From Methanofollis liminatans DSM 4140 (GTDB lineage Archaea; Halobacteriota; Methanomicrobia; Methanomicrobiales; Methanofollaceae), in the NCBI RefSeq assembly GCF_000275865.1, contig NZ_CM001555.1, positions 2,196,967 to 2,260,966 on the forward strand: a DNA stretch of 64,000 nucleotides. The letters are read 5' to 3'. Shown piece by piece: positions 1 through 64,000 of this stretch (its first letter is position 1; each line of letters begins with the position of its first letter). A program made the translations under genes and the position numbers. The notes under the pieces were generated by a model. The model had not been told where the DNA came from. It ran no database searches and worked only from the letters and a program-made list of their open reading frames with translations.

Positions 1-301
1 GCGGCCCGAGGAGCATCTCACCGTAGTCCTGGAGAAAGAAGGAAGCGGCCTGCACATTCAGGCCCGCATAGACGATCGCCGCTGCGATGGCCACGTAAGC
101 GACCGTTCTTCCGGCACCGTAGAGCGCCCCGACCAGGAGGGTGCGGCGACCGGTATCGATCCGGCGGGAGACATAGGCGATGGCGGTGATGTTGGTTGCG
201 AGCGGGCACGGGCTCATCGCCATCATCAGCCCGATAAAAAAAGCGGCGACGACGGGGATGCCGCTCATCCCCATCGCCTGCATAAAACCCATAACGTCCA
301 T
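1..301 (-). CDS. arsG: ArsG-family aromatic arsenical efflux permease (partial, C-terminus off window)
   Basis: The first 100 residues of an integral membrane protein read on the minus strand; the rest lies beyond position 1. The segment has a hydrophobic helix, then S-P-C-P-L-A-T-N-I, a Cys-Pro signature shared with the DsbD/CcdA-like fold used by ArsG transporters, then two more helices. ArsG is reported to export reduced aromatic arsenicals produced with ArsE/ArsF. The ATG at 299-301 lies 8 bases beyond the stop codon of the ArsF-like gene, so the two are co-transcribed. The family call rests on the Cys-Pro motif plus this neighbour; a generic cytochrome c biogenesis-type permease is the alternative. 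Confidence 0.75.
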   Translation of the reverse strand, partial: MDVMGFMQAMGMSGIPVVAAFFIGLMMAMSPCPLATNITAIAYVSRRIDTGRRTLLVGALYGAGRTVAYVAIAAAIVYAGLNVQAASFFLQDYGEMLLGP

Positions 302-309
302 GACGATCC

Positions 310-801
310 TTATTGCCCGAGTTGCTGGTCGATGACGGCCTTCAGGTAGCTCATGAACCGGGTCTGCGACCCGATCAGGTACCAGGGTCCGATCAGTTCT
401 TCGGCATGGAAACCGTTCTCGTCATGGATCCCGATCCAGAGCGACGAGCCCGTCGGACCGTAGCGCTCGACGATCTCACGGTTCTCCGGCACTTCCACAT
501 CGATGTGGCTGAAGACAAGCCGCCCTGATTCGAGGTCCTCTGCATAATAGGTGTTCACCGTCATCTCGGCGAGGTCGCCGAGGATGATGCAGGACGTACA
601 CCGGTTTGAGCCGTAGAAATGGAAGAGCTCGACTTTCTCGACATTCGATCCGGTATAGGCGACCTCGGTCGACTGACCATCCGCCGCCCTCTCTTCCTCT
701 CCCAGGCATCCCGCGGCGATCACCGCCAGCGATACGATGACGAGGAGCAGGGCGAGGACGGCAATCCGGTAATTCTTCATATGTGTTCGTGGTTTCATCA
801 T
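310..801 (-). CDS. arsF: ArsF-family nitrophenyl nitroreductase subunit (thioredoxin-like lipoprotein)
   Basis: A 163-residue protein with an N-terminal hydrophobic segment ending in a lipobox-like A-A-G-C, then a thioredoxin-like domain with a redox C-T-S-C motif in the S-N-R-C-T-S-C context. The domain probably sits outside the membrane. It matches the family annotated as nitrophenyl compound nitroreductase subunit ArsF, which works with ArsG in handling nitro-aromatic arsenicals such as roxarsone. Two adjacent ATGs (799-801 and 796-798) follow a GGGAG ribosome site; the second has the better spacing. The upstream 28-residue ORF ends on this start. The role is family knowledge; the thiol chemistry is inferred from the motif. 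Confidence 0.72.
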   Translation of the reverse strand: MMKPRTHMKNYRIAVLALLLVIVSLAVIAAGCLGEEERAADGQSTEVAYTGSNVEKVELFHFYGSNRCTSCIILGDLAEMTVNTYYAEDLESGRLVFSHIDVEVPENREIVERYGPTGSSLWIGIHDENGFHAEELIGPWYLIGSQTRFMSYLKAVIDQQLGQ

Positions 802-884
802 CCCTTCTCCCTGATTATGGGCGAGCGCACCGGCACGGCGGCGCCCTGGTCTTCGAGAAACAGATGGTCTTTCGCGTTGTTCAT
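798..884 (-). CDS. 28-residue coupled small ORF between DGC and arsF genes
   Basis: Starts with an ATG that overlaps the TGA of the preceding DGC gene (ATGA) and ends in a TGA overlapping the double ATG of the ArsF gene. The product runs from M-N-N-A-K-D-H to I-I-R-E-K-G and has no domain I recognise. Its last codons contain the GGGAG ribosome site of arsF, so translating it could control access to that site. It could therefore be a coupling leader peptide rather than a functional protein. No homologue can be checked here. Confidence 0.4.
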   Translation of the reverse strand: MNNAKDHLFLEDQGAAVPVRSPIIREKG

Positions 885-1231
885 TTCCTGCACTCCCCCA
901 TCGCCGCCCGCACGGCGGCGGCGAGGCATTCGATCTCGGCGTACTGCGGATCGTCCATCCCCCGTTTTTTGATCCCGCATGCGGTGGCGACGACGTGCAG
1001 GTCGGGTTCGACACCGAGCGCCCGCACCTTCTTCATCCCGCAGCAGTCCTCGCACCCGTCCAGAATCAGGATGCGGTCGGCGTGCCTGACGGCGTCCTCC
1101 AGCGCCGCCGCCCGCGCCCCGACGCAGGCCTCGATCTGGCCGCCGCAACGGTGCAGGAGGGCCGTCCCGGTCTGTGCGGTCAGTTTTCCGGTGCTCGAGA
1201 TCCCCGAGCAGGCGACGACGGTGAACGCCAT
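881..1231 (-). CDS. DGC-domain putative zinc-binding protein
   Basis: A 116-residue cytoplasmic protein with the Asp-Gly-Cys signature near residue 58 followed by E-D-C-C, plus further cysteines near 8, 29, 36 and 85. This is the DGC (putative zinc-binding, DUF1847-like) family, often found in arsenic and metal operons. The ATG follows the ArsC stop codon with no gap, and the stop overlaps the next ORF. The cysteines suit a metal- or arsenic-binding role, but no activity is established. A second DGC protein lies at 4798-5259 in the same island. Confidence 0.75.
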   Translation of the reverse strand: MAFTVVACSGISSTGKLTAQTGTALLHRCGGQIEACVGARAAALEDAVRHADRILILDGCEDCCGMKKVRALGVEPDLHVVATACGIKKRGMDDPQYAEIECLAAAVRAAMGECRK

Positions 1232-1639
1232 CTATAACGCCCCGAAGGTCGCATCGATCCAGGCGGCGATCTCGTCCCGGATCCGGCGCACGCCGTCCAT
1301 GACCTCCCCGTCGCTCCCGGTAAGACGCGAGGGGTCGGGGAAACTCCGGTGCACCGTCTCCTTCGCCCAGGGAAAGAGCGGGCAGGTGCCGCCCTCGCAG
1401 ACGGCGACCAGCACGTCCATCTCCTCTCCTGCAAAGGTGGAGATGTGCTTCGAGTGGTGCCCGGAGATGTCGATCCCGATCTCGGCCATCGCACGGACCG
1501 CATACGGGTTCAACCCGCCGGTCTCGGTCCCGGCGGAGTACGCCTCGTAGCGGTCGCCGTAGCGGGCGTTCATGTAGCCCTCGGCCATCTGCGAACGCCC
1601 GGCGTTGTGAGTGCAGACAAAGAGCACGCGTCGTTTCAT
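1232..1639 (-). CDS. arsC: Arsenate reductase ArsC, low-molecular-weight phosphatase type
   Basis: A 135-residue reductase of arsenate to arsenite. It carries the phosphatase P-loop C-T-H-N-A-G-R-S at residues 9-16, the two further redox cysteines C81 and C86 in a C-E-G-G-T-C-P context, and the D-P general acid near residue 102. The three-cysteine arrangement is that of thioredoxin-coupled ArsC enzymes, and a small thioredoxin is encoded at 5261-5500. The start at 1637-1639 follows a GAAGGAT ribosome site; an upstream in-frame extension overlaps the DUF169 gene and is not needed. Its product, arsenite, would be exported by Acr3. Confidence 0.93.
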   Translation of the reverse strand: MKRRVLFVCTHNAGRSQMAEGYMNARYGDRYEAYSAGTETGGLNPYAVRAMAEIGIDISGHHSKHISTFAGEEMDVLVAVCEGGTCPLFPWAKETVHRSFPDPSRLTGSDGEVMDGVRRIRDEIAAWIDATFGAL

Positions 1640-1656
1640 CTGACCAGATCCTTCTT

Positions 1657-2427
1657 TTAGAGTTCGGAGCAGGAGCCCGGCGCGCTCTTCCGCTCTTTTG
1701 CAAGCGCCGCATATGCGTGTTTGCCGCGGGAGTGGGGGAGCGCCCGGCCTGCAAGGTGTTTGAGGTGCGCAACAATCGCCGGCAGTTCTCCGGCCGGGAA
1801 GCCGAGAACCGCCTCTCCCGGCGCCATATCGGTGGCGTCCCGGCATCCGTAGCAGCCAAGCCCGTAGTTGAGGCGCTGCTCGACATACGGGATGATCGTC
1901 GAGTCCACGCAGGTCGCCTGGAGCACCGCCGTCGAACCGCGGACGCGCTCGCCGCCGTGGGCGTGCATGTACGAGAGGGCGATCCACATCAGCTTCTCGG
2001 TCTCGTCCTCGACCACCACGAGATCAGGGATCTCTTCGGCCAGGTCGAGCGGGAAGAGGTCGATCTGCCTGACCGACCCCATCTCAAGGACGGTCATGCC
2101 CTCGAACATCTTCGCCCCGACCGCCTCTTCGGCGGTGATCCCGAACCCGACCAGCCCTTTGCCGGTCCTGAGCGGTTCAGGGAGAGGTTTAAACCCGAAG
2201 GCGCGTGCCGCCGCCGGACAGGCGATCGTCTCGCCGGTGACGACGACGTGCTCGCCGTGCCGCGCCCGCATCAGCGCCTGGCAGTAGCGGTTGCCCTCTG
2301 CCCTGACCGCACCCGGCACGGGAGCGTCGGTCTTCAGCAGCCTGACCCCGACCGGGGAGCCGCGGAGGCCCAGGATCTCTTTCATCGCGAACCCTGCGGA
2401 CCTGATCTCATCGATGGTCTTCATCAT
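1657..2427 (-). CDS. DUF169 domain-containing protein
   Basis: A 256-residue cytoplasmic protein that matches DUF169 along its length, with conserved cysteines in G-N-R-Y-C-Q-A-L near residue 47, T-I-A-C-P-A-A near 70 and G-L-G-C-Y-G-C near 194. The function of the family is unknown; these cysteines suggest a metal or cluster site. It is the first gene of the lower arsenic unit (DUF169-ArsC-DGC-28aa-ArsF-ArsG). The start (ATG at 2425-2427 or 2422-2424) is only 12 bases from a perfect TTCAAA-N4-TTTGAA palindrome, so transcription is probably controlled by the ArsR protein. Confidence 0.8.
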   Translation of the reverse strand: MMKTIDEIRSAGFAMKEILGLRGSPVGVRLLKTDAPVPGAVRAEGNRYCQALMRARHGEHVVVTGETIACPAAARAFGFKPLPEPLRTGKGLVGFGITAEEAVGAKMFEGMTVLEMGSVRQIDLFPLDLAEEIPDLVVVEDETEKLMWIALSYMHAHGGERVRGSTAVLQATCVDSTIIPYVEQRLNYGLGCYGCRDATDMAPGEAVLGFPAGELPAIVAHLKHLAGRALPHSRGKHAYAALAKERKSAPGSCSEL

Positions 2428-2438
2428 ACGTACAGAGA

Positions 2439-2454
2439 TTCAAAAATATTTGAA
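2439..2454. promoter_or_regulatory. Candidate ArsR operator, copy 1
   Basis: Perfect 6-4-6 palindrome TTCAAA-AATA-TTTGAA between the Usp and DUF169 genes. It matches the sites at 8017, 8070 and 8140 around the ArsR gene and indicates an internal regulated promoter for the lower arsenic unit. Confidence 0.7.
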
Positions 2455-2459
2455 ACTGA

Positions 2460-3326
2460 TCATCTGACGACGAGCACATGCGCCCGTGCGCCGTGGACCA
2501 CCGCCCCGGTCACCCCGCCAAGAAGGGACCGAATCGCGCTGTGCCGCCCTTTTGCCCCCATGACAATGAGCGTCGGCTCAAACGTCTCCTCGACCCCCAG
2601 GATCTCGTCGATGGCGTTGCCGGTCACAAGCATCGTGACGACCTGCGGGATCCCGAGGGGTTCGAAGCGCTGTTTCAGGTTGGCAAGGCGTGCGGCGTCC
2701 TTCCGGTTGAACTCAGAGATCTGCTCCTGCGAGGCCGTCCAGAGGCGTCGGGTGTCCTGGACGTGCATGATCACCAGGCGCCCGGGCCGGGCCCCGGCCA
2801 TCCACTCGATGAAGGGGATGCACCGCTCTGCATCCCCGGAGAAGTCGGTCAGGTAGAGGACCCGGCGGAAGATCCGATCGGTCGTGAGGGTGCAGGCGTC
2901 CGGGTCCCCTTCCTTCATCACGGTCAGGCGGAGGATCAGGAGCGGCACCGTCGCATGGGCGAGGACGTTCTCGGTCTGGCTCCCCAGGACCACCCGGGGG
3001 ATCAGGGAGCGCCCGTGCGAGCCCATCACGATGAGGGACGGCGGCGCCGCCTCGGCCCGCTCCAGGATCTCGATCCAGGGGATGCCGGCGACGACCTCGG
3101 CCCCGACATCGGGGACGCCGCAGGTCTCCAGGCGTTTTGTCCACCCGTCCATCACCTCGCGGTCGTGCGCATGAATGCCGGGATCGCCCGCCGTCTCCCT
3201 GATGTTGATCACGTACAGCAGTTCCACCCGCTCCACACCGAGGCGGGCGATCTCCTCCACGGCCGGCGCCATAGCGGCGGCCGCACCGTGGATCTCCAGC
3301 GGGACAAGCATCGAGTCCATCTTCAT
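2460..3326 (-). CDS. Tandem-domain universal stress protein (UspA family)
   Basis: A 288-residue protein of two Usp domains (about 1-135 and 150-288). Each ends in the nucleotide-binding signature: V-M-G-S-H-G-R-S in the first and V-M-G-A-K-G-R-H-S in the second, followed by a G-S/G-G segment and a hydrophobic final strand. Tandem Usp proteins bind ATP or act as stress-induced regulators; the client is unknown. The start overlaps the Acr3 stop as ATGA, so it belongs to the Acr3 operon and may modulate the exporter or respond to arsenic stress. An alternative ATG lies two codons downstream. Confidence 0.85.
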
Positions 3327-4402
3327 GTCGGTTCACTCCTGAACATTCCCTGCGTGCGCAGGCAGATTTTTACGAGCATCAGCATCACCGGCACCTCGAT
3401 CAAGACGCCGACGACCGTCGCAAGCGCCGCCCCCGACCCCAGGCCGAAGAGGATCGTCGCCGTTGCGATCGCCACCTCAAAATGGTTCGAGGCGCCGATC
3501 ATCCCGGCCGGGGCGGCGTCCCGGTAGGGGAGGCCGATCCTCGGGGCCAGGACGAAATACCCCAGGGTGAAGATGAGCACCGTCTGGATGAAGAGCGGGA
3601 CGGCGATCCAGAGGATCGTCAGGGGGTTCTCGACGATGACCTCGCCCTTGAAGGTGAAGAGGAGGACCAGGGTGCCGAGAAGGGCGACGATCGAGACCGG
3701 GGTGAGCAGGTTCAAAAACCGCGTCTCAAACCACGCCATCCCTTTCTTTGCGATGATCCACTTCCTGGTGACGTAGCCTGCGACGAGAGGGAGGGCGACG
3801 TACACCGAGACCGAGAGGAGGATCGTCTCCCAGGGGATCGGCATGGCGTTCACGCCGAGGAGGAACCCGCCGAGCGGGGCGTAGAGCACCAGCATCGTGA
3901 GGGAGTTGATCGCCACCATGATCAGGGTGAGGCCGTCGTTGCCCTTTGCCAGGTAGCTCCACATCAACACCATCGCCGTGCACGGGGCGATCCCGAGGAG
4001 GATGCACCCGGCGACGTAGCTCCGCCAGAGTTCGACGGTGCTCCCGTCGGCGAGCACCTCGGTCCCGGGGATGAACCCGACAAAGACGTATCCCAGGAAG
4101 AAGGTGGCGAGGATGTACATCGTGAAGGGCTTGACCGCCCAGTTCACGAAGAGGGTGAGGGCGACGGGTCTCGGGGTCCGGGCCGCCCTGAGCACCTCGG
4201 CGAAGTCGATCTTCACCATGATCGGGTACATCATGAAGAAGAGGGCGATCGCGATCGGGATCGAGACCTGGTAGACCGAAAACGAGTCGAGGGCGACGGC
4301 GACGCCCGGGGCGGCGCGGCCGAGGGCGATCCCGGCGACGATGCAGAGCGCCACCCAGACCGTGAGATATTTCTCGAAGGTGGAGAGACGGCGTTCGGTC
4401 AT
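3323..4402 (-). CDS. acr3: Arsenite efflux transporter Acr3
   Basis: A 359-residue transporter of the bile/arsenite/riboflavin superfamily with about ten hydrophobic helices. It contains the Acr3 signature G-I-A-P-C-T-A-M-V with the essential cysteine, F-V-N-W-A-V-K-P-F, and [11 protein letters not shown]. It exports arsenite formed by ArsC across the cytoplasmic membrane. The ATG at 4400-4402 overlaps the stop of the DUF2703 gene; a longer reading frame upstream is only the overlap with that gene. Length is normal for the family. Confidence 0.94.
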
Positions 4403-4785
4403 GGCTCCAGCGCCCGCAGTGCGGCTTTCAGGATCAGGTCGGCGGGGAGGGCCTCGTGGGTCTCGCCCCCGCAGACGATCGCCCGGCACGAGGCATCGGT
4501 CCCGGTGATGCAGGAGCAGGAGGCGCAGGGGGTCATCTCCACCCGCACCTCGTCGAGGAGGTCCTCGATGGGGATGCCGTTGAAGAGGATCGTGTTGGAC
4601 TCGGCGATCCGCTCCGGCGGGAGGACCGTCTCGGTCACCCGCACCCTGATCCGCCGGGCCGAGAGCGCCGGGCGGATGGCGGCGACGACCTCATTGAGGG
4701 TGCGCCCGGTCGCCGCACACCGTTCGCAGGTCGCATCCACGCTCTCACCGATGTGCCGCCATTCCACGAGAAGGGTGCCGGCCAT
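4399..4785 (-). CDS. DUF2703 domain-containing protein
   Basis: A 128-residue cytoplasmic protein with C20-E-R-C23 in the N-terminal half and a cysteine-rich C-terminal half (P-C-A-S-C-S-C and S-C-R-A-I-V-C). It matches DUF2703, a thioredoxin-fold-like family commonly beside Acr3 and other arsenic genes, with no proven reaction. The end overlaps the Acr3 start as ATGA. The cysteines make a thiol-based metalloid-handling role likely, but this is inference from context. Confidence 0.82.
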
Positions 4786-4797
4786 TTTTCCCCTCCT

Positions 4798-5259
4798 CTA
4801 ACAGCCCCCGCCGCAGCCGCACCCGCAGCCGCCGTTCCCCGGCTTTTTCTCTTCGGGGGCGGGCTTCGCCTCAGTCCGGCCCCGCCCCTCCCAGGCCGCC
4901 GACACGACCGTCTCGATATCGTCGTCGGTGTAGGACCGCGACGGCCCCTTGGCGATGCCGAGGTCGGTGACGACCAGGTGCTGCCCCACGGGAACGCCCT
5001 GCGCCTCTGCGATCTTCTTTGCGCAGAGCATCGGACACCCGTCGAGGACGACGACCTCATCGGCGCTCTTTGCGTTCCTGACCAGTCCTTCGGCGCCGGT
5101 GGCGAGCAGGGCGACGCAGGCGATGCTCCCGAACCCCTCTTCGGTCAGCTGGACGGCGGCGAGGTTCGTGATCTGCCCGGTGTTCGCCTGCCCGGCGCAC
5201 GGGAAGATGACCCGCTTCGCCTCGTTCTGCCCGCAGGTGCAGGTGGGTGTCTCTGCCAC
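4798..5259 (-). CDS. DGC-domain putative zinc-binding protein with Gly-Cys tail
   Basis: A 153-residue protein starting with GTG (5257-5259). It begins T-C-T-C-G, has the DGC signature at about residues 73-75 followed by a cysteine at 79, and ends after a charged linker in G-G-C-G-C-G-C-G-G-G-C. The tail resembles soft-metal-binding Gly-Cys segments and is absent from the DGC paralogue at 881-1231. The start is a few bases from the thioredoxin stop. A role in binding or passing on arsenite is plausible but unproven. Confidence 0.78.
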   Translation of the reverse strand: MAETPTCTCGQNEAKRVIFPCAGQANTGQITNLAAVQLTEEGFGSIACVALLATGAEGLVRNAKSADEVVVLDGCPMLCAKKIAEAQGVPVGQHLVVTDLGIAKGPSRSYTDDDIETVVSAAWEGRGRTEAKPAPEEKKPGNGGCGCGCGGGC

Positions 5260-5260
5260 T

Positions 5261-5500
5261 TCAGTTCGCCCCCTGCAGGATCTCCTTGAGCTCTTTGACG
5301 TCGGCCACCCGGCCCGAGACCAGCAGTTCGCCGTCGACGATCAGTGCCGGGGTCAGCATCACGCCCTTATCCATGATGGCGGTGATATCCTCCACCTTCT
5401 CGATCTCGGCGGAGATACCGAGTTCCGCGACCGCAGATTCGACGTTCTTTGCCAGGCGTTTGCATTTCATGCATCCGGTTCCGAGGATTTCAATCTTCAT
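5261..5500 (-). CDS. Small thioredoxin-family redox-active disulfide protein
   Basis: A 79-residue single-domain thioredoxin-like protein with C10-M-K-C13, the active-site form of the redox-active disulfide protein 2 group (MTH895-like), and cis-proline context V-M-L-T-P-A-L. It could reduce ArsC or the cysteine proteins beside it. The ATG overlaps the stop of the 86-residue gene as ATGA. Start and length agree with the family. Confidence 0.88.
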   Translation of the reverse strand: MKIEILGTGCMKCKRLAKNVESAVAELGISAEIEKVEDITAIMDKGVMLTPALIVDGELLVSGRVADVKELKEILQGAN

Positions 5501-5757
5501 GGTGTCACCTTTTTCTCGTACTCCCTGAGCAGGGCCGTCCGGTAGGCCGCTTCGGCCGCGCGGGGTACGTAGTTGTAGATCGTGATCTGTTTCATCAGTT
5601 CGTCGGCGATGGCGTCGGCGCCGGCGAGGTGCATCTCCCGCACCTCGTCGATGGCGTCGTCGAGCATGGTCAGGCCGACGACGATCCCGCCGACCTCGAT
5701 CTGCCTGATCCGCCGCATCGCCTCGGCGGCGCAGCACGGTTTTGTGCGTTCTGTCAT
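5497..5757 (-). CDS. 86-residue conserved-looking protein with vicinal cysteine pair
   Basis: A small helical protein starting M-T-E-R-T-K-P-C-C, with a vicinal cysteine pair at residues 8-9 and no transmembrane segment. I do not recognise a named family. It lies seven bases after the DUF318 permease start region and is translationally coupled to the thioredoxin gene. Vicinal cysteines bind As(III) well, so an arsenic-binding accessory is possible; this is inference only. Confidence 0.7.
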   Translation of the reverse strand: MTERTKPCCAAEAMRRIRQIEVGGIVVGLTMLDDAIDEVREMHLAGADAIADELMKQITIYNYVPRAAEAAYRTALLREYEKKVTP

Positions 5758-5764
5758 GTATTGT

Positions 5765-6838
5765 TCACCCCAGGATCAGGCCGTACGCGAACCCCGCGAG
5801 GGCCGAGAAGACGATCACGAGCACTGCATAGACGGCGGTCTTCTTCGGCCCCATGATCCGGGAGATCACCAGGAGCGAGGGCAGACTCACGCTCGGTCCC
5901 GAGAGGAGGAGGGCGAGCGCCGGGCCGCCGGCCATCACGCCCGAGGTGTAGCCGAAGGTGGTGCCGATCACCGGCACCTCGAGGAGCGTGGGCATGTACA
6001 GGATCGTCCCGACGATCGAGGCGAGCAGGGTCGACTGGAGGGAGTTCGTCCCGAAGAAGGGGCCGAAGGTCTCGGGCGGGAGGAAGTAGGCGAGCATCCC
6101 GAGGGCGAAGGTGCCGATGAGGAGGATCGGGAAGATCTTCTTCGTGAGGTCCCAGGTCTCCCAGCCCCACTCGGTCACCTCGTCCCGCTCGAAGAAGTAG
6201 ATGAGGAGGTAGGCCGTGCCCAGGGTGAGGGCGTAGATGACCGGGAACTTGATCATCCAGTCGGCCTGGGCGGTGCCGGCGATCAGGATCCCGACGAGCA
6301 TGACGAAGAACGCCGGGACGACCCAGCGGGGGCGCTCCTCCCCGCCGCCGGCGGGCACCTGCGGCATCGCCGCCATCTTCTGCCGCGTCTCGACATCGTG
6401 GGAGCGGAAGAGGGCGGCCATGACAAGACCGATGACGATCGCCAGGATGATTGCAAAGGCCGCCCGCGCAAGCCCCAGGTCGAAGCCGAGGACCTTTGCC
6501 GTATAGACAATCGCCAGGATGTTGATCGCCGGCCCGGCGTACAGGAAGGTCGTCGCCGGCCCGATGCCGCTGCCCCGCTTGAAGAGCCCGGCGAACATCG
6601 GCAGGATCGTGCAGGAGCAGACGGCGAGCACCGTCCCTGAGACCGAGGCGAGGCCGTAGGCGACGCTCTTCTTCGCGTCCGGGCTGAAGTACTTCAGGAT
6701 CGCCTCCTTCTTGATGAACGCCGCAATGGCGCCGGCGATGAAGAACGCCGGGACCAGGCAGGTGACGACGTGCTCGGCGAGGTAGCCGAGCAGGGTCTCC
6801 CAGCCCATGAGGAGCGAGCCAATGAGGATGTCTATCAT
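5765..6838 (-). CDS. DUF318 / ArsP-type permease
   Basis: A 357-residue membrane protein with about eight to ten helices and the C-S-C-T-I-L-P motif in its N-terminal half (C-S-C near residue 75), a hallmark of the DUF318 (UPF0718) permease family that includes ArsP, an exporter of trivalent organoarsenicals. A charged cytoplasmic loop sits near residues 150-175 and a second repeat follows. It begins the group of small thiol proteins upstream of Acr3. The substrate may be methylated or aromatic arsenite, but that is inferred from family and position. Confidence 0.82.
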   Translation of the reverse strand: MIDILIGSLLMGWETLLGYLAEHVVTCLVPAFFIAGAIAAFIKKEAILKYFSPDAKKSVAYGLASVSGTVLAVCSCTILPMFAGLFKRGSGIGPATTFLYAGPAINILAIVYTAKVLGFDLGLARAAFAIILAIVIGLVMAALFRSHDVETRQKMAAMPQVPAGGGEERPRWVVPAFFVMLVGILIAGTAQADWMIKFPVIYALTLGTAYLLIYFFERDEVTEWGWETWDLTKKIFPILLIGTFALGMLAYFLPPETFGPFFGTNSLQSTLLASIVGTILYMPTLLEVPVIGTTFGYTSGVMAGGPALALLLSGPSVSLPSLLVISRIMGPKKTAVYAVLVIVFSALAGFAYGLILG

Positions 6839-6886
6839 GATCTTCTCTCTTGTGCTGTTGGTGAGTGTGGTGTGTTCCGTCTCTTT

Positions 6887-7768
6887 TTATGCCGGGAGCA
6901 TGACGCCGAAGGCGAACCCGGCAAGGACGGCGATCCCGAGCACGGTGACGACGAAGGCCGCCACCAGACGCCGCTCGAAGATCGCCGAGAGCAGGGTGAT
7001 CTCCGGGATGCTCGCCCCGGCGCCGCCGATGATCAGGGCCATCACCGCCCCGGCGCCCATCCCCTTCTGGAGGAGGACGGCGCTGATCGGGATGATCGTC
7101 TCGGCCCTGATATACATTGGTATGCCGATCAGGGCGGCGGCCGGGATGGCGAGGGGGTTGTCAGGCCCGGCGACCGAGATGATGAGGTCGGCCGGGACGA
7201 AACCGTAGATGAAGGCCCCGATGGCGGCGCCGAGGACGAGGTACGGGAAGACCTGGCGGAAGAGCGAGACGGCGAAGTGCAGGGCGGCGGAGAACCGCGG
7301 GCCGTGACGCTCCGCAAAGGTGCCCCCCTCGCACCCGCACGCCGGCGCCGACGCCATCCCCTCGACGGTCACCTCCTTCACGTATCGCGCAAACCCGAGC
7401 CGCCCCAGGAGGGTGGCGAGCACGAGGGCGGCGCAGAAGGTGATGATGGCGTACATCGCCGTCGGCACCGGGCCGATGAGAGCGGCCAGGAGGGAGAGGA
7501 TCACCGGGTTTAAGAGGGGCGAGGCGAGCAGGAAGGCCATGCAGGCGGCGAACGGGATCCCGGCGTTGAGCAGCCCGACCAGGATCGGGATCGTGGAGCA
7601 GGAGCAGAAGGGCGTGAGCGCCCCGAAGAAGCCGCCGAGGACGGTGGAGGCGCCCTCGCCCCGTCCGGCCAGGGTCCGCCTGATCCGCTCCTCAGGGATG
7701 TAGGCCTGGAGCAGACCGACCAGGAAACTGACCCCGACAAAGAGGACGACCAGTTCCCCGGCGATCAC
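6887..7768 (-). CDS. Second DUF318 / ArsP-type permease
   Basis: A 293-residue membrane protein with the motif T-P-F-C-S-C-S-T-I-P near residues 52-61, a loop holding A-C-G-C-E-G, and I-R-A-E-T-I-I-P in the second half. It is related to the permease at 5765-6838 but of a shorter subtype. The only usual start is GTG at 7766-7768; upstream in-frame codons look coding-like (L-L-E-A-G-G-F-F-V) but contain no ATG, GTG or TTG before a stop, so the true start may be unusual. The 48-base gap to the next permease holds a weak TATA-like CATAAAAAG. Confidence 0.8.
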   Translation of the reverse strand: MIAGELVVLFVGVSFLVGLLQAYIPEERIRRTLAGRGEGASTVLGGFFGALTPFCSCSTIPILVGLLNAGIPFAACMAFLLASPLLNPVILSLLAALIGPVPTAMYAIITFCAALVLATLLGRLGFARYVKEVTVEGMASAPACGCEGGTFAERHGPRFSAALHFAVSLFRQVFPYLVLGAAIGAFIYGFVPADLIISVAGPDNPLAIPAAALIGIPMYIRAETIIPISAVLLQKGMGAGAVMALIIGGAGASIPEITLLSAIFERRLVAAFVVTVLGIAVLAGFAFGVMLPA

Positions 7769-7853
7769 GACGAAGAACCCGCCGGCTTCAAGAAGCGTCT
7801 CAGTGAGCGCCGTCGCTCTCCCTCCGTCCCGTTCCCGGACCCATCACCCTCAC

Positions 7854-8006
7854 TTACTCCTTCTCTTCGGCCTTCTTCTCTTTCGGTACGATCTTCACGC
7901 CGCCGCAGCAGCCGCATCCGCAGTCCTGTCCGCCCATCGAGCGCAGGCGGGAGAGGAACCCGCCTTCTCTCTTCACCGTATCTTTTTCAGTCAATTTCAT
8001 CACCAT
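7854..8006 (-). CDS. 50-residue Cys-rich protein heading the arsenic operon
   Basis: A 50-residue peptide: a short basic N-terminal half, then D-C-G-C-G-C-C-G-G (four cysteines in six residues), then a Lys/Glu tail. It is the first gene after a minus-strand TATA box (8053-8061) and an ArsR-like palindrome at 8017-8032. There is no clear ribosome site before the ATG at 8004-8006; GTG or ATG two codons on is possible. The C-G-C-G-C-C motif resembles metallothionein-like or metallochaperone segments and the tail of the DGC protein at 4798. I infer arsenite binding. Confidence 0.65.
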   Translation of the reverse strand: MVMKLTEKDTVKREGGFLSRLRSMGGQDCGCGCCGGVKIVPKEKKAEEKE

Positions 8007-8016
8007 GTGGGAGAGT

Positions 8017-8032
8017 TTCAAATTTGTTTGAA
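8017..8032. promoter_or_regulatory. Candidate ArsR operator, copy 2
   Basis: Perfect palindrome TTCAAA-TTTG-TTTGAA. It covers the expected transcription start of the minus-strand operon, about 25 bases from the TATA box at 8053-8061, which is a position for direct repression. Confidence 0.72.
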
Positions 8033-8052
8033 TCTTCGATTGGCGGCGCAGG

Positions 8053-8061
8053 AGTATATAG
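8053..8061 (-). promoter_or_regulatory. TATA box of the minus-strand arsenic operon
   Basis: AGTATATAGG on the plus strand reads as a TATA element on the minus strand, about 25 bases before operator copy 2 and 50 bases before the ATG at 8006. Confidence 0.5.
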
Positions 8062-8069
8062 GTTGCGGT

Positions 8070-8085
8070 TTCACTAATTTTTGAA
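8070..8085. promoter_or_regulatory. Candidate ArsR operator, copy 3 (imperfect)
   Basis: TTCACT-AATT-TTTGAA, with the same 6-4-6 spacing as the other copies and an imperfect left arm. It lies between the two divergent promoters. Confidence 0.5.
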
Positions 8086-8120
8086 ATAGGCAGGGCGGTG
8101 CAGGGCCCGCGCCTGACCGA

Positions 8121-8155
8121 ACCCTATATCTGGCATCATTTCATAATCTTTTGAA
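8121..8155 (+). promoter_or_regulatory. arsR promoter with ArsR operator copy 4
   Basis: A TATA element CCCTATATCTGG (8122-8133) is followed by TTCATA-ATCT-TTTGAA at 8140-8155, which covers the expected start site about 25 bases downstream. This suggests that ArsR represses its own gene. A strong ribosome site GGAGGAG follows at 8161-8167. Confidence 0.6.
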
Positions 8156-8175
8156 CTATAGGAGGAGAAACGAGC

Positions 8176-8544
8176 GTGGACGAGAAGAAGTGTTGTGGAG
8201 AGGGATACCGCGGCATTCCCCTGGAGATCGAAGCCTCGCTCTGCCGGTGCGGCGGCATCGAAGGGTTGATCGAGCGCCTGCCCCCCGACGCCGCGATCGC
8301 GGCGAGGTGCGCCGCCCACCGGGCGCTCGCCGACCCCTTCCGCCAGAAGATCCTCGCCATGCTCGCCGTCCAGCCCCTCTGCGTCTGCGTGATCAAGGCG
8401 GTGCTCGAGATCGCCGACTCCAAACTCTCCTACCACCTCTCGGTGCTGAAAAAAGCCGGACTGATCCAGGGCGATCAGCAGGGCAACTGGATCATCTACC
8501 GCCTCACCGGCGAGGGCGAGCGGTGGGCGCCGCCCCGCACCTGA
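8176..8544 (+). CDS. arsR: ArsR-family metalloregulator
   Basis: A 122-residue winged-helix repressor starting at GTG, nine bases after GGAGGAG. The DNA-binding core has L-C-V-C-V-I at residues 68-73, the classical alpha-3 metal site (ELCVCDL in bacterial ArsR), followed by the recognition helix S-K-L-S-Y-H-L-S-V-L-K-K-A-G-L. Extra cysteines at 6, 7, 23, 25 and 45 extend the N-terminus and could add ligands. It is divergent from the arsenic operon and has the proposed operator at its own promoter. Arsenite binding would release it from DNA; this is family knowledge. Confidence 0.9.
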   Translation: MDEKKCCGEGYRGIPLEIEASLCRCGGIEGLIERLPPDAAIAARCAAHRALADPFRQKILAMLAVQPLCVCVIKAVLEIADSKLSYHLSVLKKAGLIQGDQQGNWIIYRLTGEGERWAPPRT

Positions 8545-8545
8545 A

Positions 8546-9301
8546 TCAGATCCGCCCCCCAACCGTGCGCTCGTGCAGGGCCATCGCGACCGCACCGAAG
8601 AGGAGGGCGAACCCGGCAAGGGCGGCGAGATCGGCGATCACCGGGAAGGTGTGGGTGTCCAGGAGGGCGTAGCGGGCGATATCGGTGAAATAGGTGAGCG
8701 GCGAGCATACGGCCAGGGCCTGCCCCCAGAGCGGGAGTTCCTCCACCGGGACGAAGACGCCGCTGATGAAGATGAGCGGGAACTTCACCAGGGACGAGAG
8801 CATCATGACGTTCGAGGGGGTGTTCGTCGGCGGCGTCGAGAGGAGGAGGCCGAACGCCGAGAAGCAGACGGCCCCGAGGACGATCCCGGCGAGGAGGGCG
8901 AGCGGGTGGAGGGGCGGCGCCCCGGCGGCCCACCCGATCCCGACCGGGACGGCGGCGATGAGGAGGGTGAAGACGAGCGACGCCAGCATATCCCCGGCGA
9001 CGAGCGTGCGCATCGTGATCGGGGCGGCGAGCAGGCGCTCCAGGGTCCGTGCCTGCGCCTCCCAGGGCTGGATCACCGGCGATACGGCGGTGGCGGTGAA
9101 GAAGAGGCTCATCGCCAGGAGGCCCGATACGAGAAACGGCGCCGAGAGCCCCCGGTTGCCGACGGCGAAGGCGAGGAAGAGGAAGAGCGGCATGAAGAGC
9201 CCGAAGATCACCACCGGCCCCTTCGCGTAGTAGATCCTGATGTCCTTTTTCGTGATAGCAAGGGCGCGGCGCATCTGCTCGAACGGGTGCTCCGGGTTCA
9301 T
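8546..9301 (-). CDS. ABC-2 type transporter permease
   Basis: A 251-residue membrane protein with six predicted helices, the charged N-terminal segment typical of ABC-2 permeases, and the mid-protein Q-P-W-E-A-Q-A-R-T-L-E-R-L-L-A-A-P coupling helix. It overlaps the ATPase gene by an ATG within the end of that gene (9298-9301) and is convergent with arsR. With the ATPase it forms a drug- or lipid-type exporter. The substrate is not evident, and the position beside arsR may be incidental. Confidence 0.88.
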   Translation of the reverse strand: MNPEHPFEQMRRALAITKKDIRIYYAKGPVVIFGLFMPLFLFLAFAVGNRGLSAPFLVSGLLAMSLFFTATAVSPVIQPWEAQARTLERLLAAPITMRTLVAGDMLASLVFTLLIAAVPVGIGWAAGAPPLHPLALLAGIVLGAVCFSAFGLLLSTPPTNTPSNVMMLSSLVKFPLIFISGVFVPVEELPLWGQALAVCSPLTYFTDIARYALLDTHTFPVIADLAALAGFALLFGAVAMALHERTVGGRI

Positions 9302-10251
9302 CCCGTCCCCTCCGTCAGTCTGAGGAACGCCTCGTCCAGGGTCGGCGCCGGGGTGTTCAGGCGCACGATCCGCAGACTCTCTGCCCCGGCGAATCCGACG
9401 AGGGCGCGGACGGCGGCGTCCACGTCCGCGGTGGCGATCACCCACCGGTCCCCTTCCCGGTCGGCAGAGACGATCCCGGCCAGGGCCGCAAGGGCGCCCG
9501 CCTCCACCCGACCGTCAAAACTCACTTCGACGGTGTGGAGACGCTCGATCGCCATCTTCAGGCGTTCCGGGGCGTCGAGAGCGACGATCCGGCCCGTGCG
9601 CATGATCGCCACCCGGTCGCAGAGGCGGTTCGCCTCGTCCATGTTGTGGGTGGTGAGGAAGATCGTCGTCCCGGCGGCGTTGAGGTCGCGCAGCATCGAG
9701 AGGATCAGGTGCGTGCTCTGGACGTCGAGCCCCCCGGTCGGTTCGTCCAGGAAGAGGAGATCGGGCTCGTGCAGGAGGGCCATCGCGAGGATGAGCCGCT
9801 GCTTCATCCCCTTCGAGAACCCCTGCACCCGGTCGTCCTGCCGCTCGAAGAGGCCGAGGGCCGAAAGGAGCGCCTCAGCCCGGCGTTCGGCCTTCGAGCG
9901 TTCGAGGCCGTAGAGCCCGGCGACGAGCATCAGGTTCTGCCTGGCGGTCAGGTCGGCGTAGGCGTTCGCCGTCTCGGGCACGACGCCGAAACCCTGTTTC
10001 GCCCGCACCGGCGCCCTGACGATATCGTGCCCCAGGATCCGGGCCGACCCGCCGTCCGGCCTGATCACCCCGGTGAGCATCCGGACCGTCGTGGTCTTGC
10101 CGGCGCCGTTCGGCCCCAGGAACCCGAAGACCTCGCCCCGGCGCACCGAGAACGAGACGCCGTCGACCGCCGCGACCCCGTTGAAGGTCTTCCTCAGGCC
10201 GGCGGCCTCGATGGCATATTCCCCGCCGTCCCTCTCCTGCACGCCGTCCAT
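9298..10251 (-). CDS. ABC transporter ATP-binding protein
   Basis: A 317-residue ATPase with Walker A G-P-N-G-A-G-K-T-T at residues 46-54, the signature F-S-K-G-M-K-Q-R at 145-152, Walker B L-L-F-L-D-E-P near 165-171, and H-switch T-T-H-N. A 90-residue C-terminal domain (DUF4162-like) follows, as in daunorubicin/NatA-type exporters. The start at 10249-10251 has GGGAG eight bases upstream. It pairs with the permease at 8546-9301. Confidence 0.92.
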   Translation of the reverse strand: MDGVQERDGGEYAIEAAGLRKTFNGVAAVDGVSFSVRRGEVFGFLGPNGAGKTTTVRMLTGVIRPDGGSARILGHDIVRAPVRAKQGFGVVPETANAYADLTARQNLMLVAGLYGLERSKAERRAEALLSALGLFERQDDRVQGFSKGMKQRLILAMALLHEPDLLFLDEPTGGLDVQSTHLILSMLRDLNAAGTTIFLTTHNMDEANRLCDRVAIMRTGRIVALDAPERLKMAIERLHTVEVSFDGRVEAGALAALAGIVSADREGDRWVIATADVDAAVRALVGFAGAESLRIVRLNTPAPTLDEAFLRLTEGTG

Positions 10252-10295
10252 ATCCCGATCTCCCTCTCTCAGGGGATCGGGATAAAGGTGCGGGC

Positions 10296-11759
10296 CTATT
10301 TCTCCCGCGAGAAACCCCGGTCCAGCGTCGCCTGGCTCTCCTCGTTCAGCCCGGTGACATAGACCGATTTCCCGTGCTGCTGGTAGCGGTGGACCACCCG
10401 CGTGATCGCCTCGACCCCTGACTGGTCCCAGATATGCGAGTGCGAGAAATCGATCCGCACCCGCACCGGGTCGCCGGCATAGTCGAAGAGGTCCATGAAG
10501 GCCGACATCGTTCCGAAGAAGAGCTGGCCTTTCATCGTATAGACCATCGCGCCGTCCTCCCGCAGGGTTTTCGCCGCCGATATGACCGAGATCTTCCAGC
10601 CGAAGATGAGGGCGGCGAGGACGACCCCGGCGATGACGCCCTTTGCCAGGTCGTGGGTGGCGACGACGATGGCGACGGTGAGGAGCATCACGGCGGCGTC
10701 GCCCCGCGGGATCCTGGGCAGGTCGCGGACCGACTGCCACTCGAAGGTGCCGACGGCGACCATGATCATCACGCCGACCAGGGCGGCCATCGGGATCATG
10801 GCGACGATATCCCCGAGGACGATGATCAGGAAGATCAGGAAGAGGCCGGCGACGAGGGTGGAGAGGCGCCCCGACCCGCCGGACCTGACATTGATCACCG
10901 ACTGCCCGATCATGGCGCACCCGGCCATGCCGCCGAAGAGGCCGGCGACGCAGTTTGCAATCCCCTGCCCCCGCACCTCGCGGTCGTTGTCCCCCTGCGT
11001 CCCGGTCATCTCGTCAATGATCGAGGCGGTGAGCAGGGACTCGATGAGCCCGACGATGACCAGGGTCACAGCGTACGGGAGGATGATGAGGAGCGTGTCG
11101 AGGGTCAGCGGGACGACCGGCAGGTGGAAAGAGGGGAGGGTGCGGGTAATCTCGCCCATGCCGCCGACGGTGAGGACGTCGAGGTGGAGGGCGACGGCGG
11201 CGGCGGTCACCGCCACGATGGCGACGAGCGCCGGCGGGACGGCCTTCGTCAGGCGGGGGAGGAGGACGATGATCGCAACCGACGCCGCCGAGAGGGCATA
11301 GACCGCCGGCGGCGCCCCGATCAGGAAGGGGAGTTGAGCGAGGAAGATCAGGATGGCGAGGGCGTTGACGAAGCCGAGCACGACCGAGTACGGGATGAAC
11401 GTTATGAACCGCCCGACGTTCAAGAGGCCGAGGGCGAGCTGGATGATCCCGGTCAGGACGGTCGCCGCCAGCAGGTATTCGAGGCCGTAGTCGCGGACCA
11501 GGACGACCATGATCAGGGCCATCGACCCGGTGGCCGCCGAGATCATGCCGGGGCGCCCGCCGGCGAAGGCGATGACCACGGCGATGCAGAAGGAGGCGTA
11601 GAGCCCGACCATCGGGTCGACGCCGGCGATGATCGAGAAGGCGATCGCCTCAGGGATCAGGGCGAGGGCCACGGTCATCCCGGCCAGGGTATCCCCGCGG
11701 ATATTGGAGAGCCACGCCTTTTTCAGCGCGGCAAAATCAGGGGCGATAGTGAAATTCAC
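10296..11759 (-). CDS. SulP-family inorganic anion transporter with STAS domain
   Basis: A 487-residue protein with 10-12 transmembrane helices (about 25-400), the SulP motif G-L-Y-A-S-F near residue 60, and a C-terminal STAS domain (about 415-475, with the [13 protein letters not shown] segment). It imports or exchanges sulfate, bicarbonate or a related anion. I chose the GTG at 11757-11759 because AGAGGA lies seven bases before it; longer forms starting at 11798 or 11858 lack such a site. Confidence 0.9.
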
Positions 11760-11968
11760 GGCATTTCCTCTGGATATTGAGCGTGGCACAGAGACCATGC
11801 CCCGGGCGGTGCGGCCATGCCGCGGATGACAGTATATATGGGGGCCGGTCTTTTTCAAAGTATGCCGGCGGCGCGCAGGGAGAGGCCCGGCACGGATTTA
11901 AGGTGCGATATCCCTCTGTATAGAACTGATGGGCCGGGCCGACGCCGACCGGCCCTCTGGAGGTCCTC

Positions 11969-12391
11969 ATGTTTCATACGGTGCTTCTTGCAATAGACGG
12001 TTCGGAGAATTCCCGCCGTGCGGCCGCCACCGCCGCCGGCCTCGTCCACGACCTGGCGGGGTCGTCCCTCGCCGCGGTCTATGTCGCCGCGACCCCTGCG
12101 CAGTCCAGGATCGTGCGGGCGAACTTCGACGTCCACGCCGTCCTCGAGGAGGACGCCCGCTCGATCGCCGCCCCGATCCTCGACCTCATCGAGAAGGCGG
12201 GCGTCCCGTACACCCTGGAGGTCGGAATGGGCGATCCCGCAGCGGAGATCCTCGCCACCGCCGGGCGGGTCGGCGCCGACCTGATCGTGATCGGGAGCCG
12301 CGGGCTCGGCGCCCTCACGGGGGTCGTCCTCGGGAGCGTCAGCCAGAAGGTCGCCCAGGCCGCCGCCTGCCCGGTGATGATCGTCAAGTAG
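11969..12391 (+). CDS. Universal stress protein, single domain
   Basis: A 140-residue UspA protein with N-terminal V-L-L-A-I-D-G-S-E-N and the ATP-binding signature I-G-S-R-G-L-G-A-L-T-G-V-V-L-G-S-V-S near residues 108-125, so it is of the nucleotide-binding type. Ribosome site GGAGG lies eight bases before the ATG. It is divergent from the SulP gene; the shared interval has GGATTTAAGG and TGTATAGAAC TATA-like elements. Its client is unknown. Confidence 0.92.
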   Translation: MFHTVLLAIDGSENSRRAAATAAGLVHDLAGSSLAAVYVAATPAQSRIVRANFDVHAVLEEDARSIAAPILDLIEKAGVPYTLEVGMGDPAAEILATAGRVGADLIVIGSRGLGALTGVVLGSVSQKVAQAAACPVMIVK

Positions 12392-12394
12392 GCT

Positions 12395-13057
12395 TCACCA
12401 CCGCGGCCGCGCCGCCCCGAAGGCCTCGGCATACCTGCTCCCCGGCACGAGCAGACTCCGGTAGCGGTTCAGCCCCAGGGCGATCTCGTCGTAGGCGTGC
12501 ACGCCGCACTGCGAGGCGTGGCAGCGGACCGCCTCCCCTTTTCTCTCGGCGACGCCGGTGATATCGAGCGCCGTCGCCGGTTCTGCGAGCGGCGTCCAGA
12601 CCTCGTACAGGCGGATCTCCCCCACCTGGTGCGGGGTCTCGCCGAGGTCGGGGAAATGGGGTGTTCCGGCCCGCCTGACGGCGTCGATCGCCGCCGCGGC
12701 GAGGGCGGCGTGGTCGGGGTGGGCGTCGCCTCCGTGGTGGACGTAAACGATCGCCGGGCGCACCTCCCTGACGGCCCGACCGATCGCGGCGACCAGAGGA
12801 TAGCCCGCATAGGCGAGGCGGCCGTCGGGAAAGTCCAGGAAGACCGGCGGTTCCGCCCCCAGGACGGCGCACGCCTCCGCGGCCTCGGCCCGGCGCCGTG
12901 CGGCCGTTTCATCTTCAGGGGCGCCCAACGCCCCGGCCTCCCCGGCGGTGGCGTAGAGCACCGTCACCCGGTCGCCGGCGGCGGCGTGGAGGGCCAGGCT
13001 CCCGCCGCACCCGATCTCGGGGTCGTCAGGGTGCGCCCCGAGGGCAAGCACATGCAT
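12395..13057 (-). CDS. PIG-L family deacetylase (LmbE-like)
   Basis: A 220-residue zinc-dependent N-acetyl-sugar deacetylase. The metal and catalytic motif A-H-P-D-D is at residues 8-12, and the H-P-D-H motif is near residue 112, completing the zinc site. Substrates in this family include N-acetylglucosamine-linked lipids or nucleotide sugars; none is indicated here. It is convergent with the Usp gene, four bases apart. The plus-strand frames across this gene are shadows. Confidence 0.9.
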   Translation of the reverse strand: MHVLALGAHPDDPEIGCGGSLALHAAAGDRVTVLYATAGEAGALGAPEDETAARRRAEAAEACAVLGAEPPVFLDFPDGRLAYAGYPLVAAIGRAVREVRPAIVYVHHGGDAHPDHAALAAAAIDAVRRAGTPHFPDLGETPHQVGEIRLYEVWTPLAEPATALDITGVAERKGEAVRCHASQCGVHAYDEIALGLNRYRSLLVPGSRYAEAFGAARPRW

Positions 13058-13155
13058 GGAGGGGGATCGTCCCGGTCAGGCAAATATCTGCCGGGCAGGC
13101 GTCAGACAGGAGGATGAATATTCACATAATCGCAAACATACACGCAAAAATCCAG

Positions 13156-13188
13156 ATTTCAAGGTAAAAGAATTTATATTCTTGAAAT
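13156..13188. promoter_or_regulatory. Nested inverted repeats upstream of 13252 gene
   Basis: Outer arms ATTTCAAG (13156-13163) and CTTGAAAT (13181-13188) enclose an inner palindrome AAGAAT-TTAT-ATTCTT (13168-13183) in AT-rich promoter DNA. The layout suggests a repressor site and TATA region for the gene at 13252. Confidence 0.5.
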
Positions 13189-13251
13189 TTTATGGATAAT
13201 CGCCACAAAAAAATTTATTTTCCCCCGCGTGCACCACTCCAGGGGGACGTC

Positions 13252-14013
13252 ATGGTATCACCTGTTGAACAGCATATTTTTCATAAAGACTGGATAGACC
13301 TCTGGTTTTCCGTGCCGCACCGTTACCCTTCGCGGCCGACCCAATATGATCTTTCCTGCACACTCCACACCCTTGCCGGCGCCGTCAAGACCACCTTCGC
13401 CACCGCCCGCGCCCGGGACCTCACGGCCCGGGGAGAGCCTCCGGTCGTGCTCGACTATGCCGGACGCACCTGTTTTCATCCCGATGCCGGCACCCTCCCC
13501 TCGTTTCGGATCCTCACCAGAAAGACCACCGACCCGGCCGCGGTGGAGTTCCTGATCGTCCCGCGGGACCGCTACTCGCTCCGCACCCTCGCCACCGACC
13601 GCGCCGCCCTCCTGGAGGTGAACCGGATGCTTGCCGCCAGGTACGGGTTTTCGGGCATGCCCTCGGCCCGGACCTGCGCCGGCTTCGACGAGGACGGCGA
13701 ACCGGTCGGGCGGGTCTGGTACGGCCCGCTCTCGATGCGCTACCTGATGCGCGACCGGATCAGGACGGCGGTGAGCGACCTCTTCTATGACAAATTCTGC
13801 TTCTTCCAGACGGTCTTCGACGAGATCCAGACCTTTCAGAACGGCGGCATGAGCGAGTATGCCGCCTCATGGCTCGACCGGGTGAACACCATCGTCGACG
13901 AGGAACTCGACCGGTTGAAGAGCGACCGCCGCACCCTCGAAAAACAGAAACGAGCGATTCACACCTTTCTCCACAACCTCCACCACCGGGAAGCGATGTC
14001 ACGGATGCACTGA
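13252..14013 (+). CDS. Hypothetical cytosolic protein, 253 residues
   Basis: I do not recognise a family. The product is soluble, begins M-V-S-P-V-E-Q-H-I, is rich in Arg, Phe and Tyr, and ends in a helical basic segment that could form a coiled coil. I selected the ATG at 13252 because AGGGGG lies six bases upstream; an in-frame ATG at 13192 has no ribosome site and lies inside the inverted-repeat promoter region. The last 15 bases overlap the end of the convergent membrane-protein gene. Confidence 0.78.
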   Translation: MVSPVEQHIFHKDWIDLWFSVPHRYPSRPTQYDLSCTLHTLAGAVKTTFATARARDLTARGEPPVVLDYAGRTCFHPDAGTLPSFRILTRKTTDPAAVEFLIVPRDRYSLRTLATDRAALLEVNRMLAARYGFSGMPSARTCAGFDEDGEPVGRVWYGPLSMRYLMRDRIRTAVSDLFYDKFCFFQTVFDEIQTFQNGGMSEYAASWLDRVNTIVDEELDRLKSDRRTLEKQKRAIHTFLHNLHHREAMSRMH

Positions 14014-14580
14014 GTCCCCGGCGACCGCCCGCACCTCTACCGGCATCCCGATCACCTTCAGGTAGACCCGGCGCATCCGCCGCGCCGGGTGCCAGCCGTA
14101 CAGGAAAAACTGCACCGGTTCCCAGAGGGCGACCCAGCCGATGATGATGAAACTCTCCCGGATCACGGCGGCGAACCCGTTCGTCGTCCACGGGGTGAGG
14201 AACTGGTGCGCAGAGAGGCAGGCGAAGAGGAAGAGAAGCCCGATCGCCATATTGATCCGCCCCTCCCGGAACCGCAGCCGCATCTGCCGATTGCCGTTTC
14301 TGACGAGATAGGTAAAATGCGCCCTGACCGCCCGCTCCATCATGCGGGCGTTCTCCCCGGTCGCCGATGCGGGCGGGAGGTAGATGACGATCTTCATCGG
14401 CGTCTCCGGGGGCAGGTCGGAGACGGCGGCGAGGATGTAGTCCACGGCGTCCCTATCGAGTTCCTTCTCGTAGAAGGGCGCCGGGTCGAAGGAGTTGAAG
14501 AACTGGGCGACCGAGGAGAGCGTCATCTCGACGAGGGTCGTCCCGCCCTCGACGCGGTAATGGGAGACGAGTTCGGTCAT
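13999..14580 (-). CDS. Hypothetical membrane-anchored protein, 193 residues
   Basis: A soluble N-terminal domain of about 105 residues is followed by two transmembrane helices (about 110-128 and 137-160) and a short basic tail. The first half includes L-P-P-E-T-P-M-K-I-V-I-Y-L-P and a Glu/Arg-rich helix. I recognise no named family. It is preceded on the same strand by HypF with a 36-base gap, so it may be co-transcribed with it. Confidence 0.75.
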   Translation of the reverse strand: MTELVSHYRVEGGTTLVEMTLSSVAQFFNSFDPAPFYEKELDRDAVDYILAAVSDLPPETPMKIVIYLPPASATGENARMMERAVRAHFTYLVRNGNRQMRLRFREGRINMAIGLLFLFACLSAHQFLTPWTTNGFAAVIRESFIIIGWVALWEPVQFFLYGWHPARRMRRVYLKVIGMPVEVRAVAGDSVHP

Positions 14581-14616
14581 GCAGGAGTGAGATTCTTTCT
14601 CTCCCTCCCAATAGGG

Positions 14617-16833
14617 TTATCTTTCATCGAGTTCAGCCGCCGCCCATACGCACTGCCCGAAGGAGATGCACCCGTCCCCGAGGGGGTAGCGGCGGTTGAC
14701 CAGGAGGGAGAGGCCCGCATCCTCGACGCACCGGCGGATCGTCTCCCGGATCGCCGCGTTGTAGGCGACGCCCCCGGAGAGGGCGACCGTCCCGATCCCG
14801 CGCTCGGCGGCGGCGTCGATCGCAAGGGTCGCCACGCCGCGGGCAAGGTTGTGCTGCACCGAGGCGGCGATCCCGTGCACGTCCCTCCCGGCCGCCCCCT
14901 CGGCCGCGGCCCGTTTCAAGAGTGCGGCGGTCTGCAGGGTCCGGCAGTTCCCCTCCCGCCCATATTCGAGGTCCCACTCCTCCGCCCGCACCCCGTACGC
15001 CGCCGATTCCAGCTTCATCGCCGGTTCGCCGTCATAGGTCCGCTCCCGGCAGATCCCGAGGAGGGCGGCGGCGGCGTCGAGCACCCGTCCGGTGCTGCTG
15101 GTCCGCGCCACGTTCACCCCCCGCTCCACCTGCCGGGCGAGCACGCCGGCCTCGACCTCGCCGAGGCCGCGTGAGAGGAGGAGGCGCAGGGTCTCCTCCT
15201 CCGGCAGGATCCCATAGAGCATCCGCTCCGGGTACCGGGTCGCCAGGTCGCCGCCCGGCATCGCCACCGTCTGGAGGTGGGCGACCCGTTCGAGGTGCGG
15301 CGCCGCCCCGGCAAAGATTTCGCCGCCCCAGATCGTTCCGTCGTCGCCGTAGCCCACGCCATCGATAGCGATCCCGACGCACTCCTCCCGGGTGGCGGCG
15401 GCGATATGGGCGCGGTGGTGCTGGACGGCCACGAGTTCGGCGCCGGTCTCCGCCGCCAGTTCACGGGCGTACCTGGTCGAGAGGAACTGCGGGTGGAGGT
15501 CGTGGGCGATCACCTCGAACGAGGCCCCGAGCAGGCGCCCGATCTTCTCCACCGTCTCCTGCAGGTAGGCGAGGGTCTGCGGGTTCCGCACATTGCCCAC
15601 GTGCGGCGAGGTGACCGCAAACCCGTTCCGGTAGATCGTCGTCGTGGCGTTGAGTTCGGGCCCGACGCCCAGGATGCAGCGCCCCCCGAGATCGATCGCC
15701 GCCCGCATCGGCGCCATCCCCCGCGAGAGCCTGATGATATGCCCGTCCCGCACCACCGAATCGTCGCAGCGGTTGACGATCTCCCGGTCGTGCACGAGAA
15801 AGGCGTCCGCCGTCCCGCGGAGGCGCTCGACGGCGTCGGCGGTGGCGGTGATCATCGGCGTCCCCGGCATGTTCGCCGAGGTCATCACCAGCAGGTCGTG
15901 GCCGAGGCGGGCGAAGAGGAGGTGGTGGAGCCCGGTGTACGGGAGCATCACCCCGATCGTGTGGAGGGAGGAGATCCCCCTGTTCCCGGCGGGGTCACGC
16001 TTCTCCATCACCACGATCGGGTGCACGCGGTCCCGCAGCGCCCCCCAATCCTCCTCGGTCGGGGAGGCGTAGCGCTCGACGGCGTCCTCCCGCACCATCA
16101 CCGCCAGGGGCTGTTCCTGCCTGCCGAGGCGCCCCTTCAGCACGCCTGCCGCCTCTTCGGTGCAGGCGAGGTGGAAGCCCCCGAGCCCGCGGACGGCGAG
16201 GATCTGCCCGGCGTCGAGCATCGCCGCCGCAGCGGCGACCGGGTCGGCGCACGCCCTCTCCGTCCCGTCCGGCCCCAGGAGGGCGAGGGACGGCCCGCAC
16301 GACGCACAGGCGATCGTCTGGGCGTGATGGCGGCGGCACGCCGGATCGGCGTACTCGGCCCCGCAGGGCGTGCAGGTCGGGAATGCGTCCATCGCCGTCC
16401 GTTCCCGGTCGTACGGGAGGGTTTTTATGATGCTGTAGCGGGGGCCGCAGTTGACGCACGAGGTCGCCCAGTATCCCTCGTAGCGCCCGCCCGGCGTGAA
16501 GATGTCCCTGATGCAATCGTCGCAGACGGCGACGTCCGGCGGGATCATCCCGTCGAGCGATCCCTGGCCGCTCGACCGGATCACAAACCCCGGCCCGACC
16601 TCCTCGTCCAGCGGGAAAACGTCCACGGCGTCGATCGTCGAGAGGACCGTACCCTTCGAGACCTCGGCACAGAACTCAGAAAAGCGCGCACCGGCAGCGG
16701 CGATCTCCACCCGGCTCCCGAGGTTCTTCACCCAGCCTGAAATTGCGTATTTCTCGGCGAGAGCATAGACGAACGGCCTGAATCCAACCCCCTGCACAAT
16801 ACCGCGGATGACGATTTTCCCTCTGTTTTGCAT
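14617..16833 (-). CDS. hypF: Carbamoyltransferase HypF, hydrogenase maturation
   Basis: A full-length 738-residue HypF. It has an acylphosphatase domain (1-90, G-I-V-Q-G-V-G-F-R), two zinc fingers with paired C-x2-C motifs (about 107-185), a YrdC-like domain (about 200-385) and a C-terminal Kae1-like domain with V-Q-H-H-R-A-H and D-G-V-G-Y-G-D-D-G. It converts carbamoyl phosphate to the cyano ligand donor for [NiFe] hydrogenases, which a methanogen needs for hydrogen use. The start at 16831-16833 lies 15 bases downstream of a shared divergent promoter. Confidence 0.96.
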   Translation of the reverse strand: MQNRGKIVIRGIVQGVGFRPFVYALAEKYAISGWVKNLGSRVEIAAAGARFSEFCAEVSKGTVLSTIDAVDVFPLDEEVGPGFVIRSSGQGSLDGMIPPDVAVCDDCIRDIFTPGGRYEGYWATSCVNCGPRYSIIKTLPYDRERTAMDAFPTCTPCGAEYADPACRRHHAQTIACASCGPSLALLGPDGTERACADPVAAAAAMLDAGQILAVRGLGGFHLACTEEAAGVLKGRLGRQEQPLAVMVREDAVERYASPTEEDWGALRDRVHPIVVMEKRDPAGNRGISSLHTIGVMLPYTGLHHLLFARLGHDLLVMTSANMPGTPMITATADAVERLRGTADAFLVHDREIVNRCDDSVVRDGHIIRLSRGMAPMRAAIDLGGRCILGVGPELNATTTIYRNGFAVTSPHVGNVRNPQTLAYLQETVEKIGRLLGASFEVIAHDLHPQFLSTRYARELAAETGAELVAVQHHRAHIAAATREECVGIAIDGVGYGDDGTIWGGEIFAGAAPHLERVAHLQTVAMPGGDLATRYPERMLYGILPEEETLRLLLSRGLGEVEAGVLARQVERGVNVARTSSTGRVLDAAAALLGICRERTYDGEPAMKLESAAYGVRAEEWDLEYGREGNCRTLQTAALLKRAAAEGAAGRDVHGIAASVQHNLARGVATLAIDAAAERGIGTVALSGGVAYNAAIRETIRRCVEDAGLSLLVNRRYPLGDGCISFGQCVWAAAELDER

Positions 16834-16842
16834 TCAAGACCT

Positions 16843-16889
16843 GCAAAAACTTATTGTGTGATAGAGCGATATATAAATAGGGTTTTTGC
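16843..16889. promoter_or_regulatory. Divergent hypF promoter with long-spaced inverted repeat
   Basis: GCAAAAAC (16843-16850) and GTTTTTGC (16882-16889) are perfect inverted arms enclosing a central TATA element GATATATAAATAG (16869-16881) that can serve either strand. An arm falls at the expected start site on each side. Confidence 0.5.
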
Positions 16890-17402
16890 GTGACTGGCCA
16901 TATTCGGATAGTGAACGATCCCGTCGAACTCGTACCTCTGCTCCTCACCTTCAACAATCCAAAATTCAAGCAGCTCTACGAACTGCTCGATAAGAACTGG
17001 ATGACCGAGGAGGAGCTCGCAGAGCGGTGCGAGAGCGCCTGCGTCGCCTCATGCCTTTCCATCCTCAGGAAGGGCAACCTCATCGAGGAGCAGTGGCGGA
17101 TGCCGAAACCCGGCGAAAAGCCGAGCAAAGAGTTCAGATCAACTTACAAGACCTTCAGGGCGAATTTTCAGTGCTCGATGATCGATCTCGCCGACCTGAT
17201 CTATATCTCCCTCTCGACCGATGAGAACATACAGAAACTGGCGTCCCATGTGGAGGACGAACTGAATTCAGGGAACACGTCCATCGCCGATATCGCACGG
17301 AAGTTTGAGGTATCACCCCTCGTCATCAAGGCGCTCTCCAAGCGGATTCCAAACCTTGATGTGAAGGGGCAGGGACTGGTCCATGTCGGCAATGCCAGGT
17401 GA
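16890..17402 (+). CDS. Winged-helix transcriptional regulator-like protein
   Basis: A protein of up to 170 residues. It opens with a wHTH-like region (P-K-F-K-Q-L-Y-E-L-L to the W-M-T-E-E-E-L-A-E-R helix, including cysteines in C-E-S-A-C-V-A-S-C) and ends with a second helical HTH-like part (S-I-A-D-I-A-R-K-F-E-V-S). GTG at 16890 is the longest start. The TATA box at 16869-16877 puts the transcript start near 16897, so the second GTG at 16911 (M-N-D-P-V-E-L-V) may be the true start. It overlaps the next regulator gene by 20 bases. Confidence 0.75.
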   Translation: MTGHIRIVNDPVELVPLLLTFNNPKFKQLYELLDKNWMTEEELAERCESACVASCLSILRKGNLIEEQWRMPKPGEKPSKEFRSTYKTFRANFQCSMIDLADLIYISLSTDENIQKLASHVEDELNSGNTSIADIARKFEVSPLVIKALSKRIPNLDVKGQGLVHVGNAR

Positions 17403-18195
17403 AGACCCCCTTTCCGTGCTCCTGCGGAGCAAACGCGAGATCACCCGATTCCAGATCCTGGTCGAGGTCGCCGAGCACCAGCCCGCGATCAGGCAGCAGG
17501 AGATCGCCGCCAAGATGGGGGTGACCCCGCAGGCGGTCTCCGAGTACATCCGCGAACTCGCCGAGGACGGTTACGTCTCGGCCTACGGCCGCGGCCGCTA
17601 CGAGGTGACGAAGGAAGGGATCGAGTGGGTGCTCACCAACGCCGAGGTGCTGGAGAACTATGCCCGCCACGTCACCCGCGACGTCATCCAGAAGGTCCGG
17701 GTCTGGCCGGCGATCGCCGCCGGGCCGCTGAAGGCCGGGGACCAGGTCGGCGTCTACATGCAGGGGGGCTGGCTGTATGCATCGAAAGAGGAGCAGAGCG
17801 CGATGGGAGAGGTGATCGCCGACGCCGATACGGGGCAGGACGTCGGGATCGCCCGCCTTGCCGGGCTCATCGACCACACGGAAGGAACAGTGCACGTCCT
17901 CAAGGTGCCGCGGATCGAACGGGGCGGTTCGCGTAAAGTTGACCTTGACGGGCTGCGCACCGTCCTTGCCGGGGTCGGCCTGGTCGGGATCGCCGGGCTC
18001 GAGGCGTCGGTGGCGCTCGCCGCCGTCGGCCGCCGGCCCGACATCTCCTTCGGCTCGCGGGAAGGCGTCATCGAGGCGGCCTTCCACGGGGTCGAGTGCG
18101 CCATCCTCATCGTCGACGAAGAGTTTACCGATTTTCTCAAACGGCTTGAGAGTGCGGGGCTGAACTACACGATCCATGACCTGATCCTCCCATGA
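17383..18195 (+). CDS. MarR-like transcriptional regulator with C-terminal sensor domain
   Basis: A 270-residue protein with an N-terminal winged helix (about 18-80, A-I-R-Q-Q-E-I-A-A-K-M-G-V-T-P-Q-A-V-S-E-Y-I as recognition helix) and a long alpha/beta C-terminal domain containing G-L-V-G-I-A-G-L-E-A-S. It matches a methanogen regulator family annotated as MarR-type with DUF7839. It overlaps the previous regulator by 20 bases and the helicase start by ATGA, so the three are one operon. The ligand is unknown. A second ATG three codons on is possible. Confidence 0.8.
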   Translation: MSAMPGEDPLSVLLRSKREITRFQILVEVAEHQPAIRQQEIAAKMGVTPQAVSEYIRELAEDGYVSAYGRGRYEVTKEGIEWVLTNAEVLENYARHVTRDVIQKVRVWPAIAAGPLKAGDQVGVYMQGGWLYASKEEQSAMGEVIADADTGQDVGIARLAGLIDHTEGTVHVLKVPRIERGGSRKVDLDGLRTVLAGVGLVGIAGLEASVALAAVGRRPDISFGSREGVIEAAFHGVECAILIVDEEFTDFLKRLESAGLNYTIHDLILP

Positions 18196-20210
18196 CGGTC
18201 ATCATCGCCCCGCAGAGAGGAGCCTATAAGCTCCTCATGTTTGACGGCAGGAGCGTGCGGGAGACCGGGGTCTTCGAACTGGTGAAATCATCCCGGGGCT
18301 ACCGCCCGACCGACCTGAAGACGAAACAGCCGAACCGGCGCAACTACCAGAACGTCCCGACGAAAAAGTTGATCGAGCGCCTCCGCAAGGCCGACGTCAG
18401 GATCACGAAGCCCGATCCGGCCCTGCTGGCGTTTCTCGGCGACTTCCAGATCACGCCCTCCACCGTGGACCTCTGCCGCATCTGTCTCCTGGAGGACCGG
18501 GTCACCGCCCTCTCGAAGAAGAACGCCGCAAAGTTCGGGCGCGAGCGGATCTGCCTGGAGTGCGCCGAGCGCGAGATCAGGCGGGAGATGGGCTACCTCG
18601 GCCGGTTCGGCGACCGCTCGGTCCAGCACGTCCGCTCCCTGCTGGAGTCGTACCGGGACGTGGACCGGGTGCTCGCCCTCCTCCAGCCAGAGCAGCGGGA
18701 GAAAGGCCAGACCCTCTTCGACCGCCTCGAAGCGGTGCGGCCGATCGAAACGGCCCATATCACCCAGGTGGACGTCCCGCCGGCGTTCGCGAAGGTCTCC
18801 GGGGTGGAGTACCTCACGCCGGTGCAGCAGCTCGCCGTCAACGCCGGCCTCCTCGAAGGCGAGGACCTCCTGGTCGTCTCGGCCACCGCAAGCGGCAAGA
18901 CGTTCATCGGCGAGATGGCCGGGATGAAAAACCTCCTCGAAGGGCGGGGGCGCCTCCTCTTCCTGGTGCCCCTCGTCGCCCTGGCAAACCAGAAGTACCT
19001 CAGGTTCAAGGAGCGGTATAAGGATCTCGCCACGGTTTCTCTCCAGGTCGGCGCAAGCCGCCTCAACCTCCCTGAGACGCGGCCGGTCGGGGAGCGGAGC
19101 ACCAGGGCGCAGATCGTCGTCGGCACCTACGAGGGCCTGGACACGGTCTTTCGGAACGGCCGGGACCTGAAGGATATCGGGACGGTCGTGATCGACGAGG
19201 TCCAGAACCTGGAGGAGCCCGAGCGCGGCCACCGCCTCGACGGCCTGATCGCCCGGATCAAGTACACCTCCCCGAACGCCCAGTTCCTCTACCTCTCGGC
19301 GACGATCGGCGCCCCGAGCACCCTGGCGCAGAAACTCGGGGCGCGGCTGGTCAGGTACGACAGCCGCCCGGTCCCGCTGGAGCGCCACCTCATCTTCACC
19401 GAGAAGAAAAAGAAGATCCAGTTCATCACCACGATGGTGCGCGAGGAGTTCGCCCGCCGCTCCTCGAAGGGATACCGCGGGCAGACGATCGTCTTCACCA
19501 ACGCCCGCGCTCGCTGCCACACCCTCGCGGACGCCATCGGGGCGAACATCGCCCGCCCGTACCATTCAGGGCTCACCTCGCAGGAGCGCCGGCAGGTCGA
19601 GGACCTCTTCTCCTCGCAGAAGATCGCCTGCGTGGTCACGACGGCGGCGCTGGCGGCAGGGGTGGACTTTCCGGCCTCGCAGGTGATCTTCGACGCCCTC
19701 GCGATGGGGATCAAGTGGCTCACGGTGCAGGAGTTCAACCAGATGCTCGGCCGCGCCGGGCGCCCGGACTTCCACGACGAAGGCAAGGTCGTCATCCTGG
19801 CCGAACCCGGTGCGACCTATTCCCGGACCTCGAAGGCGACCGAGGAGGAGATGGCGATCGCCCTCCTGAAGGGCGAGATGGAGGAGGTCGCCCCGGTCTA
19901 CGGCGTCGAGGAGAGTTCCGAGGAGTTCGCCGCAAACGCCATCGTCTGCAAGGGCGACGGCGCCGAGATCCGCCGGATGGAGGCGGTGATGGTCGGGACG
20001 ACCGAACCGGTGCTCGACCTCCTGGTCAGCCGGAGGCTGGTGCGGTGGCAGAAGGGGCATGTCGACCTCACCGACCTGGCGATGGTGATGGCCAGGCACT
20101 TCATCGGGGTCGAGCGCCTGCTCCTGATCAAGGACCTCGTCGGGGAGAAGGACGACCCCCTGGATATCCTCGCCGAGATCGATTGCACGGTGCGGGAAGA
20201 GCGAGGATAA
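18192..20210 (+). CDS. Ski2-like DEAD/DEAH-box helicase with N-terminal DUF5814 domain
   Basis: A 672-residue helicase. The N-terminal 200 residues form the archaeal DUF5814-type domain with a four-cysteine zinc site (C-R-I-C and C-L-E-C, about 97-122). RecA1 has Walker A A-T-A-S-G-K-T near residue 235 and the D-E-V-Q box near 335. S-A-T is followed by RecA2 with V-V-T-T-A-A-L-A-A-G-V-D-F-P and Q-M-L-G-R-A-G-R-P. It probably unwinds DNA or RNA during repair or decay. It is translationally coupled to the MarR-like regulator. Confidence 0.92.
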   Translation: MTVIIAPQRGAYKLLMFDGRSVRETGVFELVKSSRGYRPTDLKTKQPNRRNYQNVPTKKLIERLRKADVRITKPDPALLAFLGDFQITPSTVDLCRICLLEDRVTALSKKNAAKFGRERICLECAEREIRREMGYLGRFGDRSVQHVRSLLESYRDVDRVLALLQPEQREKGQTLFDRLEAVRPIETAHITQVDVPPAFAKVSGVEYLTPVQQLAVNAGLLEGEDLLVVSATASGKTFIGEMAGMKNLLEGRGRLLFLVPLVALANQKYLRFKERYKDLATVSLQVGASRLNLPETRPVGERSTRAQIVVGTYEGLDTVFRNGRDLKDIGTVVIDEVQNLEEPERGHRLDGLIARIKYTSPNAQFLYLSATIGAPSTLAQKLGARLVRYDSRPVPLERHLIFTEKKKKIQFITTMVREEFARRSSKGYRGQTIVFTNARARCHTLADAIGANIARPYHSGLTSQERRQVEDLFSSQKIACVVTTAALAAGVDFPASQVIFDALAMGIKWLTVQEFNQMLGRAGRPDFHDEGKVVILAEPGATYSRTSKATEEEMAIALLKGEMEEVAPVYGVEESSEEFAANAIVCKGDGAEIRRMEAVMVGTTEPVLDLLVSRRLVRWQKGHVDLTDLAMVMARHFIGVERLLLIKDLVGEKDDPLDILAEIDCTVREERG

Positions 20211-20629
20211 GGATCGAAATCCGCAGGTTTCGACCACCTCCCCCCGCCGAAAACAGGAGCGTACCCCGCCCCGAAGAGACAATCCAATCGTTTTCGACTG
20301 GAAAGGCAGGGATAGCGCAGATGTATCGAGCGGTCGGGCCGGCACCGGTCCGGCCGAACCACAGGCACTATATATAACCGCATTATCCGGGACACCCCCA
20401 TTTAAATATTTCCCTGTTCTGCGCCTCCGGCCCCCGGCGTTGCATCTCGCTCTTCTTAAAACCCGGACAATGCGCCGGAATCATCCGGGTTTCCTGCCAT
20501 GACCACCCGGAGATTGTCGATTAATACCCCACAAAATTCAACATATCTAAATCATAAGCCCGCAACAACAAAAAGAATATTTATATAATATAATGTGCTT
20601 ATGATCGAGTAATCTCAGGGGCGATCAGC
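20211..20629. other. 420-base non-coding interval with two TATA elements
   Basis: No convincing gene. It holds a GGCCGG-N7-CCGGCC hairpin (about 20337-20355), a TATA element ACTATATATAACC at 20368-20376, a T/A-rich tract near 20400, and a second TATA element (20580-20590) serving the small gene at 20630. The first TATA has no obvious reading frame after it on the plus strand, so an untranslated RNA is possible. Confidence 0.4.
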
Positions 20630-20821
20630 ATGGCATGTGAATGCGAAGAACAGGAAATACAGTGGCCATTTCTACAGAGAATCCGGAGTGACGGCCTCGA
20701 CCGCCGGAAAATGATCAGGGGAGAGGATGACGTGAGGGGCCTCATCGGCCGACATGCCGCCGACCTGCCCCCGGCAGAGGCGATGCTCCTCCGCCTCAGG
20801 AAATTCGATCCCGGGCTCTGA
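20630..20821 (+). CDS. 63-residue hypothetical small protein
   Basis: A short charged protein starting M-A-C-E-C-E-E-Q-E, with a C-x-C pair at the N-terminus and an Arg/Asp-rich body. The ATG follows GGGGCGATCAGC and lies about 45 bases after a strong TATA region (20580-20590), so it has the signals of an expressed gene. No domain is recognised. Codon use is like that of the neighbouring genes. Confidence 0.5.
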   Translation: MACECEEQEIQWPFLQRIRSDGLDRRKMIRGEDDVRGLIGRHAADLPPAEAMLLRLRKFDPGL

Positions 20822-21099
20822 TCGTTCGGCTCTTCGCGTTCCGCGTGCGGGCAGGCAGGGCGCCCCCCCCATAATTCCAGCCAGGCACTCTTTTTGATCG
20901 TTTCCCTGAGTGCCTCACGCTCCAGGCGCGAAGGAGCGTGCGGCTCAGGGCTTTTTTTCTCACCTCGTCCCGGCCCATCACGTGAAAGAACGGTGCGGCG
21001 GCACCGGAGCGATCGAGAAAAAGGCACTTTGGGAACCGATCTGGGGGAGGAGAGCAGGGGAAGATTACACCCCAAAAGGGTGAAAACAGATTTTACCGA

Positions 21100-21927
21100 T
21101 CAGGTCAGGCAGACCCAGCGGTCATAGACGGCGTCGCGCTCGTTCTCCCAGACCTCAGGGCTGCGCCCCTCGTCCTCGCACCACGCCGCAACCAGGTCCA
21201 CCTCTTCTTTCGTGGCGACGGTGAGCAGGGAACGCTCTGAGAGAGAGAGAAACTCCCGTGCAATCCCCTCCCAGATCTCGCGGTCGAACGAATGGATCGT
21301 CCCGAGCATCAGGGCCGCCCCGTACGGCGCCGGCTCGAAATAGGCCGAGGCCATCGTGGCGTCGATGCAGGCCGTCTCGCAGGGGTCCAGGCGCCCCTGC
21401 GCAAACCCCAGGGAGAGCAGCGCCTGGTCGTGGTCGAAGGCGAGCGGGTTCAGCCCGATCGAGCGGAGGCCCGCCGAACCGATCCCGGACCCGCAGCAGC
21501 AGTCCAGGCACCGCTCCCCGTTCCGCTGCCCGAAGACCTCTTTTAAGAGATCGGCGCACTTCTCCGGGCGGTCAGGCGGAATATCCTCGATCGCCGGGCG
21601 CACGCCCGTGCGGATCGCCTCGCTGTAATACTCCCGCACGGCGCGGGCCCAGACCTCCCGCTCCTCCATGAAGAGGTCGCCCCCGGTCCCCTCGAAGAGA
21701 TCGATCGCCTCCTCGTGCACCGGGTGGTAGAGATAGTTCGCGACGATCCACCGCTCGTCCCACCTGAAGGCGACGGCGAGCAGGTCCTCCTTCTCGTCGA
21801 CCAGGAGTCTCCCGTCGTCGGGCCGGCGATAAAACGCCGGCAGGGCCGAGTCCGGATCCGCGAGGTCGGCAAACGATCGTTCGGCAAAAGTCAGGCTCTC
21901 AAGTTCGAGTATTTCTGCTGCTTTCAT
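21100..21927 (-). CDS. Class I SAM-dependent methyltransferase-like protein
   Basis: A 275-residue protein whose middle carries the motif I region C-L-D-C-C-C-G-S-G-I-G-S-A near residue 148, followed by A-F-D-H-D as motif II and D-A-T-M-A as motif III, all of a Rossmann methyltransferase. The first 110 residues form a separate acidic domain. The substrate is not evident. The unusual C-C-C in motif I is worth noting. It overlaps the bactofilin-like gene by ATGA and is its operon partner. Confidence 0.75.
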   Translation of the reverse strand: MKAAEILELESLTFAERSFADLADPDSALPAFYRRPDDGRLLVDEKEDLLAVAFRWDERWIVANYLYHPVHEEAIDLFEGTGGDLFMEEREVWARAVREYYSEAIRTGVRPAIEDIPPDRPEKCADLLKEVFGQRNGERCLDCCCGSGIGSAGLRSIGLNPLAFDHDQALLSLGFAQGRLDPCETACIDATMASAYFEPAPYGAALMLGTIHSFDREIWEGIAREFLSLSERSLLTVATKEEVDLVAAWCEDEGRSPEVWENERDAVYDRWVCLT

Positions 21928-22775
21928 GCTGTTTCTTCTCCTCTCTCGATGCGCACCCCGTTCGGTGCGCGGATCATCCCCTCCACCAGGGCGTCCTCGT
22001 GGAGGGACAGGGACAGACCGGCAACGTCCCCGAGAACATGGGCCGCGGGGGCCACGCACACCTCGCCGCCGCCTTCGACGTTGCCGTGGACCTGGGCCTT
22101 CCGCCCGATCGCGATGGGGCCGCCGGCCCGCAGGCTCCCGAAGATCGTGGTGTCGTCCCCGACGCTCACGGCGTTCGCCCTGATATTCCCGTGGAGACGG
22201 CACCGCTCCCCGATCCGCATCGCCGACGGCACGGAGAAGACCTTCATGTCGAGGCTCGAACCCGGCGGGATGACGAGCGGCGTATCGTCCCCGGGATCCT
22301 CCTCGCCGAAGAGTTCGTCCAGGGCGCTGTCGATCTCGTCGGGGTTGTCGATCTTCAGGAGGGTCATCACGTACAGGAGGAGATAGATGAACACCGGCAT
22401 CGGGTTCCGGATCGAGATCCAGCCCTTCGCCTCAAACCCCCGGTCGATCTGCACCTTGTCCCCGATATCCAGGTCGCCGCGGACGACCAGGCGCCCGTGG
22501 ATCTTTACGCCCTCCCCGAGGTAGGCGTCCTCCCCGGCAATGACATCCCCGTTGATCTCGCACCAGTTATCGATCCTGACGTCGCCGTCTGCGACAACGC
22601 TGCCGTTCAGCGTACAGAACTCGCAGACGATGACGTCTTTACCCTTCAGCCCATAATCGATTGAGCAGCGGTCCCCGATGATGATATTCATCTCTGTCTT
22701 CAGGGTGTGCTCCTGCAGATCGGTGCCATTGGGGAGAGAACACTGGTGGAGCCAGTCCTGAACCCCGCTCTCCAT
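21924..22775 (-). CDS. Bactofilin-like polymer-forming / acyltransferase-type beta-helix protein
   Basis: A 283-residue protein built of two blocks of short beta-helix turns (about 28-120 and 180-275), each rich in G-D and V/I patterns such as I-D-N-W-C-E-I-N-G-D-V and G-N-I-R-A-N-A-V-S-V-G-D-D. A hydrophobic stretch (about 128-140) and an acidic linker separate them. This resembles bactofilin / polymer-forming cytoskeletal proteins and left-handed hexapeptide repeats. It may build a filament at the membrane. It is the first gene of a pair with the methyltransferase. Confidence 0.8.
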   Translation of the reverse strand: MESGVQDWLHQCSLPNGTDLQEHTLKTEMNIIIGDRCSIDYGLKGKDVIVCEFCTLNGSVVADGDVRIDNWCEINGDVIAGEDAYLGEGVKIHGRLVVRGDLDIGDKVQIDRGFEAKGWISIRNPMPVFIYLLLYVMTLLKIDNPDEIDSALDELFGEEDPGDDTPLVIPPGSSLDMKVFSVPSAMRIGERCRLHGNIRANAVSVGDDTTIFGSLRAGGPIAIGRKAQVHGNVEGGGEVCVAPAAHVLGDVAGLSLSLHEDALVEGMIRAPNGVRIERGEETA

Positions 22776-22854
22776 GAACAGTAAAACTCTCGCACCGGAG
22801 GCTTATGAGTCTTATCTATCTGCCGCGGGGGACGCACCGGGTTTCATCCCCTCA

Positions 22855-23060
22855 CACTACAGGCCGCGAAGAAACAAAACCCCGATTAAATCTTCGCGTC
22901 TTTTCGCGTCTTCGCGTGAGGTTTTCCAGATAAACAGGACAAAAAATCACGCGAAGACGCGAAGAGCGCGAAGAAACAAAGCCCCGAACACACCTTTGCG
23001 TCTTTTCGAGGGCTAGAGCGCGAGGTTTTCTGATAAACTGGACAAAAACACGACGCCCGC
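22855..23060. repeat. Repeat-rich intergenic segment with GCGAAGACGCGAAG motifs
   Basis: Two imperfect direct copies of about 55 bases, each running from TCGCGTCTTTTCG through GAGGTTTTC-N-GATAAAC-N-GGACAAAAA (22895-22935 and 22998-23050). They are separated by an inverted CGCGAAGACGCGAAGAG block (22950-22972). The segment sits between the bactofilin-like and S3ae genes and encodes nothing credible. Confidence 0.75.
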
Positions 23061-23104
23061 GCCGGGGATGCACCCCCGCACAAAACCGCGAAAAAAAAGA
23101 TGAT

Positions 23105-23704
23105 TTAGAAGGCCATGACGACGGGCGTCTCGACCTTGCTCTTGATGATCTCGACCCGGCGGACCGGGAAGATCGCCTTGACGACCTTGAAGGCCTCCTT
23201 GGCGAGGTCGCCGGCGACGACCATCTTGGAGAACTCCTCGAAGGACATCTGGGCCGCCTGCTCGGCGACGGTCTTCATGATCGCGCCCCGGATCGCATGC
23301 GCCTGGGAGTCGTTCGCCCGGTTGATCGTGAAGCAGGTGACGGTGAGGCGCACCTTCTTGTTGTCCTTGGTGGGGACGAGGATGATGGCGTCGATCCTGG
23401 AGGTCTTCCTCTTCACGAGGCCGCGCATGTAGTCGCGGGTGATCTCGTGCCCGACGAACTCGGTGTATGCGGCGTCGCCGGCCACGCTGTTCACTTTAAA
23501 GCGCATCTTGATGTGCTGCTTTGAATAGTCCTGTGAGATCTCGCCGAGCGTGGTCTGCATCACGCGCCCCATCACCTTGGACGGGTCGGCGGAGATCGTG
23601 TCGCCAATATAGGTCTTGCCGAAAGATTCAGGGCCGTAGACCTTGAACCAGGACTTGGCCTTCCAGCCTTCGACCCTCTTTCCAACCTGTTTTCTCTTTG
23701 CCAT
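23105..23704 (-). CDS. rps3ae: 30S ribosomal protein S3ae
   Basis: A 199-residue small-subunit ribosomal protein of the archaeal/eukaryotic S3ae (eS1) family, full length, beginning M-A-K-R-K-Q-V-G-K-R. Conserved parts include the W-F-K-V-Y-G-P-E-S-F-G segment and the basic R-V-E-I-I-K-S-K tail. It follows the S15-RecJ-Pcc1 group, a gene order kept in Euryarchaeota, and should be transcribed from the S15 promoter or a local one. Confidence 0.97.
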   Translation of the reverse strand: MAKRKQVGKRVEGWKAKSWFKVYGPESFGKTYIGDTISADPSKVMGRVMQTTLGEISQDYSKQHIKMRFKVNSVAGDAAYTEFVGHEITRDYMRGLVKRKTSRIDAIILVPTKDNKKVRLTVTCFTINRANDSQAHAIRGAIMKTVAEQAAQMSFEEFSKMVVAGDLAKEAFKVVKAIFPVRRVEIIKSKVETPVVMAF

Positions 23705-23738
23705 GAAATCACCAGTTTTTATGAATTATAATCTCTGC

Positions 23739-23996
23739 TCAGGTCATCCTGCCAGATGCGTCATATCGTTCAGGCCGCCCGCCAAGCGAGCACACCTCTT
23801 CTGCCATTGCGAGGTTCATCAGGTAATCGTCGACCGTTGCGGTTACCGTCCGCAGGGCGATCCCTTCGATCGCAAAGACGACCGTAGCGCCCTCGGCGGC
23901 GGTCGCCATGCCGGGGAGGTTGTCCGGGGCGAGAGCGCCGGCGACACATGTCGCAGAGGCGCTCTCCGTGCGGATCCGCCCTATAATCCCGATCAT
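23739..23996 (-). CDS. pcc1: KEOPS complex subunit Pcc1
   Basis: An 85-residue Pcc1-like protein. Pcc1 dimers hold the Kae1-Bud32-Cgi121 KEOPS complex together, which makes the t6A modification at position 37 of ANN-decoding tRNAs. The sequence shows the short alpha/beta fold ending in the L-M-N-L-A-M-A helix. The start overlaps the RecJ stop (ATGA). A Sua5/YrdC protein of the same pathway is encoded at 42457. Confidence 0.88.
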   Translation of the reverse strand: MIGIIGRIRTESASATCVAGALAPDNLPGMATAAEGATVVFAIEGIALRTVTATVDDYLMNLAMAEEVCSLGGRPERYDASGRMT

Positions 23997-25210
23997 GCGG
24001 CGATCCCCCTGAGAAAGCCCGCCTCGAACTCGTCGATCCGGTCGAGGGGGATCCGGGCGCCGGCGCGGCTCCGGTGGCCGCCGCCCGATCCCCCGGTCTC
24101 TGCCGCCAGGCGGCGGAGCAGGGCCTCGAGGTCGAGATCGACCCCGGGCGGACAGCGCGCTGAAATCTGCCAGCAGGCGCCGTTCTCCGCGACCACGGCC
24201 ACCGGCGCCGCCTGCCTGACGTCGTTTGCCAGGCAATCGGCAACGCCGCTCGCCGCTCCGGCGTCCGCGACCCGGTAGATCCGCCCGGTCTCCTCGACAC
24301 GCTCAGCCGCCATGACGGCGGCGAGCACCCGCGCCCGGTATGCGGCGGCGACCTCTTCGGCCTCGGCGACGAGGTCGGGAGAGCGCAGGCAGACCGCAGC
24401 GGCGAGGCCGCCGCGGCCCTGCTGGCCGCAGCCGTCGATGACGGCCGCAAGGGTGCGGGCGTCGTCGATCACCTCGCGCTCGAGCCGGTAGCGCCCGCCG
24501 TACAGCCGCGAGAAGACGGACGGCGCCGTCTCCTCGCCTGCCTCAAGGACCAGGAGGGAGAGGAGGAGATCGGTTGCGACCGCCTCCTCCCCGGCCGCCT
24601 GCTCAAGGATGCGGGTGATCGTAGCGGCGTTCCCGCTGACGCCGGGGATATACGGGGTGACGGCGGTCCCCAGGGCTTCGCGGACCGAAGCGCCCGGGAG
24701 GGCGAACCCTCGCTCCGGGACGATAAACCCGTTTGCGATCCCCTCGTTGAGGATCTCCAGGTTCATCCCGGAAAACCGCTGACCGTCCCCGAAGACCCCG
24801 AGCAGGGCGAGCCCTGCAAGGTCGCGGTTGTCCCCCATCTCCTGCGCCACCAGGTAGGCGGTCCCGGATGCGGTGAGGTCCTGCTCGCCGTCGATCCCGG
24901 CCAGGCGGGGGTTCACGTGGAAGGGCCCCTCGAAGTGCGGGACGTGGTGGTCGACGATCATCACCGTCCCGGGCAGATCGGCAAGGCCGGCGCCGAAATC
25001 GCAGAGCAGGGTCGACTCAGGGTGGACGATATCCTCTGTCCCGATGCTCTGGCGGACCCGCAGTCTGAACCTGCGCCCCGCGCGGAGCATCGCCTGACAG
25101 AGGATCGCCGCCGCGGCGATCCCGTCGGCGTCATGGTGGGCGTAGACCTCGACAAAATCGGTCGCGAGGATCTGCGCCGCAACCCGTTCGGCAGCGGCCT
25201 GAATGGACAT
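23993..25210 (-). CDS. Archaeal RecJ-like DHH-family phosphoesterase
   Basis: A 405-residue DHH protein with motif I H-H-D-A-D-G-I-A near residue 25, motif II C-D-F-G-A-G near 70, the D-H-H motif (V-D-H-H-V) near 87, and a DHHA1 C-terminus containing G-G-S-G-G-G-H-R-S-R-A-G. The family acts as single-strand exonuclease or 3'-5' proofreading nuclease with manganese. It is in the conserved S15-RecJ-Pcc1-S3ae operon, which suits a housekeeping repair or replication role. Confidence 0.93.
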   Translation of the reverse strand: MSIQAAAERVAAQILATDFVEVYAHHDADGIAAAAILCQAMLRAGRRFRLRVRQSIGTEDIVHPESTLLCDFGAGLADLPGTVMIVDHHVPHFEGPFHVNPRLAGIDGEQDLTASGTAYLVAQEMGDNRDLAGLALLGVFGDGQRFSGMNLEILNEGIANGFIVPERGFALPGASVREALGTAVTPYIPGVSGNAATITRILEQAAGEEAVATDLLLSLLVLEAGEETAPSVFSRLYGGRYRLEREVIDDARTLAAVIDGCGQQGRGGLAAAVCLRSPDLVAEAEEVAAAYRARVLAAVMAAERVEETGRIYRVADAGAASGVADCLANDVRQAAPVAVVAENGACWQISARCPPGVDLDLEALLRRLAAETGGSGGGHRSRAGARIPLDRIDEFEAGFLRGIAA

Positions 25211-25213
25211 GAC

Positions 25214-25672
25214 TTATCTGGAGAGGAGAATCTCGGCAGTCTCCGGCTTGTAGGTCCAGTCCTTTGCGAGCTTGCCGCTCGAACGGTAGTACTTCACCAG
25301 GCGGCGCACCTTCGACTCGGTGAGCTGGAGCTGCCGCTTGTTGTGCAGGTCCTTCTTGTTCTCCGCAAGGTGCTTGCGCATGCCGAGCGCCTTTGCGATA
25401 AGGTTCCTGAGGTCCTCGGGGATCTCCTGCTCGAGCCCGTTCTGGCTGAGGATCTCGCCGATCTTCTTCCCGGCCACGAGTTTCACGTCCGGAACGCCGT
25501 ACTTGTCTCTCAGGACGAACCCGATCTCGCTGCTGGATTTGCCTTTCTTACGGAGATCGACAACAACCTTCTCTGCCTCGTCCGCCGAGATCCCGGTCCA
25601 TTCCGGTGCCTCGGTGCGGTACGGTGCGACTGAGCCGGACTTGCCTCTCCGCCGTGCATGCATTCGTGCCAT
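25214..25672 (-). CDS. rps15: 30S ribosomal protein S15
   Basis: A 152-residue archaeal-type S15 (longer than the bacterial protein by an N-terminal extension with [14 protein letters not shown]). It ends in the core [14 protein letters not shown]. It opens the ribosomal/repair operon on the minus strand; a TATA element at 25801-25814 lies upstream, giving a leader of about 100 bases. Confidence 0.97.
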
Positions 25673-25800
25673 ATTCTACCTCATATGACAGAGTAAGTCC
25701 AGAAAAGAGCAGTACTGCTACTGACTTCCCTGTAATCCCGAGCCACTTCGGGCCGTGCCGGAACGGCACGTCGGACTTACATCGGCCAGCACATAAAAGT

Positions 25801-25814
25801 GCTATATATAAATC
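25801..25814 (-). promoter_or_regulatory. TATA element of the S15 operon (possibly bidirectional)
   Basis: GCTATATATAAATC in the interval between the S15 operon and the plus-strand histidine kinase. The distance to S15 fits a leadered transcript; the kinase has its own TATA-like AACCTTTAATC near 25855. Confidence 0.5.
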
Positions 25815-25879
25815 TCGTTCCTTCTTCTTAAGGCTGACGGCAGAACAAAAGCGAAACCTTTAATCTCCCTCCCGAAAGT

Positions 25880-28800
25880 ATGCCCCATAAGCATACCCCC
25901 ATGATGCCCCCCTTTCCCTCGCTCCGCCTCCCGGAGCGCTGGCAGATCCCCGTCCTGGCCGTCGCCGGAGTGGGAGCGCTGGCAGCGACCACGATGGCGG
26001 CCGCAGCCGGTTTTACTGCCGTTATCGCCCAGACCTTCTATATCCCGATCATCCTGGCGGTCGTCTGGTACCGCTGGCGCGGGCTTGCGGTGGTGGCCGC
26101 CATTACCGCGGCGTATATCCCGATCCTTGGATGGTTTACCGGGTTCGCCTCCCCGGCATTCCCCGAAGCGGTCGCCCGCGCCGCCGTCATGATCGCCGTC
26201 GCCATGGTGCTGGCGGCGCTCTCCTCCCACGTGAGCGCCCTTGCGCGCGACTATCCCGGCATCTTCCAGCACGCCGGCGACGGATACATCATCGTCGATC
26301 AGCAGTCGCTTGCTGTTCTGGACCTGAACCGGACGGCGGCAGAGATGATCGGGTTTGCGCCGTCCGAGGTCGTGGGCCGCTCGCTCGTCTCCCTGTTTGC
26401 CGATCCCGCGACGGCCGAAGGGACGGCAGAGGCGCTGAAGGCCGGGCAGGACCTCGACGTCCTCGAAGCGGCGCTCACGATGCGGGGCGGCGGCGTCCGC
26501 TGGGTCAGGATCGTCTCGGGTTCGCTCCCCGAAGATCGGGTGGTCTGCACCCTCCTGGACATCTCCCGGCAGAAAGAGGACGAACGGACGATGAGGGCCC
26601 TTGCCAGGCTCGCCGGGGAAAGCCCCGACCCAGTCCTCAGGATCGGGCCGGGAGGGCAGATACTCTATGCAAACGAGGCGGCGATGGCGGTCATCGGGGC
26701 CGAAGCGCCCGGGGAGAAGAGTGAAGCACGGGCGGCACTCTCCCGCGCCGCCGCGGAGGCGACGGCCACCGGCGACCAGGTCGAACTCGAAGTCCGGGTC
26801 GGCAACGGGACCTTCCTGATCACGGTCGTCCCGATCGAGGGGGAAGACTACGTCAATCTCTACGGGAAGGATATCACCGGAATAAAGGCGGCGGAGACGG
26901 CGATCCGGCTGAACGAACAGCGTCTCGAAGCTCTGAGGGGGCTGGACCGGATGTACGACGCCCCCTTAAAGGCGATCACCGACTACGCCCTTTCCTGCGC
27001 CATATCGATGACCGGGAGCGAACACGGGTATTTCGCCTTCCTGGACCCGGAAGAGCGGACGCTGACGATGCAGTCCTGGTCAGACCGGGCGATGGCCGTC
27101 TGCCGGGTGGAGAACCCGCAGAACACGTATATCCTCGCCGAGACCGGGCTCTGGGGCGAACCGGTGCGGCAGCGCCACAGGGTGATCCTCAACGACTACG
27201 CCGCCCCCTCGCCGTTGAAGAAAGGCACCCCGCCGGGCCACCCGGCGATCAGGCGGTTTTTAAGCGTCCCGGTCTTCGAGGGGGAGCGGATCGTGGCGGT
27301 GGCCGGGGTGATCAACAAGGCCGCTCCCTATGACGAGGACGACGCCCGCCAGTTCTCCCTGCTGATGACAGGGATGTGGGGGCTGGTCAGGAGAAAACGG
27401 TATTCCGACGACCTGAAACGCTCGGAGGCCCTCTACCGCACGATCTTCGAGGCGACCGGGGCGGCGACGATGATCCTGGACGGCGACGGCATGATCGTCC
27501 ACGCCAACGCGCGGTTCAGGCATTTCGGCTACGACCCCGCCGATATCGTCGGCCGGAGCGCCTGGACGTCGGTCTTCGACGGCCCGATGCACAATGCGGG
27601 CTGGCAGTACCACCAGATACACCGCATCGAGCGGGAGAAGGTGCCGGTGTACGAGGGGCAGGTGCTCGACGCCGACGGGAAGGTGCGCGACGCCCTGGTG
27701 ACCGCCGCCATGATCCCGGAGACGGACCTGAGCGTGGTCTCGGTGATGGACATCACGCCCCTGAAGGAGGCGGAGCGGGAAATTGCCGTCAAGAACCGCG
27801 AACTCGCCGCCCTTGCGGAGGTCTCGGCGATCACTTCGTCGCTTCTGCCGATCCCCGAGCGTCTGGACGCCGCCCTGGCAAAAGTGCTGAACCTCATGGA
27901 CTTTGAGACCGGGGCGATCTACCTCTTCGAGGGGAAGGGGGATGTCGGCGTCCGCGTCAGCCAGCGCTGGCCGGCCGACATGGAGGCGCCATACGAGATC
28001 AAACGGCTGGCGGTTCCCTCCGAGCCGCGGTATTCGTCAGACCGGCCCGAGGGCGTCCCCCCGCATATCAGGGAAAGGTTTGCGTCCTACGCCTCGATCC
28101 CGCTGAAGGTCGGGGACGAAATCTCCGGCACCCTGAACATGGCGACGCGAAGGGAGCACGTGTTCACGACCGGGGAGCGGGAGTTCCTGGAGACGTCCGG
28201 GCGGGCGATCGGGGGGGCGGTGCTGCGGGCGCGGTTCAGCGAGGACCTGGAACGGGCGAACGCCGACGCCAACCTCTACCTGGACATCATGACGCACGAC
28301 ATCAACAACGCCAACACGGTGGCGGTGGGCTACTGCGGCCTGCTCCTGCCCAGGCTCGCCGGGAAGGAGCACCTGATGGCGAAGAAGGTGCTCGCCGGGA
28401 TCAGGCAGAGCATCGAGATCATCATGAATGTCTCGACCTACCGCTCCCTGAGCCAGCGGGCGACGCGGGTCGAGCCGGTGCCGCTGGACGCCGCCATCAG
28501 GAGCGAGATCGCCCGGTTCTCCGAGCTGGATATCAGGTACGCGGGGACCGATGCGGTCGTGATGGCCGACGACCTCCTCACCGAGGTGTTCACGAACCTG
28601 ATCGGGAACGCCGGGAAGTTCGGGGGGCCCGAGGTGACCGTCTGGATCGCGGTGGTGAAGGAGGACGACCGCGTGGCGGTGACGGTGGCCGACAACGGCC
28701 CCGGCATCCCGGACGACCAGAAGGAGAACGTCTTCGGGCGGTTCGTGCGGAACGCCCCGCGGGTCTCGGGCAAGGGGCTCGGGCTCTGGATCTGCCGGAT

Positions 28801-28906
28801 GCTCGCCGAGCGCTACGGCGGGAGCATCGCGGCCGGGGACCGCGTGCCGGGCAGTCCGGGGGAGGGGGCGGCGATCACCCTGGTGCTGCGGCGGGCCGGG
28901 GATTAA
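25880..28906 (+). CDS. PAS/GAF sensor histidine kinase, membrane-associated
   Basis: A 1008-residue kinase. Three hydrophobic helices (about 22-110) are followed by a PAS domain (about 125-235), a second PAS-like region (about 240-340), a GAF domain (about 350-500), a third PAS (about 510-630), a second GAF (about 640-790) and the catalytic core. The core has the phosphoacceptor H in I-M-T-H-D-I-N-N near residue 806, the N box T-N-L-I-G-N-A, D-N-G-P-G-I-P and G-K-G-L-G-L-W. No response regulator is adjacent. ATG at 25910 is an alternative start. Confidence 0.93.
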   Translation: MPHKHTPMMPPFPSLRLPERWQIPVLAVAGVGALAATTMAAAAGFTAVIAQTFYIPIILAVVWYRWRGLAVVAAITAAYIPILGWFTGFASPAFPEAVARAAVMIAVAMVLAALSSHVSALARDYPGIFQHAGDGYIIVDQQSLAVLDLNRTAAEMIGFAPSEVVGRSLVSLFADPATAEGTAEALKAGQDLDVLEAALTMRGGGVRWVRIVSGSLPEDRVVCTLLDISRQKEDERTMRALARLAGESPDPVLRIGPGGQILYANEAAMAVIGAEAPGEKSEARAALSRAAAEATATGDQVELEVRVGNGTFLITVVPIEGEDYVNLYGKDITGIKAAETAIRLNEQRLEALRGLDRMYDAPLKAITDYALSCAISMTGSEHGYFAFLDPEERTLTMQSWSDRAMAVCRVENPQNTYILAETGLWGEPVRQRHRVILNDYAAPSPLKKGTPPGHPAIRRFLSVPVFEGERIVAVAGVINKAAPYDEDDARQFSLLMTGMWGLVRRKRYSDDLKRSEALYRTIFEATGAATMILDGDGMIVHANARFRHFGYDPADIVGRSAWTSVFDGPMHNAGWQYHQIHRIEREKVPVYEGQVLDADGKVRDALVTAAMIPETDLSVVSVMDITPLKEAEREIAVKNRELAALAEVSAITSSLLPIPERLDAALAKVLNLMDFETGAIYLFEGKGDVGVRVSQRWPADMEAPYEIKRLAVPSEPRYSSDRPEGVPPHIRERFASYASIPLKVGDEISGTLNMATRREHVFTTGEREFLETSGRAIGGAVLRARFSEDLERANADANLYLDIMTHDINNANTVAVGYCGLLLPRLAGKEHLMAKKVLAGIRQSIEIIMNVSTYRSLSQRATRVEPVPLDAAIRSEIARFSELDIRYAGTDAVVMADDLLTEVFTNLIGNAGKFGGPEVTVWIAVVKEDDRVAVTVADNGPGIPDDQKENVFGRFVRNAPRVSGKGLGLWICRMLAERYGGSIAAGDRVPGSPGEGAAITLVLRRAGD

Positions 28907-28944
28907 CCTTTAATAGCGAGGAAGGGGAATATGATCTGGTACCT

Positions 28945-29015
28945 GCGATAGTAGTCTAGTGGTAGGACAGGGGCTTCCCAAGCCTCTAACTCGGGTTCGA
29001 ATCCCGGCTATCGCA
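28945..29015 (+). tRNA. tRNA-Gly (anticodon CCC)
   Basis: A 71-base cloverleaf with acceptor arms GCGATAG and CTATCGC, an anticodon stem-loop GGGGC-TTCCCAA-GCCTC (anticodon CCC), a T-arm GGGTTCGAATCCC and discriminator A. No intron. The accessory replicon-like region begins right after it, so it may serve as an integration site. Confidence 0.96.
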
Positions 29016-29196
29016 TAAAAGAGCGTTTTTTGCGGCCTTTTGTGAGGGAAGGGCTGTTTTTTTGGGTTGCGAGGGATTGTTTTTGTGTGCGGCGTCGCCG
29101 GGAGCGACAGGTGTTCCCGGGAGGATTCGGCGGCGGAGATGGGCATCACAGAAAAAGAGTTCGACAAAGCCAAAATAGTGGGAAATACCAGGCGGC

Positions 29197-29334
29197 TCAC
29201 TTGAGCTTTTTCTCGAGTTTCTTGAGTTTCTTCCTGGCGGCCTCGCTACCTGCAGCCGCCTGCTGCGAGAGCTCTTCTGCCTTGGCCTTCTGCACTTTTT
29301 TCAGCTTTTCCAATTGTTTCTTACTCGTTGGCAT
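29197..29334 (-). CDS. 45-residue Lys-rich helical small protein
   Basis: A short protein beginning M-P-T-S-K-K-Q-L-E-K-L-K-K and ending in repeated K-L-K-K-L-E-K-K, with a central Ala-rich turn. Heptad-like Leu spacing predicts an antiparallel helical hairpin or coiled coil. A GAGGT ribosome site lies nine bases before the ATG at 29332-29334, and a TATA-like AAGATAAATAG sits upstream. Its strong positive charge fits nucleic-acid binding, but no family is recognised. Confidence 0.6.
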   Translation of the reverse strand: MPTSKKQLEKLKKVQKAKAEELSQQAAAGSEAARKKLKKLEKKLK

Positions 29335-29584
29335 ACCATTACCTCGCTACGCGTTTGGCCCGTTCTATTTATCTTTTTTCGCCGTATAAATACCCTGGTA
29401 TCGCTGTACCAGCCCGGAAAATCTTCGGGTACGAGAAACTCGAAAACGATTCAACCGACATTCGGCACCACTTTTTTTCAGGAGGGGTACTGTTCAACAA
29501 CGCCATTTCTCTTTCATTGCTCAAATGCCCACAGGACGGAGATATCCGAAAAATAGCCAGGAATGCCCGGATATCCGCCCCAAA

Positions 29585-29606
29585 AAAGGGGGAGCGATCC
29601 CCCTTT
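29585..29606 (-). terminator. Hairpin plus T-tract terminator of the 29605 gene
   Basis: On the minus strand AAAGGGGGA-TCGC-TCCCCCTTT forms a nine-base-pair stem immediately at the stop codon and is followed by a run of six T, the best terminator-like structure in the window. Confidence 0.8.
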
Positions 29607-30108
29607 AGTTCAGGGCCGCGACCCCGTCCGCCCAGGTTTCGACGGTCGCAAGAACGGCGTCGTCCTCGTACGAGGTGATCCGCACGCTCTCGCGGGCCAG
29701 GGCGACGTAGTAGGTCTCGCCGTTCGCGTCGTGGCACTTCAGCTGGCAGCTGAAGGTGTCGGCGTCCGGGTTCCTGACGGCGTCGCCCCCGAGCGCAGTC
29801 TCAAGGGCCGCATCGTTCAGGACGGCGGTCGCCGCGGCGTTGAAGGCCGCCATGTCGGGCGCCCTGACGGTGACGGTCCCGACGACATTGCCCTCGACGT
29901 CCTCGTAGTTCACCCGGAGGGTGTAGGACTCGCGGTTGCGCTCGACGCCTGAATGGGTCGAACCGCTCTGCACGTAGTCCACACACCCGAAGGGGTTGTC
30001 GGCGATGACGCCGGCGACGATCGCCTCGAAGGCCGCGATATTCGCAATCGGGGCCGGGATCTGCCGCACAGCGGTCTTGGTGTTGCTGGTCTCGACAAAG
30101 TCTGCCAT
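29605..30108 (-). CDS. Hypothetical 167-residue protein of the integrated element
   Basis: An acidic soluble protein rich in Ala, Asn and Asp. It has R-A-P-D-M-A-A-F-N-A-A, S-C-Q-L-K-C-H-D-A-N-G-E-T-Y-Y and R-I-T-S-Y, the last two giving beta-strand predictions. I recognise no family. It has AGGAGAAAC before the ATG at 30106-30108 and a strong terminator, so it is probably expressed by itself. A TATTAC-N5-GTAATA operator lies 51 bases upstream. A similar A-A-F-N-A-A string appears in a broken frame near 36745. Confidence 0.7.
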   Translation of the reverse strand: MADFVETSNTKTAVRQIPAPIANIAAFEAIVAGVIADNPFGCVDYVQSGSTHSGVERNRESYTLRVNYEDVEGNVVGTVTVRAPDMAAFNAAATAVLNDAALETALGGDAVRNPDADTFSCQLKCHDANGETYYVALARESVRITSYEDDAVLATVETWADGVAALN

Positions 30109-30158
30109 GTTGTGTTTCTCCTGCCCGTATGCTCCCGGGTGCATATCAGGCACATTAC

Positions 30159-30179
30159 AATATTACCTCAAGTAATATT
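30159..30179. promoter_or_regulatory. Operator palindrome AATATTAC-N5-GTAATATT, copy 1
   Basis: Perfect eight-base arms around CTCAA, in the divergent interval between the genes at 29605-30108 and 30188-30454. The core TATTAC-N5-GTAATA recurs at 36620-36636. Confidence 0.65.
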
Positions 30180-30187
30180 AATCTACC

Positions 30188-30454
30188 TTGACCGCCAACT
30201 CCCTGGTGGATATGGAGGAGAGGAGCACCCGGGAACTGGTCATCGAGACCGCCCGGGACGTGAAATGGATCTGCCGGACCCTCTCGAGGATGGAGGAGGA
30301 GGGGACCTGCCGTGAGGGGCGGCTCCGTGCGCTAGAGGGGTGGCAGAGCGAACAGGTGGGGGAGAGCAGAAGGGACCGGCAGATCGCCGCCGGGGCGGGC
30401 GGGATCGTCGGCGGGGCGGTGGCGATCGTGCTGCAGATGTTCGGGTGGGGGTGA
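30188..30454 (+). CDS. Holin-like small membrane protein
   Basis: An 88-residue protein with a charged helical N-terminal 65 residues and one C-terminal transmembrane helix (I-A-A-G-A-G-G-I-V-G-G-A-V-A-I-V-L). This layout is like phage hemolysin/holin XhlA-type proteins and small plasmid-encoded membrane proteins; no family is proven. The start is TTG at 30188; GTG at 30206 or ATG at 30212 are alternatives, the last after GGTGG. It reads away from the operator at 30159. Confidence 0.6.
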   Translation: MTANSLVDMEERSTRELVIETARDVKWICRTLSRMEEEGTCREGRLRALEGWQSEQVGESRRDRQIAAGAGGIVGGAVAIVLQMFGWG

Positions 30455-30481
30455 GGGGTTTACCCAGGTGCCCCGGGCACC

Positions 30482-30605
30482 ATCACGCACTGATCACGCA
30501 TTATCACGCACATATCCACACATTATCCACACCTCTGGAACACGGGACATCAATCTGGCGGATTATAAGCGTTATTTTCACAATATCGCCACGATAATAT
30601 CCACA
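30482..30605. repeat. Phased octamer repeats, candidate replication origin
   Basis: ATCACGCA at 30482, 30493 and 30503 is followed by TATCCACA at 30513 and 30524, then again at 30598. The first five are 10-11 bases apart, one helical turn. AT-rich DNA follows (30545-30600). It lies about 400 bases upstream of the Orc1/Cdc6 gene, which supports an iteron-type origin reading. Confidence 0.5.
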
Positions 30606-30607
30606 CA

Positions 30608-30880
30608 TCAGACATCAGGCACCGGCCCCTGCGCCAGCACATAATGCGTCTTCTTCTTTGAAGGGCTCCTGCGTTCCAGGATACCGAATTCGGCCAGGGC
30701 TTTCAGCTCCTTGAGGGCAGTGGTGGCCGAGACGCCGGCGGTGTTGGCGAAGGCGGAGAGGAGTTTGTAGAAGGTGCTGCTCACCTCTTCCTTGAAGTCG
30801 ATCCGCCGCCCTTCATAGCGGGCGAGGAGGGAGGAGAGGTCAGCCGTGGGGGGTTTCATCGCTCTTTTCGGGTGGTGCAT
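30608..30880 (-). pseudogene. Internally deleted AlbA_2-type / winged-helix protein remnant
   Basis: A 90-residue frame. Its first half (R-R-I-D-F-K-E-E-V to L-L-S-A-F-A-N-T-A-G) matches the start of the AlbA_2 (schlafen-like) domain, which normally goes on G-G-x-L-x-I-G-V for another 100 residues. Here it jumps straight to a C-terminal winged-helix-like tail (T-T-A-L-K-E-L-K-A-L-A-E-F-G-I-L-E-R-R). The domain core is therefore missing. An in-frame deletion derivative that still expresses is possible. Confidence 0.5.
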
Positions 30881-30996
30881 GCGTTCATTTATACTATGCG
30901 GATGGGGAGGCGGCGGTACTGCGGGTGCTCGGGCGGGGGTAAAGGCGGGTTCACTTTCACCCCGCGCACGCCTCCCCCTTTTATAATTCAGGGTTC

Positions 30997-32199
30997 ATGG
31001 ACTCCCCCATGAAACATTCCCCCCTCATGAGCGACCAGACACTCTTTCGCGACCCCGACCTCTTCGATTTTGACCACCCTCCCGAGGAGTTCAACTACCG
31101 CGACACCCAGATGAACGACCTCGCCCTCGCCCTGCGGCCGGCCGTCCAGGGTTTTTCTCCGTTGAACACCGTACTCCGCGGCCCGCCCGGCACCGGCAAG
31201 ACCACCGCCGTCCGCCGGATCTTCGCCGAAGTCGAGGAGGCGACGCAGCGGATCGTCCCGGTGCTCGTCTCCTGCCAGGTCCACCGGACGGTCTATGCGG
31301 CCTTCGCCCAGGTCCACCGCGCCCTCTTCGGCCAGACGCCCCCCGAATCCGGCGTCCCGCTCACGCGGCTCATGGGCCGGATCGCCGGCGAACTGACCGG
31401 TCGGGGTGCGGTGCTCGTCGTCTGCCTCGACGACGCCGGGTATATCGTCCCGGGCGGCGTGCTCAACGACCTCCTCGCCGGCATCCTCAGGATGCCCGAA
31501 GGCTATCCCGGGACGCGGACCGGCGTGGTGCTGACCCTCTCGGAGATCGATATCGACCTCTCCCGCTGCCTCGACCCGGCGACGCGCTCGGTGCTCCAGG
31601 CGTCTGAGGTCTTCTTCCCCCTCTACACGCGGGAGGAGACACGGGGGATCCTCGCCGACCGCATCAGGGCCGGGCTGTACCCCGGTGTCGTGCCCCCGGC
31701 CGTCCTCGACCTCCTGGTGGAGCGGACCTATGGCTGCGGCGACCTCCGCGTCGGGCTCGCCACGATCCGCCGGGCGGCCATAGCGGCCGAACAGGACGCC
31801 AGGACTGAGGTGACGGCGGCGGACATCCTCGCCGCCTACGAGGTCTCCCGGCACCTGGAGACGGCGATGACGGTCGGGCTCCTGGACGCCGGGGAACGGG
31901 CGGTGCTCGACGCCGTCCTGGAGGCGGACCGGGAGGAGGAAGAGGCGGTGATCGCCGGCACGGCGTATATCCGGGCCAGGGAAAAGATGCCGATGAGTTA
32001 TACGGGGTTTTACCACCGGCTGCACAAACTGGAGCGCCTGCGGCTGGTGGACCTGCTGGTGGTCAGGGGGATGGGGCAGACCCGGGTGATCCTGGTCAGG
32101 GAAGGCGTGGAGGAGGCGCTCTCCGCCACGGGTCAGGCGGGGGCGACCGGGATCGCCGCCGGGTGTGCCGGGGTCTGTGAGGATGAGACGTGGCGATAG
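30997..32199 (+). CDS. Orc1/Cdc6-type replication initiator
   Basis: A 400-residue AAA+ protein with Walker A G-P-P-G-T-G-K-T-T at residues 62-70, Walker B V-L-V-V-C-L-D-D near 138-145 (D-D rather than D-E), sensor and arginine-finger segments (C-L-D-P-A-T-R-S-V-L), and a C-terminal winged helix. It would bind origin DNA and load a helicase. TATA element TTTTATAATT at 30978-30987 places the transcript start near ATGs at 31012 or 31027, so a leaderless shorter form is likely. It probably belongs to the integrated replicon rather than the main chromosome. Confidence 0.88.
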   Translation: MDSPMKHSPLMSDQTLFRDPDLFDFDHPPEEFNYRDTQMNDLALALRPAVQGFSPLNTVLRGPPGTGKTTAVRRIFAEVEEATQRIVPVLVSCQVHRTVYAAFAQVHRALFGQTPPESGVPLTRLMGRIAGELTGRGAVLVVCLDDAGYIVPGGVLNDLLAGILRMPEGYPGTRTGVVLTLSEIDIDLSRCLDPATRSVLQASEVFFPLYTREETRGILADRIRAGLYPGVVPPAVLDLLVERTYGCGDLRVGLATIRRAAIAAEQDARTEVTAADILAAYEVSRHLETAMTVGLLDAGERAVLDAVLEADREEEEAVIAGTAYIRAREKMPMSYTGFYHRLHKLERLRLVDLLVVRGMGQTRVILVREGVEEALSATGQAGATGIAAGCAGVCEDETWR

Positions 32200-32205
32200 G
32201 GGGGA

Positions 32206-34968
32206 TCACCCCACCCCCGTCCCCGCATTCCACTCCCTGACCAATCGCCCGTAACACCCCTCGCAGAGGCGTGTCCGCCCGTCAGCCGACCGGAAGACCG
32301 CCCGCCCCTCCCCGCACCCGGTGCAGCGCCCCAGAGCGGTCGAGACGCGGGCGAACTCCCGGTGGTCCAGGACGCCGGGGAGGATCGTCGGCCTCTTTGC
32401 ACTCGTGCACCGGGTTGCACTGGCGTGCACTCCGGAAGTGTAAACAAACGGACGGTTCATCGAGGATGGATCTTCGATCCCGCCCCGATCACCCCCATCT
32501 TCCCGGCCAGGTGCACTCTGGCACGGATCGCACACACACCCCCCCGCAGACCCGGGGGAATCGGGTGGGGTGTGTGTGTCTCTTTTCTGGTGCAAGGTAC
32601 TAGTACAGGAGAGAGAGATCTCTCTCTTCTCTTTAGAATATACAGTCCGGGCTCGATCCTCCGTGCCCGATCTTTGCACTTTTTCGGTGCAACTCCGGTG
32701 CAAACGAGGTGCAAAAGTGCCATCGTCATCGTCGTCGTCCGGCGGGTCAGGGCCGATCCAGACAGACGTCTGGCCCGTCCACCGGCGGTACGCCTTCAGG
32801 TCAAAGGAGAACACCTGTTCGCGCCGGCGGACCAGGCACCCGTTGATATCCCGCGATACCGTGGTGTCCACGAACCCGACCGCCGGGCACTTCTCCAGGA
32901 GACCGGAATAGATGTTGCCGCCGTTGTTGTAGCCGTGGAGGATCCGGCGGGTCTGGTGGTACGAGAGCCCGAGCGTCTCCTGCAACTGTCCGACCGTGAA
33001 CTCCCGCCACCCCATCGCCTCAATGGTCACGAGCGCCGCCGCCTCGTTCTTCGTCAGTTTCGTCTCCTGCCCGCCGGCATCGCCGTTGATCGCCGCATAG
33101 ATCCGGGCGGCGGCGGCGAAATCGTCGAGGTTCGCCCGGATGCCACCCTCGTAGGCCTCCCGCTGGAAGCGGTGGAGGAGGGCCGAGGCCTTGATCAGGT
33201 CGAAGAGGATCGCCGGGTTCCGGCGGTTCGCCGTGGCGGAGAAGTGCACCGCACGGGCGTACGGGATCGAGACGTGGAGGCGCTCGCTCTTGAGGATCTC
33301 CCAGATCGCCCGGCAGACCGGGAGGTCCGGGTCCTCGTCGTCGCTCTCCTTCTCCAGGCTCGCGGCCTCCTTCATATGGGCGAGCACCCGCTCGTCCTGC
33401 TCGGCCGAGTCGTCGATCCAGACGGTGAGCATGCGGTTCATCACCTGGTCGTCGCCGGCGTCCTCGACCTTCGCGAGCCACCAGACGCAGCGTTCGGGGA
33501 TCCGGCAGACCTGGAGTTTCCGGTCGGCGGTGAGGGTCCGGTGCTCGATCCCCTCCCGGAAGTTTGCGGTGGCGCTTTTGAGGACCTCCTGGAGGTCGTC
33601 GGAGAGGGAGACGTCGTCGAAGAGGAAGACGGTGCCGGCCCGCAGGCCCTCGGTGTAGTAGAGGGCCTTGTTCGAGACGGTGCCGGCGAGGCGGTAGGCC
33701 GCCGGGACCTGTTTGAGCATCGTGGCGCAGGCGTGGCTCTTGCCCTTGCCGGAGTTCCCGGAGACCGAGACGTGGAGGCCGTTCGTGTTCTCGACCGACC
33801 CGGCGGCGAGGGACATCGCCAGGCAGGCGGCGACGGTGCGGTCGCCGACATGCTCCCGGTTGAAGGTGTCGAGGAGGAACCGGAGGGGATCGCCGTTCGT
33901 GAGGATGGCGAGGGCTTTCTCCCGGAGGGGAAGCGGTTCCGCCACCGCCGCCTCTTCCGGCACCTCCTCCGGCGTCTCTTCCTCCCGCTTCTCCCGCGGC
34001 TCGTGCATCGCCCGCAGTTCGGGCCAGCGCTGCACCCCGCCGCCGCAGGTGGTGTGGTGGCACCCGGCGTAGACGGCGCCCGAGGGGAACTGGATCGCAT
34101 AGGCGCCGTCGCGGTGCGCCGTGCTGAAGGGGCAGTCGTCGAGGACGAAGAGGGTGCCGCCCTGCCAGGGTTTTCTGCTGCGGACGGCGATGGCGTGCTC
34201 CGCGAGCCAGGCGGCGAGGTCGATCCCGGCGCCCTTCGCCGGGGCCGGGGCGTCTTTCGGGAGGAGGGCGGCGATCTGCCCGAGGAGGTCGGGGGAGACA
34301 GTCTCCGCCGTTTCTGGGGCGGAGAGGATCGTCGCCCGCCGGTGCGGGCGTTCCGGGGTGTGGTCCCCTTTGCGGGAGGTGGTGCCGTAGAGTTTCCAGA
34401 TCCGGGCCGGGTTGTGGTTCGTTGTGTCGACGGCGACCTTCTCATCGGAGAAGAGGGCGTCCAGGGTGGCGAGCACCCCTCTGACCAGGCCGCCGTCGTC
34501 GGGCGGGAGGTCGACCGCATAGAGGAGGTGCGCCCCGTTCCCGGAGTCGGCCCGGATAGGGGCGGGGAAACCCCGATCGGAGAGCCAGAGGGCTATCTCG
34601 TCGGCCTTCGCCAGTGCCGCCGCGTGCTCGGCGTCGGTGGACGAGACCCCGCTCGGCCTGACCGGGTCGAGGTCGATGGGCAGCCAGCGCCGGCGCACGA
34701 TGTCGGCGTCGCTCGTGGTGGGGTCGCTCCGGGTGAGGCGCATCTTCACCCGGTTGGACCGGCGGGCGAGGAGGGCGGGATTTACCTCGTTTAAGGTGAC
34801 GTAGATCCCCCGGACCTCGGGGTCGGCGTCCAGGGCCTCGGCGGCACCGGCGCATTTTGCCAGGTCGTCGAAGTAGCCGGAGTGCGTGAAGCGGTCGGCG
34901 AGGGCCCGGACCTCCACGACGCTCCCCTCCCGAAACAGGGCGGCGAGGGCCTCTTCGATCATGGGCAT
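32206..34968 (-). CDS. Primase-helicase fusion (AEP-like primase plus AAA+/SF3-like helicase)
   Basis: A 920-residue replication protein. The first 250 residues show archaeo-eukaryotic primase features: I-D-L-D-P at about 98-102 (metal-binding D-x-D), the D-S-G-N-G-A-H-L-L-Y motif, and D-T-T-N-H-N-P-A-R-I-W-K. A zinc-binding segment with C-H-H-T-T-C-G follows (about 300). The helicase has Walker A S-G-N-S-G-K-G-K-S-H near 410 and Walker B V-F-L-F-D-D near 445. A poly-Asp linker and Ser/Thr-rich tail end in a zinc ribbon C-T-G-C/C-E-G-C. Such proteins occur on plasmids and viruses. Confidence 0.85.
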   Translation of the reverse strand: MPMIEEALAALFREGSVVEVRALADRFTHSGYFDDLAKCAGAAEALDADPEVRGIYVTLNEVNPALLARRSNRVKMRLTRSDPTTSDADIVRRRWLPIDLDPVRPSGVSSTDAEHAAALAKADEIALWLSDRGFPAPIRADSGNGAHLLYAVDLPPDDGGLVRGVLATLDALFSDEKVAVDTTNHNPARIWKLYGTTSRKGDHTPERPHRRATILSAPETAETVSPDLLGQIAALLPKDAPAPAKGAGIDLAAWLAEHAIAVRSRKPWQGGTLFVLDDCPFSTAHRDGAYAIQFPSGAVYAGCHHTTCGGGVQRWPELRAMHEPREKREEETPEEVPEEAAVAEPLPLREKALAILTNGDPLRFLLDTFNREHVGDRTVAACLAMSLAAGSVENTNGLHVSVSGNSGKGKSHACATMLKQVPAAYRLAGTVSNKALYYTEGLRAGTVFLFDDVSLSDDLQEVLKSATANFREGIEHRTLTADRKLQVCRIPERCVWWLAKVEDAGDDQVMNRMLTVWIDDSAEQDERVLAHMKEAASLEKESDDEDPDLPVCRAIWEILKSERLHVSIPYARAVHFSATANRRNPAILFDLIKASALLHRFQREAYEGGIRANLDDFAAAARIYAAINGDAGGQETKLTKNEAAALVTIEAMGWREFTVGQLQETLGLSYHQTRRILHGYNNGGNIYSGLLEKCPAVGFVDTTVSRDINGCLVRRREQVFSFDLKAYRRWTGQTSVWIGPDPPDDDDDDGTFAPRLHRSCTEKVQRSGTEDRARTVYSKEKREISLSCTSTLHQKRDTHTPPDSPGSAGGCVCDPCQSAPGREDGGDRGGIEDPSSMNRPFVYTSGVHASATRCTSAKRPTILPGVLDHREFARVSTALGRCTGCGEGRAVFRSADGRTRLCEGCYGRLVREWNAGTGVG
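32398..32713. repeat. Helically spaced TGCA-core repeats inside the primase tail
   Basis: GTGCAC/GTGCAA/TTGCAC words occur about ten times. In two clusters (32398-32430 and 32687-32713) they are spaced by 10 or 11 bases, not multiples of three, even though the region is within the reading frame of the primase-helicase tail. This suggests a DNA- or RNA-level signal. Confidence 0.55.
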
Positions 34969-35303
34969 CCCTCCGGCACGAGGGGGAAGAGCGAGGCCGA
35001 GGCCGCCTCCCCGGTGACGACCCGGCGGAAGGAGACGAACGGGACGATGAAGTGCCCGACGCCGGTGTAGATCTTCACCGCCCTTCCGGTGACGCCCATC
35101 GCTGCATACCCGACGATCGCCGTTTCGGTGACGATCACGCCGTCCTCTCCTTCCCGGGCGACGGTCATCGTCACCGGGGCCGGGTGGCCGCGGAAGAGGA
35201 GGTTTTGCAGGTCGTCCCCGGCGATCCGGTAGCGCTCGCCCCCGACGATGAGGTAGAGGTTGTCCCCACTCCCGAGGCGCAGGGTGCCGGTCTCCTCGTT
35301 CAT
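34959..35303 (-). CDS. Hypothetical 114-residue beta-rich protein
   Basis: A small soluble protein starting M-N-E-E-T-G-T-L-R-L-G-S-G-D-N-L-Y-L-I-V-G-G, mostly predicted beta strands, with no cysteine or membrane motif. No family recognised. The ATG follows GAGGAGGAGG and the end overlaps the primase-helicase start by ten bases, so it is translated from the same transcript. It may be a replication accessory of the element. Confidence 0.7.
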   Translation of the reverse strand: MNEETGTLRLGSGDNLYLIVGGERYRIAGDDLQNLLFRGHPAPVTMTVAREGEDGVIVTETAIVGYAAMGVTGRAVKIYTGVGHFIVPFVSFRRVVTGEAASASLFPLVPEGCP

Positions 35304-35620
35304 GCGACCTCCTCCTCCTTCTCCTCCTCCTGCGTCCTCACCGTGACGGTATAGGTGTGCCCGGGCGCATTGCTGACCCGGATCTCCTGGATATGCCTGC
35401 CGAAGCGGCGGACCGCCGCCCCGACCACCTGCGGCACGAGGTAGAGCGGGATCGGATCGGCGGTGTTTATCTCCCTGTGTGCCGATGAGTTTCTGGCGGT
35501 CTTCCCTGATCCGGTGGTGGTACACGTGGGTTCATGGGGGCTGCCGTCTCGTTTCTTCCCGACCCGTCCCGGGTCCGTGCCCGGGGCCGCTGGGGGTCGT
35601 TTCAGGTGGTTCTCTTTCAT
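35300..35620 (-). CDS. Hypothetical 106-residue protein of the element
   Basis: The first 55 residues are basic and disordered (M-K-E-N-H-L-K-R-P-P). The second half has a short alpha/beta stretch (Y-L-V-P-Q-V-V-G-A-A-V-R-R-F-G) and ends in E-E-E-K-E-E-E-V-A. AGGAG lies ten bases before the ATG; the end overlaps the next start by ATGA. It heads the unit 106aa-114aa-primase; a TATA-like CATAAATATC (minus strand, about 35750) may be its promoter. Confidence 0.6.
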   Translation of the reverse strand: MKENHLKRPPAAPGTDPGRVGKKRDGSPHEPTCTTTGSGKTARNSSAHREINTADPIPLYLVPQVVGAAVRRFGRHIQEIRVSNAPGHTYTVTVRTQEEEKEEEVA

Positions 35621-36117
35621 GGTCTGTTTCTCCTGTGCGGGCCGCCGATCGCCGGAAGAAGGCCGGCGGGGGGTGCGGCCGCGCACTGAGAGAATGGTGG
35701 GCGCGAGTGCAGATAAAGGAGAGCCGCGGGGGTTGAAAGAGAGAAATAGTGATATTTATGCGCTTCTTATGCGGCAGTGAAGTGCAAACTGCTGTACATG
35801 CAGGAAGCGAGGGGCCCGCGGGGCGGCCTGGCGCAGGTCTGAGAGTATGGGCGGATCGGGCGGCGCAGGGTGGAGGGATGGAGGGCTGCGCGCCGGGGGG
35901 ATCGGGTGCCGGTATTCCCCGGTGATTTCGTGAAAGATCGGCAGACACGCCCCTCGCGATCATCAGGGGATGTGTTTTTTTCCCCGGCCGCCCCGGCGAC
36001 CGCACGGGGCAGGGCGTGGCGGGGGTGGCGGGAGGCGTCACTGCGGGAGAAGGGGGAGGCGTGGCGGTGGGTTTTTCGTCATCTTCGACGGACGGCCGCG
36101 GGGAGGGGCCCGGCCCC

Positions 36118-36189
36118 TCAGGTTTCTGTGGTGTGGTTGTTCCCTTCGTTCTCCCATTTTTTGAGGGCCCGAATGATGATTTCACTCAT
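36118..36189 (-). CDS. 23-residue tiny ORF, coupled
   Basis: Begins M-S-E-I-I-I-R-A-L-K-K-W with an ATG overlapping the stop of the 21-residue ORF upstream (ATGA). It is predicted as one amphipathic helix. Weak evidence. Confidence 0.25.
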   Translation of the reverse strand: MSEIIIRALKKWENEGNNHTTET

Positions 36190-36251
36190 TTGTGGATATT
36201 TTGAAGAATCGCGGCCGGATTTTTCTGGTTGCGGGATCTGTTTTTTTCCAT
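36186..36251 (-). CDS. 21-residue tiny ORF with leaderless-type promoter
   Basis: Begins M-E-K-N-R-S-R-N-Q-K. A minus-strand TATAATTTTC at 36271-36280 lies 26 bases before the ATG, the exact spacing of a leaderless archaeal transcript. Basic and very short. Confidence 0.28.
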   Translation of the reverse strand: MEKNRSRNQKNPAAILQNIHK

Positions 36252-36619
36252 AAGCCTTCAGCAATATGGGGAAAATTATACTCAGGTCAACGATAAAGGT
36301 GGGCCGTGCGGGGGGTGGAAGTGTGGAGGGGGCAACCGGGGAGAGAGTGGTGCCGCCTGAGTTCCCTGGATAAGAGAGAGTGGTATCGTGTTTGGAGATG
36401 ACTATCTCAATGATCGCCAAAAGAGGCAGTGAACCCTTCCCTACTTCGTCCCACCCACCTTACGGTGGCATCATCCTTTTCGGGAAGGACTTACTCGCTG
36501 CATGCATACATACCATCAATCGGTATATACATTTTTCTTCTGCTCCTCCCCCATCGGGGCGCCCGCCGGTTCGTGCGCCTCACAAAGCCCTGACCGCCGG
36601 CACGCCCTGCCCGGATTGA

Positions 36620-36636
36620 TATTACAATTAGTAATA
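36620..36636. promoter_or_regulatory. Operator palindrome TATTAC-N5-GTAATA, copy 2
   Basis: Perfect six-base arms around AATTA, with the same arms and spacer length as copy 1 at 30161-30177. It is followed by an AT-rich promoter-like tract. Confidence 0.6.
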
Positions 36637-36807
36637 AAAAACTACAAAAAATATATCTTAAGATACATCGCCCCCCGACGCCGGAGACGACCCACTCCTC
36701 CGCGAAACAATCCCCTTCTCCCTCGACGCCCCCGCCGCCTTCAACGCCGCCGTAGAGACCCCCCCCATTCCGGCAGATTTTTTTCCCCGGATTCCCTCAA
36801 GAATACC

Positions 36808-38250
36808 ATGAAACGCATCCTTTCAGGGCTCATCCTCGCCCTCCTCCTCCTCTGCCCGGCCGCACTGGCAGAGACCGGAAACGAAACGCAGGCCATACCG
36901 ACGACAAACGTCACCACGGTCGCCCCCACCACGACCGCCGAACCGACGAAGATCCCGACGACCGTCGCCACCACGCCCGAACCGACCGCGGTCACGCAGG
37001 CGATGACGACCGCCGTGACCCAGGCGATCGTCGGCGGCGGCACGAGCTGGTTCGACGTCTACACCAACGTGGACGGCGCCGCCATCTACTTCGATGGGAC
37101 GTACAAAGGGACGACCGCCCAGGGCATCCTCACCGTCGCCTGGGCGACCACCGGCACCCCGCCGCAGACCGTGACCGCCACGAAGTCCGGCTATAGCACG
37201 GCGCACGAGTCCCTCCCGGCCGTGCCGGCCGCAGGCCACCATGCGTCGGTGTACCTCACCCTCAACCCGGACACACCGCAGACCGGGAGCCTGGGCCTCA
37301 CCTCCACGCCGGGCGGTGCGAACATCAGGATCAACGGCGTCTACTACGGCACCACCCCGCACACGGTGAGCGACCTGACGCCGGGCACCTATCAGGTCTC
37401 GATCGACTCCCCGGGCTACGGGACCTGGACCGCACCCGAAGATGTCGTCGGCGGCAAGATCACCTACGTCGATGCGGTGCTCACGGCGAACCAGCAGTAC
37501 GGCACGCTCTCCATCTCCAGCGTCCCGACGGGCGCCTACATCACCCTCGACGGCGTCTATAAGGGCCCGGCCCCGGCCACGATCGGCGGGCTTACGCCCG
37601 GCTCCCATGTCGTCGAATTGAACGCCCCGGGCTATGACGAGTGGAGCGGGCGGGTCACGGTCTATCTCGGCCAGGTCACCTCCATCTCGGAGACGCTGAC
37701 CCCGAGCGCACAGCCCTCCACCGGCGCCATCTCGGTCGGCTCGACACCGGCCAGCGCCTCGGTCTCGGTCGACGGCGTGTATTACGGCCAGACGCCCCAG
37801 GGCAACCGCCTGCTCGTCAACAGCATCGCCGCCGGCCAGCACACGGTCACCGTCACCCTCGGCGGCTACGGGGACTACTCGAAGACCGTGACGGTCGACG
37901 CCGGCCAGACCGCGACGGTCGACGCCGTGCTCAACGCCGCCGGCTCGGGCTCGGTCGCCATCACCTCGACGCCCGCCGGAGCCACGGTCTACTTCAACAA
38001 CCAGCCCTACGGCCTCACCCCGGTGACGGTCCCGGACCTCGGGCCGGGCACCTTCCCGGTCCGCCTCACCTATGCCGGCTACCAGGACTGGACCGGCACC
38101 GCCCAGGTGAACGCCGGCGCCACGACCCCGCTCTCGGTGCAGCTCGTCCAGGCCACGCCGACGCCCGAAGCGGCGGCCTCCCCCCTGCTCCCGGCCCTCG
38201 CCCTCATTATCGGCGGCGTCTTCGTCGCCCTCAGGGTGCGGCGGGAGTAA
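36808..38250 (+). CDS. PEGA-domain surface protein with C-terminal membrane anchor
   Basis: A 480-residue exported protein. A signal peptide (1-22, ending A-L-A) is followed by a Thr/Pro-rich stretch (25-75) and five PEGA repeats (about 80-450) of roughly 70-75 residues, each with G-x-I/V-x-I-x-S-x-P-x-G-A, V/I-x-V/I-D-G-x-Y-x-G-x-T-P and a G-x-H/Y-x-V-x-V-x-x-x-G-Y core. It ends in a hydrophobic helix and R-V-R-R-E anchor. It probably forms a cell-surface stalk. The ATG at 36808 has no strong ribosome site. Confidence 0.9.
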   Translation: MKRILSGLILALLLLCPAALAETGNETQAIPTTNVTTVAPTTTAEPTKIPTTVATTPEPTAVTQAMTTAVTQAIVGGGTSWFDVYTNVDGAAIYFDGTYKGTTAQGILTVAWATTGTPPQTVTATKSGYSTAHESLPAVPAAGHHASVYLTLNPDTPQTGSLGLTSTPGGANIRINGVYYGTTPHTVSDLTPGTYQVSIDSPGYGTWTAPEDVVGGKITYVDAVLTANQQYGTLSISSVPTGAYITLDGVYKGPAPATIGGLTPGSHVVELNAPGYDEWSGRVTVYLGQVTSISETLTPSAQPSTGAISVGSTPASASVSVDGVYYGQTPQGNRLLVNSIAAGQHTVTVTLGGYGDYSKTVTVDAGQTATVDAVLNAAGSGSVAITSTPAGATVYFNNQPYGLTPVTVPDLGPGTFPVRLTYAGYQDWTGTAQVNAGATTPLSVQLVQATPTPEAAASPLLPALALIIGGVFVALRVRRE

Positions 38251-38264
38251 TTCTCCCCCCGACT

Positions 38265-38276
38265 TTTTTTTTCGTA
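38265..38276 (+). terminator. T-tract terminator after the PEGA gene
   Basis: A run of nine T (38264-38272) shortly after the stop codon at 38250, without a strong hairpin, as is typical of archaeal termination. Confidence 0.45.
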
Positions 38277-38307
38277 TCCGGTTCCAAAGAGAGATAAGAC
38301 CGGGGAG

Positions 38308-38321
38308 TTAACAATTGTTAA
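38308..38321. promoter_or_regulatory. Perfect palindrome TTAACAATTGTTAA at the MoaD-like gene start
   Basis: A 14-base perfect palindrome that includes the TTG at 38315 and the first base of the ATG at 38321. It may be an operator or a translation-control hairpin. Confidence 0.45.
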
Positions 38322-38599
38322 TGATCGTACGGGTCAGGGCATTTGCCTGGATGCGGGAGATATTCGGCGCCGAGCGCACGCTGGAGGTCCCGGAAGGGGC
38401 CGCCCTCTCCACCCTCCTCCAGGTGCTCGGCGAAGAGTCCGGGGCGGCGCACGGGGCGCTCTTCGACGGCGGCGGCGCCCTGAACGGGCACGTGGTCCTG
38501 ATGCTGAACAGGAAGCGGGTGGACCACGCCGACGTCCCGGCGCTGACCCTCGCGGCCGGAGACGAGGTCGCCCTCTTCCCCCCGGTCGCCGGGGGGTGA
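38315..38599 (+). CDS. MoaD/ThiS-family sulfur-carrier protein
   Basis: A 94-residue ubiquitin-like protein ending in the di-glycine tail V-A-G-G that is adenylated and thiocarboxylated by a ThiF/MoeB partner. With MoaE at 40906 it would form molybdopterin synthase; it could also serve thiamine synthesis, since ThiM and ThiE lie between. TTG at 38315 has GGGGAG seven bases upstream; the ATG at 38321 is 13 bases from it and gives a more usual N-terminus. I kept the TTG on spacing. Confidence 0.82.
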   Translation: MLMIVRVRAFAWMREIFGAERTLEVPEGAALSTLLQVLGEESGAAHGALFDGGGALNGHVVLMLNRKRVDHADVPALTLAAGDEVALFPPVAGG

Positions 38600-38617
38600 G
38601 GAGGGAGGGAGGGCGGA

Positions 38618-38680
38618 CGGGCAATGCCCGCCTCGTGCCCGGACCGGAAGCCCTCAATTCCAGGAGGGCGTAGAACTACG
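38618..38680 (+). ncRNA. Candidate structured leader before thiM: three hairpins
   Basis: Three adjacent hairpins: CGGGC-AAT-GCCCG (38618-38630), GCCCTC-N8-GAGGGC (38650-38669) and CGTAG-AA-CTACG (38669-38680), then GGAGGAGG and a GC-rich tract to the ThiM ribosome site. It does not show the TPP riboswitch consensus. Confidence 0.35.
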
Positions 38681-38719
38681 GGAGGAGGTGCGCCCCACCC
38701 GGCGACACCCGGAGATTTC

Positions 38720-39541
38720 ATGGAGCATATCATGGACGGAAGAACCTGTGCGGAGATCCTTGAGCGGGTGCGGTCGAGGCGCCCGCTCGTGCACCACATC
38801 ACCAACACCGTGACGATCAACGACTGCGCCAACATCACGCTCTGCGCCGGAGCGGCGCCGGTGATGGCCGAAGCCCCTGAGGAGTCGGCCGAGATGGCGG
38901 CGGTGGCGGGGGCGCTCGTCCTGAACATCGGGACGCTCTCGACGGCGCAGGTGGCGTCGATGATCCTTGCCGGGCGGCGGGCGAACGAGTGCGGCGTCCC
39001 GGTGGTCCTGGACCCGGTCGGCGCCGGGGCGACCCGGATGCGGACCGACGCCGTGCTGCGGATTCTCCAGGAGGTGGACGTCGCCGTCCTGAAGGGGAAC
39101 GCCGGGGAGATCGGCGTCCTCGCCGGCACCGGCGGGACGGTGCGGGGCGTGGACTCCTGCGGGATCGCCGGCGACGCCGTGGATGCGGCGGTGGCCTGCG
39201 CCCGCGCCACCGGGACGGTGGTCTCGATGACCGGGGCGACCGACGTCGTCACCGACGGGCGACGCGTCCTCCTGGTCGAGAACGGGAACCCGATGATGGA
39301 CCGCCTCTCGGGCACCGGGTGCATGGCCGCCTCGGTCACCGGGGCGTTTGCGGCGGTGGAGGGCGATTACGTCCTCTCCTCGGCCGCGGCCCTCGCCGCC
39401 TTCGGGCTCGCCGGGGAACGGGCGGCGGTCGGGGCTCGCGGGCCGTACTCCTTCAGGACGGCCCTCTTCGACGAACTCTTCAGCATGGCGCCGGAAGACC
39501 TGGCGGCCGGGGCGCGGGTGAGGGCACGCCATGGGGTATGA
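38720..39541 (+). CDS. thiM: Hydroxyethylthiazole kinase ThiM
   Basis: A 273-residue ribokinase-fold enzyme that phosphorylates hydroxyethylthiazole for thiamine salvage. It shows the N-terminal [15 protein letters not shown] motif, [11 protein letters not shown] near residue 95, and the catalytic [13 protein letters not shown] near 190. The ATG at 38720 has GGAG five bases upstream; the longer frame before it is the structured leader. It overlaps thiE by 11 bases. Confidence 0.95.
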
Positions 39542-40172
39542 CCTCTACGTGATCACCGACGCCGGGATCGGCCGCGGCCGGTCCCATGCCGAACAGGCCG
39601 GCCTGGCCGTCGAGGGCGGGGCGGACGTGGTCCAGCTCCGGGACAAGGCGCTCGCTCCCCGCGACCTCCTCGCCGCCGCCCGCGCGGTGAGGGCGGTCAC
39701 CCGCGCCGCCGGCGCCCTCTTCATCGTCAACGACCACCTGGAGGTCGCCCTCTCTGCCGGGGCAGACGGCGTCCACCTCGGGCAGGGCGACCTCCCGGTG
39801 GCGGCGGCGCGGGCGGTCGTCCCCTCCGACTTCATCCTGGGCGTCTCGGTGGGCAATGCCGCCGAGGCGGTCCTGGCGGTCGAGAGCGGGGCCGATTACG
39901 TCGCCCTCAGCCCGACGTTTTCGACCGGTTCGAAGGCGGACGCCGGGCCCGGCCGCGGCCTCGATACCCTGCGGGCGGTCAGGGCGGCGGTCCCGGTCCC
40001 GTTGCTCGCGATCGGCGGGATCGGCCCGGCGAACGTGGGCGAGGTGGTCAGGGCCGGGGCCGACGGCGTCGCCGTGATCTCGGCGGTCGTCGGGCAGGAG
40101 GACGCCGCCGGGGCGGCACGGCGGATGAAGGCGCTCATCGTTGCCGCGAAAGGAGGCGAGGTGCCGTGCTGA
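39531..40172 (+). CDS. thiE: Thiamine phosphate synthase ThiE
   Basis: A 213-residue TIM-barrel enzyme that joins the pyrimidine (HMP-PP) and thiazole phosphates into thiamine phosphate. It carries V-Q-L-R-D-K near residue 35, V-N-D-H near 65, [10 protein letters not shown] near 77, G-V-S-V-G-N near 103, and T-F-S-T-G-S-K near 127. Overlaps thiM upstream and the ThiF-like gene downstream. Confidence 0.95.
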
Positions 40173-40909
40173 GCGAACGGGAACGCGAGCGCTACCGCCG
40201 GCAGACGATGATCTTCGGCGAGGAGGGGCAGGAGCGGTTGAAGGGGGCGACGGTCTTTATCGCCGGGGCCGGCGGCCTCGGGTGCCCGATCGCCCTCTAC
40301 CTCGCCGCCGCCGGCGTCGGGCGGATCCGTTTCGCCGATCGGGACACCGTCGACCTCTCCAACCTGAACCGGCAGGTGCTCCACGCGACGCCCGACCTCG
40401 GGCGCCCGAAGGTCGTCTCGGCGGCCGAGAAACTCGCCGCCCTCAACCCGGAGATCGCCGTGGAGGCGGTCCGGACCGTCATCGACGCTGCCACCGTCGC
40501 CGACCTCGCCGCCGGCGCCGACGTGATCGTGGACGCCATGGACAACTTCGAGACCCGCTACCTCCTGAACGAAACGGCGCTCGCGCGAAAGATCCCCCTG
40601 GTCCACGGCGGGATCTCCGGGTTCTTCGGGCAGGCGACGACGGTCATTCCGGGGAGGACGCCGTGCCTCCGCTGCCTCTTCCCCACCCCCCCGCCGGACG
40701 AGACCTTCCCGGCCCTCGGGACCACCGCCGGCGTGATCGGGCTCGTGCAGGCGAACGAGACGATCAAGTACCTCACCAGAAGCGGCGACCTCCTCGCCGG
40801 GCGCCTCCTCCTCTGGGACGGGACGAGGTCCACGATGGAGACGATCGACCTGAAGCGGCAGGCGGGGTGCCCGGCATGCGGGCATCTGCACGAAGAGGTG
40901 AGACCATGA
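40166..40909 (+). CDS. ThiF/MoeB-family adenylyltransferase
   Basis: A 247-residue E1-like enzyme that adenylates the C-terminus of a ThiS or MoaD carrier. It has G-A-G-G-L-G at about 34-39, the R-Q conserved after N-L-N-R-Q, D-A-M-D-N-F near 127, and zinc-binding C-L-R-C near 170 with C-P-A-C-G near the C-terminus. The start is GTG at 40166 with AGGAGG 9 bases upstream, inside the end of thiE. Its position between ThiE and MoaE makes it a shared activator for the MoaD-like protein. Confidence 0.9.
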   Translation: MLSERERERYRRQTMIFGEEGQERLKGATVFIAGAGGLGCPIALYLAAAGVGRIRFADRDTVDLSNLNRQVLHATPDLGRPKVVSAAEKLAALNPEIAVEAVRTVIDAATVADLAAGADVIVDAMDNFETRYLLNETALARKIPLVHGGISGFFGQATTVIPGRTPCLRCLFPTPPPDETFPALGTTAGVIGLVQANETIKYLTRSGDLLAGRLLLWDGTRSTMETIDLKRQAGCPACGHLHEEVRP

Positions 40910-41310
40910 TAGATGTCAGGCATGACGATTTCAACGTGAACGAGATGATCGAGCGGGCAAAAGACCCGTCGATGGGCGCCCTGGTCACCTTCCTCGGCGT
41001 GGTGCGGGACGACGAGATCGAGCGGATCGAGCTGGAGGCCTACCAGGAGGCGGCGGTGCAGGAACTCGAAGCGATCCGCGACGAGGCGTTTGCCGCCCAC
41101 GAGATCGCCTCGGTGGCGATCGTCCACCGGATCGGCCCCCTGAAGGTAGGGGAGAACATCCTCCTGATCATCGTCGGCGCCGGTCACCGAAAGGAGGCGT
41201 TTGCCGCCTGCGAGTATATCCTGGAAGAGATCAAGCGACGCCTCCCCATCTGGAAGAAGGAGTTTGAAAAGGGCGGGGGGACCAGGTGGGTGCCGGGGAA
41301 CGCCAGGTGA
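40906..41310 (+). CDS. moaE: Molybdopterin synthase large subunit MoaE
   Basis: A 134-residue MoaE with G-A-L-V-T-F-L-G-V-V-R, V-A-I-V-H-R-I-G near residue 68, the G-A-G-H-R motif, and the active-site P-I-W-K-K-E near residue 115. It inserts dithiolene sulfur into precursor Z together with a MoaD thiocarboxylate. Starts with ATGA overlap on the ThiF-like stop. Methanogens need molybdopterin or tungstopterin for formylmethanofuran dehydrogenase. Confidence 0.93.
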   Translation: MIDVRHDDFNVNEMIERAKDPSMGALVTFLGVVRDDEIERIELEAYQEAAVQELEAIRDEAFAAHEIASVAIVHRIGPLKVGENILLIIVGAGHRKEAFAACEYILEEIKRRLPIWKKEFEKGGGTRWVPGNAR

Positions 41311-41311
41311 T

Positions 41312-41509
41312 TCAGAGGAAGCGTTCGCAGACCAGGTGCTTTTCCGGGTCGATCACAAAGGCGCCCGGGTCGGCGAGCAGGTCCAGGGGGTTGACGCCCA
41401 TGGCGACCAGTTCGTCCAGGGCGAAATCCCTGAGCCTTAACTCGCCGTCTTTCCGGTAGGTCACCTCGACCCCGTTCACCCTTTTCTCGGCGCGGACGAT
41501 ATCGAACAT
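41312..41509 (-). CDS. 65-residue conserved-looking small protein
   Basis: A small acidic soluble protein beginning M-F-D-I-V-R-A-E-K-R-V-N-G-V-E-V-T-Y and ending E-K-H-L-V-C-E-R-F-L. A GGAGATGGGGG ribosome site precedes the ATG. Convergent with moaE, one base apart. No family recognised, but the frame, site and predicted alpha/beta content favour a real gene. Confidence 0.6.
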   Translation of the reverse strand: MFDIVRAEKRVNGVEVTYRKDGELRLRDFALDELVAMGVNPLDLLADPGAFVIDPEKHLVCERFL

Positions 41510-41755
41510 ACCCCCATCTCCTCATGCTCCGGCATAAGGGTTGTCCCGGGGCAGACACACCTGCGGGAACAGAGGCAGCCGGTGTGGCGGCCCTCGCCCC
41601 TCGCCCCCCGGGCCTGCCGGGCAACTACGTGCGCCGTGCGCAATTCTGCCCGGAAATGGACGGTCTCCCACCACACACCTTAAGTTGTTCCGCGGTCAAT
41701 ATTCACCGTACAGATAGGAGGGGGCGGGGGCCGAACGCCCCGCCTCTGCACTCGC

Positions 41756-42457
41756 ATGGAACAGCCAGAACACCTGCAGAGCCTCAATATCCTCGAACTG
41801 TATGCACTCAGCATCATCGCAGAGAACCAGCCCGGCGTGCTGCGGGACATCGCCGCGGTGATGGCGGCGAACGGCGTGAATGTGGTGACGGTGCAGCAGT
41901 CGATCATGCCCTCGGGCGCCCATGCCGGGGACGCCCTCTTCTACTTCGAGGTGGAGTGCGCCGGCGGGATCGGTCGGGCCATCGCCGACCTCCTGGCGGT
42001 CCCGACCGTCCGCCACGTCTCGACGAACGACACCTTCTCCCGGATCTTCGGGTCGCGGGTGATCATCATCGGCGGCGGCGCCCAGGTCGCCCAGGTGGCC
42101 CTCGGCGCGGTGAACGAGGCCGACCGCCACAATATCAGGGGCGAACGGATCTCGGTGGACACGATCCCCCTGGTCGGCGAGAAGGACCTCTCCGAGGCGG
42201 TGGACGCCGTCGCCCGCCTGCCGAGGGCCTCGATCCTGGTGCTGGCGGGATCGATCATGGGCGGGGCGATCACCGAGGCGGTCGAGCGGGTGCGTGCGGC
42301 CGGGATCCCGGTCATCGCCCTCAAAATGGCCGGCAGCGTCCCGAAGCACGCCGACCTGGTGGTCACCGACCCGATCCAGGCCGGGGTGTTCGCCGTGATG
42401 CACGTCTCGAAACGTGCGGTCTTCGATATCAACCGCGTCCGCGGTCAGGAGTTCTGA
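41756..42457 (+). CDS. DUF5612 ACT-domain protein
   Basis: A 233-residue protein: an N-terminal ACT domain (about 15-85, S-I-I-A-E-N-Q-P-G-V-L-R-D-I-A-A) and a DUF5612 C-terminal domain with G-S-R-V-I-I-I-G-G-G-A-Q and G-S-I-M-G-G. ACT domains bind amino acids and regulate metabolic enzymes; this protein is a predicted regulator found in methanogens. It overlaps the Sua5-like gene by one base (TGATG). Confidence 0.88.
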   Translation: MEQPEHLQSLNILELYALSIIAENQPGVLRDIAAVMAANGVNVVTVQQSIMPSGAHAGDALFYFEVECAGGIGRAIADLLAVPTVRHVSTNDTFSRIFGSRVIIIGGGAQVAQVALGAVNEADRHNIRGERISVDTIPLVGEKDLSEAVDAVARLPRASILVLAGSIMGGAITEAVERVRAAGIPVIALKMAGSVPKHADLVVTDPIQAGVFAVMHVSKRAVFDINRVRGQEF

Positions 42458-43038
42458 TGGACACAGAGATCATCCATAAAGCGGTGCAGGTGCTCAGGCG
42501 CGACGGGCTTGTGGTCTACCCCACCGACACGATCTACGGACTGGGGGCCGACGCCCTCTCGGAATACGCCATCGAACGGGTGTACGAGGCGAAGATGCGG
42601 CCGCGCGCGATGCCGGTCTCGGTGGCGGTCTGTGACTGCGAGATGCTCGCGGCGATCGCCGTCGTGGACCGGGCGGCCGATGCGTTCATCGACCGGTTCC
42701 TGCCGGGCCCGGTGACGGTCGTGCTGCGGGCGAAGTCCTGCCTGCCCGAGATCCTCACCGGGGGGACGGGCCTGATCGGAGTTCGGTTCCCCGACCACCC
42801 GGTCGCCCTTGCGATCATCAGGGAACTCGACGCCCCGATCACGGCGACCTCGGCGAACATCCACGGCGGGCCCGACCCGGTGACCGTCAACGACGTCCAT
42901 GTCCCGCACGACCTGCTCATCGACGGCGGGCACCTTCCGGGGACGCCGAGCACGGTGGTGGACCTGGTGCACCGGCAGGTGCTCAGGATGGGGGCGGAGA
43001 TCGAGGAGGTCGCCGGGTTTCTTGCGGAGATGCCATGA
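42457..43038 (+). CDS. Threonylcarbamoyl-AMP synthase (Sua5/YrdC)
   Basis: A 193-residue YrdC-fold enzyme that makes threonylcarbamoyl-AMP from threonine, bicarbonate and ATP, the first step in t6A. Motifs: V-V-Y-P-T-D-T-I-Y-G-L-G near residue 20, F-L-P-G-P-V-T-V near 83 and A-T-S-A-N near 130. It has no C-terminal Sua5 domain, so it is the short TsaC-like form. It feeds the KEOPS complex whose Pcc1 subunit is at 23739. Confidence 0.93.
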   Translation: MDTEIIHKAVQVLRRDGLVVYPTDTIYGLGADALSEYAIERVYEAKMRPRAMPVSVAVCDCEMLAAIAVVDRAADAFIDRFLPGPVTVVLRAKSCLPEILTGGTGLIGVRFPDHPVALAIIRELDAPITATSANIHGGPDPVTVNDVHVPHDLLIDGGHLPGTPSTVVDLVHRQVLRMGAEIEEVAGFLAEMP

Positions 43039-43961
43039 TGCCGATCAGGTTGCGCGATTTTATCGAGGACGACGGGGGGTTGATCTTCGCCGTCTCTGCC
43101 TATGACAACACAGAGCGGGCCGGGTGCGTGCTCCGCTACGTGCCGGACCCGGCAGGGGAACGGGTGGATCCCGAGGGGCGGCGGTACACGAAACTCGATT
43201 TCGAGCCGGCGTATGCCTATATCAAAGAGCATCGACCCGAGTATCTCGATCACCTCCACCGGGTGCCGGCGGACCGGATCGCCCGGGTGTATAAGCCCGA
43301 GGAGCGGATGGACTGGATCGCCTCCCGCGACGTGCGGGTACGCCGTCTCCTCTCCCTCTTCGACCTGCCGGCAGGGAAGGTGGGGTGCACGGGATCGCGG
43401 CTGATCGGGGTGGAGAACGCCGCTTCCGATATCGACCTGGTGGTCTACGGGGCGGCGTGGTTTTCGGCGCAGGCGCAGCTTGCCCGCCTTGTCCAGACCG
43501 GGACGCTGCCGGCGATGTCCGAGGAGATGTGGCGGAAGGTCTACGAGAAGCGGGTGCCCGAGATCTCCTTCGATTCGTTCGTCCTCCACGAGGGGCGGAA
43601 GTGGAACCGGGGCGAGTTCGGCGACACCTATTTCGACCTGCTCTATACGCGGGACTACGACGCCCTGGCCTCGGCGCCGGCAGGGCGGGGGCGGGAGGTC
43701 GGGCGGGGCCGGATCGAGGCCCTGGTGACCGACGCCTCCCAGTCGTTCGACTCCCCGGCCGTCTACGAGGTGGAGCACGAGACGGTCTCGCGGGTGGTCT
43801 CGTTCACCCACACCTATTCGGGGCAGGCGCTGGCCGGCGAGACGATCGAGGCGGTCGGCGTGCTCGAGGAGCACGGCGATACGCAATGGTTGATCGTGGG
43901 GACGACCCGCGAGGCGCGGGGAGAGTATATCGTCTCGAAGACGCTGTTAGAGCAGGTCTGA
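43035..43961 (+). CDS. Nucleotidyltransferase-domain protein
   Basis: A 308-residue protein with a polymerase-beta-like motif G-S-R-L-I-G-V-E-N-A-A-S-D-I-D-L-V-V-Y near residue 120, the G-S-x-D-x-D catalytic pattern. A C-terminal beta-rich part (about 210-300) is of unknown role. The start overlaps the Sua5-like gene (ATGATG at 43035/43038). The target is unknown. The end overlaps the convergent Cas4-like gene by 15 bases. Confidence 0.82.
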   Translation: MMPIRLRDFIEDDGGLIFAVSAYDNTERAGCVLRYVPDPAGERVDPEGRRYTKLDFEPAYAYIKEHRPEYLDHLHRVPADRIARVYKPEERMDWIASRDVRVRRLLSLFDLPAGKVGCTGSRLIGVENAASDIDLVVYGAAWFSAQAQLARLVQTGTLPAMSEEMWRKVYEKRVPEISFDSFVLHEGRKWNRGEFGDTYFDLLYTRDYDALASAPAGRGREVGRGRIEALVTDASQSFDSPAVYEVEHETVSRVVSFTHTYSGQALAGETIEAVGVLEEHGDTQWLIVGTTREARGEYIVSKTLLEQV

Positions 43962-44624
43962 GAGACGCCTGGGCCCGGGGGAGCAGCGCTCCCCGTGCGG
44001 GCAGCGGTCACACGGCGGGTTGAGGGGTTTTCTCGGGATCGTTCCCGCCTCCACTTCTTTTGCGGCGGCGATCGCCCTGAGCATCGCCCTTCGATCGCGG
44101 GGGCCGGGCGTGCAGAAGCGGATGACGCCCGAGGGGACGTATTCCACCCACCCGCCCGGGACGTCGATACCCAGGGTTTCCCTGACGCAGGCGGCGTAGC
44201 AGGCGATCCTGAGACGGTCGGCCCCGTGGACGCCGACGAGCGGGGCCTCGCTCGACCGGGTGATCGCAAAACCGGGGAGGGCGGGATCGGCCTTGTCGAC
44301 GGTGCCCCTGATCCCGAGGGCGGGGGAGGAGACCGGGACGTCGGTGTCCGAGAAGGGGATCCACTCCTTGTCTGTGCAGGCCTCGATGCACTGCGCGAAG
44401 AGGGCGTGCTCGGCCTCGCCGGCGTACGGGAGGACGGCGGCGATCTCGGCCCAGACGGCCGCCGGGTCGAGGGGGCCGGTGCCGAGGTGGTAGGAGACCT
44501 GTTTGCAGATGGCATAGCGCGGGGGCTCTTCGTGCTCTTCCTGCCGGTCGAGGTAGAGGCGGAGAGGGCAGAAATGGGCGGCGGTCACGGCCGAGATGCC
44601 GGTGAGGCCATCGTCTTTCGCCAT
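43947..44624 (-). CDS. Cas4/RecB-like protein with degenerate nuclease motif
   Basis: A 225-residue protein in the layout of Cas4-type PD-(D/E)xK exonucleases: C-P-L-R-L-Y-L near residue 20, G-T-V-D-K near 108, a Q-x3-Y-like R-I-A-C-Y near 138, and C-D-R-C-P-H-G-E-R-C near the C-terminus, enough cysteines for an iron-sulfur cluster. The D-x-K element expected after G-x-x-D reads A-I-T-R-S-S, so nuclease activity is doubtful. No CRISPR array or other cas gene is in the window. It is divergent from the DUF3467 gene. Confidence 0.75.
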   Translation of the reverse strand: MAKDDGLTGISAVTAAHFCPLRLYLDRQEEHEEPPRYAICKQVSYHLGTGPLDPAAVWAEIAAVLPYAGEAEHALFAQCIEACTDKEWIPFSDTDVPVSSPALGIRGTVDKADPALPGFAITRSSEAPLVGVHGADRLRIACYAACVRETLGIDVPGGWVEYVPSGVIRFCTPGPRDRRAMLRAIAAAKEVEAGTIPRKPLNPPCDRCPHGERCSPGPRRLSDLL

Positions 44625-44664
44625 TGCAAAAACCCTTAATTCCTATCCCCTTATATGTTATGCT

Positions 44665-44958
44665 ATGTCTCAGCACGAGATCTCGGTCAATATCCCCCAG
44701 GCGCTCGACCCGGTCTATGCGAACCGGATCCAGGTCGCATACAAGGAGGACGAGTTCACCTTCATGTTCCTGCACGAGATCCCGGGCACGAACCAGGCCC
44801 GGGCGAAGTCGATCGTCTCCATCACCCCGAAGCACGCGAAGAACCTCCTCGCCATCCTCGCACGGAGCATGAAAGACTACGAGGAGAAATACGGCACCAT
44901 CCAGGCGCCCTCCGAGAAGGCCGGCGACACGAACGTGACGATGCGAGGTTACTCGTAG
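44665..44958 (+). CDS. DUF3467 domain-containing protein
   Basis: A 97-residue protein with the family core Y-A-N-R-I-Q-V-A-Y-K-E-D-E-F-T-F-M-F near residues 18-36 and I-S-P-like I-T-P-K-H-A-K in the second part. DUF3467 proteins are small and of unknown function. A TATA-like CCCTTAATT (44634-44642) lies about 25 bases before the ATG at 44665, so the message may be leaderless. Divergent from the Cas4-like gene. Confidence 0.88.
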   Translation: MSQHEISVNIPQALDPVYANRIQVAYKEDEFTFMFLHEIPGTNQARAKSIVSITPKHAKNLLAILARSMKDYEEKYGTIQAPSEKAGDTNVTMRGYS

Positions 44959-45008
44959 GCCCCCTTTCGCTATCTTTTTTAACCCGGAAAGACGATAGTA
45001 CTGGGTAC

Positions 45009-45080
45009 GCCGCCGTGGCTTAGCGGTATAGCGGCTGATTCGTAATCAGCAGGTCGAGGGTTCAAATCCCTCCGGCGGCT
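45009..45080 (+). tRNA. tRNA-Thr (anticodon CGT)
   Basis: A 72-base cloverleaf with acceptor GCCGCCG/CGGCGGC, anticodon stem-loop GCTGA-TTCGTAA-TCAGC (anticodon CGT), T-arm GAGGGTTCAAATCCCTC and discriminator T. No intron. The Fic/toxin-antitoxin accessory region follows it. Confidence 0.95.
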
Positions 45081-45088
45081 CTGATATC

Positions 45089-45116
45089 GGAGGTGCGAAG
45101 CCTCCTCTGTTTTTTC
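45089..45116 (+). terminator. Hairpin plus T-run after tRNA-Thr
   Basis: GGAGG-TGCGAAG-CCTCC followed by TCTGTTTTTT. The stem is five base pairs, followed by the U-tract. Confidence 0.5.
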
Positions 45117-45259
45117 GAAATGATATCGGTTTTAAGGTAATCCGAAAACGTCCGTCGCCGGACGGAAAATAGAGGTTGTCCCCGGTGTGACGTCAGCAGC
45201 GAGGAGGGTGAGGGATGGTGGCCACCTCGATCCTGCCGAAACGGTCCTGACCCGGGGAG

Positions 45260-45532
45260 TCAGTACTTCCGGTAGATTTTATTCCGGTTTCCAACCTCGA
45301 TCACGGTGATGACCATCTTATTGCCTTCGATTGTGAGAATTATCCGGTACTGCCCCACACGAAGAGAGTACACCGGACTGCTCTGGTGTCCTTTCAGTTT
45401 CTTAACATGGGAGAGCGGGTACGGCTCGTCTGCCAGGGCATAGAGTTCATCTTTAATCCGCCGGGCATCGGCATCCGGGATCTGTTTGAATTCTCGCTCG
45501 GCGCCCGGCAGGATTATCAACTGCCAGATCAT
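45260..45532 (-). CDS. RelE/ParE-family toxin
   Basis: A 90-residue mRNA-interferase-type toxin: M-I-W-Q-L-I-I-L-P-G-A-E-R-E-F-K-Q-I, Y-P-L-S-H-V-K-K-L-K-G, Y-S-L-R-V-G-Q-Y-R-I and a basic C-terminus N-R-N-K-I-Y-R-K-Y, all typical of RelE. It cuts ribosome-bound mRNA when free of its antitoxin (family knowledge). The start overlaps the antitoxin stop as ATGA. Confidence 0.92.
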   Translation of the reverse strand: MIWQLIILPGAEREFKQIPDADARRIKDELYALADEPYPLSHVKKLKGHQSSPVYSLRVGQYRIILTIEGNKMVITVIEVGNRNKIYRKY

Positions 45533-45765
45533 TCAAGGCCCCGTTCATGGACTACCTCTTCGAAGGGGCGACCCCGACCTGCCCGGATGTCTGCGATTCC
45601 CTCCTCGATCTTTTTTAAGGTCTCTTCGCTTAACGGTTCAGGATCATATACCATGTCGAGAAGACGGTTCAGCGTCTCATCGTAGGTTTCTCGTGGATGG
45701 AGTTTCATGCCATCCAACCGGGACTTGGTCTCTGGTTGAAGCTGGATCGTGGTCACCATAGTCAT
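45529..45765 (-). CDS. Antitoxin of the RelE pair (RelB/VapB-like)
   Basis: A 78-residue protein starting M-T-M-V-T-T-I-Q-L-Q-P-E-T-K, a short ribbon-helix-helix-like DNA-binding strand, followed by helices (S-E-E-T-L-K-K-I-E-E-G) that would wrap the toxin. It precedes and overlaps the RelE gene, the usual order. A perfect inverted repeat covers its start codon, fitting autorepression by the complex. Confidence 0.85.
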   Translation of the reverse strand: MTMVTTIQLQPETKSRLDGMKLHPRETYDETLNRLLDMVYDPEPLSEETLKKIEEGIADIRAGRGRPFEEVVHERGLE

Positions 45766-45781
45766 CTATATCTGACTATGG
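45756..45781. promoter_or_regulatory. Toxin-antitoxin operator
   Basis: Perfect arms CCATAGTC and GACTATGG separated by ATCTATATCT. The inverted repeat spans the antitoxin start codon and the TATA-like centre, a position to block transcription. Confidence 0.65.
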
Positions 45782-45891
45782 GGTATAATGGTTTTCACCT
45801 TACATGAAGTCGGCGAGCGATAGTCCGCTCCGCCGGGGCAGCCATCCCTATATCAACCTATAAATCCCACGACGCCACTGGTGCTCGTACC

Positions 45892-47406
45892 ATGGAGGAA
45901 GAGCCAGACACCCAGACCCGCATCCTCCGCGCCCTCCGGTTCAGGCCGAAGGGTATGACGATCACCGAGGTGGCAAAACAGATCGGGGCGACCAGGAACT
46001 CCGTCTCGAAGCACCTGGAGATCCTGCAGATCGCCGGCAAGGTCGATGTGCGGAGCATCGGGAACGCAAAACTCTACTCGCTCGCCCAGCGGGTGCCGAT
46101 GTCCGCCTTTCTCTGTTTCACGAAGAACCTGATCCTGATCCTGGACGGCGGCGGGCGGATCGTTCAGGTGAACGACCGGTGCCAGCGGGCCCTCGGGCGC
46201 TCGAAAGACGACCTGATCGGGCTGACCCTTGCAGAGGCAGAACTCCCGGTGGTCTCCACGCCGGAGGCGCTCGCGGTCATCGCGGGGCTGGAGCGGGAGC
46301 AGGTGATCACCGACCTGCGCTACCGGAGCGGGGGGACGGATCTCTTCTACCAGATGCAGGCGATCCCCACCACCTTCGACGACGGGGAGAAGGGGTGCAC
46401 CCTGGTGCTGGAGGACATCACCGAGCGGAAACGGTACGTGCGGAACATGGAGTTTCTCGCCAGGACGGCGATGGAGCTCGTCGACCTCCCCGCGGGGGCA
46501 GATATCTATCGGTATGTTGCAGACCGGGTCGCAGAACTCCTGCCGGGGAACCCGAAATGCTGGGTGGAGTCCTTCGACGAGGTGAAGGGAGTGTTCTTCA
46601 TGCGGGCTTTGGTCGACGAATCACTTCGTAAAGGAGCAGCACGCCTTATCGGCCGGGACCTTGTCGGGATGGCGTTTCCTCTCGAGGAGGTTTATTCGAG
46701 TGAGCCATACTTCGAAACCCCTCCTCACCTGAAAGAGATGCGCGAATACCACTTTCATCCCTTTTTCGATGACGAAAAGGTATCATTCCACGATCTCAGT
46801 GCCCGACAGATCCCAGAGGAAGTCTGCGACGCTATTCTGCGGACTTTTTCCATCGGAAAGTTTTACAGTACCGGTCTCGTCTGGCAGGAGCAGGTCTTCG
46901 GGATGGTAGGGATTGGCCTCAGGCCCGACGAGGTGCTCGAGAACCGGGAGGTGATCGAGTCCTTCATCCGCCAGGCCTCGATCGCCATCGCCCGCCGGCA
47001 GACCGAGGACCGCCTCCGCCGGAGCGAGCACCGGTTCAGGGAGGTGATCGAGTTCTCCCCGAGCGCCGCCGCCCTCATCGACGCCGGCGGCCGCTACACC
47101 TTCCTCAACCGCCGGTTCACCGACCTCTTCGGCTACACGCTCGAAGATATCCCCACCACAGAGGCGTGGTTCGGGAAGGCGTTCCCGGACGAGCAGAAGA
47201 GGAGAGAGGCGATCGCCGCCTGGCATTCGGACCTGGAGGGGGCCGCCAGGGGCGAGGCGAGGACGCGGACCTTTTCGGTGCGGTGCAGGGACGGGGCAGA
47301 GAAGGCGGCCCTCTTCCAGCCGGTGCAGCTCTGCGACGGGACGCACTACGTCACCTGCGAGGATTGTCACCGAGGAGCGGCGGGCGTAACGGGTGCTGGT
47401 CGATGA
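45892..47406 (+). CDS. HTH-PAS-GAF-PAS signalling regulator with decayed C-terminus
   Basis: A 504-residue protein: N-terminal winged helix (about 8-65, T-I-T-E-V-A-K-Q-I-G-A-T-R-N-S-V-S-K-H-L), PAS (70-185), GAF-like domain (190-370) and a second PAS (about 380-490). It is a DNA-binding methanogen signal protein. The C-terminus ends oddly; shifting by one base near 47362 gives E-D-V-T-E-E-R-R-A then a stop and R-V-L-V-D-E-I-A-A-L-R-R-Q-L, so the ancestral tail seems broken by a frameshift plus a nonsense change. Confidence 0.85.
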   Translation: MEEEPDTQTRILRALRFRPKGMTITEVAKQIGATRNSVSKHLEILQIAGKVDVRSIGNAKLYSLAQRVPMSAFLCFTKNLILILDGGGRIVQVNDRCQRALGRSKDDLIGLTLAEAELPVVSTPEALAVIAGLEREQVITDLRYRSGGTDLFYQMQAIPTTFDDGEKGCTLVLEDITERKRYVRNMEFLARTAMELVDLPAGADIYRYVADRVAELLPGNPKCWVESFDEVKGVFFMRALVDESLRKGAARLIGRDLVGMAFPLEEVYSSEPYFETPPHLKEMREYHFHPFFDDEKVSFHDLSARQIPEEVCDAILRTFSIGKFYSTGLVWQEQVFGMVGIGLRPDEVLENREVIESFIRQASIAIARRQTEDRLRRSEHRFREVIEFSPSAAALIDAGGRYTFLNRRFTDLFGYTLEDIPTTEAWFGKAFPDEQKRREAIAAWHSDLEGAARGEARTRTFSVRCRDGAEKAALFQPVQLCDGTHYVTCEDCHRGAAGVTGAGR

Positions 47407-47547
47407 GATCGCCGCCCTGCGGCGGCAGCTCGCCTTTCACTCTCATTAATAAAATAATGCAATGCAACAGCGCCCCGCGGAACTGTTTCGTAAATATTCA
47501 TTATAAATCCGGGCCAGAGGGCCCGGTGTAACAGGAGGTGGAGTGAG

Positions 47548-48105
47548 ATGCCAGTTGCTGAGATGAAGAGCAGGAAGAACGAGCCCGAACGGGGTTATTA
47601 CATCAAAGGACGGTTCGTGGTGCCTGTAGTCGAAAAGCAGACCGAAAATCCGGAAATCGCCACCCTTATGGTCGCCCTGCAGAAGGGGAGCACCTACGGC
47701 AGCCTGCAGGCGGCCGAGAAGCTGGGGCGGATCGGGGCGCCGGCGGTCGGCCCGCTGGTGCAGGCCCTCGTCGACGATGCGACGACCGCACGGTGGAGGA
47801 TCGCCATCGCCCTTGCCAGCGTCGGGACCGCCGCCACCGAGGCCCTGATCGGCGTCGTGAACGCCGGGAAGGACCAGGCGGTGAACCCGGCGATCTGGGC
47901 GCTCGGCAGGATCGGCGACGAGCGTGCGGTGGAACCCCTGGTCGCCGCCATGAAGTGCGGCAGGACCGAGAGCTGCCGCGGTCTTGCGGCGGCGGCGCTC
48001 ATAAAACTCGGGCACCCGGCCGGCGTCGCCGCGGTGGAGGAGGCGCTCCCGGAGGCGGACGAGACGGTCAGGGAGTTCGTCTTCGAGGAAGTGCACAGGA
48101 ACTAA
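47548..48105 (+). CDS. HEAT-repeat protein, 185 residues
   Basis: A short N-terminal strand region (1-35), then four or five HEAT-like helical repeats, each with A-A-x-x-L-G-R/x-I-G or L-x-x-V-G patterns (Q-A-A-E-K-L-G-R-I-G, A-I-W-A-L-G-R-I-G-D). HEAT proteins are scaffolds or PBS-lyase-like assembly factors; the partner is unknown. AGGAGGTGG precedes the ATG. A shorter relative is at 58556-59062. Confidence 0.85.
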   Translation: MPVAEMKSRKNEPERGYYIKGRFVVPVVEKQTENPEIATLMVALQKGSTYGSLQAAEKLGRIGAPAVGPLVQALVDDATTARWRIAIALASVGTAATEALIGVVNAGKDQAVNPAIWALGRIGDERAVEPLVAAMKCGRTESCRGLAAAALIKLGHPAGVAAVEEALPEADETVREFVFEEVHRN

Positions 48106-48190
48106 TCTTTTTTTTCTGTTTTTTCGGGGGGGCGGGATTGGCTGTGCCCTGTTTCGAGGTTTATCCTGCTGTATCGACGGCCCTCTCCAT

Positions 48191-48330
48191 GTCAGGTGAT
48201 CTTGACATATCGGTATCACCTGCATTATACGTCAGGTAAACTTGACATATCGATACCACCTGCATTCTACGTCAGGCAAACTTGACATATCGATACCATC
48301 TGCATTCTAAGTCAGGCGAACTTGACATAT
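48191..48330. repeat. 40-bp tandem repeat, 3.5 copies, upstream of fic
   Basis: Units at 48191, 48231, 48271 and a half unit at 48311. Each begins GTCAGG-N4-CTTGAC, itself an imperfect palindrome, followed by ATATCG-A/G-TA-T/C-CA and TGCATT. A TATA box GATATATATG (48336-48345) follows directly, so the array is placed as a multi-site operator. Confidence 0.85.
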
Positions 48331-48377
48331 TTTCAGATATATATGCCATGAATGCAGATGGATCTGGTGAGGGAGAA

Positions 48378-49526
48378 ATGATGAGCGAACGGGCAGGGAC
48401 CCTTGTCCCGCAAAAAGGGGGGTACGCAGCATTCGTCCCGAAACCGCTGCCGCCGGAAGACCTGGACCTCGACGAGGGGCTGCTCCTCCTGCTCTCGAAG
48501 GCCGACACCGCCCTTGCGCGGCTCGACGGCGTGATCCAGGTGCTCCCGAACCCGGACCTGTTCGTCGCGATGTACATCAAGAAAGAGGCCCTGCTCAGTT
48601 CGCAGATCGAGGGGACACAGGCGTCGCTGCGCGGCGTGCTGGAGTTTGAAGCCGACCTGAAGCCCGAAGAGGACATCAACGAAGTCCGTGAAGTCGTCAA
48701 CTACATCAAGGCGATGGGGCATGGGATGGAGAAACTGGAGTTTTCAGAGTTTTCAATCGACCTTCTGAACGAGATCCACCGGTTTCTGATCCAGGGGACC
48801 AGAGGCGGATATAAAAGGCCCGGCACGATCAGAGCGGAACAGAACTGGATCGGCACCGCGGGCACACCCATACAGGACGCAGTGTATGTCCCGCCGCCGC
48901 CTGAGATGGTGCCGGCGTTGATGCGCAACCTCGAACGCTTCATCCAGCAGCCGGACAGGATCCCTCTGCTGATAAAAGCCGCCCTGATCCATGCGCAGTT
49001 TGAGTCCGTTCACCCCTATCTCGACGGAAACGGCCGTATGGGAAGGCTCCTGATCACGTTCTTTCTCTATTACAAGGGCATGCTCTCGAAACCGCTCCTC
49101 TACCTGAGTTTCTACCTGAAAAAACACCAGCAGGAATACTACCGGATCCTCAACGATATCAGGTACAGCGGGGACTGGGAAACGTGGATCGCCTTTTTCC
49201 TCAGGGGCGTGATCGAGACCTCCACCAACTCCGTCGAAACGGCGAAAAAGATCATCGGTCTCAGGTCAGACCTGGTAAATACCCTCCTGGAAAAGAATAT
49301 CGGCGGCGTTGTCGCCCTTAAATTCATCGACGTGCTCTTTGAAACGCCGTTGATAACGGTTTCACGGGCGGCCGAGGCCCTCGATATCAGCCGCCAGAGT
49401 GCAAACGCCCTGGTGAAAAAGTTTGAAGATGCCGGGATCCTGGTCGAGATCACGGGGAATCAGCGATATAAGAGGTACATCTTCAGCGATTATCTGCGCA
49501 TTGTTCAGGAGGGGACGTACAGGTAG
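48378..49526 (+). CDS. Fic-family AMPylator with N-terminal inhibition motif and C-terminal HTH
   Basis: A 382-residue protein. Fic_N with the inhibitory helix S-S-Q-I-E-G near residue 75 precedes the Fic core H-P-Y-L-D-G-N-G-R-M-G-R near residues 211-222, an intact catalytic loop. A C-terminal winged helix (about 300-382, V-S-R-A-A-E-A-L-D-I-S-R-Q-S-A-N-A-L) could bind the tandem repeats upstream. It may add AMP to a host target. The ATG at 48378 or 48381 follows GGGAG; an upstream frame extends only into promoter DNA. Confidence 0.92.
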   Translation: MMSERAGTLVPQKGGYAAFVPKPLPPEDLDLDEGLLLLLSKADTALARLDGVIQVLPNPDLFVAMYIKKEALLSSQIEGTQASLRGVLEFEADLKPEEDINEVREVVNYIKAMGHGMEKLEFSEFSIDLLNEIHRFLIQGTRGGYKRPGTIRAEQNWIGTAGTPIQDAVYVPPPPEMVPALMRNLERFIQQPDRIPLLIKAALIHAQFESVHPYLDGNGRMGRLLITFFLYYKGMLSKPLLYLSFYLKKHQQEYYRILNDIRYSGDWETWIAFFLRGVIETSTNSVETAKKIIGLRSDLVNTLLEKNIGGVVALKFIDVLFETPLITVSRAAEALDISRQSANALVKKFEDAGILVEITGNQRYKRYIFSDYLRIVQEGTYR

Positions 49527-49550
49527 GCGTCGCCTCCTGATCCCCTTCAC

Positions 49551-50222
49551 TCACGCCGTTTTCTCCACCTTATACCGCAGGTGCACCCGCCCGCCCCCCA
49601 CCGCCGTCGCCCCGATCAGTTCCAGCCCGACCGGGCGGTCCACCGACGCAAAGATCCGCGTATGCCCCGCCCCCGCCACCACCGGGGTGACTACCAGGCT
49701 GATCTCGTCGGCGGCCCCGGCCCTGACCAGGGCGTCGGTCAGCCCGGCCCCGCTGTCCGAGACGATCCGGGCGAACCCGAACCGTTCCTCGAGTTCCCGC
49801 ACCGCCGCCGCCAGGTCCACCCGATCGGCCCCGCAGACGACGAACGGGTACTCCCGCTCCTCAAGGTACGCGAGGTAGCCCTCGGGCGTCGTCTCGGAGA
49901 CGAGCACCACGACGTCCTTGAGATGCTCCATCCCCCGGTAGAAGTGGAGCAGCCCGTTCAGCGTTCCCCGACTGTCCACGAAGACCCCGACCGGGCGGGG
50001 GTCGTCGGGACGCACCGCCGGGCGTTTGCGCTCGTCCGGGGTCTCGGGCCGGGTGATATCCATAAAGGTCTCGATCCCGGTGCGCGCCGTCGTCGAGCCC
50101 ACCAGGAGGGCGTCAGGGTGCAGGGAGAGGAGGAGTTCGTAGTGCAGCCCGATATCGATCTCGAATCCGGTGAAGGCGTTGTCCAGGCTGACCGTGGTGT
50201 GGATGATCGTCCGCGGAGACAT
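49551..50222 (-). CDS. RibD-C-domain reductase (DHFR-like, riboflavin pathway type)
   Basis: A 223-residue dihydrofolate-reductase-fold protein. It begins I-I-H-T-T-V-S-L-D-N-A-F-T-G-F, has G-S-T-T-A-R-T-G near residue 42, V-D-S-R-G and a C-terminal V-V-T-P-V-V-A-G-A-G segment. This is the family of the archaeal 2,5-diamino-6-ribosylamino-pyrimidinone 5'-phosphate reductase (RIB7/ArfC). Whether it is the housekeeping riboflavin and F420 enzyme or a paralogue is uncertain. Confidence 0.8.
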   Translation of the reverse strand: MSPRTIIHTTVSLDNAFTGFEIDIGLHYELLLSLHPDALLVGSTTARTGIETFMDITRPETPDERKRPAVRPDDPRPVGVFVDSRGTLNGLLHFYRGMEHLKDVVVLVSETTPEGYLAYLEEREYPFVVCGADRVDLAAAVRELEERFGFARIVSDSGAGLTDALVRAGAADEISLVVTPVVAGAGHTRIFASVDRPVGLELIGATAVGGGRVHLRYKVEKTA

Positions 50223-50239
50223 GGAGGAAGATAGGGGCC

Positions 50240-50547
50240 TGTCCTATTAAACCCCACGAACTGCTTTGTTTTCGTGCCCGGGGGATCTTACCCTGATGAA
50301 TCCTGCACCCCTCACAACCGAAACGAGGTGCCCGACCGTGAAGATAATATTTACTCTGGACACAGTTCAGATGATGAGGAAATATCAGATGACGCCAGAT
50401 CTTCTCCGACGTCCCATGCACCCTGCAGCAGGTGAGGAGATCGATCCCGACATCAAGACGTTTTTCCCTCAGAACAAATTCGATCTGATCGGTGAACCAG
50501 GGATACTGAATTCTCAACGCAAGCTGGAAGAACTCCATCTCGATCAA
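50240..50547 (-). pseudogene. ISL3-family transposase N-terminal remnant
   Basis: The minus frame A-L-R-I-Q-Y-P-W-F-T-D-Q-I-E-F is followed by R-L-D-V-G-I-D-L, K-I-W-R-H-L-I-F-P-H and Y-L-H-G-R-A-P-R-F-G-C-E-G-C. This follows the N-terminal domain of ISL3 transposases (W-R-H-L-x-F followed by the H-x-R-x-P-R-x-x-C zinc region). The zinc-ribbon cysteine pair is partly lost and the frame runs into antisense of the RibD gene, so only about 100 residues remain. Confidence 0.6.
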
Positions 50548-50673
50548 GTGCCTTCAGATGGAGTAGATGGACTAAAACAGCGTATATTGATGTTGGAACC
50601 TTAAAATGCAGTGTGGAGCGATCTAATTTACCTTTAGGACTCATATCATAGCATAAAACACGTTAAGATTCTA

Positions 50674-53271
50674 ATGCCGCATATCGAGACCATCCACAAA
50701 ACCTGTTTCGTCTGCCATAAATCATCGGAGCAGAATAAAATCGCATCTCCGGTGCATCCAGGTACAGCCGGACCGTCGGGAATAGTGGAACTTGAAGGTC
50801 GCCCGGAGGAACTGACAGAGATCGTTCTGAGAAACTGCCTTGAAGTCTGTCCGCACTGTGGATACATCGCTGAAGACATCGGGGAGAAAACATCGATCAC
50901 CGGAGACGACCTGCAATCCCCCGACTACCGCCGTCTCCAGAATCCGGAAATCCCCACGTCTCCCTCCCTCTACCTGCGTGCCGCACTCGTCCGGCTGGCG
51001 GAAAACAACCCGGAAAAAGCCGTAGAGTATTATATCTCCGCCGCATGGTGCGCTGACGACCTGGCCAACCCCGAGTTAGCCGTTTCCTGCCGGAGAAAAG
51101 CCCTGTCCCTGATATGTGCCGAGACCAAAACATTTGCCAACATCCCCCCGGAAAAATGGGTTCAGGTCCTGGATACCCTGCGGCGGTGCGGGGATTTCGA
51201 CAGCGTGATCGCTCACTGTACCGGTCTTCTGGCTATTGCCGACCCGGCACTGCAGCAGGAACTCGAGTACGAACGCTTCTGCGCGAAACAGATGGACAAT
51301 ACACCGCATACCAATCTTGATGCCGCAAACAGCAGTCGATACGGATCCAGGCCGCAAAATGCCGGGGACGAGTTCACCATCGACGGCAAATCCTACTCAG
51401 TCAAAGACGACTGTTGTGGCAGGGGATGGACCTGGGTTGCAGAAACACGCACCCTTGTCCTCTCCAACTATCACGGCGGGGCAATTCATGCAACCGGAGA
51501 CATCACCATCCGGCTCGAACAGATCGACAACCAGATCGACAGTGCCCACGGGCCGGGTATTCACATTCACCAGGGAAACCTGAAACTCTCAGGTGCAATG
51601 TTTTTGTCCATTAACGGGGATGAAGGGGGGATTTTTGTTGATGAAGGCACATTGGAAATAGCGGGTGCTTTCCTTAAAATCCGGACAAAAGAGTACGGGA
51701 TCTTTGCCTCGGGAACTATCACCTTCACGGACTGTTGCGTCATTGACGTCCGTTCAAACACGACGGCAATCAAATCGGTGTCGGGTGGATTGAATGCATC
51801 CAAGCCCGTCCTGAAAATCTTTGGAATGAATGCAGGAATCGACATTGTGGGAGATTTGAACCAGACTGAAGGTATTCAGCATATCGAGAGTCCCAACGGC
51901 TGCGGAATTCTGAGTCGCCACGGTTCTCTTGCACTCACTGGCTGTGATATTGACTTCATCTGCGGGGATACCTGCATCTGCCTCGAAAATGGCAGTCTCT
52001 CCACCAGAATGATGCACGGCACCCTGAATGGAACCTCCTGCGTGCAGGTAAACGGTTCGTGCAGTATTATTGGTAGCAATATAACTGTCTCCGGGGAGGA
52101 CTGCGGACTTTTTGTATCCGGAGATATGGAAATTTCTTATTCTAAATGCGAATCTTCCGGAAAAAATGCCATCGCTGTTGAAGGAAACCTGCACATTCAA
52201 AATGTGAACATCTCTGCATCAGGAGGAATGGGGATCTCTGTTGGTGGCGATATGAAATGTGCCGGAGGGATCCTGAAGCTTCAAGGAGATACGGCAATGC
52301 AGATCTCAGGGAATGCAGAAATCTCCAACGGCCTGATTATGGGAGTCGGCAAAATCAGTGGTATTGTGGTGAATGGTTCCTATTACCAGTCCGGGGGAGA
52401 TGTTTCTTTCTCCGGGGAGGCGCAGGACGGCATGTGGATTTCCGGAAAAGAGATGAGAATAACCGACGGAGGATCCCTCACGGCATCAGGCCGGAAAAGC
52501 GGACTGGATGTAGAAGGAGATGTAACACTGGAGAATGTTCCTCTCCTTTCCGCTTCTGGCAATATCGGATTTACCTGTACGTCGCTGAAAATTAAAAGCG
52601 GGAATATTAAAGTTACCGGTGAGGAAATCGGTCTTTCTGTGAGGGGCGGCAATCTTATTTTCGGTGACACGGTAACGGTGAATGCAACCGGCAATGTGGG
52701 GATATATACGACAAAGGATATCGGTATTCATGGAAGTGCTTCAATTCAGGTTACCGGGCAGTTTGCCGGGATTATTCTGGAGAGTGGCAATCTGATGATT
52801 ACCGATGGTGCAATAGATATATTTGGAGATGAATTCGGGATATTGCTCCAGTCAGGGTCAATGGAGGTTTTTGCCGGGATTATTGGCATTACCAATTCAA
52901 GGATGACGGATTCAGGAGGCTGCGGTATTGCTGTTGAGAAAGGAAATCTGGCTGCAGGAAGTATAATGACGATTAACGGTGAGAGTTACGCGATATCAGT
53001 ACCCTGCGGAGAGATTTTCATGAGACGAGGGATGATCGAGGCTTACGGTTTCCGGGCAGGTATTACGGGGAAATCCCTGACACTGAAAGATGTAGCACTT
53101 ACTGCCTACGGAAAGACAGAGGGAGCGGTTGTTCTCACCGGGCGTGAGCCCTGGAATGATGAAGGACTCGTTGTTCTGGCAGGAAAATCTACCCGGACCG
53201 CGAATGAGGCGGTTTATTCCGGACAGAAATTCGTCCATGCCTATACGGTTCATCCCCCTGATGCACCGTGA
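50674..53271 (+). CDS. DUF2225-like zinc domain fused to a long beta-helix
   Basis: An 865-residue protein without signal peptide. Residues 1-190 match a DUF2225-like domain: C-F-V-C near residue 11, V-E-L-E-G-R-P near 39, C-P-H-C-G-Y near 59 and a TPR-like A-A-L-V-R-L-A-E segment. From about 215 on come some 22 turns of 20-24 residues with G-D/N-L-x-I-x-G-x-x-I-x-x-x-G and G-I-x-V-x-x-G, a right-handed beta-helix like the Cthe_2159 carbohydrate-binding fold. Lower GC than its neighbours. Function unknown. Confidence 0.78.
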   Translation: MPHIETIHKTCFVCHKSSEQNKIASPVHPGTAGPSGIVELEGRPEELTEIVLRNCLEVCPHCGYIAEDIGEKTSITGDDLQSPDYRRLQNPEIPTSPSLYLRAALVRLAENNPEKAVEYYISAAWCADDLANPELAVSCRRKALSLICAETKTFANIPPEKWVQVLDTLRRCGDFDSVIAHCTGLLAIADPALQQELEYERFCAKQMDNTPHTNLDAANSSRYGSRPQNAGDEFTIDGKSYSVKDDCCGRGWTWVAETRTLVLSNYHGGAIHATGDITIRLEQIDNQIDSAHGPGIHIHQGNLKLSGAMFLSINGDEGGIFVDEGTLEIAGAFLKIRTKEYGIFASGTITFTDCCVIDVRSNTTAIKSVSGGLNASKPVLKIFGMNAGIDIVGDLNQTEGIQHIESPNGCGILSRHGSLALTGCDIDFICGDTCICLENGSLSTRMMHGTLNGTSCVQVNGSCSIIGSNITVSGEDCGLFVSGDMEISYSKCESSGKNAIAVEGNLHIQNVNISASGGMGISVGGDMKCAGGILKLQGDTAMQISGNAEISNGLIMGVGKISGIVVNGSYYQSGGDVSFSGEAQDGMWISGKEMRITDGGSLTASGRKSGLDVEGDVTLENVPLLSASGNIGFTCTSLKIKSGNIKVTGEEIGLSVRGGNLIFGDTVTVNATGNVGIYTTKDIGIHGSASIQVTGQFAGIILESGNLMITDGAIDIFGDEFGILLQSGSMEVFAGIIGITNSRMTDSGGCGIAVEKGNLAAGSIMTINGESYAISVPCGEIFMRRGMIEAYGFRAGITGKSLTLKDVALTAYGKTEGAVVLTGREPWNDEGLVVLAGKSTRTANEAVYSGQKFVHAYTVHPPDAP

Positions 53272-53370
53272 GGCATCGTATGGGGAACGAGCGTCGCTCT
53301 TCGTACCTGTTATTTGATCTCTTCTCTCTGGCAGATGCTCTATTCATCACGCCGCCCGGTTGCATGCATT

Positions 53371-53640
53371 CTAAGATGATGAGAACTGCCGCGGGTCTTT
53401 GCTCCTGAGCCCTCCGGAAAAGGTATTTCCAGAGGCGACACGCGGCCGATAATCATTCCGATGCCCCCGGTATCTCCTGCCGTCACAGGCACTTTCTACC
53501 GGCACTTCAGGTTTTTGCGGTGCCGGGTCTGCGTATGGGCCTTGCACGATCAGCCCCGTTAAGATGCGGTCATACCCTCCCGCACCTATTGACCTGGGCT
53601 TCTCGCCCTGCCCATTTACCCCGCAAGATAAAAAAGAAAA
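53371..53640 (-). pseudogene. Possible transposase C-terminal remnant (TnpB-like)
   Basis: A 550-base gap between the beta-helix and membrane-protein genes. The minus frame has D-R-I-L-T-G-L-I; adding one base gives D-R-x-L-N-G-A-D-R, like the D-R-D-x-N-A-A motif of IS200/IS605 TnpB, followed by P-E-V-P-V-E and a Ser/Gly-rich tail as in TnpB ends. Weak evidence. Confidence 0.3.
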
Positions 53641-53833
53641 ATATTTGATGGGGGAAATGGAACGGTAACGTAAGAGGTATATATCTACCATTTTATGATT
53701 TTATCTGGTTTTTACGAATATTATGGGCATTGCAGAATAAATCAAAATTTTCGGAATGCGTGCATGAAAATTCTGCAAAAAAACTCGAACATTCTGAAAG
53801 CCCGATAAAAATGCTGCGATTGAGGGGTAAAAT

Positions 53834-55036
53834 ATGAAACTATTCGAAGAGACGAACATTCACCGGGAGGTGATTTTTATTCTGGCCGTTGGCCTGATCA
53901 TGCTCGTCATCGGTGCCGTGCTGTTTTCGGTCGCCGCAGGAGCATTGCCCTACTACAGGGACGGGGTGTACGGTCTCCTTCTGGTTATGTTCGGCCTGCA
54001 GCTGCAAACGATAGAAAAAATTCCGTTCGGGTCCGTGCAGAGATCAGGGCAGCTCCGTATTCCAGGGATCATCATCACCCTGATAGGTATTGTCACCTGT
54101 TTTATTCCGGGCATTTTTGGCGACGTCCCGAAGTTCCTGGTGATGATCGCCTTCGGAGCGGGCGGGATTCTGCTGCTTTTGCAGATGTTTTTTGCACATG
54201 AGACATCCCGGTTCTGGAAAACACCGGGTGGCGGGGTGACCGCGCACCTTACCGTCAACTGTGCTGCAGCCTCCGTTCTGGAGATGCTGATTGCAGCGTT
54301 GATCGCAGTGCAGATTTACCTGCCTGCCCTCCTTTCAACCGAACTTCTGGCGGTTGCCGCTCTGCTCTTCGGCAGTGCCCTGTTCTATCTTGCTTTTGTT
54401 CTGCAGAAGGTGTATTCGCTCCACGCCGAACCCGGGATATCCACAAACACTACTGGCATGTCCCCTGGTACCGTCATGGGAATGCAGTTTGGTTTCTACA
54501 TGCTGATCTTCGGCTGCCTGCTGGTTCCGGTGTACCTCGGGTTACTGCCGTATGCTCTGAGCGCCATGCATGGTACCCTGATAGTGCTGCTTGGCGTTCA
54601 GGCGCTGGTCAGCGGCGTTATGATGACGTTCTCGTTCAAACGCAATTGGATTTTCTTCCTTGTGGGGATGGTGTTTGTTGCGGTCGGTGCGTTCGCCATC
54701 ATTGTTCCTGACACGATTGTTGAGTTTCTTGTTATCTTTATCGGCGTTTTCCTCATTTTCGCAGGACTTTATCTCCTCTCCACCCTGATCAGGCCGAAAC
54801 CGAAGTCGGAGGACCCCGCCAAAAAACTGGAAGGAAAAGATCTTCTGCTGGTGCTGGTGCTGCTTGCCCTGGCACTGCTTATTGTCATCATGATGATTCT
54901 CCTCGGCGTGTCAATGCTGATCGAAAACCTGGTTCCGGGTATTTTTATTGTCATTATTCTGGTATGCTTCGGATTGATACAGTTCGCTCTGCTCTATGTC
55001 CAGTCAATCGTAGAGAGGAAACATCTTCTCGGATAA
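53834..55036 (+). CDS. Polytopic membrane protein, 400 residues (paralogue of 61612/62214 genes)
   Basis: About eleven hydrophobic helices. The N-terminal 135 residues carry G-A-L-P-Y-Y-R-D-G-V-Y-G-L-L-L-V, then K-I-P-F-G-S-V-Q-R-S-G and C-F-I-P-G-I-F-G, motifs shared with the two membrane genes at 61612-62864. The second half (about 215-400) is related but diverged and ends K-H-L-L-G. No known family. It lies in the low-GC island and may act with the beta-helix protein upstream, though a scar separates them. Confidence 0.8.
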   Translation: MKLFEETNIHREVIFILAVGLIMLVIGAVLFSVAAGALPYYRDGVYGLLLVMFGLQLQTIEKIPFGSVQRSGQLRIPGIIITLIGIVTCFIPGIFGDVPKFLVMIAFGAGGILLLLQMFFAHETSRFWKTPGGGVTAHLTVNCAAASVLEMLIAALIAVQIYLPALLSTELLAVAALLFGSALFYLAFVLQKVYSLHAEPGISTNTTGMSPGTVMGMQFGFYMLIFGCLLVPVYLGLLPYALSAMHGTLIVLLGVQALVSGVMMTFSFKRNWIFFLVGMVFVAVGAFAIIVPDTIVEFLVIFIGVFLIFAGLYLLSTLIRPKPKSEDPAKKLEGKDLLLVLVLLALALLIVIMMILLGVSMLIENLVPGIFIVIILVCFGLIQFALLYVQSIVERKHLLG

Positions 55037-55101
55037 GACCGGCGAACTGCCCCGCCCCTGTTTTGGCGAGGTTTCACGGCCGTCATGGACCGTTGCGTGC
55101 A

Positions 55102-55236
55102 TCACGGGGATGTAATGTGGGGCGCCATCTCCACGGGCTCAAAGGGTCGCTCGATCCCCACGCGACGAATATTCGCTGCGGCGTTGTAATCCTGCTCGGC
55201 AGCAATACCGTGGGGCGGGCACTCCTGAACTCTTTT
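55102..55236 (-). pseudogene. IS200/IS605 TnpB C-terminal remnant
   Basis: The minus frame ends C-P-P-H-G-I-A-A-E-Q-D-Y-N-A-A-A-N-I-R-R-V-G-I then E-R-P-F-E-P-V-E. This is the last part of TnpB (C-P-x-C-G ... D-x-N-A-A-x-N-I ... V-E). The zinc cysteine after C-P-P-H is lost and nothing upstream belongs to TnpB. Confidence 0.7.
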
Positions 55237-55640
55237 TGGAAGAGTCTTTTTTTTACAATTGTTCAGGATATCCCGGACCTTTTCATCGAGATCATTTCCC
55301 GGATCCTTCCGGTCGAAACATCCTGCAGATAGGGCTCGGAGATAGCGCCAGAAAATCCCTGTCTCGAGGGGAACTCCCGGAACCGCGGCTTCTGGAGAGC
55401 GGCACCCGCGTGCCGGGTCTTCAGGGATCGGTTCCTGTAGCCGTTTCGGTATGCCGTACGCGCATCGGTTCGTTCGTACTGCCCGGCTCCCGCCTGCCGG
55501 CGTGCATCTGCGGGCATCGCCCGGTTGAGGAACCGGGTTGTGGGGTTCTTCACGCCGGTACCGGTATCGGAAAGACGACCTTCGATACATGATAATGGGC
55601 CCCGCGGCCCTGGTTCTCCCGGGTCCAAACGTAGGTTGGA
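55237..55640 (-). pseudogene. IS256-family (mutator) transposase remnant, frameshifted
   Basis: In one minus frame: Y-E-R-T-D-A-R-T-A-Y-R-N-G-Y-R-N-R-S-L-K-T-R, then P-Y-L-Q-D-V-S-T-G-R-I-R-E-M. In the next frame: P-G-V-P-L-E-T-G. These follow the N-terminal region of IS256 transposases (Y-E-R-T...Y-R-N-G-Y...L-K-T-R, Q-G-V-S-T-R) but in broken frames and without the catalytic DDE part. Confidence 0.7.
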
Positions 55641-55694
55641 TTCATGGCGGGGCCACATTTTATATGATATTCCCTTTCAAACCAACAATTATTT

Positions 55695-55714
55695 ATAGTA
55701 TTATTTTATACTAT
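55695..55714. promoter_or_regulatory. Inverted repeat ATAGTAT-N6-ATACTAT
   Basis: Perfect seven-base arms in AT-rich DNA just upstream of the TPR gene, overlapping TATA-like sequence. Candidate operator. Confidence 0.5.
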
Positions 55715-55752
55715 GAGAAAATATTAAGTATCATTACGTTGAGCTAAATACT

Positions 55753-56094
55753 ATGGCGAAATACCGGGAGCGAAACCCCTTCGCGGAGATTACGCTGCAG
55801 GAAGCGAACGAAATGAAGTATCGCAACGACTATGCGAACGCTATCGAGATCTACGATCAGGTTCTTGAGATCGACCCCCAGAATGCCAGGGCGTTCCACT
55901 CAAAGGGGAATGCAATGGATCTGCTTGGCAGATATGAGGAAGCAATTTCATGCTACGAATCGGCCCTCACATGCGATCCGAACAACGCAGAAACCCTGTA
56001 TAACAAAGGGGTAACCCTCTGTAAGATCGGGCGCCAGAGCGAGGGTGTCGAGTGCATCGAGCAGGGAGTGTCCATCTCGTTCGGAAATCAGTAA
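55753..56094 (+). CDS. TPR-repeat protein, 113 residues
   Basis: Two full tetratricopeptide repeats (about 20-53 and 54-87), with N-A-R-A-F-H-S-K-G-N-A-M-D-L-L-G-R-Y-E and N-A-E-T-L-Y-N-K-G as the canonical helices. A protein-protein interaction module without an attached domain. The promoter is AT-rich with the inverted repeat at 55695. Between 56095 and 56283 I see no gene. Confidence 0.85.
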   Translation: MAKYRERNPFAEITLQEANEMKYRNDYANAIEIYDQVLEIDPQNARAFHSKGNAMDLLGRYEEAISCYESALTCDPNNAETLYNKGVTLCKIGRQSEGVECIEQGVSISFGNQ

Positions 56095-56283
56095 AACCAC
56101 AGGTTCTGCCTCTCGAACCGGGGCCTAAACCTGAAAAAATGTGTGACTCGTATCTCAGGAGAGATAGGGGATAGTTATCTATTTTTCCAATCGACGGAAT
56201 CGGGGACCGTCGTCTCGAAGCGTATCGACCGTTGAAGATATCCGCCGCTTTTCATCCCACGCCTTTTTCGCACTCGTGCACCA

Positions 56284-56937
56284 TCACGCCAGCCCGACCG
56301 CCGTCCGGTGCATGATATCGGCCGTGTTCCGCAGCGCCCGCCCGGCGTCCCTGAGGTGGTGGTAGACCTCCCGTTTTCGCAGGGCCGCCATCGCGTCGTT
56401 CGTGTGCAGCAGGTCGGCCATGCCCATGATGTAGATGTCCTCGATCCGGTGTATCGCCGCGCGGGCCAGCCTGATCTGCTCCTCCAGTTCGGCGTTGTTC
56501 CGGTTCATCACCTTAACGCCGGCGGCGACACAGGCTGTTCCGGCGAGCAGGGCGTCGGCCATCCCGGCGATCGGGCCGTCGGGCTCAACACCGAATGCGT
56601 ACATCTCCCGCGCCGTCTCGCCGGCGTAGTTCAGGATATAGTCGATCTGCCGCGAGATGCTGTAGATGTCCTGCCGGTCGAAGGGGGTGGAGAAGGAGGT
56701 GATCAGCTTCTCCTCCAGGTCGTGGCGCATCCGGTCTGCCTCCCCCTCCAGCTCCTCCAGTTTCGCCGGGTTCTGGAGGGGACGGGTCTGCAGCCAGTTC
56801 ACGAACGTCTGCACGCCCACCTGGATATGGCCCGCCTGATCGGCAAGCATTCCCTCGAAATCATATTCCCTCGGGAAGATGGAGCCGAAGATGTCCAGCC
56901 GCCTTTTTTTTCCCTGCTCTTTTGATGGATCTCCCAT
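56284..56937 (-). CDS. DUF47 PhoU-like phosphate transport regulator
   Basis: A 217-residue all-helical DUF47 protein with the E/D-x-x-x-D motifs of PhoU-type proteins (E-G-E-A-D-R-M-R-H-D near residue 64 and the matching R-I-E-D-I-Y-I-M-G-M-A-D near 168). These bind metal ions and regulate Pit transporters. It lies eight bases after the phosphate transporter stop on the same strand, so it is the partner of that transporter. Confidence 0.92.
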   Translation of the reverse strand: MGDPSKEQGKKRRLDIFGSIFPREYDFEGMLADQAGHIQVGVQTFVNWLQTRPLQNPAKLEELEGEADRMRHDLEEKLITSFSTPFDRQDIYSISRQIDYILNYAGETAREMYAFGVEPDGPIAGMADALLAGTACVAAGVKVMNRNNAELEEQIRLARAAIHRIEDIYIMGMADLLHTNDAMAALRKREVYHHLRDAGRALRNTADIMHRTAVGLA

Positions 56938-56944
56938 GACACGA

Positions 56945-57973
56945 TCACGCTCCGGTGAAGAGTGAGATTACGAAATAGACCAGCGCCCCCGAGAGCGCCG
57001 TTCCGGGGATCGTCACCACCATGGCGCCGACGATCTCTTTTCCGACCCCCCAGTGCACCCGTTGCGGGTTCTCCGCAGCACCCACCCCGATCACCGAGGT
57101 GGTGATCACGTGCGTCGACGATACCGGGGCGCCCGCGAGGGTGGAGAGGGCGATCGTCGCCGCGGAAGAGACCTGGGAGTCGAAGGAATGGATCGGCTCG
57201 ATCTTGAAGATCCGCCGCCCCAGGGTCCGCATGATCCGCCACCCGCCGCCCAGCGTCCCGAGGGCGAGGAGGACGGCGCACGTGAGCCGCGCCCAGAGGG
57301 GGACCTCGACGGCCGCCGATTCGCCGGCGGCGAAGAGCACCAGGGCGATGATGCCGAGCTGTTTCTGGGAGTCGTTCGCCCCGTTGAAGAACGCCATCAG
57401 TGCGGCCGTGATCCTGTTCAGGCCGATGATCCTCCAGGTGACCGTTTTTTTTGCATTGCGGAGGAGAAGGGCGGTCGTCCTGCGCATCAGGTAACTGCCG
57501 ACAAACCCGACGAAGACCGAGGCGACGAAGAAGAAGAGGATCTTCACCATCCCGACCACTTCGGGCTGCGGCGCCAGGAGTTCTTCTATGCCCCAGTAGA
57601 CGCTTCCCATCCCGGCCGCCGCCATGCCGGCGCCGACCAGGCCGCCGATCAGGGCGTGCGTCGACGACGAGGGGAGGCCGTAACTCCAGGTCGCAAGGTT
57701 CCAGAGGGTTGCGCTCAGGATGGCGGCCAGCAGCACCCGGAGCGTCTGGACGCCGGGGTCGAGGGTGAGGAGGCCGGAGAGGGTGAAGGCGACGGCGCTC
57801 CCCCCGAGGACGGCGCCAAGAAACGACATCCCGGCCACCATGACAATCCCCATTTTCGGCGTCGTCGACCTGGAGGCGACGAGGGTGGCGGCCACGGAGC
57901 TGGCGTCCTGAAACCCGTTGGTAAAGGTGAAGGCGAATGCGAGAAGGATCGTGATCGCCGCAACGTCGAGCAT
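56945..57973 (-). CDS. Inorganic phosphate transporter, PiT family
   Basis: A 342-residue membrane protein with two inverted copies of the PiT motif: F-T-N-G-F-Q-D-A-S-S-V-A near residue 17 and F-F-N-G-A-N-D-S-Q-K-Q near 195. G-L-P-S-S-S-T-H-A-L-I near 100 and G-A-P-V-S-S-T-H-V-I near 290 complete the pattern. It imports phosphate with sodium or protons. I chose the ATG at 57971-57973; the longer frame before it overlaps the DUF61 gene region. Confidence 0.94.
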   Translation of the reverse strand: MLDVAAITILLAFAFTFTNGFQDASSVAATLVASRSTTPKMGIVMVAGMSFLGAVLGGSAVAFTLSGLLTLDPGVQTLRVLLAAILSATLWNLATWSYGLPSSSTHALIGGLVGAGMAAAGMGSVYWGIEELLAPQPEVVGMVKILFFFVASVFVGFVGSYLMRRTTALLLRNAKKTVTWRIIGLNRITAALMAFFNGANDSQKQLGIIALVLFAAGESAAVEVPLWARLTCAVLLALGTLGGGWRIMRTLGRRIFKIEPIHSFDSQVSSAATIALSTLAGAPVSSTHVITTSVIGVGAAENPQRVHWGVGKEIVGAMVVTIPGTALSGALVYFVISLFTGA

Positions 57974-58102
57974 GCGCGTGTCGTGTCTCCAGAATGCCGG
58001 TGCGAGAGGCCCAATTGCCCAGATTTCATCTGGAGGGATAAATAGGTGTTCCCGGTTCCGGGGCGGGAAAGGTTGATATTCCCCGCACCCCAGAAACGGA
58101 GC

Positions 58103-58534
58103 ATGTCGTACCGGCCGAGGATCACCGACGATGGCGTGCTGCGGCGGTGGATGGCCCTGGAGATCGGGCGGATCAACGAGGGGCTGGCGGCCGAACAGAA
58201 GAGCCTGGCCCGCCTGCTCGCGGAGGAGCACCCGGCGACGGTGACGAAGGCGGGCGGCGAGTATGCCTTCGACCGTGCGGTGATCCGGAGGCTCGGGGAG
58301 CGCCTCCCGGGCGGCCTCCACGACCGCCTCCGCCTCCCGATCATCTTCCGCTTCACGCCTGACGTGAAGGACAGTTGCTATCTCGCCGATCGAACGGCGC
58401 TGGAGGCCCTCCAGGCCCTGGGCGAGTTGAGCGAGATGCGGACGATGCAGAAGGGGCGGGCCTGGGTCTCGCGCGCGATCGTGTACGCGATGATGGAGGC
58501 CTACCCGACGGCGATACAGATCGGGATGGGATGA
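58103..58534 (+). CDS. DUF61 (UPF0216) family protein
   Basis: A 143-residue archaeal protein with R-W-M-A-L-E-I-G-R-I-N-E-G-L near the N-terminus and L-P-I-I-F-R-F-T-P-D-V-K-D-S-C-Y near residue 90, the core of DUF61. Function unknown. A TATA-like GGTTGATATTCC (58069-58080) lies about 25 bases before the ATG at 58103, so the message is probably leaderless; the frame upstream is promoter DNA. Confidence 0.9.
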   Translation: MSYRPRITDDGVLRRWMALEIGRINEGLAAEQKSLARLLAEEHPATVTKAGGEYAFDRAVIRRLGERLPGGLHDRLRLPIIFRFTPDVKDSCYLADRTALEALQALGELSEMRTMQKGRAWVSRAIVYAMMEAYPTAIQIGMG

Positions 58535-58555
58535 ACCCGGAAAAAAGGAGAGGGG

Positions 58556-59062
58556 TCAGCTCCCCTCGATCATCTCGGCGACGATCCCGCGGAAGCTCTC
58601 GCTCTCCTTGTTCAGGCGCTGGTTCGCGGCCTGGACACCGCGTTCGTTTCCGATCCGCAGAAGCGACGACGCTGCCAGCTGCCGGCAGTACTCGCTCTTG
58701 TGGTCCAGGACGCGGATGAAGAAGTCGACCGCCCGCTCGTCGCCAGTCTGCTCCAGGGCCCAGAGGGCCGGGAGCTGCACCCGCCGCTCGCTCGTCCTGA
58801 TCGTCTGGATCAGGGACTCGACCGCCGGGCCGCCGATCTCCCCGAGGCCCATCGCCGCCTTCCACTGGATCGCCTCGTTCTTGTGTTTGAGGGCCTTGAT
58901 CAGCGGCTCGACCGCCTCATCGCCCATCCGGGCCAGGGTCCGTGCGGCGCGGTTCCCCTCTTCTTCATGCGTCTCCAGGATCTCGACGAGACCGTCGATA
59001 TCGTGTTGCATCCGGAGTTCTTCGAGATCCGGTCGTTTCTTCAGCAATTCCATCTGTGCCAT
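58556..59062 (-). CDS. HEAT-repeat protein, 168 residues
   Basis: Four HEAT-like repeats, e.g. A-A-R-T-L-A-R-M-G-D-E-A-V-E-P-L-I-K-A-L and K-A-A-M-G-L-G-E-I-G-G-P-A-V. Related to the protein at 47548 and to PBS-lyase HEAT-like proteins. Ribosome site GGGGGAAGAG precedes the ATG at 59060-59062. Convergent with DUF61. The 300 bases between this gene and 59366 hold only weak TATA-like sequence. Confidence 0.88.
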   Translation of the reverse strand: MAQMELLKKRPDLEELRMQHDIDGLVEILETHEEEGNRAARTLARMGDEAVEPLIKALKHKNEAIQWKAAMGLGEIGGPAVESLIQTIRTSERRVQLPALWALEQTGDERAVDFFIRVLDHKSEYCRQLAASSLLRIGNERGVQAANQRLNKESESFRGIVAEMIEGS

Positions 59063-59365
59063 GGCTCTTCCCCCCTGGTAACAGGTGGCTGTAGGCCATG
59101 ACAGATAAAGAATATTTCTGCCGGCATGCAATCGGGCCAGCACCCTGGCAGGACCGTGCCCGATATAAAAATCCGGACGCTTTTACGCGGCGACCATTAC
59201 GGGAGGGGCACCGGATCTTTTTGAAAAGAGTACGCCCGGGCGCACGGTGAAAATACCAGATTCATACAAATGTACCAACAATAAAGCCAGATAATCCGAA
59301 CTGATCGCGATGGTTCAAAAACACCGGCCGCCGGCGGTGCACGATCGGCCTGGAGAAAAAGGGGA

Positions 59366-59551
59366 TTACTCTTCCACTTCAAAGACTTCGGCGTTGGGGG
59401 CGTTGTTCTTCACACTCTCGATACCCTTGAGGCAGGACTCCCTGGACTTGTAGGCCTGGCTGACGGCGATGATCTGGCCGTTGGATGCCTTCAGCCTGAA
59501 CCTGTATCCTCCGACCTTGTCGTTGTACACCTCAAATTTTCCTTTCGGCAT
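59366..59551 (-). CDS. DUF1508 (YegP-like) protein
   Basis: A 61-residue protein consisting of one DUF1508 unit: K-F-E-V-Y-N-D-K-V-G-G-Y-R-F-R-L-K-A-S-N-G-Q-I near residues 5-27 and S-Y/Q-A-Y-K-S-R-E-S-C-L-K-G-I-E near 32-46. Many bacterial members have two units. Function unknown. A TATA element TTTATATATT lies upstream on the minus strand (59580-59592). Confidence 0.93.
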   Translation of the reverse strand: MPKGKFEVYNDKVGGYRFRLKASNGQIIAVSQAYKSRESCLKGIESVKNNAPNAEVFEVEE

Positions 59552-59702
59552 GGTTCCACCGAAGGTAAGGAGGAAGCCACAATATATAAATTTTATTATT
59601 TTATCCGGGAGTTTCTACAGCCCTTTTGTATCCGGCATGGCGGTGACGGCGCCGCGGTCCCCTTCCGGCACCCCTATTACCGTCCGGCGCAAAGATCGAT
59701 CG

Positions 59703-60677
59703 ATGCACCTCACCTGTCCGGCCTGTGGCCGGGAATGGGAGTATGCCGGGAGCGCCGCCCGCCCCGTCTGCCCTTCCTGCAAAAAACGGCTCGGCCCCGT
59801 TAAAAAAAAGACGGAGACGAGCGAGTTCGGGGTGTCGAAGCGCGAGTGCCACGACGCCCGCCCTTTTTACAGCCGGCGGATCTATGCCGGCCCGGCCGCG
59901 GAGACGCCCGCCCCGGACGCCGGGGGTGTCGTGCCCCCCGAACTCCTGGACACCGTGCTCTGCATGGACAGCCGGCGCATGGACCCGCTCCCCGACAACA
60001 GCGTCCACCTGATGGTGACCTCGCCGCCGTACAACGTGGGCAAGACCTATGACGAGGACCTGGACCTGGAGGAGTACCTCGGCCTCCTGCGGGAGGTCTT
60101 CGCCGAGACCTACCGGGTGCTCGCCCCCGGCGGGCGGGCCTGCATCAACGTGGCGAACGTGGGCCGGAAGCCCTACATCCCGTACCACAGCCATATCATC
60201 GGGCTGATGAACGAGATCGGGTTCCTGATGCGGGGCGAGATCATCTGGAACAAGGCCTCGGGCGCCGGGGTCTCGACGGCCTGGGGGAGCTGGTGCTCGG
60301 CCTCGAACCCGACACTGCGGGACGTCCACGAGTATATCCTGGTCTTTTCGAAGGGAGCGTACGGGCGCAAGAGGGGCGGGCGCGAGGACACGATCACCAG
60401 GGAGCAGTTCCTGGAGTGGACGAAGAGCCTCTGGACGTTTCCGACCGAGTCGGCGCGTAAGGTCGGGCACCCGGCGCCGTTTCCGGTGGAGTTGCCGTAC
60501 CGCTGCATCCAGCTCTATACGTTCAAGGGCGACGTGGTGCTCGACCCGTTCGCGGGGGCCGGGACGACCGGGGTGGCGGCGGTGCGGGCCGGGAGGCGTT
60601 TTGTCTGCATCGATGCAGACGAGGGCTACGTGGCGCGGGCGAAGGAGCGGTTGCGGGCCGAGGGGTGGAATGGCTGA
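59703..60677 (+). CDS. Site-specific DNA methyltransferase, beta class, with N-terminal zinc ribbon
   Basis: A 324-residue enzyme. The N-terminal zinc ribbon has C-P-A-C-G and C-P-S-C-K (residues 5-31). The catalytic motif T-S-P-P-Y-N-V-G lies near residue 108 and precedes the SAM-binding D-P-F-A-G-A-G-T-T-G near residue 285, the beta-class order for N6-adenine or N4-cytosine methylation. A TATA-like CCTATTACC lies about 25 bases before the ATG, so it is probably leaderless. No restriction enzyme is nearby, so it is an orphan methylase. Confidence 0.9.
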   Translation: MHLTCPACGREWEYAGSAARPVCPSCKKRLGPVKKKTETSEFGVSKRECHDARPFYSRRIYAGPAAETPAPDAGGVVPPELLDTVLCMDSRRMDPLPDNSVHLMVTSPPYNVGKTYDEDLDLEEYLGLLREVFAETYRVLAPGGRACINVANVGRKPYIPYHSHIIGLMNEIGFLMRGEIIWNKASGAGVSTAWGSWCSASNPTLRDVHEYILVFSKGAYGRKRGGREDTITREQFLEWTKSLWTFPTESARKVGHPAPFPVELPYRCIQLYTFKGDVVLDPFAGAGTTGVAAVRAGRRFVCIDADEGYVARAKERLRAEGWNG

Positions 60678-61182
60678 GGAGATCCGGGCCGGAGGGCTCA
60701 GCCTGGTGCCGGGGACGGCGGCGGACCTGACGGCAGACCGGACGGCGCTCTCGGTCTCGCTCGGCGCCGTCGTGCCCGCCGAGTGGCCGCCAGCGGACCT
60801 GGCGGACGCCCTGCCCGTCTTCCTGGCGTGGTTGACCGCCGACCCGGCGAGCACCGGGTGGAACCTCTGGTATGTGGTCGCCGGCGGGACGCTGGTCGGG
60901 TCGTGCGGGTTTCTCGGGCGCCCTTCGGCCGAAGGCGAGGTCGAGATCGGGTACGGCGTGCTGCCGGCCTTCCGGGGGCGGGGGTATGCGACCGCGGCGG
61001 CGGGCGCCCTGATCGGGTGGGCGTTTGCGCACCCGGAGGTGCGGAGGGTGACGGCGCAGGCCGATCCTGAGAACCGCCCCTCGGTGCGGGTGCTGGAGAA
61101 GATCGGGTTTGTGCCTGACGGCGCCGGGGACGAGGGGTGCGTGCGGTTTGTGCTTGCAGGACCGGATGCGCAGGCGACCTGA
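60670..61182 (+). CDS. GNAT acetyltransferase (RimJ/RimL-like)
   Basis: A 170-residue GNAT with the CoA-binding motif R-G-R-G-Y-A-T-A-A-A near residues 101-110, preceded by E-I-G-Y-G-V-L-P, and the C-terminal N-R-P-S-V-R-V-L-E-K-I-G-F motif near 140-152. It transfers acetyl from acetyl-CoA to an unknown amine, perhaps a protein N-terminus. The ATG at 60670 overlaps the methyltransferase end by eight bases. Confidence 0.92.
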   Translation: MAEEIRAGGLSLVPGTAADLTADRTALSVSLGAVVPAEWPPADLADALPVFLAWLTADPASTGWNLWYVVAGGTLVGSCGFLGRPSAEGEVEIGYGVLPAFRGRGYATAAAGALIGWAFAHPEVRRVTAQADPENRPSVRVLEKIGFVPDGAGDEGCVRFVLAGPDAQAT

Positions 61183-61248
61183 GCGTTCCAGCGAGATCAA
61201 CTTTTTTTCGGTTCTTCGGGCTTGCGCGCAGGCGAGGGCCTGCACGAC

Positions 61249-61595
61249 GATTGCCCCCTGATATGCGGGGAGGGGGCGGGCGGATAATCTGGCGAATGAA
61301 AAAATCCAGACGGACAGGTGGCGCGGTTTGTCCATCCCCTCCCAATCGCATGTGCGGGGGGATCGGGGGGCGGCTAGCCCCCCCGGCAAAGGTTTGCTCG
61401 GTTTTCTGGAACCCGCACCTTCTCGATGCGAAGAGAAGACATAACGAATAGTGAAGTCCGCCTCTGACCGGGGGTTGCACCCCCGGACCCCCGCATGCGA
61501 TTGACCCTGGATATGCGGGGACGAGATAGGCGGAGCGTCTGGCGATGGAAAATGATGGATGGGTGTGCCGGCGTGGTGTGCCCGTCCCAGCCCCT
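61249..61595. repeat. Intergenic imperfect direct repeat of about 95 bases
   Basis: Copies at 61249-61345 and 61499-61595 share GATTG-N-CCC-N2-GATATGCGGGGA, GGCGGA-N4-TCTGGCGA-N-GAAAA and a later GTG...GTCC-N2-CCC region. The space between contains GC-rich hairpins. Nothing between 61183 and 61611 appears to be a gene. Confidence 0.65.
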
Positions 61596-61611
61596 GAGGA
61601 GGGTGAACGCC

Positions 61612-62217
61612 CTACCGGATCGTCATCAGGATGCCGGCGAGCGCAAAGAGCAGCAGGCCGTTGAGCACCAGGATCCCCGCGATCGCCACGCCCGGGACGA
61701 GGGCCGGGAGGAACATGGTGATGCCGAAGGCGATGGAGACGAGGTTGAGCACCGTCTGGGTCATGAGCAGTTTTTTGAGAGCGGGCGGGAGGGCGACCGG
61801 TTCGGCCGGGGGGTGCCGGTGGGCCCGGACCACCGGGAGGAACCGCCGGGTCAGGAGGACGGTGCCGCCGACGATGTTCAGGAGCCCGAGGAGCGCCTGG
61901 ACCATCCCGGTCAGGATACCGGGGACGATGCACGAGAAGATCCCGGCGGCGGCGAAGGCGATCCCGACGACGATCAGGAGCAGCGAGCGCCTGTACTGTC
62001 CCACCGGGGTCTCGCCCAGGGCCAGCATCTGGATGGCCATGATCACCATCAGCAGGCCGAGTTGACCGTCCGGGGAGAAGGGGATCATCCCCAGGTTGAC
62101 CGGGAAGAGGAGAAGCCCGAGAAGGACCAGGAGGGTGGCGACCGGGAGGACGATCGCGACCTGGAGGGGGATGGACGCATCCCCGAAGAGTCCGGGGCGA
62201 TCGGTCTCTGGCGTCAT
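61612..62217 (-). CDS. Membrane protein of the 53834-like family, shorter form
   Basis: A 201-residue protein with five or six helices. It has N-L-G-M-I-P-F-S-P-D-G-Q-L-G-L-L-M-V, T-P-V-G-Q-Y-R-R-S and C-I-V-P-G-I, matching the N-terminal half of the 400-residue protein at 53834 and the protein encoded just upstream. No known family. It starts within the stop of that gene (ATGA) and is its operon partner. Confidence 0.75.
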   Translation of the reverse strand: MTPETDRPGLFGDASIPLQVAIVLPVATLLVLLGLLLFPVNLGMIPFSPDGQLGLLMVIMAIQMLALGETPVGQYRRSLLLIVVGIAFAAAGIFSCIVPGILTGMVQALLGLLNIVGGTVLLTRRFLPVVRAHRHPPAEPVALPPALKKLLMTQTVLNLVSIAFGITMFLPALVPGVAIAGILVLNGLLLFALAGILMTIR

Positions 62218-62864
62218 TCCGGCACCTCCGGCATATCAGGTCGTTCGGGCGGGTACCGGCGGTTCGCCGCCTGGATGCACCACGAGAGGTAGAAGAAGCA
62301 GATCCCGTAGAGGATCAGGAGGACGGCGGTCTGGGGGTCGGTGGTGATCCCGGGGAGGAGGGTGACCGCCCCCAGGACGATCGAGAAGAGATAGACGAGG
62401 GCGCAGGCGAGGGTCAGGTGCCGGAGCACGCCGGGAACCTTCATCCAGGTCCGGGCCCGCCCTTCCGGGATGACGAGCTGGAGGAACAGGGCGAACCCGC
62501 CGGCAAAGAGCAGAACGCCGACCAGGATCCTGACAGGTTCGGAGAGGGGGCCCGGGATGAAGCAGGCGGTCATCCCGACGATCGCCGTAAAGATCCCGAG
62601 GACGATCACCGCCCACGAACGGCGGAGGTCGCCGAACGGGGTTTTGCCCATCGTGATCACCTGCAGGGAGACGATGACCAGAAAGAGACCGTAGGTGCTG
62701 TCCGGGGCGTACGGCAGGTCGCCGGTATGGATTTTGAAGAGGAGGAGACCGAAGAGGAGCATGAATACGCCGAAGACGATCAGGATGACGACCTCGAGGG
62801 AGAGGTCGGATTCCCATCTCGATCTCAGAGAGGATTGTTCGTTCTGCTGGTTCTCAGATACCAT
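62214..62864 (-). CDS. Membrane protein of the 53834-like family
   Basis: A 216-residue protein with a charged 30-residue N-terminus and six helices. It shares the family motifs G-D-L-P-Y-A-P-D-S-T-Y-G-L-F-L-V, K-T-P-F-G-D-L-R-R-S and A-C-F-I-P-G-P. GGGAGCG precedes the ATG at 62862-62864. First gene of a two-gene unit. No function is known; the conserved P-Y-x-x-D-x-x-Y/L-G-L loop suggests a structural or binding role outside the helices. Confidence 0.78.
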   Translation of the reverse strand: MVSENQQNEQSSLRSRWESDLSLEVVILIVFGVFMLLFGLLLFKIHTGDLPYAPDSTYGLFLVIVSLQVITMGKTPFGDLRRSWAVIVLGIFTAIVGMTACFIPGPLSEPVRILVGVLLFAGGFALFLQLVIPEGRARTWMKVPGVLRHLTLACALVYLFSIVLGAVTLLPGITTDPQTAVLLILYGICFFYLSWCIQAANRRYPPERPDMPEVPE

Positions 62865-63063
62865 ATTCAGATCGCTCCCGGGATTTTTTCGGCAACATGA
62901 CCGCCGCATACCCCTGATTAAATAAATAACATCTCAATGACTCCCGATATATTTATGCGTATGTTTAATCAGTTCTACACCGCGTCTCCAGAAACGGATG
63001 CGTAAGAGGAGTCAGATCCACAGATGTATATAATATGAAATATGAGATCAGGCAAATGGACTG
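62865..63063. other. Divergent promoter region
   Basis: AT-rich interval between the membrane-protein pair (minus) and the acetoacetate decarboxylase-like gene (plus). It holds GATTAAATAAATAAC (62913-62927), suited to the minus genes, and ATGTATATAATATG (63023-63036), suited to the plus gene. Confidence 0.5.
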
Positions 63064-63864
63064 ATGCCGATGTTCCGAACGCAGAACGACTGTACCTACC
63101 TGATGCCCGTTCACTTCGGGGGCGGGAAATTTGATCCCGGGACGATCGTCTCCCAGAGAACGGTTGCACTCGGGATCACCTACGAGACCGATGGAAAACT
63201 TCTTGAAAACTATATCCCCGAGGGGTTTGAGTTGCTGGCGCCTGAGGTGCAGGTGACCTTCAATAAGTTCACCGAGATCAACTGGATGCACGGGGGGTAC
63301 TATAACCTGATCAACGTGGCGGCGCCGGTCAGGTTCCACGGGAAGAAGGACCACCTGGACGGGTCGTATACTCTGGTGGTCTGGGAGAACCGGACGGCGC
63401 CGATCCTGGGCGGGCGGGAGCAGACGGGCATCCCGAAGATTTACGCGGATATCGAGGACCTGCACGTGCTGCGCCCCCATTACTCGACGACGGTCAGTTA
63501 TGAGGGGAACACCTTCCTCACCATGGACTTTGAAGCGGCGGGGGCGGTCACCGGGGACGACCTGGAAGGGTTGCGGTCGGGTTTCGCCTCCATAAACACC
63601 ATCGGGTGGCGGTATATCCCGAAGGTGGGCGCACCGGGGGCGGATTTAAGCCAGTTCGTCCTCTACCCGCAGGGGATGGAGGTGGAGACGGCGCAGGTGG
63701 GGACCGGCACCCTGAAGTGGACCGAACTGACCCCGGTGCAGAACCCGGCGCAGTATTACATCATCAACAGTCTTGCCGCTCTGCCGATGAAAAGGATCAC
63801 GCAGGCGGCGCTGATGGAGGGCAGGGCAATTCTCCGTGCGATGGGGGCACGGGTCATCGAGTGA
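63064..63864 (+). CDS. Acetoacetate decarboxylase-family protein
   Basis: A 266-residue protein matching the acetoacetate decarboxylase fold. It contains [22 protein letters not shown] (about 112-133), in which the Lys of G-I-P-K is the Schiff-base lysine position. It may decarboxylate a beta-keto acid or be a non-decarboxylating relative. A second ATG two codons later is possible. It is 16 bases from an SDR gene and probably in one operon with it. Confidence 0.85.
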
Positions 63865-63880
63865 AGGGAGGGTGAGAGCG

Positions 63881-64000
63881 ATGGATTCAGAGTATTATAC
63901 GGGTAAGATCTGCATCGTCACCGGTGCGAACTCCGGGATCGGGTATGCGGTCAGCGAAGAACTCTTAAAACGCGGGGCGATCGTCTATCTGGCCGGGCGG
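63881..64000 (+). CDS. Short-chain dehydrogenase/reductase (partial, runs off window)
   Basis: The first 40 residues of an SDR with I-C-I-V-T-G-A-N-S-G-I-G-Y-A, the NAD(P)-binding T-G-x3-G-x-G motif, followed by a second strand I-V-Y-L-A-G-R. GGGAGGGTGAG precedes the ATG. It follows the decarboxylase-like gene and would act on a related keto/alcohol substrate; the rest lies beyond the window. Confidence 0.85.
   Translation, partial: MDSEYYTGKICIVTGANSGIGYAVSEELLKRGAIVYLAGR

Follow-up and report, generated by a model that had tools for sequence, protein, structure and literature searches.

A cytosolic beta-helix rod protein of methanogens as a candidate signalling scaffold

Architecture of the fusion protein

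The window (the whole stretch of DNA analysed, 64,000 nucleotides from Methanofollis liminatans DSM 4140) includes, at 50674-53271 on the forward strand, a real and intact ORF of 865 amino acids with an ATG start; its reading frame runs just 12 codons 5' of this ATG, and the genome (2,475,100 bp) holds a single copy. The features of this gene and of the two neighbours discussed below are the following:

50674..53271, + strand: whole fusion ORF, 865 aa, cytosolic (ORF, homologues)
50674..51318, + strand: zinc-ribbon (CxxC, CPxCG) and TPR-like helical domain, DUF2225-like, residues 1-215 (motifs, Pfam matches of homologues, profile comparison)
51370..53127, + strand: right-handed beta-helix rod of about 25 turns, Cthe_2159-like, residues 233-818 (model, turn marks, caps)
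53834..55036, + strand: DUF308-kind membrane protein, 400 aa, 7 or more TM segments (Pfam DUF308 at 2e-6, co-occurrence)
55753..56094, + strand: small TPR protein, 113 aa, neighbour in 13 of 14 close loci (neighbourhood comparison)

The GC content of the gene was 51%, compared to 65% in the flanks, in agreement with the first-pass annotation, which had placed the gene in a lower-GC island. The same annotation described the protein as lacking a signal peptide or anchor, and neither a signal peptide nor a TM segment was detected in the 865-aa chain (the 19-residue hydropathy peaks at 1.5 over the whole chain and at 0.33 within residues 1-60). Just 5' of the fusion gene lies a gene encoding a Fic-domain protein (48282-49526, + strand) with a strong PADLOC SoFic match (2.6e-118).

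The N-terminal domain includes the zinc-ribbon motifs CxxC (residues 11-14) and CPxCG (residues 59-63), followed by TPR-like helices. Pfam DUF2225 (PF09986), the family to which this domain had initially been assigned, gave no match to the window protein, which was below the gathering score (own-genome search included), and weak matches in three of eight homologues of the domain (best 1.5e-4); profile-profile comparison (hhalign) with four DUF2225 proteins gave a 98% probability over 184 colinear columns. Since the direct Pfam match is absent, the homologues match weakly and the profiles nevertheless align, the DUF2225 label appears valid at superfamily level only, and the relation remote: the zinc ribbon and the TPR-like helices of the original description stand, the family membership does not. 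In both, CxxC ... CPxCGY precedes the TPR-like helices, and the profiles align colinearly; the window domain differs in falling under the Pfam cut-off and in being fused to a beta-helix. The structure model of this domain was helical and of low confidence (pLDDT 45, from an alignment of the window protein and one homologue). The domain was also found alone, with no rod, in other Methanomicrobiales genomes, and those of the Methanoculleus type have ABC-2 permeases adjoining. The ABC-2 permease pair was conserved in four loci (L028, L029, L030, L130); the stand-alone DUF2225-like zinc-ribbon/TPR gene adjoins it in L028, L030 and L130, and in L029 by search coordinates.

The rest of the chain had been read as about 22 beta-helix turns; the beta-helix was confirmed, with a slightly higher count. 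The rod shows 25 turn marks spaced 21-29 residues apart, from residue 270 to 818, compared to a longest chain of 11 in 500 shuffles. Structure prediction, proposed in the first-pass annotation as a check, gave an AlphaFold model (two-sequence alignment, mean pLDDT 64.8) with predicted strands throughout 233-836 and block pLDDT values mostly of 65-92 from 233 to about 810, and the first half of the modelled rod could be superposed on the beta-helices of tailspikes (Z 21, rmsd 3.2-3.4 Å, about 290 residues). Searching the PDB by sequence with the rod gave chance-like matches only, and Foldseek with the model gave no match below E 0.001. The rod ends are near-invariant (N-cap GxGWxW...Y, C-cap TAYGK), and the distance between the caps varies little: the non-kinase fusions, the 28%-identical one included, have 560-569 residues, and four kinase-form proteins described below have 582-584, about one turn more; by a second landmark, the rod of genome G082 is longer still. 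At a rise of 4.8 Å per turn, the rod would be about 12 nm long.

In an alternative reading of its function, the protein binds a polysaccharide or other polymer inside the cell, a role kept from the exported Cthe_2159 proteins (PF14262, carbohydrate-binding beta-helices), with the end domains reporting on or processing the ligand. The fold class is the same and the Pfam Cthe_2159 profile matches 10 of 18 rod members (best 3e-13), the gathering score being passed by the L024, L025 and G204 relatives; the same genome also encodes a Cthe_2159 protein of the typical exported type, which bears a hydrophobic segment at its N-terminus (L157, own genome 1971848-1972690). However, the window protein is under the cut-off, has no signal peptide before its rod and belongs to a family with regulatory domains at the rod ends; the conserved polar residues on the rod are few, with no obvious binding or catalytic cluster, and no polysaccharide gene was seen beside the fusion. 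We consider a binder of this kind rather unlikely.

Conservation and spread of the fusion and its neighbours

The rod profile was found in 20 of 232 Methanomicrobiales genomes, and in none outside this order among 393 genomes of the phylum. Sixteen of the 20 rod genes encode both the N-terminal domain and the rod, so that the fusion, which the first-pass annotation had suggested seeking elsewhere, is present in 16 of the 232 genomes, with identities to the window protein ranging from 28 to 85%. Fourteen full-length fusions, including that of the window, are 861-882 aa long, the other 13 being 50-85% identical to it; the fusion of genome G051 (locus L024) is 28% identical, and genome G082 (locus L063) encodes the N-terminal domain, the rod and a HATPase domain in a single 1023-aa chain. 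Within the genus of the window, three of 12 genomes have the fusion.

An accidental fusion or a decaying gene might be suspected from the single copy, the low GC and the presence in three of 12 genomes of the genus, and close homologues lacking either half had been named in advance as the sign of such an accident. None was found: every homologue at 50-85% identity keeps both halves, and single-half forms are distant relatives only. The 16 fusions have intact frames and constant length, and dN/dS was about 0.28-0.45 between the window gene and close members (0.28 for the helix between the Methanofollis homologues W and L021); the comparisons point to purifying selection on the fusion. A negligible probability is therefore left to decay, and fusion by accident is ruled out by this conservation (16 intact fusions, constant length, purifying selection).

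Sequence comparisons support that the fusion has spread horizontally among methanogens, because its synonymous divergence contrasts with that of a RecJ-like housekeeping gene, its tree is in conflict with the taxonomy and its GC is low. Between the window and UBA467, from another family, the fusion was 79.5% identical with a dS of 0.33, compared to 49% and 1.53 for the RecJ-like gene; between the window and two congeners, the values were 84-85% and about 0.25 for the fusion, and 72% and 0.77 for the RecJ-like gene. In the fusion tree, in which the position of two divergent fusions is uncertain, family f5 falls in three places.

The transfer, together with the low GC, is also what would be expected if the cassette travelled among methanogens within a mobile island of defence or accessory genes and protected them against viruses or plasmids, and defence-like neighbours exist (SoFic in the window, a SIR2-type gene in a congener). 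These defence genes, however, differ from locus to locus, and the cassette has no nuclease or toxin domain. PADLOC and PHROGs gave no match for the fusion or the DUF308 protein, nor PADLOC for the TPR protein; no relatives were found on plasmids (searched with the window protein), nor on phages or in viral contigs (phages searched with the L025 relative). The defence function considered in the first-pass annotation thus found no positive evidence, and we regard it as improbable. The SIR2-type gene of the congener lies near the fusion in L022 (7564-9351, + strand; PADLOC PDC-S65, 1.9e-58).

The survey of neighbours, also proposed initially, revealed two recurrent genes. The 400-aa DUF308 protein adjoins the fusion in 11 of 14 close loci and the small TPR protein is a neighbour in 13 of them, in varying order and orientation; in the window the gaps within this cluster are 562 and 716 bp, and the three genes are not one tight operon. 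The membrane protein resembles HdeD-like DUF308 proteins in matching DUF308, and differs from them in forming a distinct clade seen only with the rod gene: genome-wide, the close clade (E<1e-95) was present in 12 genomes, all 12 with the fusion (Fisher p=2e-18, a value which ignores relatedness and joint transfer and therefore shows linkage, not function). In genome G204 the DUF308 gene is away from the fusion locus, and G207 and G210 have the fusion without the close clade. Two adjoining membrane ORFs (61612-62909, - strand) lie about 8 kb from the fusion in the window; one of them (62214-62909) overlaps the second match of the genome to the profile of the DUF308 neighbour.

Kinase-form relatives in Methanocorpusculum

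Four Methanocorpusculum rod proteins have no N-terminal domain and carry instead a C-terminal HATPase_c_2 domain (2e-20 in the L025 protein), whose PDB match was RsbW (6m36). At L025, L054 and L062 a STAS gene, whose product has an MSS(V/I)GL motif, comes after the rod-kinase gene, and a gene encoding a 7-TM SpoIIE-type phosphatase (1e-46) faces it; at L063 the three-domain gene has a STAS reading frame immediately 3' of it, and the end of a SpoIIE gene comes next. By its predicted products, the Methanocorpusculum locus is a full partner-switching set (kinase, STAS protein and SpoIIE phosphatase). The rod-fused kinase is the sole HATPase_c_2 protein at E<=1e-5 in genomes G036, G056, G073, G074 and G082 (the last 85% complete). 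The grouping of HATPase_c_2, STAS and SpoIIE genes is that of the known modules SpoIIAB/SpoIIAA/SpoIIE and RsbW/RsbV/RsbU; unlike their kinases, which are small and single-domain, the kinase here is preceded by a rod of about 600 residues.

This kinase bears on the location of the protein. Export is usual for long beta-helices of such kind, and tailspikes and adhesins have the closest folds, so that a surface adhesin, or a protein exported by a non-classical route, might be imagined. Against it, the signal peptide is absent, the zinc ribbon starts at residue 11, and relatives join the rod, in one chain, to an ATP-dependent cytosolic kinase of RsbW type. Export has a very low probability; adhesion, considered in the first-pass annotation, is unlikely and disfavoured by these relatives, and the intracellular scaffold named there as another option agrees with the missing export signals and with the predicted regulatory kinase on the relatives' rod.

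The 2009 genome paper on M. labreanum (PMC2686161), in the part available, lists Mlab_1450 (phosphatase), Mlab_1451 (anti-anti-sigma) and Mlab_1452 (anti-sigma) and states that the targets of the methanogen 'anti-sigma' proteins are unknown, as archaea lack sigma factors; that part of the account includes no beta-helix. Mlab_1452 is most likely the rod-kinase, because the position of the locus and the phosphatase-STAS-kinase order fit. Methanogen anti-sigma and anti-anti-sigma proteins have been a puzzle since then. The search for the target now has a definite starting point, since the sole Methanocorpusculum kinase of RsbW type is the tail of a cytosolic rod that, in other methanogens, bears a zinc-ribbon/TPR head.

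A putative role as intracellular signalling scaffold

No HATPase_c_2 domain was found by Pfam in the window protein, whereas five distant relatives have it, and neither a STAS nor a SpoIIE phosphatase gene lies beside the window gene, although both adjoin the kinase-form relatives; the window member has either lost the kinase or never had one, and in this it differs from the known partner-switching modules. Its genome has a free-standing HATPase_c_2 (RsbW-like) gene at 1,397,756. Genome G051 has the fusion and no HATPase_c_2 gene anywhere, so a free-standing RsbW-like kinase is not required everywhere; given this and the missing neighbours of the window gene, partner switching cannot be a general requirement of the non-kinase form. 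Free-standing RsbW-like genes occur in rod-less genomes too, and consequently show no specific co-occurrence with the rod.

The explanation that we favour, tentatively, is that the protein is an intracellular rod of fixed length which serves as scaffold or sensor arm in signalling of the partner-switching type and whose terminal modules are exchangeable. In Methanocorpusculum, the STAS protein encoded next to the rod-kinase would be phosphorylated by the RsbW/SpoIIAB-like serine kinase at the C-terminus of the rod and lose its phosphate again through the neighbouring membrane phosphatase of SpoIIE type, and the kinase would alternate between the STAS protein and some other target. In the lineage of the window, which has no kinase, the zinc-ribbon/TPR head and the rod would be used with the dedicated DUF308 and small TPR proteins, the likeliest role being that of an adaptor, linked to the membrane, which would bind or position signalling partners, the free-standing RsbW-like protein of the genome being a possible one. 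The analysis establishes the domains, the fusions, the neighbours and their co-occurrence, the rod length and the missing export signals; we infer the direction of signalling, the part of the rod as sensor or scaffold, the membrane linkage through the DUF308 protein and the link of the window rod to the distant RsbW-like gene. The window protein is probably an inherited, shared regulatory scaffold, rather than a protein of the cell surface or the product of a chance fusion.

The cytosolic beta-helix between variable flanking domains is also the plan of bactofilins (PMC12364344), and halofilins are known in Haloferax (PMC12186497); a cytoskeletal element of this type, forming end-to-end filaments at the membrane that shape the cell, with terminal domains recruiting partners, would be compatible with the membrane-protein neighbour. 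However, the window rod (about 590 residues) is far longer than those of bactofilins and halofilins, and its near-invariant ends are cap-like and would hinder end-to-end stacking; the scattered presence in 20 of 232 genomes is not what one would expect of a protein that shapes the cell, and the kinase on the relatives' rod, like the zinc-ribbon module, is foreign to these proteins and speaks against a cytoskeletal role. The Pfam search at E<=1 gave no bactofilin profile, though weak matches are lost to the filters of HMMER, and the structural superposition list (VIA-align) included no bactofilin chain, an absence that excludes nothing. We give such a filament little weight, and prefer the signalling rod.

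The first-pass annotation knew of no described system with this architecture; this holds for the window architecture itself, whereas the relatives tie the rod to partner-switching signalling. It is possible, though we hold this with less confidence than the scaffold role, that these loci represent an undescribed signalling system of methanogens, composed of a cytosolic rod of conserved length, exchangeable heads (zinc-ribbon/TPR, RsbW-type kinase) and a dedicated DUF308 protein, in a cassette moved horizontally. If true, such a rod-based system would hint at the way in which 'anti-sigma' proteins work in archaea, where sigma factors are lacking. The rod is also a further example of a very long intracellular beta-helix in a regulatory context. 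Directly 3' of the divergent fusion of L024, a gene (15747-17057, + strand) encodes a PEGA-domain protein that has a hydrophobic segment at its N-terminus.
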